Shown piece after piece: positions 1 through 64,000 of a DNA stretch of 64,000 nt. The translations under genes and the position numbers were made by a program. This DNA is from Monosiga brevicollis MX1 (Eukaryota > Opisthokonta > Choanoflagellata > Craspedida > Salpingoecidae). A model generated the notes under the pieces. The model had not been told where the DNA came from. It worked only from the letters and a program-made list of their open reading frames with translations, and ran no database searches. Numbering within the stretch: the stretch's first letter is position 1; every line of letters starts with the position of its first letter. The stretch is from assembly GCF_000002865.3 (NCBI RefSeq), contig NW_001865048.1:852787-916786 (forward strand), in the 5' to 3' direction.

Positions 1-281
1 TGGGGGTACAACCCTCGAAATTTGTTCAACTATTTCAAGGCCACGAGGCCGCGCCCGTGGACACATGCATTTAAGGCGCTATAAATTTGCGATCCGAGAC
101 GGCCATTGTTCGTTGGGTCCCCACGCAGCCTATGTTCGTTGTGGTCCGCCGCAATTTTATGTCGTTGTTACATGTGAAAAGAATGAATGCTCTGCCGAGG
201 GGGCGTGCATAGCCATGGCGACCACCAAAATAAGAATAAGGAACCAAACGTCAATTATTGTAAATAATTCATGGAAGTACA
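1..281. other. Flank downstream of the receptor kinase gene
   Basis: This stretch lies beyond the stop codon of the minus-strand receptor tyrosine kinase. Open frames here are short and resemble nothing I know. It probably holds the 3' untranslated region of that gene and intergenic DNA. Confidence 0.5.
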
Positions 282-3200
282 TCAGAGTGCAGTCTCTGAC
301 TCGCCCGGAGCCGCATCCCAAGCAATTATTCTCGCTGCAGGTGCCGATGAGGGCGTTGCGGCGGGCCCTGTTGAACTGGTGAAACCTGGGGCGGGCGGAA
401 CTTCAATATAGTCTCCTGGTTGGCCGGCCTCTGCAGCTTGTTCTTCGATCAAACCCTGTTCAAGCTGCATTTGTACATCCTTGATTGTGGGTCGCTCGCT
501 GGCCGACCATGCCCAGCATGCGGCCGCCACTCTGCCATCCAGACCAGCACGACATTCGTGTGCATGAAACGAGGGGTCAGATGACAAGCTCGGTGTCGTG
601 CAACTGCTGTCTTCCGGCACACGGCGTCAAGTGAACCAACCTGACGATGGTGGCTGGGCTAGTGTGCGGATCAAATGCAAGTCGGTGGCCGCGACGCAGA
701 AAGCCCACAACGTCGCGAGGCTCACTGATGTCGGCATAGGGGCGAGCCCCGCGTTGGGCAATCTCCCACATCAAAACACCAAAAGACCACATGTCCGAGG
801 ATAGGGCATGTTTCTGCTCCACCAGCGCCTCTGGGGCTTGCCACCTATTTGACGGACCGAAAACATGCCTTCAACTGTCTTCGCGTGTGCACAGGCTCAG
901 TCACATGGAACATGAGATGTAGCCATGATTACATACCGAAAGGGCATGGCTTTGACGACCGAAGGATTGTAGTAATTGATACTTGTCGGTAGAAATCGTG
1001 TAACTACAGCAGCACGGCGACAGTGGGCCTCTTGTGAGCTGCAATAACGTGATGGCATGCCTCTGGACATGACGTTTGAAGAACGGAACAGACTGAAACG
1101 AGTATGGCCATCCTCCATCTCTGCCTCGAAGACCAAAACGTTGCGCGCAGCCAAATCGCGATGAATGACGTTGTGCTCGTGTAGATATGCAATGGCATGG
1201 GCCACCTGTCGGAAGGTAAAGAAAAAGAGGGGCGAGGCGGGGGAAAAAAAAGGCGGGGGGGGGGGCACACGTGGCAGGGGCAAGGGTTAGCACCCAGCCT
1301 TTCATGGCATCAGACGATCGCCATTTGAACAGCGAGCTTGCTGTTCCCGACGAGACAGGCCGACCTCGAGAGCGCATTGTATCTGCCGTGACTTTTGCCA
1401 GACGGGAGAAGCCATCAAGCTGGAGCGCAAATCTGATCCCGAGGCATATTCCAGCACCAAAGCTAGCCTATGGACGAGACAACAAAGTTATCCGTGTCAT
1501 AAAAGCTCAATGACGTGCACGGTGTTTGAAAGGCAGGGTCACGCACCCGCCACCCGACGCTGGATCATGAGCTAAACCAAGAAGTTTCACGATATAGGGG
1601 CAACTGCGTAGACTATGCAGCGCCAATACTTCGTGCAGAACCGCCGTCACTTCACCCTCCTGACCCAGGTCAGAAAATTATGGAAGGCACAGAAGCCAAT
1701 AAGAATGAGGGCGATGGTATCTTGGAGGAACACAAAGACAGAGAGACAGAGAGGCAGAGGCAGAGAGGCAGAGACAGAGAGGCAGAGACAGAGAGGCAGA
1801 GAGATGTTGAGAGAGATTTAGAGAGAGCACACGAGCAGGGTGCGCACCTGATTGGCCGTGTTCCGCTTGTACGCCACAGTCAGTGGGCCCTTTTCCGTTT
1901 GCCAGATAGCCTAAACCACAAAACAGTAGGGTCACACCCCAAGCAAAGAAGCAAGGTTCGGGGTTGGGGCCGACAAACGACAATGCTGCACAAATTAAAA
2001 AAAGAATGGGGATACAAAGCACAACAGATAGTTTGGGAAGAGCAAGACGCCAAGCTCACCTTGTGGACCTGACCAAAAGCACCCCGGCCCAACTCCTCCA
2101 TCAGCATAACGTCACTGCTTTGAAGCCAGCGCACATCTGCAAGGTCGTGCTCCTTGAGGGAGGGATTGGCGCAGACAAAGTCATCGCGGGCCATTTCGAG
2201 GGCCTGCATCAAAGCCCGATGCGGACTCGCGACTTGGGTCCGCTGGCGATAGACGACGAGGCCAAGGAGTAGAAGAAGAAAGGCAACGACGGGTATGACC
2301 ACAGACAGTACGGTCACAAATGAGGACGAGCCACTGGTTGATGGTATGGGCGTGAGGATTCCCGTGTTCGGGTTGGAGCCGGAATCAACGGGTTTGATCA
2401 GGGATTCAAGATCGCAAGCACCCATCAAGGTGGGCCCATCGAGAATGTCCGTTTGCTCAAAAAAGTCCCCAATGTTCTCCAGAACGTAAACCATGACAGC
2501 CCCCATCTGATCAACAGTCAGCAAGCGGCCTTCCCTGATCAAGACCTGGTAAGGACACCACCAGTCGTGCGCAAACAAGGCGGCCGTTAGCGCGGTGAGG
2601 AACACGCAAGTGGGTACATATATAGCATTGCTCTGATGGCATCAGAGCATGCGTCGGGCAACTGCAGCGCGGCAGCCTACTTGCTCGACAGGGAAGAGGG
2701 TAGGGTGAAGCAAGCCTAGAAAGTCGAAGTTGGCGTCAAAGATGAGCACATACTGCTGTTGGAAGGTGCCACTAAGGTTGAGATTGCTCTCGGACCCCTG
2801 TTGAAAAAGAGGGACGAGGGCCGTGATCTCCCCATTGGAGGCTAAGGCTTGGGCTCCCAGCAAAGGCTTTTCGCGCTTTGTTTCGAGGTCCAGAGCGAGT
2901 GCACAGGCCGTTTGACCGCTGGCAAAGCCCCATCGCACAACCGTGCCAGCAGACGTAGCAAGGAGGGCGTAGGACTTGACTAAGAGAAGAATATTCACCG
3001 AAGAAGCAAGGGTCGGATTGAAATTTATGCGCGATGGCGAGTTGGTAGAAGAGCTTGCGGACAAGGTCACACTCCAGCAGCTAGCGGTATTGTCGGCGCA
3101 AACCAGGAGACGATACTGGTCGACGGAGACTGCGCACGTGCCATTCCATTGGTTGGGAAGAAACGGCAAATCTTGCACCACCTGGATCTGCCCCTCAATC

Positions 3201-5643
3201 AGTTCAAGAAGCTGCTGATTCAAAATCCAGTACTGGTTGAGAATACTCGAACAGAGCACCTCCTGGCCATTCCAGACTTGCAATGTTTCGGGCTGAGCAA
3301 GCACCACATCAACCATCTCCTCATCATCATCATCCACAACCGTGTTTGTCGCTATAGTGGCCGTGTAGAACAGCATTGGCTGGCCCGCTGACACAGCAAG
3401 CACATGAACATTGAGCGAGCTGGCAAAAATGACCTATGTGGGCCGCACACGTGCATTGTAAGAACACATGACGCGCACGCGTTGCCATCGGACGTTTCCG
3501 GTGGCTTCATGTCGGGACAAGCGGCTTGACACAAATGTACTCTTACAGTAGTTTCATAGCTTGGTAGCTGAATGTTGGTCACCAGACGCCGACCGAGGCG
3601 AGTGAAGCAATTGAGTTTGTAAGATGCGTCGGTCAAGCAGATGAGTGAGAAAGTGCCCATGTAAGCGAATTGGATGGTGAGAGGCAGAGACGTTGCCTCT
3701 ATAATCTCGGTCAAGCCCTGTGCGTCGGGATCAAAGCGAAGGAGTCTGATCGGAAAGTCGGCTTCGTCATTGATAGCGCCAGGTCCCACGAGTACCAGGG
3801 GACCTTGTGAGCTCGAGTGAATCATGCACAGGTTGCGACCCGAGGGAAAGTCGTGCGAGGCCAGCAAAGCAAAGGCACCGTTTGCAGGGTTCATGGAAAA
3901 GAAGCGGTTTTCAAAATTAATGGCGTAGTACTGATGAGTGCCAGGCAGTGAGGACGGGATGAAAGCCTCCACCCGTGAGCTTGAGGCTGGTGTCCTCCAA
4001 ATTAGATGGTCGAGGTTAAAAACGATGGGGCCAGAGTTGTTGAACGTGATACGCCAGCGTGATGCGTAGGAACGTTTGAGTATTTGTGGGACTGGATCCG
4101 AGGTTTTAGGGCCGTGGTGGCCAACCATCACATCGATGGTGGCAGAGCCATTGACAACGGGTGTCGTATTTAAAATTGTCAAGGCCATGGGTGCAAGACC
4201 AAAAGGCAGCAGCTGCACCTGAGCCACAATGGACAAGTCTGAGGCCTTGAGCCAAAACAACTTTGGTCAGGGAGAAGGATAGAAGGGGAGCGGGGGGAGG
4301 GGCATCACAGAGCAAAAGGGCGTGAGCAGAGATTTCAAGCAGCGCAACGTGCAAATAGCCGGGCTCGTGGACGTACGCCACCCCATAACGTTGTAATGAA
4401 GAGGTCGGTACCCTGATTGTGCAACACCATTTGACACGCTTGAAGTTGAACTAGGTTGCTGTCCGATTCCGAGTCAAAAACCTGGACGCCCAGCTCCCGT
4501 GCCGCTTGGAACAGACCGGTAGTTGTCAAATCAATATGTATGGATCCTTCTTGCGGGAAGATGTGGACCAGCGTGGATTTGCCAACCCAGCCCGAGAAAG
4601 TGCCAAAATACACATATTTGCCTGCGCGGCATCCCGCGCGCGTGAATATGGCAACGTGTATGTGGTCCAAGATGACAAAGGGCAACAAGCAAGCGAAGTG
4701 GAAGGCAGGAGGTGGACCCAAACGAAAACAAAAGCAGGTGGGCGACAGAAAGTTAGGCCGAGACAGGGCATGAAAAAGAGCGAGGAACAACGAGGAAGTG
4801 ATAATGATCGAATCAAGCCCACAAGTCAGGTGCACACCTTCAGATGAGAGGGTGCCAATGACAGCGGCAGTGCCTGTTGGTATCGTAGCGTTGGTATAGC
4901 CTAGAAAGGTTCCATCGTTAATAGCCCACGTTGGCAATGTGCCTGAAAACATGAAGCAGATCATCCTGATGAACAGAGGTGTGCGAGGAGGAAAAAAAAA
5001 AAAAAACATGATAAGAGAGTCAATCATGGCGATTGGCCAAGGGCTCACCAAGCGCTTGGACCTCCGCTGAAAGAACGAGTTGAGGGTCAAAGAGGATGGC
5101 ATAGTTTGCTGCTACTGCAATTTCCAGATTATGCCGCGGAATCGAGAGAGAGAAAGTGTAGCCTGTATGATTTGGACGCAAGATGCGCGCAAATTGTTTC
5201 CGTCTAAAGTCATACACGCCAAGTGCACCACCTATCCATCGTTCAGTCATGATTTGACATGTGAGCACACCGATTAGCCGAGATGAGCCAGGCATCTTGG
5301 GAAACTCAAGAGTATGAGTGTGTGCGTGCGTCTGTATGCGTGGGGTGAAGTTTTGTGGCCAGAAGCGCCGCGGTCTGCCAAGCCTACCACCAATGCCGGC
5401 AAGCATCCTGTCAGGCTCATTCGGCACCATGGCAATGGATCCGCTCAGTGGCGCCACCAGGCCTCGATCACAGCTGGCACCGAACCAAAAAGACCCATAA
5501 CAACAGCGAGGACAGGTACGGGTGTTATTAAAGTCCTCGCAGCCTTGATTTTTCGTGCCAGCCTCATAGCAGCCCTGGGCCCAAGGGATGCATGCCAGGG
5601 CAACAAGCACGGCCAGCGCCCCAGCAGCAGGGGCGGACACCAT
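282..5643 (-). CDS. Receptor tyrosine kinase with propeller-like ectodomain and degenerate DFG motif (multi-exon)
   Basis: Predicted single-pass membrane tyrosine kinase. The first exon starts at the ATG at 5643 with a signal peptide (MVSAPAAGALAVLVALACI) followed by a cysteine-rich stretch. The ectodomain runs to about 2320 and has repeated beta-strand-like blocks resembling a propeller, with no clear EGF, Ig or cadherin module. A transmembrane helix (VVIPVVAFLLLLLGLVVY) is coded near 2249-2317. The kinase follows in several exons: glycine loop GRGAFGQV (exon ends 2060), VAYK lysine at 1866-1868, helix C and beta-4 with SCPYIVKLLGLAHD (about 1540-1660), hinge LVLEYASGSDL (about 1430-1470), HRDLAARN at about 1138-1163, activation loop with NYY, RWQAPEA near 840, SDMWSFGVLMWE, and the C-lobe end near 500. 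The residues expected to be DFG read LFR at 1083-1091, so activity is doubtful. Kinase borders are good; ectodomain borders are only approximate. It is divergent from NEK11. Confidence 0.8.
1734..1812. repeat. GACAGA/GGCAGA simple repeat in a receptor kinase intron
   Basis: Imperfect purine tandem repeat of GACAGA, GAGAGA and GGCAGA units. It lies in the intron between the exon carrying the VAYK lysine and the helix C exon of the receptor kinase. On the coding strand it is a pyrimidine tract. Confidence 0.8.
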
Positions 5644-6377
5644 GGCGACTGGTCTCCAACACCTGCCTAGCTACTTTGCCGACCCTCGCACGAGCTTGTG
5701 CACGCGACACGTATCCTCATCTGCTCTCGCGCTGCAACGTGGCTTTCGTCGCAGTTGCAAGTTAATCAACGACGCGGCCAGGAAGCTCAAAAACACGGCG
5801 GCCAAGCCCATCAAGGGCTGGGAAATGGAGTCAAGGGAGAGGGGGAGGAAGAGGCCGGCGGAGGCGCTGCTCGGGGAGGTCACGGCGCTCTGCCCCCGTT
5901 TGTAACCAGAATAAGAAAACAGTGACCATAACATAAAACACAGGAAGCAGACGTAGGCAGTGATAATAACCTTTTCATTTCAAGGATTTATTTGGCGAAA
6001 GCAGTGAGAGGGCTGCTTTTAAAGTCAGAACGTTGCCAAGCACGAACCGTCGCGCGCGAACGAACGAACGCCGACGGCGCAACTCGACAGACGACGGGCG
6101 GCGGGCAGTCCAACGTCGCTGTTGGGCCCTTAACCTGGCCTGGGAGGGCCTGCTTGGTGAACAAGGCTTGCTATTGTAGCAGTGGTTCTCGTCAAAATCA
6201 GTGCTGCGAGGGTCTCCGTGCTGCGAGCTTCGCGCCATGAGCGTTTGGGCGTTCAACAGCGTGCTCAGTTGAGCTGGAAGTGTCTCGACACTCGCGCGCA
6301 TTGTGCGCAGCTTTTCCTGGCAGCGGCGGTTGCTCCGTCCCAAGGGGTGTCCACCTATCGATTGTGTTCTGTCCATC
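5644..6377. promoter_or_regulatory. Shared 5' region between the receptor kinase and NEK11
   Basis: About 0.73 kb separates two divergent start codons, so it must hold both promoters and 5' leaders. I see no convincing TATA box. A minus-strand frame at 5671-5934 is hydrophobic in part but has no family match and no splice link to the receptor gene. Confidence 0.5.
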
Positions 6378-9300
6378 ATGTCTGAGCTCGAGACGGGTGG
6401 TGAGGGCCTTGAGCTGGTCCGCAAGTTGGGCTCTGGCAGCTTTGGCGCTGCCTATCTGGTTCGCGACACCCATGATGATGATGAGGTAGGCTTTGGTTCT
6501 TGTCCACCTCGGTAGCTTTACTTTTGCGACACCAGTTGACAGTCACAAGTGGGGCAGTGATATTTACGGTGGCTCGCAGCCCCACAATGCGCCCCTCTGT
6601 GGTCCGACGCTGGCGCCTCGACTTGTCCTTGCTTCTCGCCTGCCTTGCCCACCATGTCGTCTCTCACTGCTGTCATCTCATGGCTGATTGTGGCCGGCCC
6701 CTTGCTTGTTCGTCGTGGCTCTTATCTCGGCTTCTTTAGCTCAAAGTCGTTAAAAAGGTGTTCATTGGCTCACTTGAGGCGGGGGAGACGGTCGATGCGT
6801 TGCGCGAAGCAAAGATTTTGAGCCAGGCATGTCACCACCCGACTTGTTAATCAACGACATTTTCAATGTAATATCTGTCCGGCAGCCGCCTCATTGCGCG
6901 AGCCGTCTTTGCTTTTAGATGCGTCATCCCAATATCCTTCAGTACTTTGATCGATTCGTTGAGGGCGACATGCTCTGCCTCCTGACCGAGTATTGTGACG
7001 GCGGCGACCTGAGCCAGCGGCTGGCTCTGCTGAAGCAGGAGCAGCGTGTGCTCACCGAATCAGAGGTGTGCCTCGATTTTTCACGTCTCAGTCCTTCTCA
7101 TATGAGGCCTTCATTGCTCTGAAACTGACAAATTTGCGCTGCGCGCGCGCGCATGTGCGTGCTTGATATGTCCTCCTCTCCAAGGTCTTGGATTGGTTTC
7201 TGCAGCTGGTGATGGCTGTGAAATACCTGCATGATCGTCAAATCTTGCATCGTGACCTCAAATCCCAGGTTTGACCTCTGATCCAAGCGCCCCTCGTGAT
7301 CAAAGCTGGCTCAAATATGCTGTGCTCCTCTTGAGGCTACCTCCTTTGAACTTACTTTTTGTCGCTCAACAAGGAGATTTGCGCGCTCTCACCGCGAGGT
7401 TGTGCGTTGATCGATATGCTTGATAGAACGTCTTTCTGAAAAGCTCGGGCATCCTCAAATTAGGTTGGCTGCACATAACCTGACCCCTTGCATGACCATC
7501 TGGCTTGAACTGACCAATCCAACGGCTCGCTGGTACCCTTCCTGCCTGCGTCCTCCCAACAGGTGATTTTGGCATTGCTCGAGTCCTCGTTGGTGGCTCG
7601 CAGGAAAAGGCCACCACGTTTGCTGGAACACCCTTCAACATGTCTCCCGAAGCGCTGCAAGGCATCGGTTACAACTTCAAATCAGATATGTGGAGTGTCG
7701 GCTGTCTGCTCTACGAGATGGCCACGCTTGAGCCCGCCTTCTCGGGCACGGGCCTTCTCGCCCTCCTTTACCAAATCTGCGAAAATGAGACGCCGAGCCT
7801 CCCAGATCGCTATTCGGCCAGCTTACAAAACATACAAACAAGCCTCTGGTCTCGTGACCCGGAAAAACGCCCATCAGCGGCCCAAGTTCTCCGCGACCCC
7901 TTGCTCCGGGAACACAGCGCTGTCATGCAATGCGAGCTCGACGGACAGGGTTCGCAGTTACAGCGTGATCGTCGTGCCATCCAAGCGCTAGGTCACCAGA
8001 CGCACTCCCGGCGAAGGCACCGCACACCGAGCGCGCATAACCAACGTCGAGCCTCAGCCAACGACACTGTCCCGGCTGGTGTCCAAGTTCAGGATGTCCG
8101 GGTCGAAGGGACGCAAAACAGATGGGGCACGGGCGACGACACGCTGACCAGCTCCGCCATGGATAGTACGGCACGCTCCGACGGTGACGACATGGCCCTT
8201 GCCATGCAGGCTTGGCTGCAGACCACGGTCAAAGGCAGTGTGCATGCAGCGCCCCCGCAAGCCGATGCAGTCAAAAACCACGCCGCCTCTGGCAGCCTGA
8301 CACCGCGGCCCGCCGCTGACCGCTTAGAATCTAGCCAGGTACCGTCATCTTGGGCTCCGTGCTTGGTGTTTTCTTTTCTTTTTCTCGTGCCACCGCTCAT
8401 GACTTGCGCGGACATCCGGGCTTCTTTACCACCGCTGGCAAGCAGCTCGACGAAGCAGTGGCGTTGACTCCCAAGCAACGAATGTTGCTGCGAAAACAAG
8501 AACAAAGCGACCGTCGTGCCCGCGAAATGTCAGCGGTGCGTTCAAGTAGACCCGGCAATCTGTGTCTGGCTCCCAAATCTTGGCTGAAGTCTAGACCCGA
8601 AGTTCACGCATCACATCATCGCCGCCACCTCTGTTGCTGTCTGCCCTTACACAATAAATGGCTCTTCTTCGCATGCAGGCGGCCCGCACCATGCGAGATG
8701 CAAATCACAAGATTTACGAGAAACAACGCGCCTCCATGCACAAGTCGAGTGTCGATGTTTTTCTTCGATCCCGCGACCAACGTGCTGCATGCCCGGCGTC
8801 GGCTGCGGAGGTGAGTTTCGAGGGTAGCTTGCAAGGTTCTTGCGCTCAATAAATAAACTGGGCTTCAGTCAGGGCATTGCAAGCTATGCCATGTCTAATT
8901 GTACGCTTGTTTGCTCGTCTGCTTGGGGCTGATAATCAACGTTCAATCCACCAGGAGCGACCTTCCTCGCCGTATATGCCCTCCATATGCAGCCCCGAAG
9001 CTGAGACGCGCCATCGTAAGCTATCCAGCTCCCTGCGCTCAAATGACGGCTTGCCAACGTCACGCGACGAGGGCAGCAAATCATCATCGAGTGACATACG
9101 GGGCTCGACCCATCGCCCGTTGAGTGGAGACCTCCTCTCTCTCCATCAAGGCATGGCTGAGCTGATGTCAACCCCCACGGAGCGACAGGCTGCGCAGCGG
9201 CGCGGAAGCGGTCGGGCGGCACCGCTAGGCAGTGGTCGCAGTCCCGTTCGCGATCAACTGTCTGCGCACCGTCGACCCCCGAGTGGGGCACATGCGTCGC

Positions 9301-10289
9301 ACATTCCAGTGCCCCAGGTCAACCTTGGTCTTTCCCTCCCGCCAGGTGTTGGTACCAAACAAAGGGGGAGCACCTTGCTGAGCGAGGATTCGGTGGACGA
9401 TGAGGCAAGCACTTGCAACGACACTCTGCGACATCAGCGGTCAAAGTCGGAGGATTCCCGCGTGCTTGACCTCTTGCAAAACGATGACAGCGTCCGCATC
9501 ACGCTACGCAGCATGGCGGGGCAGTCGCGTCGTGCGCGGCCATCCGCTCAAGGCTTTGATGCAATCAATGCGCCTAGTCCAAACCCGTCACTTTCAAGCA
9601 CGGGTTCGCGCTCGCGCGGTGATTCAGCCACCAGTGTTCGTGAACGTGAGCGTGCCGGCAGCCTGTCGTGGATGCGGCAGGAACAAAGCTACCTCAACGA
9701 TAGTTTTGAGTCCTACGAAGAAAGCGATGGTGAGGAATCTGGCCGAGGCACCATGCAAGACACCATTGAACTGCGAAACCTTCGAGCAGAACTTGATGCC
9801 CTGAGTCGGAGCCCAGAGACAGACACCGGGCCCAGGGGGGTATGTTTCTTGTGCATGCTTGCTCGCCCTACAGGTGTACGTGCTGGCCTGCTTCACTCAA
9901 AGCTTGGATACCATGGTTTTGACGTTGACATAGCTGATGGCTGAAGCATCCATTCGTTCAATGCCTGTCCCAACCCCGGTTCCAGCCCCGGCCCCGGCTC
10001 AGGCTCTATCACGTGACGGGCGCCGAGACGCCGTCCGTCACCTCCTGGGTGACAAGTTTGAGCCACTGTACCGATTCCTGCATACCGCTCGTAAAAACAA
10101 GGTTTGTTGACGTGCCACGACCCTCTCTGGGCCACTCTGTCATAACTCATCTCGGTGTGTGGTCTTGCATGTGCTTAACAGATGGGTGAGCTTGAAGTTC
10201 AAGCGCGTATGAGGCAGGCTTGCAGCGATGAAGATGCACTCTTTGCGTTGGATCAACTCGTTTTTACAGACCTATACATGTCAGCATGA
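6378..10289 (+). CDS. NEK11: NEK11 orthologue, NIMA-related serine/threonine kinase (11 exons, about 874 residues)
   Basis: Exons: 6378-6485, 6740-6826, 6919-7065, 7185-7268, 7427-7463, 7563-8338, 8443-8535, 8679-8810, 8955-9839, 9934-10101 and 10182-10289; all phases agree. The kinase has [11 protein letters not shown], a VVKK lysine, the hinge [32 protein letters not shown] and [11 protein letters not shown]. The order and wording match animal NEK11 better than other NEKs: NVFLK before DFG and DTPSLPERY-like ETPSLPDRY after it. Three blocks beyond the kinase also match human NEK11 from memory: [14 protein letters not shown] (basic coiled coil), SSVDVF, and the C-terminal [16 protein letters not shown] with a final LDQLVF segment. 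Human NEK11 acts in the S and G2/M DNA-damage checkpoint; the same role here is inferred. The middle region (about 8955-9839) is serine/arginine rich and probably disordered. The intron after exon 2 begins with GC. The eighth exon could start three bases later. Confidence 0.9.
6827..6918 (+). other. GC-AG intron in NEK11
   Basis: The exon ends CAG and the intron begins GCATGT and ends TTTTAG. Using it joins LREAKILSQ to [10 protein letters not shown] in phase, just as the helix C to beta-4 segment requires. No nearby GT donor gives the same join. Confidence 0.8.
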
Positions 10290-10695
10290 GGCTGAGAGCA
10301 GGAGCAGCCTAATGAGCCTGTTTTGTTGTTGGTGGTGGTAATGGTAGTGATCATGGCGTGTGAGTCGGGGTCTGTGCGTCTGTGCTTCTGTGTCCCCTGC
10401 CTCACACCTGGTTTTTCAAGTTTCTTAATTTTTCCTCGAGAGCTTGGTTCAGCCTTGGCAAGAACGTGTGCAGCTCATGAGTCACACGATGGCCCGGGTT
10501 TGGTCGCAAGTAATAGTGAGGGAGATGATGCTGGCATGCTCACTTTGGATGCAATTGATCCAGAAAGGAGTACTGATATAATTGTTATAACATGATTATG
10601 AATGATACTGGACGATGTGCATGTGGACAAGAAACACGTAAAATTGGGTGCACGTCGACGTTAGTCTCGAGGAACGCGCAGCGTTGCCGAAGGAC
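10290..10695. other. Convergent intergenic region, NEK11 and acetyltransferase 3' ends
   Basis: About 0.4 kb between two stop codons of converging genes. It presumably contains both 3' untranslated regions. No gene is seen. Confidence 0.6.
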
Positions 10696-13600
10696 CTATT
10701 CATCAGCACCAGTATGGGACTCTAGAGCTTGCATAAAATGTAAAAGCTGTTCAGCCGAAGATGATAATTCTGAATCACGCGCGGCAGGCGGAATTAGGCT
10801 TGCCTGTCGGTTCAATGCCGCAAGATGAGAATAAGGGCGCACGGTTTCATGAGCGTATTCCAATGCAGCAGCCAGCAAACATACCAAGTGGCAAGAGAAC
10901 AGTCGATATGTATAATCAAGCCATGCTTGCGGGGCTGCATCCAACTCAATGGGGGTGTGCACCATGCCTGCGGTGTGCCAGCCCGGCTCGAGACTCCCAG
11001 ACTGAGTACGTAGATCTCGGGCAATGGCGCCAAGCACGGCCTGAAGCGATCTCTTGTGCACATGATGGGCTGCTGGAAGACTTGGCCAGATATCGTGATC
11101 GCAGGGCTGCAGACGCAAGCGCGCGCTCGGCGCAGCCACAAGCGCTCGCGTGCTACTGGTACTTTTAAGTGCGGGACGCTTGGGTGGCGGCGGTCCATGT
11201 AGCAGGTCCAGGGTTTGTGCCGTTAACGACAGCGTCATGGCGCTGTGGGGTGAGCAATTTTGGAACCGCTCTTTAGAAACTAGAATGTCTGAATCAGGAT
11301 GAGAGAGCGTGTGGCCATTGGTATGAACCAGAGGTTCCCCAGGTAGTGCGTCTTGGCACTCAAATTGACTTTTCGGACCTTGCTGATCTGGCACAAGCTC
11401 TGGTGCGCTTGTTGGCAAGGAAGGTTTCATGGTAGGACCGTGCCGAGGGGCGGTGACGACAGCAGCTCGAACAATTTCTTGTTTGAGGTTGGCGGGGGTG
11501 GTTGGCGCCAGAATTGGCGCCGATTCGTCCGAGTCGCTATCACTAATAATCTCACAATCATCCATCGCCATGTCGTTGCGTGTAGCCACGGCATGGGTTG
11601 GCTCAGCTCGGCTGGCAACTGGGCGCGCCGCAATGAGCGGCTTGGGCTGGCAGCACTGTGCTAGCTCGGCGTCATCTTCATCCAGATAGCTGTGGCCACT
11701 GACGCAGTTGCTGACATTGTCAGGGAGATGACCAACCTCCTCGTCACTCGAGCCGAGGCTACCCTGATCACCATCACCATCGCTGTCACCAGCAATGGGC
11801 GCAGGTATGCGTGGGGAGGCGGGCCTTTTGCAGCCTTTACGTGACCGATGTACATTGAGAGCACGCAAGGAAGAGAAGCTGGAGCCGCATGTACATTTGA
11901 CGTCAGTCGTTTGCGACACCGTTGCTCGGTGGTGTGGCTGTCGGCGCACCACCGGACACGAGACTTGGTGCTGGAGAAAGTTTGTGACCTGAGCATAAGC
12001 GCGCCCGCATGGGCACACGTGGGTCGTGTCTGCCGCCATTTGAGCAACCGGTTGAGCGGCTGAGGCCGCGCTCTGGGCTGCAGGCATGGCCGAACTGGAA
12101 GGGGAAGAAGGCAGCGTATGCCAAACATGTGTGGGACTTGCAACATTCGCTTCGTTGCCACTTGCGTCAGAAGATGATAAAAGGCCATCATCATCATGTT
12201 CGTTGTCATGTTCGTTGTCATGTTCGTCCTCATCCTCATCCTCATCCTCATCCTCATCCTCATCCTCACCATCGCTGTCGCCAGGGCCTGGGTCATCATG
12301 GTCAACGGGTGCGCGGGCGGTCGCTTCGCCCGCAGTCGTAGTAAACATGTTCAGCTGGCTTGCAACTTTGTCGCGCTTGCTTTCATCAAAATGAGGTTGG
12401 CGAGCAGGGCAAGCTCGCTGGTGCCCAGACAGGGCACGCGTGCTACGAAACAGACGATTACACGCGCACCGAACAAGTCCTGTGCCAGCCCCCGTAGCCA
12501 CGGGAACAGGATGCCGTTGACTGGCTGACTTGCTCTTCACCAATGACACGTGAGCTTGAACATGCGCTACCTTGCCGGACGAGCCCTTGTCGATCGGGGT
12601 ATTCGCGTGTTGCTCGGACCGGGGTGCAACCCTGTTCGTTTGGGCCGGAGAGATGCCCACGTTTCCGACATTGCACGCACAAGAGCGCCGGTGAGCACCA
12701 AGTGCCCGCGCGTTGCGGAAAGGACGACCGCATTCACAGCGGAGGAGGTCATTTCGCTTCAGCACAGCGGGGCAGAGCTCCTTGTGACTTTTTAGGTCTC
12801 GAGAGAACCGAAAGCTCTGGCCACACGGACAAGCCAAGAGCTCGGGGTGGCGATGGCGCAAGTGCATCGTCAGGCCGCGGCTGCTGTGGCATTCAAAGCT
12901 TTTGTCAGAACAATAAGGGCAAACAAAAGTGGTCGAATCAGACTGTGAGGAGGGCCTGGATGGCGACATCGTCTGAAACAAGCTTGGCGGGGATGCCAGA
13001 GTGGGCGGATCAGGCCCAGCTGGCCCGTGGGAGGACGAGGGGGAAATTTGCACAGCAGATGATTCCAAATCTGCGGAGGGCGAAGGTTGAGTCGGGGATG
13101 GTCCTGCTGTGTCACGACGCGAGCCCGCGTCTGAGCCGATGTCCGACTCTTGGTCAAGAACGATTGGCGGCGACGCCGGTGTCTCCGGAAAAAGCACTGA
13201 TGTAGATAGAGGCAGGTCACTCATGTCAAAGGCAGGCGCGGAGCGGCGACGCTGACCACGACACAGGTGGCAAAGGAAATCTGTGGCTAACAGGGCGGAA
13301 GGATCGGACTTTTCAACACATGCACGATGAAGGTTGGTGCCACAAAGACTGCAGGTGATGAGGCCTTCGGCCGACCAGGCGCCCATGGCATTGCATAGGC
13401 AATTGACAGACCGAGTATCGAGCCTGGGGGCAGAGCTGCTCGGGATTGAGCATGGAGATTTTGAAGAGACGGGGACAGCGAGACAGAGAGACAGAGAGAT
13501 GAGTGTGGCATCGAGACAAGGCAGTGCAGCGCAAGGGTGCTTGGGTTTGCTTGCGTACCGGCGAGGCTCAGGCGGACGAAGCTTTGCGCAAATGCTATCG

Positions 13601-14319
13601 TGGGTCGGCACGATCTGAGCGCGGGTAAGGATGCAGAGCATGGGAACGGCGCCTTCGTAAGAGGCGGAGCTGTGCTTTTGGGTACCCAAGGCATGTGCGA
13701 GTTCTTGGGCGCGCCGGCTTTGCCGGAGGTTTTGTTGCTTCCAAAAGGCGAGGGCGGTTTTATCCGCGTCAGATTGGGTAACGAGGGCGACAACACCGCC
13801 CTCGGGCGTGATGTCCACAGCGGCGACGGAGATGGCTTGGATGAGGGTAGTGGCAAGGCCATGTCGACGGTAGGCTGGGTCATCTCGCACCGCAATGGCT
13901 AGAACGTTGGCCACAGTTGCCCCAGTGCCGTAGCGGGCCAGGATGAAGAGGGCGCCGGCAACCACCTCGGCATCCTTGAGTGCAAGCAGGGTCAAGGTCT
14001 GGCGGAAAGTGAAGACGAGGTGGTGAAGATGGCCTCCAGCCTTGAGGCCTGGTAACTCTTTAGCACAGAGACCTTTGAAGGCGGCCAGGGCAGGGGTTTG
14101 CTCAGCCGACGTTGTTGAGCCGCGCCAGAGCTGAAAGTGGTACGGTCCTCGTGTCTGGGGCAAGACGGCGCGGATTTGCATCAAGTCGGCTTCCTGCAGC
14201 AAATCCGGCTCTGTCGTACAGCATTGATGAATGAGGCGATCCCATTGGCCCCGTGCGATGGTGGGTTTGCCAGCATGCTCCTTTAGGCTGGCGCTTCGCC
14301 GATTTCGACGTCCCGCCAT
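10696..14319 (-). CDS. GNAT acetyltransferase, PHD finger and CxC-type zinc finger protein (about 1166 residues)
   Basis: Predicted chromatin-associated acetyltransferase. The first ATG in the long frame is at 14319. A GNAT fold lies at about 13620-14140: the acetyl-CoA loop reads AIAVRDDPAYRRHGLATTLI, with RRHGLA fitting the R/Q-x-x-G-x-A motif. A PHD finger follows near 13260-13400 (CLCNAMG, CSLCGTNLHRAC, CHLC; the C4-H-C3 pattern). Then comes one classical finger (CPYC with HLRHRH, about 12865-12935) and five fingers of the form CxC-x12-Hx4-5C: CPCGQSF, CECGRPF, CACNRLF, CPCGRAY and CTCGSSF, spread over about 11830-12840. An acidic ED repeat lies at 12213-12290. A 123-base intron at 13436-13558 fits GT-AG, has a long pyrimidine tract and is in phase, although it has no stop codon. 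The C-terminal 120 residues look helical and are unknown to me. A role in histone acetylation is inferred from the domain mix only. Confidence 0.75.
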   Translation of the reverse strand: MAGRRNRRSASLKEHAGKPTIARGQWDRLIHQCCTTEPDLLQEADLMQIRAVLPQTRGPYHFQLWRGSTTSAEQTPALAAFKGLCAKELPGLKAGGHLHHLVFTFRQTLTLLALKDAEVVAGALFILARYGTGATVANVLAIAVRDDPAYRRHGLATTLIQAISVAAVDITPEGGVVALVTQSDADKTALAFWKQQNLRQSRRAQELAHALGTQKHSSASYEGAVPMLCILTRAQIVPTHDSICAKLRPPEPRRYASKPKHPCAALPCLDATLISLSLCLAVPVSSKSPCSIPSSSAPRLDTRSVNCLCNAMGAWSAEGLITCSLCGTNLHRACVEKSDPSALLATDFLCHLCRGQRRRSAPAFDMSDLPLSTSVLFPETPASPPIVLDQESDIGSDAGSRRDTAGPSPTQPSPSADLESSAVQISPSSSHGPAGPDPPTLASPPSLFQTMSPSRPSSQSDSTTFVCPYCSDKSFECHSSRGLTMHLRHRHPELLACPCGQSFRFSRDLKSHKELCPAVLKRNDLLRCECGRPFRNARALGAHRRSCACNVGNVGISPAQTNRVAPRSEQHANTPIDKGSSGKVAHVQAHVSLVKSKSASQRHPVPVATGAGTGLVRCACNRLFRSTRALSGHQRACPARQPHFDESKRDKVASQLNMFTTTAGEATARAPVDHDDPGPGDSDGEDEDEDEDEDEDEDEHDNEHDNEHDDDGLLSSSDASGNEANVASPTHVWHTLPSSPSSSAMPAAQSAASAAQPVAQMAADTTHVCPCGRAYAQVTNFLQHQVSCPVVRRQPHHRATVSQTTDVKCTCGSSFSSLRALNVHRSRKGCKRPASPRIPAPIAGDSDGDGDQGSLGSSDEEVGHLPDNVSNCVSGHSYLDEDDAELAQCCQPKPLIAARPVASRAEPTHAVATRNDMAMDDCEIISDSDSDESAPILAPTTPANLKQEIVRAAVVTAPRHGPTMKPSLPTSAPELVPDQQGPKSQFECQDALPGEPLVHTNGHTLSHPDSDILVSKERFQNCSPHSAMTLSLTAQTLDLLHGPPPPKRPALKSTSSTRALVAAPSARLRLQPCDHDIWPSLPAAHHVHKRSLQAVLGAIARDLRTQSGSLEPGWHTAGMVHTPIELDAAPQAWLDYTYRLFSCHLVCLLAAALEYAHETVRPYSHLAALNRQASLIPPAARDSELSSSAEQLLHFMQALESHTGADE
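12213..12290. repeat. Trinucleotide/hexanucleotide repeat coding for an acidic tract
   Basis: The plus strand has TCATCC repeated, preceded by three copies of a TTCGTTGTCATG-like unit. On the coding (minus) strand this gives alternating Glu-Asp followed by repeated EHDN units inside the zinc finger protein. Confidence 0.85.
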
Positions 14320-14620
14320 GCTCGTGGGGGGCGGATCGCTCACACACGATCTGCACGGGCGTTGGCGCTGGCTCAAGACCTGGGCATAAGAGAGCTGAGC
14401 GGCATGCTGCGCGCAATGCCCGCAATCAAGGCAGAGTACCCTAGAGCAAAATTTCACTCACAGGCCTCCCGCCCTCATACCCCCCGCGATCCTTCAAGCC
14501 CCAGACGCCAAGTGCACAGCAAATGCAGCAGACAACCAACGCAGCACGGCATGCACACTGTAGCACCAAGGCACCACGGCACCAAGGCACCAAGGCACCA
14601 AGGCAGTCAACCACAGAGCG

Positions 14621-14689
<69 letters not shown>

Positions 14690-15602
14690 CACAGAGGCAC
14701 AGAGGCGCAGAGACACACAGAGAGACACACACCAAACGGAAATGGCGGTCGAGGAGAGATGAGAAAAGCAGAGCACGAATATAGCTAGTGGTACTACGCG
14801 TACTCTATGCTGCTGTCCATTGGTTTCTACAACTACTTGGTTTTACGCAGCAATAAGTCAACAGAGACAAGAAGTATGCTAACATCAACACCGATCAACA
14901 TGTCAGATAATTCGTAGAATAAAATATACCCCTCCATTTTAAGCATTGTTACGACCTTGAAACGTCAGCAATTACAGTTGGTAGTCTATGCTCATGCCCT
15001 TGATGGGCTGTAATTTTTGTATAGGTTTTGACGTGGTTTTCTGCATTGATAGTGATAGAGATATTTCAACCAACTTTGTCAGTCAGCAGCTCTCTGTCCC
15101 TCCCCGCAAGCGTCTCCATCTCTGATTTCAGTTACTTTTTGTTCTTCTCCCTCCACCCGGTACCGCGCTCCCTCTGATCTTGCATCCCAACTCTCCTCCG
15201 TCTCTGCGCGCCCTCCGCTCTCTCCTCTCGCTCTCGCTCCTCCGCTGCCGGTCGGTCGGTCGGTCGGTCGGTCGCTGGAAAGGGCAGCGCAGCTTTTGAA
15301 CACTGGGCGCCTGCACACCCGTTGTGGGTCTGGCCTGCGTTTGTGTTTTTTCTTGGTTTTTATCGCCCTTGCCCGTCTGTGGTCGAGTCAGCGGTGCAGA
15401 GCGCCGGTTCGTCGTCAGTGCTCGCTGCTTGGCAGTCGGCGCAACTGAATCTGGCCTCCTCTCTCCGAGACGCGGCTGCCCTCTCTCGAGCTGGTTTTAT
15501 GTGTGCGCGCGTGTACTCATAATCATACTAAAACAAGTTCCTACGCCAGGTCTCCTGCCGTCTCTCATTGCTGCGCCGCCGCCCACGTAGGGACCTGTGA
15601 CC
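14320..15602. promoter_or_regulatory. Divergent region between the acetyltransferase and NDUFV1 genes
   Basis: About 1.3 kb upstream of both genes. It holds AAGGCACC-type octamer repeats at about 14563-14605, a long GA tract, an AT-richer stretch at about 14780-15070, and a GGTC tetramer run at 15249-15274. The pyrimidine-rich stretch just before 15603 probably belongs to the NDUFV1 leader. No reliable gene is present. Confidence 0.55.
14624..14688. repeat. GA dinucleotide microsatellite
   Basis: An unbroken AG/GA run of about 65 bases, followed by CAGAGG-type units up to about 14725. Confidence 0.95.
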
Positions 15603-17081
15603 ATGTCGATGCTCCTGCGTTACGCGGCGGGTGCCACCAAGCCCTCTGTGGCGGTGCGCGCCTGCACTGGTGCCGTTCGCCACTATGGTGGCCTCGCGGA
15701 CGACGACCGTGTTTTCCAGAACCTGTACGGTCGCCACGACTGGGGCCTCAAGGGTGCTCTCAAGCGCGTACGTCCTGTCCTGGATCGTGCTGGTCCCTCA
15801 GGGGGTGTGGTTTTTGTTGTCAGGGGCTGGTTGGGTTGACCTCACGTTTCCCCGTTGCTCTGCTTTTTCTGCCGAGCAGGGTACCTGGTACAAGACAAAG
15901 AACATTGTTGAAGCTGGCTCCGACTTTATTCTGGACGAGGTCAAGAAGTCAGGTCTCCGTGGTCGTGGCGGTGCTGGTTTCCCCTCAGGCCTCAAGTGGT
16001 CTTTCATGAACAAGCCCAGCGACGGCAGGTCGGTCCCTCTTTTGCGCATGTTGTACCCATGGTGAATACCCGACCCGCGAGTCTGACTCTCTCCCCCTTT
16101 TTTTTTCTGCCATGGACTGGCGGGTCTACAGGCCAAAGTATCTCGTTGTCAATGCAGATGAGGGCGAGCCCGGTACCTGCAAGGATCGTGAGATTATGCG
16201 TCACGACCCCCACACGCTGCTGGAGGGCTGCCTGGTGGCCGGTCGTGCCATGGGCGCCCAAGCCGCCTACATTTACATTCGTGGCGAGTTTTTCCAGGAG
16301 GCATCCAACCTTCAGGTTGCCATCAATGAAGCTTATGACAAGGGTCTCATTGGCAAGAACGCTTGCGGTTCAGGCTATGACTTTGACATCTTCCTTTTCC
16401 GCGGCGCCGGTGCTTACATTTGCGGCGAGGAGACGGCCTTGATCGAGTCGATCGAGGGCAAGACGGGCAAGCCCCGCCTCAAACCTCCATTCCCGGCTGA
16501 TGTCGGTCTCTTTGGTTGCCCCACCACTGTCGCCAACGTCGAGACTGTGGCCGTGGCCCCCACCATCTGCCGTCGCGGTGGCGATTGGTTCGCCAGCTTT
16601 GGTCGTGAGCGCAACAGCGGTACCAAGCTCTTTGCCATCTCGGGTAATGTCAACAAGCCCTGCGTCGTCGAGGAGGAGATGTCCATCTCCCTGCGCGAGC
16701 TTTTGGAGAAGCACTGCGGCGGTGTGACTGGTGGTTGGGACAACCTGCTGGGTGTCATTCCCGGTGGCTCTTCCGTCCCCGTCCTGCCCAAGCACATTTG
16801 CGATGATGTCATGATGGATTTCGATGCCCTTGTCGCTGAGAAGTCGGGTCTCGGTACTGCCGCTGTCATTGTCATGGACAAGAGCCAGGACATTATCGAC
16901 TGCATTGCTCGTCTTTCGGATTTCTACGTGCACGAGTCGTGTGGCCAGGTGCGTTTGCGTTTTGAAACCCAAGACTTGATTCAACTATGAACTTGCTCTG
17001 TTTGGTTGAGCTTTAAACTCCATGCCGGGTGTACCGCGCCCACTCACGTCCTTGTTATTGCTTTCTCTTTTGTGGCTTGTT

Positions 17082-17114
<33 letters not shown>

Positions 17115-17397
17115 TTTTCCTCTCCCCATCTTCTAGTGCACACCTTGCCGTGAGGGCACAACTTGGTTGTCCAAGGTGATGCGCCGCTTTGTGAGTGGCG
17201 ACGCCGATAAGGAGGAGATTGACATGCTGTACGAGCTGACGCGCCAGATTGAGGGTCACACCATCTGTGCCCTTGGCGATGCCGCCGCCTGGCCCGTGCA
17301 AGGCCTGATTCGCCACTTCCGCCCAGAGATTGAGGCCCGCATTGACGCCTACAACCAGAACAAGGCAGCCGCCATTCTGGATGCAGCCACCAACTAG
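15603..17397 (+). CDS. NDUFV1: NADH:ubiquinone oxidoreductase 51 kDa subunit, mitochondrial complex I (4 exons)
   Basis: Catalytic flavoprotein of complex I: it binds NADH and FMN and carries iron-sulfur cluster N3. Exons are 15603-15767, 15880-16028, 16132-16948 and 17137-17397, all in phase. The N-terminus ([10 protein letters not shown], then [13 protein letters not shown]) looks like a mitochondrial targeting peptide. Family signatures are clear: [20 protein letters not shown] (FMN/NADH site), [37 protein letters not shown], and the cluster ligands ESCGQCTPCREG split across the last intron, with the fourth cysteine in [13 protein letters not shown]. Length, about 463 residues, is normal for the family. 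The last intron has a poly-T run before its acceptor. A second downstream ATG is possible as a start but would remove part of the presequence. Confidence 0.97.
17083..17113. repeat. Poly-T run in the last NDUFV1 intron
   Basis: An almost pure T run of about 31 bases about 25 bases before the exon 4 acceptor. It extends the polypyrimidine tract and is a likely slippage site. Confidence 0.9.
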
Positions 17398-19330
17398 AGC
17401 GGCACCTACCTCTTTCTGGCATTGAGCCTTGAACGTTGGCATGCCCATGCTGCGCTCACGAACGGGCAATGTCGCCCTCGTCAAAACAGCAGCTGGGTCA
17501 AGGCGAGCTCTATAACGTGTTTCCTTTTTTTCTTTGCGGGCCCGTGCCTTTGCTCGACCTTGCATCTTATGGACGCTCCTCTTTCCTCGGCTCTGTGCAC
17601 ATCACACCTTACTTTTTCTAATGTGGCCGCTTGACCCTGTACTTGATCCTTTGTTCCTTTCCTCCTTTTTGTTTGCTTGCATCGTTGCCACTGCGTGCCT
17701 CGATACCTTCCCGAGCTTTTGTCCCAGCTGCGGCAGAGTGTAATGATGTTGTGTTTGCCTCTGCTCATTTTGTGTATGGTGTTATCTCGTGTGGGTGGGC
17801 ACCTGCCCCAATGCTCTCCTTGGGTTGGATGAAGGGGAGCAGTCGCCTTAGCTACTTGTTCTTGTTCCTTCTTGGTCTCTCCCCCCACGCTGGTGCGTTG
17901 GACAGAGCAGTGCCTTTTACACATGAAGTGATCGACAACAATTTACCAACAATTCCGACGCCTTCCTTTCCGATAGCTGCCCGCGCCCTCAACGCTGGCA
18001 CACACCGCACAACGAACACAAAGGTTGTCAGAAACGCCATCAACATCATCTTCACACATCTGTTGTTACCTTTCTTCTTCTTCTTTGATAACACCACCAA
18101 GTCTTTCAATTTCTCTCTGAGCGCCGCTCAAACCGTTCTGCGCCCAAACACCATCGCGCAGCGGTCTAGGAGGTGGACTGGTGTGGCTGGCAGGGCCGGG
18201 GATCAGGATGCTGGAATTTTAGATCCGTGACAGCGTTTCGGCATCCTTGACTTGTTGTCTTTGACATGTGAGTACACACAATGCCGCCCCCGCCCGCACG
18301 GCTGACGCTCTCGCGCAAGAATAAGGCGCGCAAAGAGCATGGGCGACCCGCACACTCGTCCGGCCTTCAACCCATTCGCGCCAGCCAAGAACCTGAGCAT
18401 ATTCCCAAGCGCGCCAAGCATGCTACTCGAGAGCCTGCTGCGGCTCTGTCGCAGGTCGCAGCCACGACACATGTTCGAGATGCCTCTCCACCCCCAACGC
18501 GCTTCTGGACCGGTTCGCCTCGATCCCCTCGGTCCCCGCGGGCTTCCTGGGTCGCCCACTCGCCTGCTACAAGCAAGCGGCAACCCCGCACGCCGCCCCA
18601 CAACCCCTCAGCCTCCCCGGGGCTCGCCAAACCACCGCCCGAGCCGGCAAGCATCGATGCCACTCGCCGCATTGAAGCCACCTTCTGGTTCTTGCTGGAT
18701 GACTACAACCATCGCCATCAGAAACCCCTTGCGCACACGCCCAACACTGTTTGAGCAGAATGTCTGACCGCCTGCCATCTCGACTTTGATGTGGCCCATC
18801 TGGGTGTTAAAGCTCCCATTTCTTCTTCTTTTTTTTTTCCTTTTTTTCTTGTAACTTGGTTCCTTTGATTTTGATAATTCTCGATGCTGCGCGTCCTTTC
18901 CCGCCGACCGCCTGCGGTCAAACCTCACAGTCAGCTGTGCTTTTGTAAATTGACATCCAGGCATGCCAATTTCCAGACTCTACTGCATCAGGCCACCCCA
19001 CGAATCATCCGCTTGAAACACCTTTGCTGCTTTGCTGAACACCTTCTGATTCACGATTCAAGAAAAAAAAGAAAACGGTCTCAAACACATGCATGCGTGC
19101 TTGCACGTTGAGGTTGTTGGTTGCGGGGTTGACACTGTGCGCGCGCGGTGTTGGCGCATTTGCACGTCTTGCCTCTCTTTTTGCTGGCCAGCCAGGTGCT
19201 GTGCACACCGCGGGGCGCACGGTTGATCCGCTGCCTTCAAGGCAGGCACGGGCAATATCCAAACACGGGCGCGCCGCGCGAAGCTCTGCTCAACAACGAT
19301 CACAAAGGGCCTGTAGCACACCTTGAGATC
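17398..19330. other. Intergenic region between NDUFV1 and the sulfotransferase
   Basis: About 1.9 kb. It begins with the NDUFV1 3' untranslated region, rich in T and C. One arginine/proline-rich frame at 18281-18754 is listed separately. The last 300 bases probably form the sulfotransferase leader. A frame at 17631-18230 is low-complexity and not credible. Confidence 0.5.
18281..18754 (+). CDS. Possible small basic proline/serine-rich protein (157 residues)
   Basis: A single open frame from an ATG. The protein is rich in Pro, Arg, Ser and Ala with an SPRSPRSPR run, and ends with a more ordered segment (RRIEATFWFLLDDYNH). I recognise no family. Overlapping frames are open on the other strand, as is common in GC-rich DNA, so it may not be a gene. 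If real it would be a nuclear or disordered protein by composition only. Confidence 0.35.
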   Translation: MPPPPARLTLSRKNKARKEHGRPAHSSGLQPIRASQEPEHIPKRAKHATREPAAALSQVAATTHVRDASPPPTRFWTGSPRSPRSPRASWVAHSPATSKRQPRTPPHNPSASPGLAKPPPEPASIDATRRIEATFWFLLDDYNHRHQKPLAHTPNTV

Positions 19331-21201
19331 ATGGCAGGCGCGATGCGGCATTCGCGCCTGCTACTCATTGGCCTGCTGGTCGGGGGCTCCATTCTGCTCA
19401 ACCTCGTATTCATTTGGCGCAGCATGCACAGCGGAACCGTAGACCCCAGGCTTACTGCCGTGCATTTACCTCACCCACGACAGGCTCCCGAGAACCCCGC
19501 TGCGGTGCGTCCTGATGAGCGCCTGCCACGTGAAGAGCGCCAGCCCTACCGACCAGTCCCCGCCCCCGCCCCGCCACCCCTGCCAGCGAAAGATGCGCAA
19601 CTCGATAAAGGTGAAAATTCTCCCCACGGCGACGACGACCTGATACGCGATGCGCCTCTTGAAGCACAACCCAAAGCCGGCTCAGACCTCTTGCCCCTTC
19701 CTTCAACGACCCCGACGAGCCGGCCAGCGCGAGCCCAGTCAACACCGGCGCAAACCCACCGCAGCGCTGCAGCCCAACGAGCAGTCCTGCCCACGCAACG
19801 CCAGGATACTCTGGCCAACCTTCGCACCGACCGGGATCGGGGGCATGCTCTCATCGACCAACGTGATGCCTTGGGCCGCTGTACTGGGCCAGCTCGGCGA
19901 GTCGTCTACGTCAAAACGCACAAGACTGGCAGCTCCACGCTCACCAATATATTTCATCGCTATGCGGAAAAGCATCACCTGCGCACGGTCTTGCCCAAAG
20001 GCAACACCTTCCTCGGATGGCCTCGCAGTGCGGGCATCCCCACCTCCTATGTCGAGCTTCCCAACACCCGTGACGGCTACGACATGTTTTGCAGCGCCCA
20101 CACGCGCTATCACCGCGAGTATATCTCACAGATCGTGCCCGATGCTCACTATGTGACAATTTTGCGCGAGCCTACCTCACACTTCAAATCTTCCTGGCGC
20201 TATTGGGATGTTCCGGGGCACATCAAGCGCGTCTCCAACCTTGATGTCACATGGCAAAAATTTCTTGACGACCCAGACTACTGGTTCACCAAGGGCCTCA
20301 AGGGTGATCGTGACCTGCTGCACAACAGCGTGGCCTTTGACTTTGGTTTTGCTCACAACTACAGTCAAGCCGACGCCGATGACTTGCGTGCGCACTTGGC
20401 AACCTTTAGCTTGGTGCTCATTACAGAGTACATGGATGAGTCCCTAGTCTTACTCAAACGCAAGCTCTGTTGGGACCTGGACGACGTGGTTTACTTTGCG
20501 CTCAAAGTTAGCCGACATCGGCCACGCGAGCCCTTAGACCCACTATTGCGACAAAAAATCTTGGCCCTCAACTGGGTCGACGCGCAGCTCTACCAGCACT
20601 TTAACCACAGCTTGTGGCAACAAATTGCGGCTGAGAAGGACTTTGAGGCCGAAGTTGCCGAGTTTCGCCGTCGCAAAGATCTGCTGTCAGTGCAGTGCGC
20701 TGACACGGCCCCCCTCGACGAAGAGGCGCACCGCTACGCGCTCATGGAGCAGAAGCTAACAGACCCCGAGCGACAATGCCACCTGGCTCAGGTTTGAATC
20801 TCTCCCCACGACGTGCTTGATGACTGCCCCTCTTTGCACATGCTCTAAGCCCCGCTGCCCGCCTGCACTGTGCCATGCCCGCTGCCTGCAGATGGACTCG
20901 GTGGCCTTTGTGCGCTACCTGAAGCATGCGTCCGGTGCCCCAGACCCCGAGTGCTGGAACCCGGGCAACTGGCGCAAGCGGCAGGTCGTCTACATCAAGA
21001 CCCACAAAACAGGCAGCTCAACGCTCACGAATATCTTCCATCGCGTCGCCTACCGCAACAAGGCGCGGCCCGTCCTGCCGATCAATAATCTTTATCTCGG
21101 TAAGGGGCAGTGTGCAAATGCACTTGTCCAACCTCAATTCTTGCAGACCACCCCTGGCACGGCTTTTGACAGCTACCCCGCTGAACGGCCCCCGGCTTGT
21201 C

Positions 21202-21242
<41 letters not shown>

Positions 21243-23443
21243 TTTTTGGTAGGATACCCGGACACGGCTACACTCATGAGCTCATACGTGAAGCTGCGCC
21301 CTTTCAAGGGCCGTGACGTCTATGACATGCTCGTGTCAGCCCATGCCGTCTACAATCGACCAAAGATGGAGCTCTTGGTGCCCCAAGCCACCTACGTGAC
21401 CATCCTGCGCAACCCCGTGACCCACTTTATGTCCTCTTGGAAGTACTGGCACATTCAAGACCACATCATGCGTGATCTACACGTAAACGTCACGATGAGC
21501 CAATTTCTTGCACAGCCTATGGATTATCTCCCGCGCATGAATCTGTTGGATCGGGCCTTGACTCACAACTCCATGTCCTTTGATCTGGGCATCTCATCCG
21601 AGCCCTCGCAAGATCAAGTCTTCAATTTGGTTCGTGTGTGCTTGGCTTGCAGCTTGATGCCCACAGCGCTGGCGGTTCTGCCGAGGAGTGGAAGGTGCCT
21701 TGCTCAGCCGTCGTCTATGTACCTTGACCGCTGCCTGATTGGCCTGGGCGATGATAGATGCAAGACCTGCAACAGCGATTTGGGCTTGTTCTGATCACAG
21801 AGTACTTTGATGAGAGTTTGGTGCTGATGCGGCGCATGCTGTGCTGGGATCGACGCGACATTGTCTACATGTCACTCAAGGTTTGTCCGGTGGCATTGGC
21901 AGAAATGAATCTTCTCTTGGGCCAAACCCGACCAGCACCAAGCATGGGAAAGCGGGCTCCTGCTGTATTGTCTCCCATTGACCATAGGAAGAAGCCTTAC
22001 GCTCACTCTGCTGTCCTCTCATTGAACCAGGTGAGCAAGACGAGCAAGCGCGGCAGCTATGCCGTGGACCCGAAGCTTCAAGAACAGATCACCCAGCTTA
22101 ATTGGGCCGACGTGAAATTGTATGATGCCATGAACCGCTCGCTTTGGCGGCATATTGACCGCGCCATTGGCTTTCAAGAGGAGCTCGAGTGGCTGCAAAA
22201 GGAAAAACTGAAGATGTACGATACCTGCAAGCAGTTTATCGGCTGGGGCGACGACAAGCACCGCAAGGCTTTGTTGGAGACGGAGATGGGCGAAGACGAG
22301 GAGGACTGCCATCTCCTCATGATGGACTCACCGGGGTTTGTCAAGGTGTTAAAGGAGGTGTGGGGCCGCAAGGACCCCGAATGTCACAACCAGGGCACCT
22401 CGAAGCACACCGTCGTCCACATCCCGACGGGCAACTGGGCCGATGACCTATTTGCCAACTGCGTGCTGCGCCATGCACTCCTGTCAGGCTTGGCTGTGGC
22501 CATTCCAGCCGAGGGGCACGCGTTTGCTACTGCCAGTGATGCCACCGCAGCCGCGGTGCGGGCGTCCATGACACGGGTGAGCGAGGCGCGGTTTGTGGCT
22601 GTGGCCGGCTTTCCGCTCACAACCAATACCAAGGCGTTGCGAGGGCTGTACGACGAAGCCTATGTCTTTCCGGTCATGGGGCACCCCGTGACCACGTTTG
22701 TCGCCACATGGCAGCGCCTCCGCATTCCAGAGCTGTTGCGCACGGCCACGGGGCAATCCGTGGATTTAAACGTATTTCTGCGCAACGCTCCCGACCTGGT
22801 GGGCCGCCTCCCAGCTCCGGCGCGTGCTGAACTGATAAATCCTCTCAATGCACAATGGGCCGCCTATGGGACGACTCCCACCAAGCGAGCATGGGCCATC
22901 ATGGGACAGGTGAATAAAGTGTTGATTGCAGAACATTTGGACGAGTCGCTGGTTTTTTTCCGGCGCGCCGTGTGCTGGCCCATGGAGGACGTCTTGTATG
23001 CCGCAATTCCGACTGCAGCCCGCGGTCTTGAAGGACCGAGCGGGCAAGGGTCCAGCACAACATTGGGACTGACACAGGAGCAGGAGCAGGCCTTGTCTGC
23101 CTTGCTACAGGATGATCTACAACTGTACTCTGCGCTGAATGAAAGCTTATGGCGCGGCATCAGTCGCGAGATTTCCTTTGATGCCGAGGTCAAAGCGCTC
23201 CGTGAGCTGCGCACGCGCACCATCGAGGAATGTGCACGGTTTGCGACTGCGCCCGCGGCAGTCGCCCCAGGAGAAGCAGCCACCACACAAATATTAGGCA
23301 CTGACGAGGTGGCTGAGTTGCGGCGCATCTTGCAAAATCCCAAAACTTCCCTGCACGAAAGACGGTGCCGCTTGTTGGGCCTATCGCCCGCCCAAATGGC
23401 CCAAATTGTTGGCAGTGCCGGCATGCTCCGCCCTTCGTTCTGA
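19331..23443 (+). CDS. Galactose 3-O-sulfotransferase-like protein with three tandem domains, third degenerate (5 exons, about 1193 residues)
   Basis: Golgi type II membrane enzyme of the galactosylceramide sulfotransferase (Gal3ST) family, which transfers sulfate from PAPS to galactose residues. Exons: 19331-20791, 20892-21099, 21253-21629, 21758-21880, 22031-23443; phases agree. The start gives MAGAMRHSRLLLIGLLVGG, a signal anchor, then a long proline-rich stem. Domain 1 has the 5'-phosphosulfate loop VYVKTHKTGSSTLTNIFHR and the 3'-phosphate motif ILREPTSHFKSSWRYW. Domain 2 has VYIKTHKTGSSTLTNIFHR and ILRNPVTHFMSSWKYW. Domain 3 has VVHIPTGNWADD and VMGHPVTTFVATW at the same places, so it has lost both PAPS-binding motifs but keeps EHLDESLVFFRRAVCW. 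The linkers repeat too: CHLAQMDSVAFVRYLK between domains 1 and 2, and CHLLMMDSPGFVKVLK between 2 and 3, which argues for one continuous protein. The intron at 21881-22030 has no stop and is a multiple of three, so retention is possible. Confidence 0.88.
21208..21240. repeat. Poly-T run in the second sulfotransferase intron
   Basis: A T run of about 30 bases just before the exon 3 acceptor, like the one in the last NDUFV1 intron. Confidence 0.9.
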
Positions 23444-24303
23444 GAACGCACCCATCGACCGAGTATTGCTCTCTTCTTCTTCTTCTTCCTTCTTTTCTTT
23501 TTTTTGGTTTTGATGTGCGCAACTATGCGTCCTTGGTCTTGTTGCTCTTTCCAAGTGAACGGAAAGCGCCGCGATGCCCTGCTGCGTTGAATGCAGGTGT
23601 CGCAATACGCCCAAGTTTATCTTGCTCTTTAAAAGGCCATCGCCTCAGTCGGCTCCCTTCTTACAACAAAACTGACCCCACACACACACGCGCGCACACA
23701 TGTGTATGCACACGCAGGACTCGAATTGGCCGCCTGCAGCCGAGCTGACATAAACTATGCAAGAGTCGATCGTCGCCAGCTACCTGCCAAGCTTTGGGTA
23801 AATGTTGTAAACAATTGGCAATCGCAGTCGGCACGAGCCAATTTTCAGGGCAGGTGAGATGCCCGCGCAGCCGACAAGCGATGCGGCGTGGACAGCTGTC
23901 CAAGCGGCTGCGGAGGGAGGCAAGCTACCTGGCAACGGCCCACTCACCCCACAACGGGATCGGAATATCATGAGTTGAAGCGATCGCGCCGGTCATTCAT
24001 GTCATCCTTTTCCCCCCGACGTGTCAGCTCCCTGTCCTTGGGCCATCAAGAGCCCGTGCCTTCTCAATCTGAGATCTCTCTCCTTCCCTCCCTCCCTCAC
24101 TCGCTCACTCACACACACACTCGCACACACACACACTCTCTCTCTCTTTCCTTTCCTATGGCTCCTCTTAAACTGCAAGGCAATAGAGCTGGCCCGTTCA
24201 ACGGCCCGGCGGTTCAGAAGGAAGGGTGTCAGGAATTCACAAGCAGGTCAAAACTTGCAGCGGGCAGGCGAAAACGCACGACGCATCCGAAGCTCGTCCA
24301 CTG

Positions 24304-24385
<82 letters not shown>

Positions 24386-25165
24386 ACGTACGTTCCATGT
24401 CCCGAAGGAGGGGACAGGGGGTAGAGAAGAAGGGTGTCCTCTCAACGCCATGTCCCCAACACCACGGCAAAAAGTCAACTGATACTCGGTCACCTCGCAA
24501 GCAGCCGCGTTGCTGGGCAGTCAACTTTAAAAATGTGTCCGCTCATCCTTTTCCGGGGTTTGGCTGCCCAGTGACGGCTGATCCCACCGTTACATCGAGG
24601 TCATCACCTCTAAAAGTCGGTCGTCGCTTTCCCAGGGGTGCATGAGTGTGCGTGTGAGAACGTGATTGAGGCTCTTGACAGTGCAGCCGCAAGGGGTGCG
24701 TCAGCGGACGAAACGAGCATTTGCTTTGCAGTTGGCTTGGCCTTTGGCTCGATCGACTGTGACAGGGGTGAGTGCATCCGAGTGAGGTGTGTGAGCAAGA
24801 GGAACCGGGCGCCGTTGGATTGCAGCAGTCGACCACCATTGCGTGGACGCTGACGCCGCTCGCCAGCTGCCCCGATGAAAGAGGCCCGGAGTGAGAGGTC
24901 TTGCATCCGAAATCCACCGCAGCGCGCCCCTTGCCAGAGGAAAGACAGTGAGGCGACTGGCGTGATGCTGCATTTTCTTTGAGCTTGGGTGGCCCTTCTT
25001 GAGCATAGGCCATCAACGCGTCTGCGGCCCCATTGTCCTGCCATTGCCCGTGCGCTCATTGTCGCTTTCACTTCTAGTCGCTGCCTTTGTCCCGACCTGC
25101 TGGCACGACCATCAACATCATTGGTGTTCCTGCCGTGTGCATAAATACATCCGATTACACACACC
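23444..25165. other. Intergenic region with CA microsatellites
   Basis: About 1.7 kb between two plus-strand genes. It has TC and CA tracts at about 24080-24150 and a long CA run. Minus-strand frames at 24543-25221 are open but have no recognisable content. No RNA gene was recognised. Confidence 0.5.
24305..24383. repeat. CA dinucleotide microsatellite
   Basis: An unbroken CA run of about 79 bases, ending in a short GTAC repeat. Confidence 0.95.
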
Positions 25166-26868
25166 ATGGCTCGTACTCTGAGTCTACTCTTGGTGTGCTT
25201 GGCCCTGGCGGTGCCCAGCATGGCCGATCGTGACCTACTGGAAGAGAACCGTTTTCATGGCCGTTGCATTCGGGCTATTCATGCAGCGGACCACGGGTAT
25301 GATTTTATGCGTCACGAGTGGCCACCGTCTTATCCCCGCGCCCACCGTGCGAGCGAGGCGCTGGTCATCGTCTCATCGTCATTGCCCATGGCTAGGCACT
25401 ACGTGTCCACGGGTCATGCATCGGGCATCGACATGGCCGCCACCATCTGCCGAGGCGACGTCGACTGCCAGCACATTGCCCCATGCGAATCTGGGGATTG
25501 CATGCAGGTACGCACCAATTGGCTGCTCCAAGATCACGCCCTCGCTCTCTACTCGCGCCGTACGCACGGCATGGGTGTCCACGTTCTTTTCCCCCTCCCC
25601 CTATTCATGATGACATTGCCATCTTGAAAAAAAAATCCCAAAAATCGCATCTGTAGCTGCATCGCTGCGAGTCCAACACCAATGCCGTCTGTGCGCTGTA
25701 TGTCCCGGTGCACTGCACCGAGGATGTGGTGAGCGCGCCCCAGTCTGCCGTGCAAAGCAGCTCCGTCCTGAGCTTGGCCAACAAGGCCGGCAGTAGTGTC
25801 GCTCTGGGCGATCGCTTCTTCTTTGTGGGCGCCCCCAAGGCGGACAGCGCCTACGACAAGACTGGCCTCGTCTATGCCGCCCACATTTCTTCAAACGAGG
25901 CCATTCTTCAGGAGCTCGTGGGCGATCAACCCGGCAAAAAGGACAACTTTGGTGCCGCGGTAGCCACCTTTGGGACCACCCTCATGGTTGGTGCACCGGG
26001 TGCCGACACCAGCATCAAGAAAGGTGGCAAAGTCGAGGTCTTCACCATGGTTCGCAACGCGTGGGAGCGTACCCAGGTTTTGGCCCCTGCCGGCTTGGCA
26101 CAGAACGATGATTTTGGCGCCAGCGTTGCGCTCGGCAACGGCGTAGCCATTGTCGGTGCCCCACGCGACTCAAGCATCAAGGTCAAGGCCGGTGCCGCCT
26201 ACGTATACGCTGCCGACCGGGAGGGCCAATGGTATCTCATTGACAAGCTGCAAGTGAGCCGACCCAAGGAGAAGGGACGCTGCGGCATGAGCGTGGCCAT
26301 CTCCGGCCTGACAGCCGTTGTTGGCTGCTCTGGCAAAAAGGAACGTGCCTTTGTCTTTGCCCTTCGCGATGGCACTTTTACGGAACTCACACAGATCAAA
26401 CAAGGCGCCAACAACTTTGGCCAGGCCGTGGCCATCGCCTCAAATGAGCTGGCGTACGGTCCTCTGCGCACGGCCGTGCTCATTGGTGCTCCTGATCAGA
26501 AGGACGGCCGTGCTTTCATGTACGAACTGCAGTCAGATGGACAAGCTGAGCGCACGGAAAAGTTCAAGCCCAAGTCTGATGCCAACCCCAACCGCTTTGG
26601 TGCCAGTGTGGCTCTGAGCCCGGGCGGCCGCTACTCGGTCATTGGAGCCCCGGGCGAGTCGGGTACTTCTGATATTGGGCGTGTGTTTGCCTACGAGCGT
26701 CAACGCGAGTGGGAGCTGGTCCTTGAAGCCGTGGCCCCTGACGTGAGCGCTGAGGGCGACCAGTTGGGCACGGCTGTTGATATTCGGGCCACTTCCAGCG
26801 GCTTTCTCATCATGGCCAGCGCTCCCAAGGCGCTCAATGACGGTGCTGTCACCTTCATTTCCAGCTAA
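25166..26868 (+). CDS. Secreted FG-GAP repeat protein, integrin-alpha-like propeller (2 exons, about 517 residues)
   Basis: Exons 25166-25507 and 25657-26868 join in phase. The protein begins with a signal peptide (MARTLSLLLVCLALAVPSMA), then a short cysteine-rich segment (CRGDVDCQHIAPC, CMQLHRC), then repeated FG-GAP blades: GSSVALGDRFFFVGAPKAD, FGAAVATFGTTLMVGAPGAD, FGASVALGNGVAIVGAPRD, CGMSVAISGLTAVVGCSG, FGQAVAIASNELAYG, FGASVALSPGGRYSVIGAPG and LGTAVDIRATSSGF, about seven in all. Seven blades fit one complete propeller like the integrin alpha head. There is no transmembrane helix or calf region, so it is a secreted propeller and not an integrin. CRGD occurs in the cysteine-rich part, but its meaning is unknown. 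The ligand is unknown. Confidence 0.85.
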
Positions 26869-27305
26869 TCGCCCGCCTCATCAATCAGTACGCTGAGGCC
26901 TTGGTCCTCCAGTGCCTCGGAGCAGCTGTAGATAGAGACAGAGCTGAAAATAAACTATTTCTACCCGCGTCGCCGGCCCGCTGCATGGCAAGCGCCATCG
27001 CGTGCGCCTGCTGTCGATGTTGTAAAATTTGTCTGTGGGCGACGCTCTATTAATCGATTCGACCTTGGCAATGTCTGGTTCTCGAAGAAACGCACGGATT
27101 GATGCAAAATGGGGATGAATTAGGGGCTCAAGTTAAGTTGCGAGTCACGACCACTTAAAAGGGTAAAATCAAAGGAGAAAGAAGGGGGGTTGGGGATTGA
27201 AACTCTAATATACTCACACAGGAGAAAGAGAAAGAGAGACAAGATCAAGGACGCCAGCAGGGTGGTGCCCATGCTTGGCATGCTTGAGCATGATCAAGGT
27301 CAAGA
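26869..27305. other. Convergent intergenic region
   Basis: About 0.44 kb between the FG-GAP and TLC gene stop codons. A possible polyadenylation signal (AAATAAA) lies near 26947. No gene is seen. Confidence 0.6.
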
Positions 27306-29762
27306 CTAGCTTTGCTCAACGACAACGGCCTCTCCACCCTCACGGGAAGGGCCAGGGGTGTAGTAGTGGCTAACCTCGTAGCGGTAGCGCAGTTTGTCTG
27401 ACCGGTTGCCCAAAAGCCACACAATCCGCGCCGCATAGAACTAGATGCCGTCAAGGAGTGCGCAAAATAAGAGCAGAAGCAAACCGTGAGCAAGTCAGCA
27501 GTATGGTCTGGCACTCGAGGCAATAGCTCATCGTTGTGTCAAGCGTGTACAGGCTGCAATGGCACTACCTGGACGCCAAGAAGGCAAATGTTGGCTAGAC
27601 AAAAGAAGATGGTCCAGAACTCGGACCAGTTGCCGGGAATATTCCAAGGATCAATCTGCGCTAGGAGCACAAAGGCACCAATGCCAGATGTACTCTATGC
27701 CAAAGGGGCGAGGCAATCAACACCGACGACTTGGTGAGGTGGCGTACACCGCAAACCACTGGAGCCGCATGGGGTGGCTTGGCTCACTCGGTCAGCTTGC
27801 ATCTTGGATGCGTCAACAACATACTTTGCAAAGAAGGGTCGCCACAGATGCTACTTTGAAGGTGGTGGCTTCGCGGCGCAAAACAGCAATCAGGCGGGTT
27901 CGATGGGCATGAATCTGCTCCTGCCGTTGTGTCAAGTGGCGATTTTCCTCTTGATCAGCGTTGAGTTGAACGATAAAGTCTGAGCGACGCATTTCTGCCT
28001 GCAATTGCCGGCTAGGATGTTGCACTAAGTCCGCAAATAACAGACCATGGGAAAGCATGAGGCAGAAAGGTCAGGCAGCAGTATGCATATTGATAATAAT
28101 ATTGTTCTTCTGGCTGAGCGAGGTGCGACCACTCAACAAGCCGACGAGCAAAAGAAATAGGGCAGGCGCGGGTCGCGCGTACATTGGGCGAGAGATTGCT
28201 TCATCGTCTTGAATCGAGTCACGGTGTTGGCAGGTTTTGCAGGAGATGTGCCTGGGCAGAATACGACAGCAGGCTGTGAGCTCCTCGCAGACCCAGCAAG
28301 GGCTATGAAGGTGACCACGCCGGTGCCTGGGCACCATACCTCCTTCGGTGGTGTTGGTGGTGGTGGGGAGAAGCTTAGGACCTTCTTCCTCGTCTTCACC
28401 TGGATGAAGTGCGTCGTGCAAGAGCACTCGTCGGCTAGCCCGAACAGTTGCTGTCATGGGTGGGCGGTGTAGCAGAGGTCGAGGAGCGGCGTCTGGTTAG
28501 ATTGGCATGAGATGTGCCTGCAGGAAGAGCGGGCCAAGAAGTGGGCTTCTAAATGCGCTGGACCTCAATGGTAGCGTCTACCTGCGCGAGTGAGGCGTGA
28601 GCGAGAGTTGGCAGGGCGCAGCTGGGGCGGACTCTTGCTGGGAGACGCTTGAGCTTCACTCTCTGCGTCAATGTCCGCTTCGTCAATCACAGTGTGCGGT
28701 TGAGACGACTCTTCGTCCGTCTGGGGTGGTATATGCCGGCAAAATGCAAAGCGATGGGAATGAAGATGCAGAACATGATCGAGCGGACTGGAAGCACGCA
28801 GGAAACGGGGACGTACGGGCGTGGTCATCAGACTGGAGGCCAGCAGGGAAGGTTGCTCGGCGTGTCCGACTTGAAGATACTCGTCAATCTGCTGTCCTGG
28901 GTCGGTGTCCGCTTCATCTTGGCCATCCAGGGCATCGAGCGCTGTGGCTTTGAGGATGGCTTCTTCGTAGCTCATGCGAACGACACGCATGCCGAGGGCG
29001 TAAAAGACAAACTGCTCGGTCGTGGCGGTCAGAGCGACGACCCAGCCCATCCGCAGCGGATACAGCTGCAGCAGCCAAGGACGGACAGGGCCTTGCAGGT
29101 GAGGCTTGCCGGGGTAGGCGAAGAACGAAGGGCAGATCGTGGCCAGCGCTGCGGGACGCGGGCCTTTTGGTCACGAACCTGCTGATCGTCGCGCACGGTA
29201 AAAATGGCGAGCATGCTCAGGAGGATGGTGATGGCGTGATGCGTCCAGAGCTCGTAGCCAGTCTGGGGGCGATATACCAGCTCCACGATGTACAATGCCA
29301 CCTTGATGGGTATGCCCATGCAGCATGAGTGAGAGGATGGTCAGGCGGATCACAGTTTGGGGGGGGAGAAAAGGGGCACAGAAAGGCGTTTCCACGCACC
29401 AAGGGCGCAAGTAGGCCGTCCTCGAGAAGGTGGGACTTGCGGCGCAGGTCATCATAGGCAAGCGCATCCGGATCAATGACGACTTGGATAGTTGCCATTT
29501 GAATGATGAACATGATGGTGGTCACGATCATTTCAACGCAATAGGTGATGACATTGCGGCGATGGCGGATGCTGAGCACTTTGTACTCGGGCCAGATTTT
29601 GGGGAGGATGGCCTCCATGAGCTTGATCAAGATGAGGATGCCGAGAAAGATGGTGGCTTCCCACATGCCAAACGAATCAGGATAAGCGTTGACGGCTCGC
29701 GCCCCGGCCTGGGGTATCATGTGGGGCGGCACAGCCGCGGTGGTGTTGGCGACCGTGGCCAT
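27306..29762 (-). CDS. TLC-domain multipass membrane protein, ceramide synthase/TLCD-like (8 or more exons)
   Basis: Exons I can place: 29400-29762 (start MATVANTT), 29179-29301, 28817-29065, 28582-28720, one starting at 28450, 27825-27998, 27569-27694 and 27306-27440. The first exon codes two helices (ATIFLGILILIKLMEAI, EMIVTTIMFIIQMATI). The second has VELVYRPQTGYELWTHHAIT, with the double histidine typical of TLC (TRAM-LAG1-CLN8) domains. The third has RMGWVVALTATTEQFVFYAL. The last two give DPWNIPGNWSEFWTIFF and CLLGVQFYAARIVWLLG, then a short tail. An acidic, serine-rich segment sits between helices. The exon starting at 28450 has no settled end; its open frame contains CWVC and CKTC pairs that may or may not be translated. 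Family members make or sense lipids in ER or plasma membrane. Substrate cannot be told. Confidence 0.65.
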
Positions 29763-30025
29763 GGTCAAAGTCCAAGGGGAGACAGATGGGCGTTGTCGAT
29801 GCGCTGCAACCGCCGGAGCCCACAGGTAGCGGACCGCGGGCCGCGGGCAGCAGGGCAGCAGGACAGCAGGGCAGTGGGCAGAGGATTCAACTTCCTCGTT
29901 CAAAAGGGTAGGCGCAGGTGACTCCGGCACCCACCCACTCAGCCAGAGTGAAAATAAAAATAACAATAATATAAGAACCGAGACCGAGACCAGGATATCG
30001 ATCGAGGAGGAGAACGATTCAAGGG

Positions 30026-30106
<81 letters not shown>

Positions 30107-30853
30107 TAGAGTCAGACCAGAGCGAGGGCGGGGGCTGCCACAAGCCCAAGCCCGAGCTTGCTGGTGTTTTTTTCCTTTTTGTTTTCACACATTGAGAACT
30201 GAAGGTGAGGGTTACGAAGAAAAAGTGTCATGTCTTTGTAGACAAACTTGTGGGTATAGTACTTGTCAAGGCAGGGTGGAGTTAGTAAAAATGTGCACAG
30301 CGCACAACATGAGAAAGACACGACACGGTTCCATATAAGGCAGCGCGAGCAGTTGGAAAGAGGTACGGACGGTGTGCGCCTTTTGGGAGAGAGAGAGGAC
30401 CAACCAGAGCCTTGAGCGCTCAACAGCGTTGCTCAAAAATACCGATTGTTCTTACGGCCCATCGCGTACAGCTTGCGCTCACGCCTGTCTGTGGGCTCGC
30501 TGGCAAGGATTCAGTTGGATTTTTCAAGGCAAACAAAGGCCACTCGCACTGCCTTGTGAGAGAGACTCTCTCCTTTGTCTCAAACGCAGAACCAAAACCC
30601 CTATCCGCGTTGTCTCGATTTGATCCACGCGGACGAGCTGACAACCACACATCCCACAGATGTGCTTTAAATCCCAAAAGCATTTGTCCGGAATAGGGGC
30701 AAGGCACGCGCCGGCGCACTGACGTCACCGCAACGCTGGTGGTGTTGACAACTGTTGTTATTCACAATCAAACAGAGGCAAAGCTTTGAATTCTTCAACG
30801 TACGCTTTCACACACAACACCACCAAAGCGCAAAGCGGGCACGACGCGTCCAT
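29763..30853. other. Region between the TLC and PSMD13 genes, with CA microsatellite
   Basis: Both neighbours are on the minus strand, so this contains the TLC gene promoter and leader and the PSMD13 3' end. A long CA run lies about 265 bases upstream of the TLC start. No gene is seen. Confidence 0.55.
30027..30103. repeat. CA dinucleotide microsatellite
   Basis: An unbroken CA run of about 77 bases upstream of the TLC gene. Confidence 0.95.
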
Positions 30854-33340
30854 TTACTGCACAAAGAGCTCGGGTGCTTGGAGCTCCATTTGTTGTGACG
30901 CCTCGTTGACGGCTTCGCACCAGGTGGCAAACCGGTCAGCCAACGCTCCAACCTGCACAACCCACCGAGTACAGACCAACAATTGAGCATGTCCGCGAGG
31001 CACACCACGCCGCAAGAGACACCACGCCCGCTCACAGCGCCATCAAAGCGTCCAACGGCCGTCGATCTTACCTGTTGCAGGTCCAACACCCGCGGCTGCA
31101 CCCAGTTGAGCTTGGCCAAGCCCTCGACCTGGTCAATGGCGCCTCGCACGAGACCAAGGGCCATGGCACGCATCACCAGGCGCTCCACCGCCTCCTCCGT
31201 CACATTGGCCGCTTGAGCAATTGTGTCAAACTTGAGGTCCCGCATATGCGGGGGCGACTTAAACACGAGCTCCATCAACGCCAGCAGGCGAATCTTATCT
31301 CCCAACACCTCCGTGCTACATTCATCCACCAGTCGGCGATACGGACAGCACCGACGAGCACGAAAAGAGCAGCAATGAGCTACATGTCTTGAGGAACACA
31401 GAGGAGGGCTTTGCAATCCATCAACGGGGACAGCGAGAAGCAAGCAAGGCAAGGTGCGGGCCGTACTTGGCAGCCAGATCAGGAGATGACTTCCAGTGAT
31501 TGTCCAGAGCCTCAAACTTTTGCAAGTCGCCTACCCAAAAGACCATGTCATTAGAGTTTTTCGCACGGCCCTCCACGAAAGATTTAAGGTGCGAAACGCC
31601 ATGATCAACCCTTCTCTGATTGAGAGCCCCAAAGCCTCACGCACCAGCATTGAAAGCAAACAACAGCTCCACCAGCCAGGCCTTGTCTGTGTCGCGCAGG
31701 GCGTTCAGAATGTCGTGCGACAGCTATATCCCCAGGCACCAGTGACAAGCCCCAACGAGTTGAGCGGTAAGTATAATCAGGCAGGCATGGGCGCCAAACC
31801 AAGCCGGATCGGCTATAGCAGCCAAGCACGGGCAAGGATACGTACCAACTCGCCGAAATTGTAAATGCCCTCGCCCAAAAGCGCTGCCAGAGACAAGTCA
31901 AAAGCCCGTTGCACCTGATCCTCGACTACACCCAGCAGACATCGATCGATAACGCGTCCGTGGCGTGTCATTCGAAGGTGAGGAGACAGTTGGCGGCTAT
32001 TCGGGCCACCCCGGCACAAAAGAGGCAACACGCGCGCCAATGACCATTGACCATACCAGGAAGGGTATTGATATCCGTGCACCCAAGGAAGCGCAGGGCG
32101 TTGATGTAAAACTCAGCAAAGTTGGCCTTGTGCTATAGCATGCAGGCCGGGTGGGGCGCATCAACTGGAGGTACGGCAACTGTGCAGGGAGAGAAAGAAC
32201 GCGGGCATCATACACAAACCTTGTGGTACTCGGCAGCTACACGGTAATAACTGCCATGCATTTCTGTCACGCCATCCAACTGGTCCAGTAGCTTCTCAGC
32301 CTCACGCAGCTGAGCCTGAGACAAGCACACGATGCAACAAGGCCAAACCATCAGCCTTTGTCTGCGTGACATTTGCCGACACGGCAGAAAGAAAACGAAC
32401 GGCCTTGGGCTTCAAGCGGGTGCTGGCAGGTTCGTGGAACTGATAGAACACCGATCCATACCTGGCATTCGCTCTCGTGGTTGAGACGAAGATGCAGCTC
32501 GGCGATGGCCGCCTGAACAAGCACCGTCGCCGCAGTGTCGGCTGTCACCTGATTCTTGATGTTGCCCAAGAACTCGAGCGCCTGCTCGGGGGCTAAGCAT
32601 GACAGCAAAGACATATGAGACCAGCATGGGTGGGCGTCGCCCTGACTGCCTAGACAGCTCCATTTCAAAGAGGGCTACAAACGCAGTCTCGACAGAGGGG
32701 CGAAAGAAATTTTACTTACTCTCAATCTGGGTGGCAACGACGAGGCAGAGATGGACGTAGCTGACTTGGTTAATCCTAGGAATGAGGTGTCGTGAGACAT
32801 CGGCCATCTCAAGGTGGCCCATTGCCAAGTCGAAGCACAATGAGAAGAAGCAGTCGACACATCACCAGACGCACTTGGAGGCAAAATCCGAGATGAACTG
32901 TTCATAGAGCTAGATAAAGCAGATGAGGCCGTCGGGACCAAACACGGGTTGAGACTGGAGTTGTGATCAACATGCAGGCCTTGGCGGCTGTAGCCCTCTC
33001 ACAATGAATGAAAAGGGGGTGCGGTGCGCGGTGTCAGGGGATGCGGAATACACACCTGCACGAGGCCATCGTCCGCAAACATGGGCTGTTGCACCATCTC
33101 CAGCAACTTTTGCGTCAATTGATGCCACAGCCTATCGCCACACAAGTTCAACGCGTTTGTTACACCGCATCAGAGTTGTTGCAGGGGTTGTTATTGGTGC
33201 GACCCTGTTACAAAACGAGCTGGAGGCTGCTCAGCAGCAGTGACATACTTGCGCGTGTAGAGAGTTTCGACCTCTTGCCAGAGCTCGGCCGTCTCGCCGG
33301 CATGCTTGGCAATTTGGGATTCCAGATAAGCAGCCGCCAT
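30854..33340 (-). CDS. PSMD13: 26S proteasome regulatory subunit Rpn9 (12 exons, 373 residues)
   Basis: Non-ATPase lid subunit of the 26S proteasome with a C-terminal PCI domain. Exons, in transcript order: 33249-33340, 33056-33131, 32875-32909, 32720-32775, 32462-32592, 32220-32315, 32057-32126, 31846-31925, 31645-31723, 31467-31530, 31072-31315, 30854-30952. Every junction is in phase and the total gives 373 residues, against 376 in human PSMD13. Matching blocks include WQEVETLYTRKLWHQLTQKL, LYEQFISDFASKINQVSYVH, FYINALRFLGCTDINTLP, LAALLGEGIYNFGEL, ALRDTDKAWLVELLFAFNAG, IRLLALMELVFK and LNWVQPRVLDLQQ, ending in EASQQMELQAPELFVQ. The exon starting at 32126 could instead begin six bases earlier. 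Expected to be constitutively expressed. Confidence 0.96.
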
Positions 33341-34822
33341 CTTAATGATGGGTATGAAACAGATGTGCTACAGGCCGATACAAACGGGCTGGCGTCAACT
33401 CCAAGAGCTGAAGTCATCAAGAGCAGAGAAAATGTCCCGTGATGTGAGCGTATGTGCAGTGAACAGCGTGGCCCAGAGCCCAATCCAAGTCCCCCTAATC
33501 GCCCTTTGACCTATCTCTATAGCTTGGCTCTGTGCCCAGACACCTGGGTCTGGTGCTCGAACACCGGCGCTGCCCTTGGTGCTCCACGTCAGCTTGCCAC
33601 TGGCAGCAGCAACGCGGGGGAGGCGAGCCAACTAACGCACAGGAAGCAATTCTGCCTCGTCTCGCTCACAAACGGCCTAAACACAGGTTGGCCTCAAGTC
33701 CAATCCGCCGTCTGGTGCGACCAGCGGGTGCACAGCGTCTGAATGCTACTCGACAGGGCTCCACTGCCCCTTCTGCCGGTCGTCTTGTCGTCGCTGTCGT
33801 TGTTGCTTTTGCTTGGATATTGAAGCCAAAAACACTTGCAAACACTTCTCTACACTTCTCTACACTTCAGTGTCGGATTCTGCTCCATCTCTGATTCCTG
33901 CTTGTTCTAACCTTGCGCTGACGTTGACACTGGTGAAGCCTCTCTGCAACTTTGCTTGGTGCAAGAGACCATCTCTCACTCTTGGATGGCCAAGAACAGA
34001 TGGTAGCAAGTTTTTTATTTTGGTCACAATAGTTGTTGTGTTCGCTTTTCTACCTCGACAGCATGGTGAGGGAGCATTTTTTTTTTTTTTGGACTGTGAC
34101 TTGCTCGCTTGTGCGCGCGGTCGGTCACGCGAGGGGCAGTGGGCTGTGTGGCCGCGCTGCTCTTGCTTGGATTTGGTACGAATGCTGGAAGGCTTGGAGA
34201 ATCCGTTTGTCCAGCTGTTTTCTGCTCTGTTTGTTTGCCAGCACCGCCTTTTTTTTTTGTGTGTGTGTGTGTGGTGCTGCATTCTCTGGCCGTGGACTCC
34301 CACTTGGCGGTTGGCCCCTGGTGTTGCTTGATTGAGCGGTGACCTGGGTGCAATGGAGGTGACCGCGTGTCCCCCATTCACCTGTGGTTATTGTTGACTG
34401 AGCATGCCGCCTATGGACCCATCGCCGGGGACTCTACGGCCTATACTACACCCTACCGGGACATTGGCATTCAACGGCCCAGGATGGGCGGTGGTGGTTT
34501 TTGCTTTGCACGAATCGCGGCTCGCTCTTCCCTGGATCGGCTGTGTCACGCGGGTGTCGGTCCGAACCACGCACATCGCTTCGTCCGAGTCAGCGATTGG
34601 GCCGAAATGGGCCGATAAACTCGTTCTTCTCTCGCCTTGTCAATTTGCCTCTCTTGCTCTCTTGACTCTGCTTGATTGACACATCTGATAAAGGTTCGCC
34701 GGCTCATCCCATGTGCGCCTGCTCGCGTGTATAGCTTTGCGATGTGGCTCGTCTGCTGGAGCTGGGCCTTTCGTGCACCCTTCGGCTTTTAAGGATGTGC
34801 GCGGCACACTTCCCATCTGCAT

Positions 34823-34848
34823 ACATGATAGTAATGTTATTATCATGT
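34823..34848. other. Small inverted repeat
   Basis: ACATGATA and its reverse complement TATCATGT flank a loop of about 10 AT-rich bases. It could form a hairpin, but there is no gene next to it and its role is unknown. Confidence 0.5.
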
Positions 34849-35039
34849 TAAAAGATCAAGCAAAGCCATAAATTCTGAGCGAGCGAGGGCGTAAGAGGAA
34901 TGGGTAGCCGTGGTGCTATTCTCGGCTTGACAAATAACCACTCGCAGTCATCTCAACAGCGCCACCAAGCCCCGTCATAGATGCTCGGGTGCACATGGCA
35001 TTTCTCTCTTTTATTCCTCAACGAGACAGATGGGGGAGG

Positions 35040-35215
35040 GGGGGAGGAGGTTGTGCCGGATGAGGATGACAACGCAGAAACCACACACATTTGTAAAACA
35101 ACAGACGGAGCACAAGACTAGATCACGCGGGGGGCGTGGGTGTCGGATGAGGAGGAGGAGGACGACGCAGAAACTGCACGCATTGGTGGAACCACGCACG
35201 GCGCACAGGGTTGAT
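35040..35215. repeat. Imperfect direct duplication of about 85 bases
   Basis: Two adjacent copies share the order GGATGAGGA, ACGCAGAAAC, a CACGCATT- or CACACATTTG-like segment, then an ACGCACGGCGCACA- or ACGGAGCACA-like segment. The copies start near 35058 and 35140. Each carries small insertions. Confidence 0.6.
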
Positions 35216-36136
35216 CAATCTCATGTTGCATCCAAGCAAGGATCTAGGGCGGCCCAGGCACGCCCTGGTGACGGACGCAGAGAAGTCACCGAATCGGGCC
35301 AAAGATGACTTGAAACGTGAGTGATCATGTTGGGATTTGCCGAGGTACCGACCGTCACGGCAAACACGAGCGGCAGCTCATTGACGTCAGACTTGGAACG
35401 GATGGGGCTAAGCACGGTCGGCCCTGTCACGGCCCCAGGTTGTGCTGCTTGGCCAGCCATCGCCTGTTGCACAGGCAGGTGTAAATGTTGATCTGCTCCC
35501 AACCGGCTATCGAGAAAAACATCCAACGCACACGCTTCTGCGCATTGAGGGCATCACGTCCGAGGCCATTGTGCTTGTATAAGGATTATGTATTTTACTT
35601 TTACTCGGTGGCTTTAAGTTGATGGTCACTTCATGCGCCCACAGCCTCAGAGCCTTTTGAAATTTGCAAATCGAAATGAGCAGTAAAAACGGACGTAAAA
35701 TAATAGTGCATTGCATGACCCCCCAGCCCACCTTTCAGAGCCTTTTTTCTTCTCTCTCTCTCGGTCGTTGTCTCGCTCTTCCAGACCACAGGTACGATAT
35801 TAGCACGGGCAGGTCTGGGGGCCGCGCCCTCTTCTCAGTGTATGCAGGAGCGTGTTCATGGGAGGGGAATGCATTGGGAGTCGCAAGGGTCCTTGCCGTG
35901 CCGCATTGGCACGGCTTGAGTGCCCCGGGCCGAATTTGCAAACCAGCCAGACTGGAGCCTCGTGCCGAGGCATTTGGGCAACGACCGACTTTGATGCATG
36001 CTCAATAGCGCGAGCCTTGTTGGAATATGAGGACCATCGTCGTTGCGTAGATGCTGTCTGATCTGACTGCCTCTTTTGCTCCTTACTCTATGTCACTGAT
36101 TGGACGTGTCAACCGCGAACCCAATAATAGATTACC

Positions 36137-36811
36137 ATGGCTCTTCGTCGTTCTCTTCGCCTGGCCGATGGCGGCTTCATGGAGTCGCTCGGCAAGTGGG
36201 CCCGCAGCGCCGCTGGCTACCGCCAAATGGGTAAGTGCTTTCTTTGCGTAGTGGAATCAATGTGTTGCGCTCCTGTTATCGGGTCTTATCTGTTGTCTCG
36301 CGAAACCCTCACGCTCGGTCACACCTCACGCCTGATTCAGGCCTCATGACTGACGATCTCATCCGCGAGGAGATTGCCGGCGTGAAGGAGGCCATCAGCA
36401 GGCTGCCTCAGGAGGTGCAGGACAAGCGTTATTTCCGTATTAAGCGCGTACGTCCACCACACCTTGGCCTGACGCCCACAGAACCTGCTGAGAACCGTGC
36501 TACCCGCTGGCCACCACAAGCACTGACCTATTGATCTTTTGTGTCCCATGTCCCTTCTCACAGGCCATGCACCTGACGAATAAGGACACCTTCCTGCCCA
36601 AGGACCAATGGATCACCGAGGAGACGGTATGCTTCCCCCACATTCGTGATCATTGCTAGGATGTGAGCCTCCAGCTCTTGGCCCAAGCCTCACATGAGCT
36701 TTTCTGCGCTTGGGGCGTCTATCCTTCCAGGACGAGCGCTACCTGCAGCCCGTGCTCGCTCAGGTGGAGAAGGAGCTTGCCGAGGCCGCGGAATACGACA
36801 ACCGTGCCTAA
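36137..36811 (+). CDS. UQCRB: Cytochrome bc1 complex subunit 7 (4 exons, 114 residues)
   Basis: Small matrix-side subunit of respiratory complex III (QCR7/UQCRB, 14 kDa). Exons 36137-36230, 36341-36447, 36564-36626 and 36731-36811 join in phase to 114 residues, close to the 111 of human UQCRB. Family blocks: KWARSAAGYRQMGLMTDDLI, VKEAISRLPQEVQDKRYFR, IKRAMHLTNKDTFLPKDQW, ITEETDERYLQPVL. As usual for this subunit there is no transmembrane helix. Each intron is about 100-115 bases. Confidence 0.95.
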
Positions 36812-37418
36812 ACATGCCGTCTGTAGCTGAGAGGAGGCACACTGGCCTCCCAACCAGGCTGGGCTCGTCAGTCTTGCTGGCGATGCTTGCAGGAACTCGG
36901 CTTTTTGATGGGCTAGCCTTCTGACCATCCAAGCCATGCATTCCCTCTTGTTTTCCCCCGTTTGTTTTTTACGCACCTTTTCATCACCCAGTCCCCTTTC
37001 GTTTTCTTGTCTATCTTTTTTTTTTTCCTTTGGCACCATTGCCATTGCCAGCGTGCTTCCCACGCTTCCCCTTGACGCCCGTTTTTTTCCATTCATCCCC
37101 ACCACCTCTTTCTTCCCCCTTTTTTGCCCCCATGGGCTTCCCATGTTGATGAATATCGTGTTTGCTGTGCAGCACGGCAAGCTCAAGAATTGGAGAAGCT
37201 CAAAACTGATGCTCAAGCGTCTCTCTCTCCCTCTCTCCCCCTCTCATCCACAACAACCAGGCTTCATTTCAATTATCTGGTCTTGATGCACAGCACCCAT
37301 CGTCATTATTTGGCAATGACGCTCAATACTCTTGCCCTTTCTTTCATATCTATCTCTTCCAGGTCTTGGGTGCATATTCTCAGTGCACCTTGGGGATGAT
37401 ACGCCGAGGTGTTGGAAA
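36812..37418. other. Convergent intergenic region UQCRB/ZGRF1
   Basis: About 0.6 kb, T- and C-rich, containing both 3' ends. Frames that run through it (36936-37286 and neighbours) are low-complexity. No gene is seen. Confidence 0.6.
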
Positions 37419-40400
37419 CTAAAGAAGCGCATCCAACTCGCTTTCACTGTCAAAGTCATCTTGCAACAGGGCCTCCATGGCCATGTCCACTTCCAGCTTG
37501 AGTGCAGATGGGGCCATATGTGGTGGCACGTCATGCTTGGCACGCTTGGGCGCCGGCGTAGCCTCGGCGCTGGTGGCCACTTCCATGGTTGGGACACCCG
37601 GGGCTGCATCGGGCGGCGTCGCCTCGTGCGCCGGCAGCTTTGGCTGGTTTGCCGCAACCGCTGGCCTAGACTGCTCGGCTGCATCCTCCTCATCCGACTC
37701 GAGGACCGCTTTGTTGCGGCGCGAGCGAGGCGCAATTGGCGAATCTCCGTCCGTGTCACTGGCGCGCTCGGCCTTGGGGCTCTCCTGTACCTTGGCGGAC
37801 GCGGGCCCGATAGGACCATGGGGCAGTGGCGAGGCAGGCGCTTTGTGGTTTTTGATGGAGCTGGTGGTGGCCTCCTCAGCGGCCTCAGCTTCGCGTAGAG
37901 CCTCCCAGTCAGCATCCTCGCCATCGGCCATAACCTGGGCCTCGGCCTCGGCCTCGGCGCGTGCCTCGTCCTCAATGCCGCCCTGCAGCAGCGCCATAAA
38001 GGGCTCTGGTTCATGAATGGCCTTTGCAAAGGCAAAAAATGCAATCACACGTGACCACAGTTTATTGGTTCGCAACAGCCGGCGGTTTCCTACGGATGTA
38101 CGAACGGGGGGAGCGGGAGGAGGGGGAAGAGGTCGGGTATACGATGAGCCACAGCAACCTTCACAAACGGCAAGTGGGCGAAAACCACAAAGACACCGTC
38201 TCCCTGTGGGAACCACCGCCTCGGAAGACACACAACACAAGCAAATATGTGAGGAAGGTCGTCGTTCTGGCTTACCAACGAGAATCAAGTGATTCTTCGC
38301 TCGGGTGAGTGCCACGTTGACGCGTTGCTCCGAGTCGATAAAGCCGACTTGCTGTGTTCGGACGCACGAGACGATGACGACCTGCTTCTCACCGCCCTGA
38401 AAGGCGTCCACGGTGCTCACCTGCACCTGTTTGGCTTGCGCCTTGCGCTTGAGACGCTCCTCGATGATCTCAGCCTGTGCCCGATAGAGACAAATCACGC
38501 CAACCTCTTCGGGTTCGACGTGATGATCCAGTAAAAAGCTGACAAGCTGAACCACAAAGCCAGCTTCGGCCTCGTTGATGTAGCTCACATCGGCGTGCCG
38601 CCGCTCTTCCCCGCGCGCTACGTCACAAAAGCTCAGTGGAGGCAGCGGAGGTGCTAGCGTGGGCCGGTCCACTGCTGCCACGCCGTCGCGGAGGCGCGAT
38701 TGGTAGAACAAGCGGTTTGTAACCGCCGAAATTGCCGGGTGGCAGCGATACTGCGTGCGTAGCATGATGGGCTCCGTCCCCATGGACATGAGGCGATCAA
38801 AGAGGGTCTGCTCAAGACCTTTGGTGCCAGCAGACTCGGCGCCCGTGACCGTGGGACTCAACTGCTTGGGGTCACCCACCAACAACAAGAGGCGACATCG
38901 AAACTTGGCGGCCGGCAGCAGCGCATTGGGCTCGGTCATTTGACAGGCCTCATCAAGAATAATGATCGGGAAGCTGAGGTGGTCTAGGCACGGGAAGGCG
39001 GTGGCGGCGCAAGTAACGCCTACGAGGCGAGCATCGGCCAAACGCTCACGATTGGCACCCTCCTTGAGTGACTCGATGCTGCGACGCAGTGTATGCTTGA
39101 CGCCATCGTCCACTTCTTGGGCGTATAGCTTCTTGAGCTCGCGCAGCTCTTGTTTGTCGCCGCTAGCGCTGCCATGGGTCGAGTAGGGCCGCACGGGGGC
39201 GGAGATCTTCTTGGCCGAACCCACGCGAACAAAGTCCTCGTAGCCCAGCTTAACCAGGGCCTCGAGGATGCGATCTACGGCCACGTTGGTCGTGCTTGAC
39301 ACGAGCATGCGCCAAAAGGCGTCCCGAGACTGTCGCCCAGCGCCCACACATGCCCACACATGCCGAACCAGTCGGAACCCGGGAAAAAAAAAACGGGCGG
39401 TATTTGAAGCATGAGAGGCGGTGTTTGAAGCATGAGAGATGGGCAAGAGGGGGGACCTCAGACCAGGAGCCGGCAGCAACTTCACGGCTTCCCTAGCATG
39501 AGGGTGGCTTGGCATTGATGGCGCGTACCTTGGTGGCGGCACGTCCGCCCTCATCAAAAACAGCCGATACAAACATGATAAGGACGGCCACGAGAAAGGA
39601 CTTGCCCGCCCCGTAGACGCCGTGTACGAGGCGCACAGTAGGCGGGGCCTGATTGGCCTCGGAATCGTCCATGGTGGGCAGATCTCGTGCCATTTGCCAC
39701 AGGACGGCTTGCTGATCCTCGTTGAGCCTAAGCGACGAGACGTGAAACAAGCAAAGGGTTCAAAGCGGGAAGCGACGAGCGCGACGAGCGCGACGAGCGC
39801 TTCGAGGAGAAGTTGGCCGGTGCTGCTGGCAGCTGGGACGTGAGACACACCGATAGCGATTGCAAAAGTCGCTTGCCAGCGTCTCTAGGCGCTGTCGCGT
39901 CAAGAGCAACTGTGGCGCTCGGATCGTGCGCGGATTGAAGGTGGGTCTCGGACCCAGCAAGGCCGGGAGAATGGGCAGCTGGCGTGGATCCACAAAATGC
40001 TCGAGGTTCTTCATACACAGCGACTCGGTGCCCGCGTTAAACGCATGGATGGCATAGACGGTGGCTATGATGCATCAGAGCACGACAGGATGAGACACGT
40101 GCCTCTGACGCACACCTTTATTTTGTTTTGAAGGAAGAAAAAAACCCTCTTAAGCAGGGCAAGAAGCGAGCGGTGGATCACTAGCAGCCCTCCATACGCA
40201 CCTGACGGGTCCCATTCACGATGGCGATAGCCCGAGTGTGGAATTATCTCCAGCTCGTTGTCTTTGTTGGGTCCAAAGTACGAGCTGATGGCGACAAAAG
40301 TCTCCGCTGGACCAAACGCGAGGCTGCGGCTGACGACCCACAGGTCATCTGCAAACCCATCCGTTTAACAACATGAGCACGCCATGCCCATCCATGCGCC

Positions 40401-42641
40401 AGGCGGCCACCATACAACAGGTGAACAAAGGATGCAGTGGACGATAGGGCACAAACCACGACTATATGTTTTGTGGTGGTCTTTGCGACCCAGCGTCACG
40501 TAAAGAGCACCAGCGCGACGAGCGCCCTGGTCTGGACGACTGAAGCGGCTTGGGCCTAGGCTGCACTCGGCGTGTAAGCGAACGCCGTACCCACGCATGG
40601 CCACCTCAAGTTGCTGTAGATTCCCAGATCCCAATGTCACCCAAGACACAACGGCGTGCGTGAGACAAGGCCACGGCAGCGCAGCACGATAGAGCAGCTA
40701 AAACACAGACCGAGCCACTGCGGATGGTTGTTTTCTTCGGTCCGCCACGGCGCGCATTGCCATGTTTGCCCTGATTGTCCGTACCAAACCGAGACAGGAT
40801 GAGTGAGCGTGAGTGAGGGAGCGAGTGAGGGAGTGAGTGAGGGAGTGAAGCCATGGCAGGGGCGCGAGTGAAGCAATGGCAGGGGCTGGGTTTGGAGCAT
40901 ACCTCTTCATCGACCCACAAAAAAAAGCCACACCCGTCGGCCCTAGCATATGATCAAGAGCCGCGCTTGCCATCAATGAGCACGAAGCGAGAAGTGAGAG
41001 GAACAACGAGTGTGCGCGGCTACCAACCTGGACTTTGGGCAGCTGTAAAACATGCGGCCCTTGTTGGCTCCTTCCTTCTTGACGGCCCGGAGGACGGTGC
41101 GGCCGTGTTTGCAACTAGGGTTGCTGGCGTTTGGGTCACCGGAGCGACAGCCGGGCGCATAGTCTTGAAGGTCAAGAAAGCTCAGTCCGCGATGGTACTC
41201 GATGGCCACATCCCGCAGCTGGATGTTCAGCTAAAAGAAAACATAAAAATCAACAAAACGCATCCAGACAAGCTTTAGCACGCGCAGAAACACCAAAGCA
41301 GGAGCAGATCGGGCCGGGATGCGACAACGCGACTATGAACCAGCCCGAGGCCAAAAAAAGCCGAGGCCAAAGAAGCATGGGCACACCTGCTCAATCAAGG
41401 CGTTGGTCAGGGTGCGTCGGTACTCCAGGACTGAGGAGAAGCACGGCGGGATGACGACTTGACGCTGTTCGGGGGTCCCGTTCACCTCGGCGGCGGTCAT
41501 GAAATGCAGGCTCAACAAGTCTGTCTGGGCCCCCGGGTCGGCCGTTGGGGGTGGTACAAAGCTGGGCGATGTTGATGGCAAGGCGGTGGATGGGACGACC
41601 GCGGGCGTGAGCGAGGGTGTAACCGCAGTCACAGTCGAGGGTTGCTGCTGATGTTGCTGGTGTAGCTGCTGCTCTTGAAGGCGCTGACGGTAGGCTTGGC
41701 GCCACGCGCGACGGTCCACCGGCGCTTGGGTACTTGGTCCATCGGAGGCAGGGGCAGGGGCAGGGGCAGGGGCAGGTGTAGGTAAAGTTGTTGGTACAGG
41801 TGTGCGTGTGGATGACAAAGAGCCGGGGGTTGGTTGGGCAGTCGCGTGGGGCGCCGGCGCCGTGTTGGAGGGCCCCGCAGCGGGGATGGCCGGACGGGCG
41901 AGGCCCGTGGTACGGCGGGGGCGAGCACCCAGACCGACGCCCAACCGACGTGGCTGAAGGGCTTGGCTCTGCGCCAGGGCGCGTTGAGAGCTTTGTAGGG
42001 CCCGGGCGATGATGTCCCCGGCACTACCAGCTTCATCGCCGGTGGCGAGCGGCATGGCGCCACCCGTTGAGAAGACAACGTCGCCCGGGGGCAAGGCCTG
42101 CGTAGTGGGACGGCCAACCCCATCATCTAATTGTGGAGGGCGTTCCTTGAGTGGCGGTCGATAGGCGGGACGTGTAAATGCATTGGAGGGCGTCGCGCCC
42201 GAGCCAGCCCCATTGGCCGGGGCCAATCCCGACACTCGCTTGATACGCGGTCGGGTCATGGCACTGCTTGTACCACCGGCGTGGTGTGGTCTGGCGGCAA
42301 CCGGCTCCGCAGTGCCAGCGGAATGTTCGAGACAAACGTCCACGTAGCAGCGAAAGCCAGGAAAGTCGAGGTCTTGATCAGCCTCGACGGGGGCGGCGGT
42401 CCGCAAAGTATCAAGGACTTCGCCGGAGCTGGAGAGCAACATAAGTTCGCCCGAGCCGTTGTCGCGTAAAGTGCCATCCTGATACTTGGGCTTTTTCTTG
42501 TGCTTTTGGTGTGTATAAGTGACCTAGTGAGCGGAAGCAGACGGCCATGAGGCGTGCAAGCGCCAAGCTGCAAAAGGGAATGACGTGTCTCGTGAGCCGC
42601 TTGAAGCGGATCACAACGAGCCGAACCTGCCACTTGGTCAT
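37419..42641 (-). CDS. ZGRF1: ZGRF1 orthologue: DUF2439, GRF zinc finger and UPF1-like SF1 helicase (10 exons, 1278 residues)
   Basis: DNA helicase; human ZGRF1 is tied to replication-fork and recombinational repair, and the role here is inferred. Exons, in transcript order: 42627-42641, 41387-42523, 41028-41230, 40903-40942, 40457-40613, 40202-40348, 39851-40064, 39529-39727, 38276-39329, 37419-38089; all phases agree. The five-codon first exon (MTKWQ) joins VTYTHQKHKKKPKYQDG, which matches the human N-terminal VLYTHQKMKKSKVWQDG (DUF2439). A GRF zinc finger follows (CKHGRTVLRAVKKEG, GRMFYSC, then CGFFLWVDEE across an intron). The helicase has Walker A HGVYGAGKS, LVSSTTNVAVDR, Walker B LDEACQMTEP, VGDPKQLSPTV, RTQYRCHPAIS, STVDAFQGGEKQVVIVSCVR and NVALTRAKNHL. 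The C-terminus ends acidic after a nuclear-signal-like PKRAKHD. The middle of exon 2 is proline/alanine-rich and probably disordered. Confidence 0.95.
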
Positions 42642-43424
42642 GTTGCTGGCCGCTTGAGGCCCCGTTGGCTCAAATCACTGGGTCTACTTCCACACGCATA
42701 TATGACTTGCTGGCGGCCGATCAATGTGGTCGCTCAAAATGTTGGACCGCAGGCCTGGCTCCCGAGTGGCCGACACGTGACAACGCGCAAATGACGACTG
42801 AACGAGCCGCCGCAAAGGAGACGGCGGCCGTCCCACGAAGTGACGCATGTGATCCGAAGAGCCAAAGTCAACAATTGAACCGCCACACACACACACACAC
42901 ACACAGAGGCGAAAGCAAAGGGAGCACCAAGCAAACGGTTTTGTCGACAAATCTGGTCCAACCTTTGGCGCGAAACTGCACCTAACATGTTGAGACACGT
43001 TTTTTTTTCGTCGCAGAAAATGTTGTTCCTCACTGATTTCGATGCATTCAAATAAAGGAGCCAAGATGAGGAGTGAATTGGGGTGAGAACATGAAGTTTA
43101 AAAAAGAGATGATGCAGACCATCATCGAGTACATGTAGATTATTTGTACAAAGATGCAGATCTTGTTGAAGTTTAATAGGTAATAGAGTTAAATATGCTA
43201 ATTGTTATGCCGAACATATTTGAAAAGATGTAGTACAAAGATAAGATGATGCCGAAGATAATGTCAAAGAGGAAGACCATTGCATTTATTTGGCCAGCAG
43301 CAACCCTGGCAGCCGGTGGTGCGACTGGGATCCATCTCCCTGAGCGTGTGTGCGGGCGCCAGTGTTGCTCACCGGGTGTTGGGAGGAGCGTTGCTTGGAC
43401 TACGGGGTTGGCCACAACCCGACC
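42642..43424. promoter_or_regulatory. Divergent region between ZGRF1 and ARHGAP1
   Basis: About 0.78 kb holding both promoters. It includes a short CA run at 42884-42904 and an AT-rich segment at 43080-43270. No gene is seen. Confidence 0.5.
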
Positions 43425-46220
43425 ATGGCTCAGCCTCCACCGCAGACCATGGCCGCAGCAAAGCCTTTACCAGTGGAGCCAGATCTGCAGGATGACTTGC
43501 CGGTAGGATGACCGCGCCAGGACACACACCACCAGCGCTCCATCAAACGAAACGCCCGGGTCGTACTATGGCTCACACCGGGTGCGGCCTTCACATAGGA
43601 CGATGATTTGCAAATCGACGAGGAGGAGGAAGAGCAGCTCACCCAGGCCGCCCAGGGTTGGTACTCGGTGCCGCGACCCTGACGTGGTTTTCCTTTCTCG
43701 CATACTTTGTCGCCTTGGGTCCTTTTCCCGTCTTCTTCTCTTCCTCTTCTCGTCTTCCTCCCTTTCTCGCGCGTCCTCATGTTGGCATATCACAACGCAG
43801 CATCCAAGCGGCAAGGATCCCGGCGCGACATCAACCCCGTGCGCAGTGCACCGCCCCCGCCTGGTGTGCCGCACCGCGCCACATTGTCGACCACTACCGT
43901 TTCCCGTCCTGCCCCCGCAACCAACCCACCGCTCGACTACTCGGAGATTGAAAAGTACAAGATTCTTGACACAGCCGGTGCGCCCTAAATTTAGACCTTG
44001 GTCCGGCCATCGAGGCACAAATCATGCCCACAAGAGTTTGTTCGGTGACCTCCTTTCCTCCCCACGCTTCTGTAGGCACGGATCGCCTGGGCCGCCACGT
44101 CTTTGTATTCTACGCTGCCCACATGCCCCCTCGTTCAGAGCTGAGCCACGATGACCTTCTACAGTACGATCACCCAAAAGCTGGCCCATCCATCACCTCT
44201 TCCCCACCATCTGCATTCTTCGCTTCTCATGCCGACGCGACCATCCAACACCCACCTCATGGATGGGTCCTAGGTACATGCAGCACACGATGGACACGAT
44301 TGTTGACGCCGACTACTGCATTGTCTACTTTCACCATGGTCTGAGCAGCCAGGTAGCGTACCCTCTCACTCGCACATGCCCATGCTCACCCATCGACCTC
44401 CACTCGCACACTCGCACGTGCAGTCTCACGCCTTTGGCGCAGAATAAGCCGGCTCTCTCCTGGATCCGCCGCGTCTACAGCAGCTTTGACCGCCGGTGTG
44501 ACCTCTTGTACCGAGGCCCCCTCCTTACTCATTCTGCCCTGAGATTGTCCTTTTTTTGTGATTTGTTGCGTTTTGTTTTTCCTTTCTTTTGCTTGATCTT
44601 GTCTGTCTGCTTGGCTATGTTCGAACTTGCTTCCTTCAAGCTGACGTGTGGTCGTCTTTGGATTCTTTCACAGATACAAGAAGAACCTCAAGGCTCTTTA
44701 CGTAGTGCATGCGACCACCTTTGTCAAGACCATTCTCACGCTCTGTCGCCCCTTTATCAGGTCTGCACGCACACGCCCACACATATTTGACGTGTGCGCT
44801 TGTGTCTCTCGTTCTAATTTGGCCCCATGCGTCGTGCCGGCCAATCCTAGCTCCAAGTTTGGCAAAAAGGTGACCTTTGTCTCAAGACTTGCCGAGTTGA
44901 ATCGCGTCATCTTTTTGGATCAGCTCTCCCTGCCCTTCATTGTCAAACAGTACGCCACGATCTCCGGCCCCATGGCATCTCACCCAGCCAGCCCACCTGA
45001 CCGCCCGCACATCAAATTCTTCGCGCTGATAGACACGACGCCGAACTTGATCGCAAAAAACCGGCCCCGGCAAGCCCGGCACCAGCCGCGAGTGCTGGTT
45101 GGTACAACACCATCGTCGGCAACGCTGCCGCCACCTGGCCATTCACGCTCTGGCAATCGTTATGGGCATCGGACTTGGCAGGTCCCAAGCGGGTCTTTGG
45201 AGTCCCCTCGCTGGCTAGTATTGAGGACACCAACCCGGACGGCATTCCCAACTTTTTGGTCAGCTGCGTCGATTTTTTGACCTCCAACGGCCTCGATGTC
45301 GAAGGCCTCTTTCGCCGCTCAGCCAACGCGATGACCGTCAATGAGGCCAAGGCCGCCCTCAATAGCGGTACGTGACCGGGCCCGGTCCTCTTACACAACT
45401 CCAGGCACTTGTCAAAGTGTGGGGTGGAAGAGCCCTGTACTTCTCGCTGCCGGTCTACGCCTGCCCTGATCCTGACATCTGACCGTGGCGTCTACCCACT
45501 AGGCCAACCCTACCCCTTTGATGAGCAGACAGACATTCATCTACCCGCGGTACTCATGAAAAGCTTCTTTCGGTGTGTCGAGTGCATTTTGTCCAAACTT
45601 GCTTTTGCGCCGCCGCATACGCACCTCATCCTTGAACCCCCGCCATCATCGCAGCGACTTGGGCGAGCCCGCCTTTCCCTCGGACATGTACCATCGCTTC
45701 CTCAAACTAGCAGGTATGTCTTGCGCGAAGCGTCGCAAAGACCTCGGTTGCATCACTTACCACATCATTTGCCGCATGTCTCTCACGCATGTTTGGCCAT
45801 CTCCCGTGACACTCAGGCATTCAAGATGAGGAGGAGCGCCGTGATCAAGCACGTGCCCTGATTCAAGAGCTTCCGCCTGTCAACCTCACGGTCCTACGCT
45901 ATCTTTTCATGTTTTTAAGCGACGTGGCCAAGCACCAGGATGTCAACAAGATGACAGAGCAGAACTTGGCCATTGTCATGGGTCCCAATTTGTTGTGGTC
46001 GCATGAGATGGCAGCTAACTTGGCCGGTACGATTGCCCTGCCTGCGTCTGCTGCTCCGCGCCTCATGACTTTTGCCCACCGCTCTTACCATCCTGTGAGA
46101 GACTCACTTGGTTTACTCACCCCACTTGGTACGGAATCGTTGCGGACAGACATGGGACTGATCAACGCGCTAACTTCTTTTTTCATCAGTAACGTGGAAG
46201 CATGTTTTGGCTCGGCGTGA
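43425..46220 (+). CDS. ARHGAP1: p50RhoGAP: CRAL-TRIO (Sec14) plus RhoGAP domain protein (13 exons, 487 residues)
   Basis: GTPase-activating protein for Rho/Cdc42-type GTPases. Exons: 43425-43502, 43599-43656, 43801-43977, 44076-44163, 44274-44352, 44443-44495, 44674-44760, 44851-44949, 45033-45367, 45503-45572, 45655-45713, 45817-46026, 46150-46220; all in phase. After an acidic N-terminus comes the Sec14/BCH domain: GRHVFVFYAAHMPPRSEL, MDTIVDADYCIVYFHHGLSS, NKPALSWIRRVYSSFDRR, YKKNLKALYVVHATTFVKTI, SKFGKKVTFVSRLAEL. The RhoGAP domain has GLDVEGLFRRSAN (catalytic arginine finger in the GxFRxSG-like position), HLPAVLMKSFFRDLGEPAFP, KMTEQNLAIVMGPNLLW and FFISN. Both domains and their order match human ARHGAP1. 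The short inter-domain linker has PAPASPAPAA, like the proline-rich linker of the human protein. Confidence 0.93.
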
Positions 46221-46571
46221 GGCCGTGCATCGACAAAAATGGCGACAAATGGGTCCGTGCAGGGCGCGCGCACGCGTGTGTATGCAGACTACCAGCAGTG
46301 CACTTATTGGACGCCGACAAGGTTTTGCCTGCAAGACGATGTCTTCCGGCAGCGACGCAGTTTCAGCTCATTTGTTTTTGTTTGTGTTTTTGCTGTGTTG
46401 TATCTTGCTTCACCGAATTGACATGAGGGTCATTGAGTGCGCGCACGTGAAAGCTGATGTGGATGAAGAGAATGCCTGACCACCATGGTTGGAACCGAAG
46501 ACAATGGATTGTTGACCTAAACATGCAAGAAGCAACCAAAGGGAGGGCAGGCGCACGGCGCGAGTTCTCGC
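46221..46571. other. Convergent intergenic region ARHGAP1/DRC1
   Basis: About 0.35 kb between two stop codons. No gene is seen. Confidence 0.6.
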
Positions 46572-49500
46572 TTATTTCGCGTTGGCTGCCGCTGCCGTAG
46601 CTGCCTGCTGGCCCTGCTGCAACTGATGGGCCAACACAGCCGTGGGTGGCACCACCAAGCTCTTGTTGGCCTGCCGCGAGTCACACGCAACAAGAATGGG
46701 ATGAGCGCATGTGACCAGACAAAGCACACCAGCAGGATGCATTTGCGCGAAATGACGAGGACGAACATCAGACGTCATATACTGCTTCAGCAGCATGCGC
46801 AGTTCGCCATTTTGTTGCTTTAAGTGATCCACATCGTCGATGCCCTGCGCGCGGTCCGTCAACATTTGATGGTAGCGCTCCAGTGCATCCTATGTACCCA
46901 ATATACGCAGTCTGCTGTGAGATCTTGTGCGCGTGAGCGATCCCTTGGTGCAGCCCACGACGGTAGGGTTGCAGAGCAGATACCCAACACCCTGCCAAGT
47001 GGTCAAAAAGCAAAAGGCACCTACCCGAAGAGCCCCATAGTTACGTTCGTGCTCTGGCGGAACGATATCGGCCAAGCGCTCCCAAAACTTTTCGTTGCGC
47101 GATAGCGTCGCTGTTGATGGACCCAAGGTGCCCGCGGCGCCTATTGTGTACCATGTGCACATCCAGCATTAATTCAGGCCCCAAGCACGCCCAAGCATGG
47201 CCCGAGCATGGCGCAGCGTAAGGATAAACCGTTCACATACCTTTGGCCGCGTGGCGGGCTTCAACAAAAGCTCGCAGCGCTGGCACCACCTCGACCGCAG
47301 GGATGAGGCGAAGGCGATCCTGCTGAGTTTTGCTATGCCCATCACTCTCCTCTTCGTCCCCCGCAGCTTGGTCTTGATCGGATGCAATGAAATACGTCGC
47401 CAGCTGCTTCATGTCTTCCTCGGTGTGAACGTTCAGCGCCTTGAACATGGCATCCAACCGAAGCAGGTTCCGGTGCGTGGGCTCGAGATCCTGAAGAAGA
47501 TCGTCAAAGTTTGGCTCCAACAAAAAGTCCTGTCGCATGTGTACGCAAACATGCCGAGCACACGGGGTACAATTTGCGGTCGAGCACAACAACGATGAGA
47601 AGCGGCGACCTTGCCTCGAGAGAGGCGCACATGTTGCTGCAGCGCCGCCGATGGTTATAGAAAAGAGGGGAAGCGGGAGGGGGATACGGCCAAGCAAATA
47701 GCCAAAGAACGAGCAGATATACGTACGCCCTCCTCGCACAACAAAGCAAGAGCACGCCGCATCGTGTCCGTGGACAAATGGCCCGAGGCCAAGTCGTCCA
47801 CCTCTGCATGTCACCATCAGCAGGGTTGTTGTGAGCGAAGAACACAGGTGCCAAACCCGCAGATGCCCAAAGACAACAAACACACCATGGCCTTCAAGGA
47901 GCTCCCGGGCAATGGCTGAAGCTGCCCGTGACCGAACTTGTTGCTCGCTGGCTGTGGAATCAAAAACCACCTATGCGCGCAACAACCGAGAATGCGTGGC
48001 AAAAACAGAAGGCGTGAAACCCGGCACAGACCGTCGATGTCGGCTCAGGACCCATGCGCTTCATTCATGGTATGCTGCTCACCTCGAGAGGACGAACCCA
48101 CTGGACACCGAGTTGTTGCTCATGAATGGCTTGATCGGCGGCTAAAAGCTGCTTGGCCAACTCGCTGAGGGCTTCTTCGTTCATATCCCAGACTTCGTCG
48201 ATGCGGTGCCGATCGGCAGCCGTGAATTGCCGCACCTTCTTCTGCAAATCCTCAAAATGTTGCACAGCTCGTGTGTACTCCTGGGTGAGCGCAAGGTACG
48301 CCGGGGAAACGGGCACATGAGTGCATGTGAGAATCAGGGCAATGCAGGAGAGTGGGCTTCATCACATGTTTTCCAAGCCTCCAATTTAGCGCTTCCATGG
48401 GTGAAGAATGGTCGGCTGGCCTTACGCTGGTGAGCTTGACATTGTCCTGCTCGATGACATGCTCTTGCTTGGCAATCTTGGTTTGCAGGCTGTTGAGGAC
48501 GTCGGTCAGCTTGTTGAGCTGACGCTTTTGTTGTGAGATGGTGATGGCGTTTTCCTCCTCGCGTTTCTTAAGGACAGCATAATTATACTCGAGCTTTTCG
48601 GTGTTGAGCTGATAGGTGGCCTTCATGGCTTGCAATTGTTGTTGCAGCTGCATGATGTCTTGCTCCAACTTGCCTTTGATGATGCTGTATTCTTCCAAAT
48701 CGGTGACTCGGAGGTGCTCGAGCTGGCGCTCCTGCTCCTCAACACGTTCTGTGGCTCGCTGGAGATAGGCCAGCTCGCGGTCTCGGCGTGCATCGACCGT
48801 GCTCTGCCATTCCTGGCGCGTAGCGTCCAGAAGCTCCTGTCGCTCGGCCATAAAAGCTTCCTCAATCTCCTCCAGCTGCTGATGGTAGTTGGCCGCCAAG
48901 GTTTGAATTTCCTCATCGAGGTAAGTTAGCATGCTGTCCACATCCGCCGTTTGCGCTCGAAGCAGGCGAACGTATTCATCATCCTTGGCCTTGAGCTGAC
49001 CCGAGAACTCAGAGATGAGCTGGTCCTTGCGATCAATCAGCGCTCGACAGGCGGCATGCTGGTTTTGCAGCGTCTCGTGTAGCTCTGGCACGGATTTATT
49101 GACTACGCTTTCGGACATGAGCTTCTTGATCCGCTCGTACATTGTGACCGTCACATCGCGCTCCTCCTGTAGGCGTTGGCGTCTGCGAAAAAAGAGAGAG
49201 AGGGGGGGGGGGGGGTAGGATGAAATGTAATGAGCAGGATACGCACGATAAACAGGGTGGCCAGCAGTCGTGGCAAGTTCGAGCAGTACCGTTCGGTGCG
49301 AGCCGCAGCCAGTTCACGACGACGCTTGCTCTCTGCAAAGTCGGCTGTGACGCGCACGAGCGTCACACGATCAGAGCCCTGCTCGCGCAACTGGTCCAAC
49401 GCCTGCGAAAGTTGGGACAAAAAGCGTGAGGCAGGTCGCCGTGTGGGTCGTTTGTACACGACGACCGTTTGGGAGAAGAGAGTCAAGTCAGAGAGTGGCT

Positions 49501-50054
49501 ATCAAGGACCCGAAACGAGGTTCACCTGATGGCCCTGTGTGATGCGGATGTTGCTCTTGACAGGCTCTGGGTTGATTTGGCTCTCTTCCTCCTCAGGCTC
49601 GTCTTCAATCCTGGACGTGGGGTGAGAGAAAAAAAAAATGAGGTGTATCAAGGCCTGCAAAAGAGGAAAAAATTTCAGTCAGAACCTCGATGTGCAGCAA
49701 AACACGGACGTACCCTGCGGCTGCACGGCGCTCGGCCTCGCGTCGAGCAGCGATGCGAAGGCGACGCGCACGGATGCGCTCGTTCGGATCTTCCGATTCC
49801 ACGCTGGGAGGCAAGGCCGACCGGGCCTTGACCTCCTCGACATCGTCTTCAGCCGGGGTCGTTTTGCTCTGTGCAGCGGCTGGCTCGTTGGTCATTGTGT
49901 TTGCGGCCACCTCGGATGCAGCCTCGCCTGGCGCTGCCCCATTTACGTCATCCGAGTCTGCATGCTGGCCTTGCCCGGCAGTCGTAAAGTCTTCGAGCGA
50001 TCCATTGTCGCCCAGCTCGCCAGATGACTGTGCATCATCGGCTGAGCTCGCCAT
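46572..50054 (-). CDS. DRC1: Nexin-dynein regulatory complex subunit 1 (multi-exon coiled coil)
   Basis: Scaffold of the nexin link between outer doublet microtubules of motile cilia. The ATG at 50054 starts an acidic N-terminus; exon 1 (49714-50054) ends after NERIRARRLRIAARREAERR, the most conserved N-terminal block of DRC1 (ERIQARRLRIAARLEARRR in human). Later blocks match in order: HAACRALIDRKDQLISEF, EAFMAERQELLDATRQEW, EYSIIKGKLEQDIMQLQQQL, QAMKATYQLNTEKLEYNY, VLKKREEENAITISQQKRQL, ALSELAKQLLAADQAIHEQQ, LLRLDAMFKALNVHTEED, then NEKFWERLADIVPPEHERN and LKQQNGELRMLLKQYM. The last exon ends ANKSLVVPPTAVLAHQ near 46572-46669, matching the human VPPTQVL tail. Nearly all of it is predicted coiled coil. 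It is head to head with EFCAB2. Confidence 0.93.
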
Positions 50055-50918
50055 GGTTCCGCTTGGTCCAAACCAAGGCCACGTCCGTCCAAGAAGGACA
50101 ACAGCGTCCGAGGAGGGCTTCTCTCACCCCACCGTCCAGTCGCACCCGAGCACCGGCAGGTACATGAATCGCAAACCTGCAAAACTTGCCGCATCCACAC
50201 ACACTGGCTCGCGCGAGCACGAGAGATATAGAGACACAGAGAGAGACACACTCACTCACTCACGCACTCACGCACGCACGCACACGGAGGGAGCCACAGA
50301 CAGGGAGGGAGTACTTGTCGGTGTGTGTGTGTGTGTGTGTGCGGTCGGGTCGTTTGTCTCCGTCCGGATATATCGCGTCGCTAGCCGGAAAATCTTACTT
50401 CACGAGTGATAGGCGTGTAGCTTATCAGATTGCTTGACAACCGCGGGTGAATCTATTGTCAGATAAAACTGGATAGAGATGGAGCTGGAGGGAGGAAGAT
50501 GGTCAGAGATGGAGACGAGCTGGATCAAGCTGATGAGAGAAACGAAGCAAACGTCAGAATTCAAAGCTGCAAAGTCATAGGGTTTAAGCCGCCGAGGTCA
50601 GAGAAGGTAGCTCTGAGGGTGTCTCATTCAGAGATACGGATACGATTGGGAGTCAAAGTCAGAGAGTTAGAGATCAAGTCTCCCGGACGCATTGACCGAC
50701 GGCGGCTTCAACTGCCTGCTGCTGCTGCTGCTGCTGCTGACGCGTGCGTGTGAGGCGCCAAGTCTTGGGTCTCTTGGAAGCGCTTTTACGGCGCCGCGCA
50801 GAAGAGAGGACGAGGTATCGAGCGAGCTGGGGTGGCCGAGCGCGCCCCAGAAGGAAGGAAGGCGTGGCTGGGACCGCACTCAGGCACCGGAGCTCATTTT
50901 GTTTTTCAAACAGGCATC
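50055..50918. promoter_or_regulatory. Bidirectional region between DRC1 and EFCAB2
   Basis: About 0.86 kb between two divergent start codons of two proteins of the same ciliary complex. It has short CACT and GT repeats (about 50245-50340) and a CTG run near 50717. The EFCAB2 ATG lies seven bases after a good acceptor (TTTCAAACAG, ending at 50913), which suggests an intron in its 5' leader. RFX-type sites were not found by eye. Confidence 0.55.
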
Positions 50919-52296
50919 ATGGACGTGGTCGAGGAGATTATCGAGGAGCCCACGGCGGCAGCTGGCCAAGATGAGGAGGCTCAGGAGGTGTTGGAGGAGG
51001 AGCCCTTGGATACGACACAAAGTGGTACCCATGGCGGCGTGTTGGACGTGCCAGGTCATGGTCTGGCTCCGTTTGCGCCCGCCGAGCCCGTGCACCCGGA
51101 AACCGCCAAGCTGCACTTGGCTATCGCCAGCGCTTTCAAGGTGTTTGACCATCAGTCGGACAACTCGATCGACGTGCGGTATGTAAACCTTCTTGGGCTG
51201 CCGCATCATTAGCCAAGGGGGAGCAAGACTGGAAAACAGGGGGCTGGCGAGAAGTGGGCCGCAACGCTTGCTGCTACTCACGCTCTGTGTCATTCCGCAT
51301 TCTTCAGAGAATTGGGCACCGTGGTTCGCTCATTGGGTTGTGTGCCCTCTGAAGTCGAGCTGCGTGAAATCATACTTGAGGTGGGCGTTGACAAATCTAG
51401 CTTTTTGTCTCCCTTTCCCCTTCCATGTGTATCACGCCATCTCGCACCTGATGACTGCAAAGGGACAAGCAAATTGTTCGAGTGCTGGTTGGAATTGCTG
51501 ATAATGTCTGCTGATGGTGGGCTATGGCAGTGCGAAGAAGAGGAGCCAACGGGCTTTATCACATATGAACGCTTTGAGCCTGTCATGACGCGAATCTTGG
51601 AAAAGAAGCAGTTTCATTGCGATGAGCTGGAGCGCCTGCGCGAGGCCTTTGCGGTGCGGACATGCATCTACGATGGCGTCCCTGCCCGCCACCAACTTGC
51701 AGCTCGGCTCTTGGGCTGGCGTCTTCTGCTTCTGCCCCATGATGCCTCTGACTGGCATCTATGGCTCCCCTTGTAGGTATTGGGTGGTAGCGATGATGGC
51801 ACCATTGATGCTCAGGAAATCATCAAGACGCTGACAGAAGAGGGTACGCTCAATTGGGACCCGGTCCTTTGCACCATGACATCAATGTACCTCTTGTGTA
51901 GGCGCGCATGTGCTCGTGCAGAAGCGAGACGCTGTGTTTCTGCTCATGTGGTGGTCGTCGTGTTTCTTTGACGCATCGCAAACGATGCGCGCGACTTCTT
52001 GGCATAAACCTGCTTGTCCCTCTCTCTCTCCTCGTGCTTGCAAATAGGCGAGCCCTTGACGCAGGACGAGATTGATGAATTTATGGCGGCGGCCATGGAT
52101 CCCAATACCAAGGTACGCGCTGTCTTGTCTGTTCGTGTGAACTGATTGACGAGGTGTGGGATTGGCGTGTGGAAGGTTGCTGCGGTGCGTGGCTTGATGA
52201 TGCATGATGCTGTCGTTGTAGCAAATCTTTTTTGAGGAGCATGCCATGCTGATGCACTTGGACCCGCGCCAGTACGGTGCCCTGTACAATCTCTAA
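50919..52296 (+). CDS. EFCAB2: EF-hand protein of the nexin-dynein regulatory complex (6 exons, 220 residues)
   Basis: Calmodulin-like subunit (DRC8) of the nexin-dynein regulatory complex. Exons 50919-51178, 51308-51380, 51531-51653, 51777-51843, 52048-52112 and 52222-52296 join in phase. The match to human EFCAB2 is strong throughout: AFKVFDHQSDNSIDVRELG, TVVRSLGCVPSEVELREII, CEEEEPTGFITYERFEPVM, REAFAVLGGSDDGTIDAQE, TLTEEGEPLTQDEIDEFM and AAAMDPNTK. The first EF-hand loop (DHQSDNSIDVRE) keeps Asp at positions 1 and 5 but has Glu at position 12 supplied by the next exon. The third loop is degenerate. About 65 acidic residues precede the conserved region; human EFCAB2 is shorter there. A possible polyadenylation signal (AATAAA) lies near 52668. 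Because of its head-to-head position with DRC1, co-expression is likely. Confidence 0.93.
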
Positions 52297-52536
52297 GTCA
52301 AAGCGCCGTAGACGGTTGCAAGATTTAGGTGCTGCTGCGTTCGTGGCCAATGCACGCTGTGCGTGCCAGTTCTTGTGCGTTTCTGGTGTGAACCCGTCGT
52401 TGAATGTTCATGTGCAAAGGTTTGTGGTGCCCTTTAACCTGCTGAGAAGCTTGGCTAGCGCCCAAGCTTCGATGCAACACATCTGTTTGAGCACGTCCGC
52501 AATTCACTGTCACTGTGAATCATCATCATGATGCGT

Positions 52537-52576
<40 letters not shown>

Positions 52577-53174
52577 AGAGAGACTGGTGTTCGGTACTGC
52601 GTTTGGACATGGGGTGGGGGGAAGGGCGCGAGCAAAGAGTTGCCTTCACTCCAGTCTTGAAGTAACAAATAAATGTGGGGCTGCGGCGAGGCTTGATAAG
52701 GAGTAGAATAAGGAAAAATTGTCAATTTACAATAGGGCGGCGGCAGGCGCCATCATTCATGTCAAGAATCCATTATTTACTAAGGTATGGCGAAGGAACA
52801 AACAACTAGGCATACAGATCATCTAGCGCTCCTGTTTTGCGCGGGAATGAAAACCCGTTATGGACAGAAAAGGGAGGAGGCATCGCTCAGAAAAGGGACG
52901 GCACAGATTGGCCACCAGAAGGGTAGCTCAAAGTAGCGAGGTCAAGCAAGAAGGGTCAAGAAAAGACAAGGAGACATCTTGGGGCTCCTGAAATGGCAGC
53001 GGCTTGTGCACCATGCTTGGCATGGCCCACAGAGCGGCATGAAAGTGGTCACAGATATGCCCATCCAATCAAGCTACGTCAACATGTAGCACGAGAGGAG
53101 AGGAAGGGAAGGGGCAACGTGATACTTGAAAAATATAAACAAACGTTGTAATCTGAGGCGCTAGCGATGCCCAA
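52297..53174. other. Region after EFCAB2
   Basis: Contains the EFCAB2 3' untranslated region, a GT run turning into GA at about 52534-52576, and AT-richer DNA. No gene is seen. Confidence 0.5.
52534..52576. repeat. Compound GT/GA microsatellite
   Basis: About 13 GT units run directly into GA units downstream of EFCAB2. Confidence 0.9.
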
Positions 53175-53753
53175 TTAAAGAATGGTGGATGGGGCTGGGG
53201 CCACGAGGCGCGAGGCATGTTCCATGACCAGACCCGAGTCGGTGGGCTCCATGAGCAGCAGGGAGTGCTGTTGCTGTTGCATCGTGGCCACGGCCACGCG
53301 AGTGGGCAGCGGTGCCTCTGACTCGTTCCACCGGGTGGGGAGGGTGTCAGCGGCGGATTCATCCTCCTCGCTGATGGGGTGGGTCGTGATGAAGATGGCA
53401 GGAGCGGGATTGGCGAGCTGCAGGCGGTTCATGCCCGAGCGGGTGGTCAATCGGCAGCGGGTCAACAGGGGACCGCTCGAGTCCATGTCTGTTGTTGTCG
53501 CTGTGGCAGTAGCAGCCGGCGCTGCCGCTGCCGCCGCCGTGTGTTTCTGTGCTGTCAAACAGTCGGTGGAACGAAGAAGCAGCAGCGAGGGCGAGGACAC
53601 GCTCCTCTTGGTGGCCATCAAGCCGACCGCTGGGGTCAACGTTGATGCCATGGCTGTTTTCGTCTTCATCATGCAGCTGGCATTTACCGGCGCTGCCATT
53701 GAAGCATGCTCCGCCGCCACCGGCATGGAGCCCGTCGACACTTGGAACCGCAT
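53175..53753 (-). CDS. Possible Ser/Thr/Ala-rich protein, unidentified (192 residues)
   Basis: An intron-free frame from the ATG at 53753 (MRFQVSTGSMPVAAEH). It is low in complexity (alanine and threonine runs, QQQQ) with a more varied end: RSGMNRLQLANPAPAIFI, ISEEDES, VVMEHASRLV-like. I recognise no domain. A plus-strand frame with its own ATG at 53182 is also open across the same DNA, so which strand codes, or whether either does, is not decided. Confidence 0.3.
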   Translation of the reverse strand: MRFQVSTGSMPVAAEHASMAAPVNASCMMKTKTAMASTLTPAVGLMATKRSVSSPSLLLLRSTDCLTAQKHTAAAAAAPAATATATTTDMDSSGPLLTRCRLTTRSGMNRLQLANPAPAIFITTHPISEEDESAADTLPTRWNESEAPLPTRVAVATMQQQQHSLLLMEPTDSGLVMEHASRLVAPAPSTIL

Positions 53754-55566
53754 CTTGTTGTTGTTGTGTGTGTGAGAGAGAGAGATCAAACGTTCGTCTG
53801 TCTGTCTGTACACACTTGTAGCAGTGTGGCGAATGTGCGTATGTGTATGTGTGTGGGAGGGGTGTCTAGGCACAAGGAAAGAGGGGTGTAGGGCCAGGTG
53901 AAAGGCACTCAAAGGCTGATGAAACCGCTGATGATGGCACAATGTCCTTTGGGGAAAATACAACCTCGCCCCTCCTCCCTCTGGATGATCATGTTCTGCT
54001 CCCTGTGCCCTCCTCGTCCCCCCCCCCCCCCACACACACACACACACCGAGAGTCTTTTGTCCTTTTGGCTCAGGTGCATCTGCGCGCTTGTGTGTGTGT
54101 GGGGGGGGGGGGGGGGGGACCAAAAAAACTTGCATGAGTGGGCTCGTGGTGTTGGTGGTCAAGACTGGGATGACTGATCCCGACACTTTGCTATGGATGA
54201 CCCATTTGTATGTGTTGGCATTGACATTGCAAAGTGAGCATTTATGGGGGTGTGGGTGTTGGGGCTGGCAGCAGACGAGGTCCTGCGGTATGCTTCTGCC
54301 CCTTCCTAAACACACTGAACACCCTGAACACCCCCTAACCCCCCTCTTCGCTTCGCTTCTCGCCGCTTGGGACCTTGACGCTTGTGTGCGTGCAGGGCTT
54401 GAGCCAAAGTTGCGGCTATGGTCCGGACCATCCACCACACGCCACAACAACCAGCAAACATACTTTTGTCCTGATCAACATTATCCAAAAGGTCGCACCC
54501 CATGCCAGACTGCAGGTGCTCTAGGGGTGTCTCCACACGTTTGCACGCTTGTTTGGTGGGGGTGGGGGCTGTGAAAGATCACTGTCATTTTCATCAGTCA
54601 AGTCTGACATCGTAAAATGTGAATGTTATTACACTTATATATGTTTATAGTGTGACCAAGTCATGCTATAAGTGATTTGTCTCGGCTAGTTTGAATGGGT
54701 CGGTACGTAAGTGTCCTGTGTTGGGATGGACATACCATTCCTGTCCTCCCTCGCATCCACCCGCCCACTCCTGCTCCTCCTTGGCGCTCGAGCGCCCTTC
54801 TGCTGCTTGACAGCTGCCTGACTGCTGCTGCTACTGTTGCCATTGTGGTTTGCTATTATTATGCCAATGGAAATGCTGCTGCTGCTGCTGGCTATTCCTT
54901 TGCCCTTTGCGCTTGGCTTGTCATCTGGCACCCAGGATGACCATGACCATGACCATGACCATGACCATGCTCATCTTCTTTGCATGCCTGCCTCTTCTTC
55001 TTGGACTTCTCAGCCGGCTGGGCTTTTGACGACACATATTGACGACGCATTTCTTTCCATGACCAAGACATCTCCTTCGTAACCACCCAGAGCGTGACAT
55101 CCGAGCAAAACGTCACCTGCAGGCGTAAATAACGTCACCATCACTACACCTGCAGTTGCAAATTCACTACCAACTAGACCTGTGGTTCCCGAAAAGATTT
55201 ACATCACCAGTTGTGTCTTCAAGCCCTCTAGCCACGCGCAGTGCACGCACGCCACACGAGTACGCACACACGCTGCGCGTGCCATACCAAAAAGTTTGGG
55301 TGGGACTTGTGTATTGGTTGGTTCGGGATGAGTGACCTGCGACGGTCATCAATGTGTTGGGAATTTTTTTTCTTTCACCTCTTGCCAACGCAGCAACGCA
55401 GCGACGCAGGAGGACACAAAGGGATCATGCTGTGGCCCCTCTACTTGAAATTTAGGAATGGTGTCATAGTCCAAAGGAAGGGAGACTTGATCTGAATAAA
55501 CTGACCACTAAGGACAGAAACAACGAACGAGAAACGACGGAACGACTGCACATGTCAGTACACACT
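53754..55566. other. Gene-poor region with short repeats
   Basis: About 1.8 kb with C and CA runs (about 54020-54047), a GT run followed by poly-G (about 54091-54118), and five GACCAT units at about 54948-54969. No gene is supported. Confidence 0.5.
54020..54118. repeat. Paired poly-C/CA and GT/poly-G runs
   Basis: A poly-C run followed by CA units is mirrored about 45 bases later by GT units followed by poly-G. The two arms are complementary and could pair as an inverted repeat. Confidence 0.6.
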
Positions 55567-57621
55567 CTACACGTAGGACATGAACAGCCGCCAGGTCAAA
55601 TAGGCAGCAGCCGGTGCCAAACTCGAGAGCATTGAAGCGGCCTCACGCGGCTGCAATACCAGCCGAGACGATAATCAGAAGCGCGGCTCCTTCACTCATC
55701 ACCCGACGTCAGCTTGTTGATGGCCGTACGCGTGTTTCCCACGGGCTATCAAACAGAGCAGTAACGACACACAAGCCAAAACGTACTGCCCAATGAATAA
55801 CCAGAGGGTGGACAAGCAGCGACCACCCGAAAAGCCGTTCGACGTACGCCATCGGTAAAGGCCTTAATGTCCTCGACAACCTCCCAGTCTTGTAGCGCCA
55901 GCTGGTGTGCCTGCAAGCGATGCATCACGTTCGAATTGCCCGGTCGGCGTTTTCGACGCACCGCGGTTCGCTCCCTATAACCGTCAACAAGCGAGCATTC
56001 GCAATCAAAGCGTGGGCGCAGAAAACCTTGACGGGCGAAAGAACATTCAGCAACAGCCGCGATCATTCAACTTCACTCACCCGCGGTTGCGAAGCACGCG
56101 ATCTGAACCTGAGACCACCAAAACCAAAACGTTTGGCACAGGTTTACGCATGTGAGCAGGTGAAATCGGTCAACACCCTCCAAAGAGTTTGTACCAGATC
56201 TGCGCACGCACCGCCATTGCCAATGAGTTCGGTCTTAACGGTACCCTCGAGGTTGTGCTGCTGGGCCAGAAGATTCGCCTTTTCCTGCTCCAATTGCTGC
56301 TTCATTTGCCGCTTGATTTGGGCCACTCGCGTCTATGGACGGGACATCGGACACCACAAGTTGTCAGATTGGTCGCAACAGCTGTTGATAACGGTCTTTG
56401 GGTTTTGTCTTGTGTCTTCACTCTCTCTCACTCAATCCTCTCACACACACACACTCTCTCTCTTTCTCTCTCGCTCTCATGCGCCCAAGGCAGACTTGGC
56501 ACAAACCTCGCGCTCCTTTTTCAAATCCTCACAGCAGGTCTCGTACTCATCGAGAATAGACTCAACCTAAACAGGCACGACAAGTCAGCAAAGGACAGCT
56601 GGTGGGCCTCAAGTTCGATCACGCCGCCAAACAAGACAAAACCCTCAACCCCTTTTCCGCTGTGCACAAACTAAAGCCCCTCTCAGACACTGAGATGGAC
56701 GCTCATGACTCTGCAGACGACACACGAGCCAGCGCAGCCACCAGCAAAACCAACCATGCGGTCAAAGACAAATTCAGACTCCTTCAAACGAGCATCCCGA
56801 TCCGATCGACACTGTTCGCGCAGCTTGTTCACATCCGCGTGTGTAGCTGTAACACACCAAGTGGCGGCCAGCAGCAAGCACCGTCGCCACCCGAATCAGA
56901 GAAAGGGAGCATGCGCTTGAATCTCAAACATGTCCTGATCTAGAAATCAAGAGACAAGGCGTCTGCGCAGGGCCCACGCACCATCCTTATACTGCTTCAG
57001 CGTCAAATCCAACTCCCGTAAGTCTCGTTCAAAGATGCTGTCACCCGCATCGATAAACTCGGATTAGATGCCCTCACGCCAGTCAGGTCCAATAAAGCCT
57101 CAAAAGACAGGGAGGAATGCGCTGTGCTCGTCATGTGCTTCGAGCCTTTGCCCAACACCCTCTTTGAGCATATGAGGCTGGAAAGCTTGGGCTTGCTCTA
57201 CGTACCGGTCTCGAAACGCTCGGTAATCATCCGAGATCTCGTAGCGATATGGATCCCGGCGACGCGCTGGCCGCTTGCGACGTCGGACCAACACATCGTT
57301 ATCCTCTTCGTTGTCTAGTGCATTCCCCAAGATAACATGCACCGGGTCATCAAACTCAGCATACAAAACAAAAACAGACGACTCAAGCTTGCCAGACAGA
57401 GACAAATCAAGCCTGAAGCGTAAACAACAGATGGAAGAAGGAGGGGGAGGGAGGAAGAGCGAGCGAACAGACGAGCAAGAGAGGGACCCAGCTCCAGCTC
57501 CAAACATCTGCAAACAGCCTTGCCCGGATTCGCACGAACCTTCCGAGTCGGTGGTCAAGTGGGCCTCAGCAGTGGCTGCCGACCCCCCGCTTCGCCGCGA
57601 CAGCGCTCCACGCTTGGCCAT
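55567..57621 (-). CDS. Unidentified coiled-coil protein with hydrophobic C-terminus (multi-exon)
   Basis: I recognise no family. A likely start is the ATG at 57621 (MAKRGALSRRSGGSAATAEA). Exon-like blocks with splice borders follow: ILGNALDNEEDNDVLVRRRK with PARRRDPYRYEISDDYRAF (about 57205-57350); FIDAGDSIFERDLRELDLTL with KQYKD (about 56985-57055); DVNKLREQCRSDRDARLKES (about 56755-56845); VESILDEYETCCEDLKKERE (about 56508-56567); TRVAQIKRQMKQQLEQEKAN with LLAQQHNLEGTVKTELIGN (about 56215-56330); LALQDWEVVEDIKAFTDG (about 55855-55920); and a last exon ending LAPAAAYLTWRLFMSYV. The central blocks are charged and heptad-like, so a coiled coil is likely. The hydrophobic tail could be a tail anchor, but the link of the last exon is weak. 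Several borders are unresolved. Confidence 0.5.
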
Positions 57622-58353
57622 TCTCCCCACGTGCTATGGTTTCGAGTACGCATGCATCAGCATGCTACCGCTGCGAGCAGCAGGCACGGCACGCAGCTCT
57701 CGAAGAGAGGGCCAACATTTGCTAACAAAGGACCCACCGTAAAATCGAGGACGGACAGCCGTTGATCCAAGCCAACAGTAGACGGTTCCAGATGGACAGC
57801 GTAGCTCACCCCAGCCACCTGGGACTCTCAGCAACAAGCACCAGCACACCCGCGCACACACATGCACATACACATTCACACACCACACCCCAATCTGTGG
57901 GCAGGCAGGCAGGCAGGCATCCAACGAGCGGTTGCAAGGGCTGCACACACAAATGGAGAGAAAAATGCGAAAATAAAAAAAAAAAAAACCTCTGTATACG
58001 GTAGATGTCGTGGCGTTGAATGCACTTTGTGCAGTTTTGAATACATTCGCTCTGTTGGAAAGTGTTGTTACGCATCAGGTTATTGTCGGTAGCTCTGCTT
58101 TGATCAGTCAGATTGGGTTCATTTACATGTGCCAACCAAAATACATCAAACTCGGAATGTCAGAAAGTATTGTCAGAAAACTTGCGGAACAAACAACACA
58201 AAAAAAAACTTCTTGTATGAACAAACGAGAGGCCTTCTAGCTAAAAAAAAACAAAAAAAAAAGACTTTCGGTATTGAGAGCACGATTGGGTCACACCGCA
58301 AGACGGCAACGTGAAGAACCGTTCAGAGGGCGCTGCGTGGAGCAAGCTGGCGC
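57622..58353. other. Region between the coiled-coil gene and the large membrane protein gene
   Basis: About 0.73 kb: promoter of the coiled-coil gene and 3' end of the membrane protein gene, both on the minus strand. It contains four GGCA units (about 57899-57918) and A-runs. No gene is seen. Confidence 0.5.
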
Positions 58354-61300
58354 TCAACCAAGCACACCCTCGGCGCTTTCGAAACGGCTGGCAGCAAAGC
58401 GAGTGGCTTCGCGGTGAAGTGTGCCCAGATCGATGTTTTCCCGGTGAAGCGCTGTGACAACAACCCAAGGCAGATGATAATTGCGCATCAGTGTAAGATT
58501 CGGAACCAGGGATGAAAAGATCACGAGTCGAGCATGCAGCAATCGCTACGCACCGGCTTTGAGACGCTCGTCGACCAAGTTGCTGCCGTCACCAAACACC
58601 TCAACAACAGCCCCATCGGGTAAGCGCAAAAACTGTCGAAACACCTCGCGAGTGCCTACGACATCAATGGTCACGTGGGATAGTGAGGCGCCGCATCGTG
58701 CCATCCTAGACAATTCTCGAGTCACAAACAGGTCTGGAGGCAGAACGACCCACCATTCAGGCGCAACGTGTAGATGGAGACGTGGGTCGTGGTCTCCACG
58801 ACCTTGGCATCCAAATCGATTGGTTGGGTCCGGTCGGTGCTCGGGCCGCTCTCGCCGTGCAAAGCTGTCCCTGGCTCGTGGGTCCAGTTGTAATCATAGA
58901 CTAGGACCTTGCGGCGCTCTCCATGGCGGCCACGCCAGCGCTCGGCTCGCTGTACAATAAACGACAGCTCCTGCATCGAGACCTCCGTATCATAGGGCAC
59001 CGCAAAGGTCTCCTCGCCCCCGGAGAAGCGCTGAAACAAGTCCACAATTCGCCCATTCATGTGCATCTTCAAATAAAACACATACATCATGCTCATGCCT
59101 AGCCCAAGCACCACACGCACCAGACATAAGCCCGTTGAATGCCGGTAGTCCAAACCACGACCATGGACCCACGCACGCCCTCGCATCTCGAGTCGAGGAG
59201 CAAGGCTCTTACCCGTCAGGATAATCACGAGGTAAATAAAAATGGTCAAAAACACGCCGGGCAAACCCCCGTCGTCGCTGCGCGAAAAATGATAGTACAG
59301 CTTGAAAGCATCGCCCACAGGCTTGGCGCCTCCATAGTCGTGCCAACGACGGTAGATGACGTCCACGAGAAGCACCAAGATTGGGTCGAGCACCGCCAGC
59401 ACGCCAAACGCTGATACAAAACGGTAAATGGGCTCGAGCGCGTTGACTCGCAGTAGTCGCAGGACCGCGACCAATGCAAAAAAGAAGAGAAGCACCAGAT
59501 ATACGGCAATGGGCCCCATGGCCACCACGCCCACCTCCTCCTTGGTCAGCACCAAGCTCCCCTATGTGCATTACCAAAGCAACCCCAGCAAGTCCCACAA
59601 AAAGTTAAGACAGTGTCCACGCAAGATACCCAAGCAAGCCGCTCATCGACAGAGAAAAAAAACCCCCCCAAAAAGTCGCACCTGATAGTTGAGATTGACG
59701 GTCAGGGCACGAAAACGTAGCTCGCTGACAGGAATTGAGACGGCCTGCAGTGCGCACATTATCCATGCCATTGATTGCACAAATAACAAGGTGAGCGAAC
59801 AACGCAGCATACTCCAGCGTCACGCTACTTCACGCGCCTGGGTCCAACCAGACGCACCATCAAAAAGACGTATTGGCCCGAATAATGAATGTAAGTACGC
59901 AACCAGAAAGCTAGCAGTAGGCTGAAAACGGTGACCCAGAATCCTTGCAGCTTGTACTAGCACACACACAAACAACAACCAGCATCATCAGTACATGGTC
60001 CATGGTCCAAGAAGAGGGTGCGGCGTGCACAATCAGCCCGGGGTCGATCGGTGGGCCAGTGGTTGGGCTGGAGCTCTGATGGTGTTTTGTGTGTGTGCGT
60101 CCTCGAGAAAAATAAAACTGCGGCGCCGGACACTTACGTTGTGAAGGCTGTACTCGGATTTGAGGGCACGCCAAATAAAGTCGGTTTTAGTGCCAAATTT
60201 GTAGGACAAGCCCATCTGGCGTTCGGCTGCCACCGAGTATTTGTACTTGTCCAGCTCAAGAACGTCATCAAAAGCATGACCATCGTCTTCGGCCACTGTC
60301 TGCTCCTCGCTCAGCACACCCATGACGTGAGCACGCTCGTTCTCCTCAAAATAGTGCTGCTGCAAAGTATCGTGCTTGATGAAAAATCGCAGACCAGTCT
60401 CTTCCTACAGGCGAAAAGGGCCAAAGAAACAGGACCCCAAAACAACATGTGCGGCAAGCCGTGAGTTGAATCGCGTCCTGAGACCCAATGACTTGTCAAT
60501 GGTGCAATTTGATTCTCACCTCCTGAGTGTCAACACCTTCGTCAACGTCCGTGGTCAGATCGCCAGGACCCTTCTTCGATTTGCCCCAGGCTCTCTGGCG
60601 ACGCCGCAGCTTGGCATGAAGGCCCTCAATGACATCAGGACGCCTATTGTTGAAAAAAAGCATCATGCAGATGGGCGCCGCATCAGCATCAAGACGCAAG
60701 GTCAAGCCAAAGTGATGTCGGGCCAACGGAAGTCACATACTGGAAAAACGACGTTGCCGTGGGCAGCATGGACGAGTGGGGCAGGGTCAGCGGTCCATCC
60801 TTGTCCAAGTCGGTGGTATCCGCGTCAGGACGAGAGGGAAAGCCTGATGGGTATCATGGCGTCGCATGAGTAAGCACACCCAAGATCTCAGCCTCGCAGC
60901 TGGGCCTGAACAGAGCACAGACAGCAACAAAAAAATAAACAGCAAGAGGCAGCATACCGATTCGAGCACTCGAGTACTGCAGCTCAACTTCATACTCGCG
61001 CTGCCCGCCCGAGTAGCGCGGCAATGGGGTCACCTCAAAGTAGCTGCAGTGCAAATTGGCACAAGGAGACCCATGTAAGCACGAAAGAACAATGGCAAGA
61101 CACGGCACAATAGATAGTGCAGCAAAAAAGGGGGTACATACGTGTTGCAGAGCCAATTGTCAACACTCTTGTCCAAGCGCTTGTGGAAGGCGCCATAGCT
61201 GTCAACGGTGGCACTGACATCGCCGCGCAGCATTGGCGTCTTGTAACGTCCGCGAACCAATTCAAAGTCTAAAATACAAGGACATGAAACAGTCGTCAAG

Positions 61301-63160
61301 TGAGGGGACGGCATGTGATCGACGCAAGAGGCACGGTCCAGGCAGTTTATCACCCACCAGAAGACACGAGAGGGAAGGCAGACCATCCCAGAGCCGTGTC
61401 AAAGGGGCGACCGTCACCACGCAAAAGATATAGCTCAAAAATCAAGACGAGACTTGGGTTGAGGGTGGCCTCTGATGGGCACACTGTGAAGACGCTCTGA
61501 TCGATCTAAAGAAAAAGTAACGAAAGACATGATAGCGCGGCGTGAGCGTCGCCCGTCCGACGTGCACCAGGCAGCAGCATTGCCACTGTGAATGGTTCTT
61601 TGTCCAATTACACACCTTGGTGGTGAGATTGAAGAATTTTCCACCGTGATCAAAAGACAGAGTTGAGCCCTGCCATTCTTGTCCTGCGCTCTCGGCCACA
61701 CAGGACAGTGAGAGGACGCCAGCAGTACACGATGACCCGTCTTTGCTGGGGCTTACCTTTGAGACGCGACCAACGGAGCGGATGGCCGCCCAGTTGGTCA
61801 TACATGGACACGGCCATGACCAAACGCCCTGTGGGTGCCTTGTCTCGCAGGCCTCGCAGGCCCACGAGCTTGACCTTTGCGCAAGCCAAGAAAAAAAGAA
61901 GTGAGCAAAGCAAGGGCCTGGGCTGCACGAGACAAGAAAAAGACAGGATCTGAGCGATTGGCCTACCCGGATGGGTTGTGGAGTGTGGCGCCAATCGAGG
62001 CGCCATCGGCGCTGTTTGGAGGTGTCGTAGATGCCATCTGAGCGCAGAAAAGTCCGAACAACGGGAGCGCGTTAGACAAAAAAAAAAAAAAAGTTCGGGC
62101 GGGAAGGATCGCCGCAGAAAGAGGCGCAGAGACGAGCATCAGGTGCGACCCGAACCTGCAAGCATAAGGTTGCCATAATAAGTTTGGACTTCGGCTTGGC
62201 GTTTGCGTAACGCATGAATGAGCCGAGATTCGGCTTTTTGAAAGGCCTGTGCGTGGGGTAGGGGTGTGGAGCATCGGACAATAAGTATAAACGGAGCTAC
62301 GGAAGCGACGGCACTCTGCGAGTGATACCTGATTGAGCTTATCCTCCTCGCGACGTCGCTGCTGGCGAAGCAGGCGGCGTTCCTTGGTCAAACGTCGGCT
62401 TTGCTGGTCGTAAAGTTTCAGCAGTTCTTGACGCGCCTCGTAGGCCCGATGCAGCAGCTGTTCTTGGTGATACTCGAGATAGGCACGGCGCTGCCGATAC
62501 AACAACATCGTACATGGCGTATGCAATGCGTAGTGAGGCAGACGTGAGGCTGACACGTCCCGCCAACTGTGCTTGTGCAGCAGAGGGACACGGCAGAGGC
62601 TTGCCGACCTTGTCATCGTAATCTTGCAAGTCCGCTTTGAGGCGAACCTCTTGTGCGCGGACTTGATCGGCGTCCAGGCTGTGTTGAGTTGCAACGTGAG
62701 GTGGCTGACCGGCGATTCTGCGATGATGGGCACGCGGTCTGAGATTGAAGCAGCAAGGAAACGGACCTGCCCAAAACGACGTGGTCATCATGACCAGGAC
62801 TGAATAGGTCACCCTGCAGCTTTTCCTCGAAACGAGCCACCGAGTCTTCGAAATGAGCCCGTAGATCGACAAAGCTTTGCGTGTCAGGGTCAGCCAAGCC
62901 ATCATCCGCGAGGCGCAGAGCATCAATGTCGTAGGCCAGCTCGTCAAGGGACGGGAACTCGTCCAAGAATGGATCTGCGCTTTGATTCGCGGCCATAGCT
63001 CCCGCTGCAGCAGAAGCAAAGGGTTGAGAGATGGGCCAACAAAGCCCAGATGGAATTGATGAAAGCTTGAGCCAAGTGAGACACAAACCAAGGACACACC
63101 TTCGATATCAGCGCTAGCACGGGCCGTAGCGGCGGCTGGCGCCGCAGCGGCGTCCTCCAT
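58354..63160 (-). CDS. Large multipass membrane protein with N-terminal coiled coil and beta-rich module, function unknown (many exons)
   Basis: I do not recognise a named family. The start exon (ATG 63160, MEDAAAAPAAATARASADIE) joins the next in phase: ADPFLDEFPSLDELAYDIDA. Then come QVRAQEVRLKADLQDYDDK, a strong coiled coil (QEQLLHRAYEARQELLKLYD, SRRLTKERRLLRQQRRREED), and ESRLIHALRKRQAEVQTYYG. A beta-rich module follows: DGIYDTSKQRRWRLDWRHTP, VKLVGLRGLRDKAPTGRLVM, SMYDQLGGHPLRWSRLKG, SLVLIFELYLLRG, RYKTPMLRGDVSATVDSYG and LPRYSGGQREYEVELQYSS. After a linker, four or five helices appear: FWVTVFSLLLAFWLRTYI, MGPIAVYLVLLFFFALVAVL, FGVLAVLDPILVLLVDVIY, GVFLTIFIYLVIILTG and perhaps GLGMSMMYVFYL. 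A cytoplasmic-looking tail (SFIVQRAERWRGRHGERRKV, VVEVFGDGSNLVDERLKAA) ends at 58354. The non-repetitive, well-ordered sequence suggests a conserved protein. Not all exon borders were fixed. Confidence 0.75.
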
Positions 63161-63910
63161 TGCGCCGGAGACCTCGATCAGTCCTCCTACCCAAATGCAC
63201 TCACCCAAGGTGAGGCCTGCAGGTCTGCCAAACCGACGGGCCTGCACTCGAACAGGGACACGACCTGCTTGACGCCGAACGCCCCCACCTGCTCAAGATT
63301 AATGTCCGCCCAGGCCAGAGCGGTGCAGGGATCAAAGATCAGCGAGCCCACGCAAGAGAGAAAGAAGAGAAAAGCGGCAAAGGGAACCAAGAACAAAGAC
63401 CAGACCAGCGGCGCAGGGGAGGGAGGGGAATGGTGCACAGCGCCCGAGCACAAACCCAGAGGCACCACCACCAGCAGCACAACCAGACAACGAGCAGGGG
63501 GGGAACGTTGGCGCACACACACACAGAGAAAAAGCGCGCGCTGTGTGAAAGGGAGAGAGAGAGAGAGAGAGAACAAAAGAATTTTCTCAAAATTTTGAGA
63601 GGAGAGTGTGTGTGTGTCTGTGTGTGATCAACGTGTGATCTTTTTGTGTGTGGCGCTGTCTGTCCGCTGGTACATTAATATGTGTGTTGGTAATCACACT
63701 TCGATCATCCCGATCTATTTTGAAGTGTAGCAGACATCACACTTGCGTTGGGTGCCTTAACAACAACGCCGAGGTCCTCCCCTTTGACTGACCGACAGGA
63801 TGACAGAATGATAGACCTTTGACTGTGTTCGCCTGCTGTCAGTTACTTTCTGCTCACTGATTTCGCCAGTCCATTACTTGATGTTCGTCTGACATTGCTG
63901 CTCAACATGA

Positions 63911-64000
<90 letters not shown>
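63161..64000. promoter_or_regulatory. 5' region of the membrane protein gene, ending in a GT microsatellite
   Basis: Upstream DNA of the membrane protein gene. An open minus-strand frame at 63205-63460 codes a hydrophobic run (VPFAAFLFFLSCVGSLIF) and ends at a good donor, so an alternative upstream first exon is possible, but no in-phase link to the start exon was found. GA repeats lie at about 63550-63572. Confidence 0.45.
63911..64000. repeat. GT dinucleotide microsatellite running off the window
   Basis: A GT run of at least 90 bases that continues past the window end, so its full length is unknown. Confidence 0.95.

Follow-up and report, generated by a model that had tools for sequence, protein, structure and literature searches.

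The galactose sulfotransferases of vertebrates, GAL3ST1–4, carry a single catalytic domain per chain, which is preceded by a signal anchor and a stem. Enzymes in which an active domain is joined to an inactive relative are known from other folds, for example the JAK kinases, where a kinase domain is paired with a pseudokinase. In sulfotransferases, neither tandem catalytic domains nor a built-in inactive copy are described among the matches listed for open-licence PubMed Central titles and abstracts. The phrase “three sulfotransferase domains”, in the passage of PMC11812014 where it stands, refers to three Pfam families in different proteins instead of to one chain. Sulfated glycans bear on choanoflagellate behavior, as digestion of chondroitin sulfate induces swarming (PMC11625862, in excerpt), while in the excerpted text of a choanoflagellate gene-family paper sulfotransferase is named once, as heparan-sulfate 6-O-sulfotransferase (PMC6040629).

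Here, a gene of Monosiga brevicollis MX1 is described that lies in a 64,000-nucleotide stretch of contig NW_001865048.1, called the window below. From the N-terminus, its product consists of a signal anchor, a Pro-rich stem and three domains of the Gal3ST type (PF06990), two of which have intact motifs, so that it departs from the usual layout of one catalytic domain per chain. The domain family and the anchor plus stem are shared with vertebrate GAL3ST1–4, as are the PAPS-site motifs in domains 1 and 2 (D1 and D2); the difference lies in two intact domains and one degenerate domain, against a single catalytic domain in the vertebrate enzymes. As in the JAK pair, whose fold is unrelated, an active and an inactive copy are joined in cis. 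The protein is probably best described as two catalysts with an old, inactive partner domain and not as three catalysts in tandem.

Gene model and domain layout

The gene occupies 19331–23443 on the forward strand, and the exon coordinates given by the first-pass annotation (19331–20791, 20892–21099, 21253–21629, 21758–21880 and 22031–23443) could be reproduced. Joining these five exons gives an open frame of 1193 codons plus a stop, corresponding to a product of 1193 residues. The four predicted introns are all of the GT..AG type and span 100, 153, 128 and 150 nt. An Rfam search of positions 17000–26000 of the window at gathering scores returned no matches.

Exon 1 (19331..20791) holds the start codon, the signal anchor, the Pro-rich stem and domain 1 as far as its C-terminal CHLAQ. 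It is followed by predicted intron 1 (20792..20891, GTTTGA..CTGCAG, phase 0), which separates domains 1 and 2 and whose second codon is an in-frame TGA. The donor of this intron, GTTTGA, is weak relative to the consensus. Exon 2 (20892..21099) comprises the junction segment MDSVAFVRYLK and the intact PAPS loop of domain 2 (IKTHKTGSST, 20994–21023), and predicted intron 2 (21100..21252, phase 1) contains a poly-T run. The middle of domain 2 lies in exon 3 (21253..21629), including its intact 3'-phosphate site ILRNPVTHFMSSW (21402–21440), while its core motif VLITEYFDESLVLMRRMLCW lies in exon 4 (21758..21880). These two exons are separated by predicted intron 3 (21630..21757, GTTCGT..TGATAG, phase 0). 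Predicted intron 4 (21881..22030, phase 0) has no stop in frame and its retention would add 50 residues; the splice point is consistent with the alignment to domain 1. Finally, exon 5 (22031..23443) encodes the end of domain 2, the junction CHLLMMDSPGF (within 22301–22354), the whole of domain 3 and the stop codon.

The first-pass annotation had proposed one signal anchor and stem ahead of three homologous domains of the Gal3ST family, and this layout was confirmed by Pfam, hydropathy and alignment. Over 19 residues, hydropathy peaks at 2.61 from residue 10, within residues 9–29 (19355..19417), compared to a maximum of 1.68 past residue 60, and by its hydropathy this segment is classed as a type II signal anchor. 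In the stem (residues 34–180), 24 of 147 residues are proline. A Pfam search with the 1193-residue model found three stretches matching PF06990, with an E-value of 7.7e-126 and 420.7 bits for the whole protein. Taken separately, all three domains exceed the curated cut-off of 27 bits: D1 scores 214.6 bits, D2 173.5 bits (9e-51) and D3 52.3 bits (5.6e-14), the last as a partial match to positions 238–339 of the 402 in the profile.

The domains are also related to one another, as seen in Smith-Waterman comparisons with each pair scored against 100 shuffles. D1 and D2 are the closest pair (score 699, 45.9% identity, z 131), with D2–D3 (231, 23.6%, z 46) and D1–D3 (173, 23.3%, z 37) well above their shuffles. 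When exon 1 was searched by sequence against the PDB, no relatives were found at E-values of 1 or below. Structures of D1 and D3 predicted by AlphaFold, for which the alignment was the window's own exons, had mean pLDDT values of 43.8 and 44.1, which are too low to use.

The segments that join the domains are repeats of one another, as had been proposed, and this repeat proved real. The D1|D2 and D2|D3 junctions are identical at 16 of 30 positions, whereas 10000 shuffles gave 1.6 on average and never more than 8. Both sides of intron 1 contribute to this count, exon 1 with 3 matches in 7 positions and exon 2 with 13 in 23; once joined, the segment RQCHLAQ|MDSVAFVRYLK is a counterpart of the D2|D3 junction, which is unspliced. 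The possibility that the junction doubles as the C-terminal end of a single-domain protein of the same genome, C56, was dropped, with 1 match in 27 to D1|D2 in an ungapped count.

Donor-site motifs of the three domains

The conserved residues of the PAPS site are the PSB lysine, the PSB glycine and a serine of the PB helix, and the catalytic base of sulfotransferases is His or Glu (PMC11625862, in excerpt). In the Gal3ST family, we infer that the base is the histidine of the SAH motif. Nine Gal3ST-type domains from the same genome were aligned, and KTHKTGSST, SAH and LR.P....SSW are common to D1, D2 and two domains of other genes, C51a and C30a, described below. In domain 1, the PAPS loop VKTHKTGSST (residues 194–203, 19910..19939) and the 3'-phosphate site ILREPTSHFKSSW (residues 277–289, 20159..20197) are both intact. 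Thus, the PAPS-loop Lys and Gly and the PB-helix Ser are all present in domains 1 and 2, and this set is not found in domain 3, which has PTGNWADDL and MGHPVTTFVATW instead.

In the same alignment, the counterparts of the three motifs in domain 3 are PTGNWADDL, GFP and MGHP....ATW. The PAPS-loop remnant, IPTGNWADDL (residues 854–863, 22421..22450), has lost the lysine and has Asp-Asp in place of Ser-Ser, and the remnant of the 3'-phosphate site, VMGHPVTTFVATW (residues 938–950, 22673..22711), has lost both Arg and Ser. Together with the absence of the SAH histidine, domain 3 therefore is without the PSB Lys, SAH His, PB Arg and PB Ser. The core motif VLIAEHLDESLVFFRRAVCW (residues 1020–1039, 22919..22978; DESLV..RR..CW) is retained: compared with the four intact domains, identity averages 49.6% over 29 positions here, against 25.0% in the PSB block and 21.2% in the PB block.

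Domain 3 thus combines homology to an enzyme with the loss of catalytic and donor-binding residues, which is how a pseudoenzyme is recognized from its sequence. Because the four residues named above are lost, domain 3 is most likely a pseudo-sulfotransferase. The view that the three domains are equivalent is not supported: without the residues that bind PAPS, domain 3 would not be expected to act as a transferase, which leaves two sulfate-transferring sites at the most.

Related genes and the history of the domains

The genome searched comprises 39.47 Mb in 57 contigs. It carries a nitrile hydratase alpha gene in which the two pieces that match the profile (positions 6–98 and 98–184) are separated by 93 bases; the M. 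brevicollis gene is described as having an intron of 96 bp in its alpha subunit (PMC2603476), which agrees with this species without proving it, and a check with a Sec1 exon, whose best hits were Vps45 chains, was uninformative. The genome contains at least 11 matches to PF06990, at least 15 to D1, at least 10 to exon 5 and at least 7 to D3 alone. All of these matches trace to five loci, one being the window gene, and 8–9.5 kb was taken from each of the other four. Two of these loci, C51 (L009) and C30 (L012), encode proteins with a hydrophobic start, one intact domain, a junction of the MDS/LDS type and a degenerate second domain; their exon structures are hand-spliced drafts. Of the remaining two, both labelled C56, one (L010) appears to be single-domain. 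The other (L011), a long frame, combines a match to Fringe with a Gal3ST-like domain that is degenerate in part, keeping HKTG of the loop and lacking the PB Arg and Ser.

The C51 and C30 paralogs resemble the window gene in having an anchor, an intact domain, an MDS/LDS-type junction and a degenerate C-terminal domain, and differ in having one intact domain where the window gene has two. The 19-residue hydropathy at the start is 1.85 in C51 and 2.39 in C30, the intact domains C51a and C30a are 48.1% and 43.8% identical to D1, and the D1|D2 junction is identical to C51a|b at 15 of 30 positions and to C30a|b at 12. The suggestion that the window gene is the sole multi-domain Gal3ST did not hold, as these two-domain relatives are found in the same genome. 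With domain 1 as the single query, which reaches close relatives only, viral contigs gave 6 pattern matches and contigs of prokaryote genomes 42, with no relatives among either. Another sulfotransferase family, PF03567, gave 4 matches in the same genome in an exon-wise search, and as these are on 4 separate contigs there is no sign of tandem domains in that family.

That the degenerate domains belong to the family can be seen in both directions. An HMM built from the four intact domains finds D3 at 8.6e-27, C30b at 8.2e-35 and C51b at 1.2e-8 (best of 1500 shuffles, 2.4); conversely, an HMM of these three recovers all four intact domains, with E-values between 4.6e-43 and 6.8e-29 (0.018 for the best shuffle). 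In Pfam, C30b alone, as a hand-spliced draft, is a full-length match to PF06990 (1.8e-18), and C51b alone is non-significant (E 0.15). The PSB Lys, SAH His and PB Ser are gone in all three C-terminal domains and in none of the four intact ones. The PB arginine is gone in two of the three, being kept in the C30b draft, where it is at an assumed splice junction. In addition, acidic residues replace the Ser-Ser of the loop in each case (DD in D3, DE in C51b and DD in C30b).

In a tree of all nine domains, the three degenerate domains are set apart from the rest with support of 89/96, and when C51b, the worst long branch, is omitted, D3 and C30b group at 93/94. This grouping may be due to long-branch attraction, because the branches concerned are the longest or near-longest and long branches meet in both trees. 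Residues that are shared and derived were also counted. By identity, the degenerate trio has 5 such columns, which places it third of 35 trios, tied with one mixed trio (best, 7); by residue class it again has 5 columns and is third to sixth, with the best count of 7 belonging to a mixed trio. These counts are compatible with a single origin of the degenerate domains, and are not decisive.

Three AU tests were run, uncorrected, on the tree without C51b. A tree constrained to unite D1, D2 and D3 is worse by 14.2 log units (p-AU 0.023, with long branches in the tree), one uniting D1 with D2 by 6.8 log units (p-AU 0.152), and one uniting D1 with C51a by 0.36 log units (p-AU 0.406). In a tree of the intact domains rooted on C56S/C56F, where the D1 branch is zero and the C56F branch very long, D2 pairs with C30a at 86/88. 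When the introns of D2 and C30a were compared by eye, two were close (about 1 and about 4 codons apart, in the same phase) and none was identical, so shared intron positions are not claimed.

The first-pass annotation had attributed all three domains to tandem duplication within the gene. For domain 3 this is not supported, as it has counterparts in C51 and C30 behind a similar junction, and internal triplication is likewise disfavored by the one AU test of the three that bears on a D1+D2+D3 clade. A duplication of D1 and D2 within the window gene is possible. As two paralogs share the layout of anchor, intact domain and degenerate domain, and a private clade is disfavored, domain 3 is probably not a recent private copy. 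From the tree and the AU results, D3 is most likely older than the split of the three genes.

A probable single gene and a proposed role of the third domain

The interpretation that fits these observations best, and which is held with reasonable confidence, is that of one gene with two active Gal3ST domains and a non-catalytic third, derived from an older two-domain enzyme that was active and then inactive. Its main competitor concerns the number of genes. The end of domain 2 and the full domain 3 are in the unbroken frame of exon 5, and their continuity is therefore independent of splicing. The continuity of D1 and D2, on the other hand, would depend on one predicted intron, intron 1. The claim of one continuous protein thus stands for D2–D3 by virtue of the single exon, and for D1–D2 as probable, through predicted intron 1 and the homology of the junctions; all three domains are probably in one chain.

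If intron 1 were not spliced, there could be two adjacent genes, the first being exon 1, a one-domain Gal3ST that stops at the TGA in the “intron”, and the second being exons 2–5, an active-plus-inactive enzyme like C30 and C51, which starts at the ATG at 20892 or in an unseen upstream exon. Consistent with this, unspliced exon 1 meets a stop two codons past CHLAQ (CHLAQV*), exon 2 opens with an ATG, the order of D2 and D3 is that of the C30 and C51 genes, and it is with C30a and not with D1 that D2 pairs in the intact-domain tree. However, the second gene would be without a signal anchor, with which the draft first exons of both C51 and C30 begin, and the first would stop in the middle of a junction segment that is unbroken in D2|D3, C51 and C30. 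The gap between the two would be only 100 nt, and it has the form of a GT..CTGCAG intron that joins both parts in frame. AATAAA is absent from positions 18383–22222 of the window, which is a weak argument because 0.72 occurrences are expected by chance. A scan of 20700–21000 for promoters and terminators found none, using a bacterial-type tool that is unsuited to a eukaryote. On balance, two genes are unlikely, although they retain a real minority share of the probability.

The remaining alternatives accept one gene and differ on domain 3. It could be functionless sequence that is decaying behind domains 1 and 2, as it is strongly diverged, sits on a long branch and has Ala-rich stretches. Against decay, exon 5 is free of stops over 470 codons, the chance of which is about 7e-8 by base composition. 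Furthermore, equivalents of D3 occupy the same place in two diverged paralogs. GC at codon positions 1/2/3 is 0.637/0.492/0.674 in D3, resembling 0.599/0.378/0.682 in D1 and 0.547/0.349/0.734 in D2 in being low at the second position and high at the third, with the second position higher and the contrast weaker in D3. Decay is accordingly considered improbable. Catalysis by domain 3, whether through an atypical donor site or from a donor that is not PAPS, is very unlikely: the retained core motif and the unbroken 470-codon frame would agree with it, but the PSB Lys, PB Arg, PB Ser and SAH His are missing from D3, its PSB and PB blocks are the diverged ones, and both C-terminal domains of the paralogs likewise lack the PSB Lys, PB Ser and SAH His.

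Under the preferred reading, of one gene with two active domains and a non-catalytic third, the product would be a type II membrane protein, located in the Golgi judging from the family. D1 and D2 would each probably move sulfate from PAPS to an acceptor of the galactose type, as family members do, and the two acceptors could be the same or different. Domain 3 keeps the family core but neither the residues that bind PAPS nor the probable catalytic base, so that it would not be expected to bind PAPS, and its role is most likely non-catalytic, either in binding the acceptor glycan or in stabilizing the chain. The ancestor would have been a two-domain enzyme, active then inactive, that survives in the two paralogs, with the window gene having a second active domain. 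There is precedent for such roles, since inactive enzymes can recognize carbohydrate epitopes (PMC12274613, in excerpt) and sulfotransferases, like other classes of enzymes, can have non-catalytic functions (PMC5106787, in excerpt). Given the degenerate third domain, binding of a glycan at several points is more plausible than three reactions.

A broader proposal, offered tentatively, is that in choanoflagellates the Gal3ST fold has become a lasting non-catalytic module, which at least three genes of this genome would carry downstream of active sulfotransferase domains and which would bind the acceptor and confer processivity or site selectivity. The two active sites of the window gene might then act on a chain that is held. 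A fourth domain of the Gal3ST type, degenerate in part, shares a long frame with a glycosyltransferase of the Fringe type. As judged from sequence, the window gene seems to be a variant of the known Gal3ST family that adds to an arrangement already present in the C51 and C30 genes. If this is correct, these genes would provide a natural test of a dead sulfotransferase domain as a glycan-binding or regulatory module, and the test would come from the animals' sister group, for which sulfated glycans are already of importance.

Predicted intron 4 of the sulfotransferase gene

The fourth predicted intron of the three-domain sulfotransferase gene (window 21881-22030) is 150 nt long and lacks in-frame stops, so its retention would insert 50 residues into domain 2 and leave the frame intact.

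Neighbouring genes

Upstream of the sulfotransferase gene sits a frame resembling the Complex I 51-kDa subunit (window 16010-16990, + strand; Complex1_51K with SLBB). The frames downstream (window 25145-26868) carry FG-GAP_2 repeats (PF14312, 1.2e-28) and, judged by eye, a signal-peptide-like start; a beta-propeller protein that is secreted or displayed at the surface is their probable product. The minus strand at window 37419-39884 and 41333-42523 matches helicase domains of superfamily 1 (AAA_12, AAA_11). Close to these, on the same strand, is a weak ZGRF1-like N-terminal match, which falls under its cut-off; together they possibly form a single ZGRF1-like gene.

Features elsewhere in the genome

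The nitrile hydratase alpha gene (C44:400563-401258) was matched in two pieces separated by 93 bases. It is similar to the published Monosiga gene, which contains an intron (PMC2603476).

The Gal3ST-like locus L011 (contig C56) contains a plus-strand frame of 1329 codons (L011:1005-4991) with an N-terminal hydrophobic segment, judged by eye, and profile matches to a Fringe-type glycosyltransferase (PF02434, 7.7e-11) and a Gal3ST-like domain (PF06990, 1.6e-11). The latter is missing the Arg and Ser of the 3'-phosphate site of PAPS binding, and the frame may encode a glycosyltransferase/pseudo-sulfotransferase fusion.
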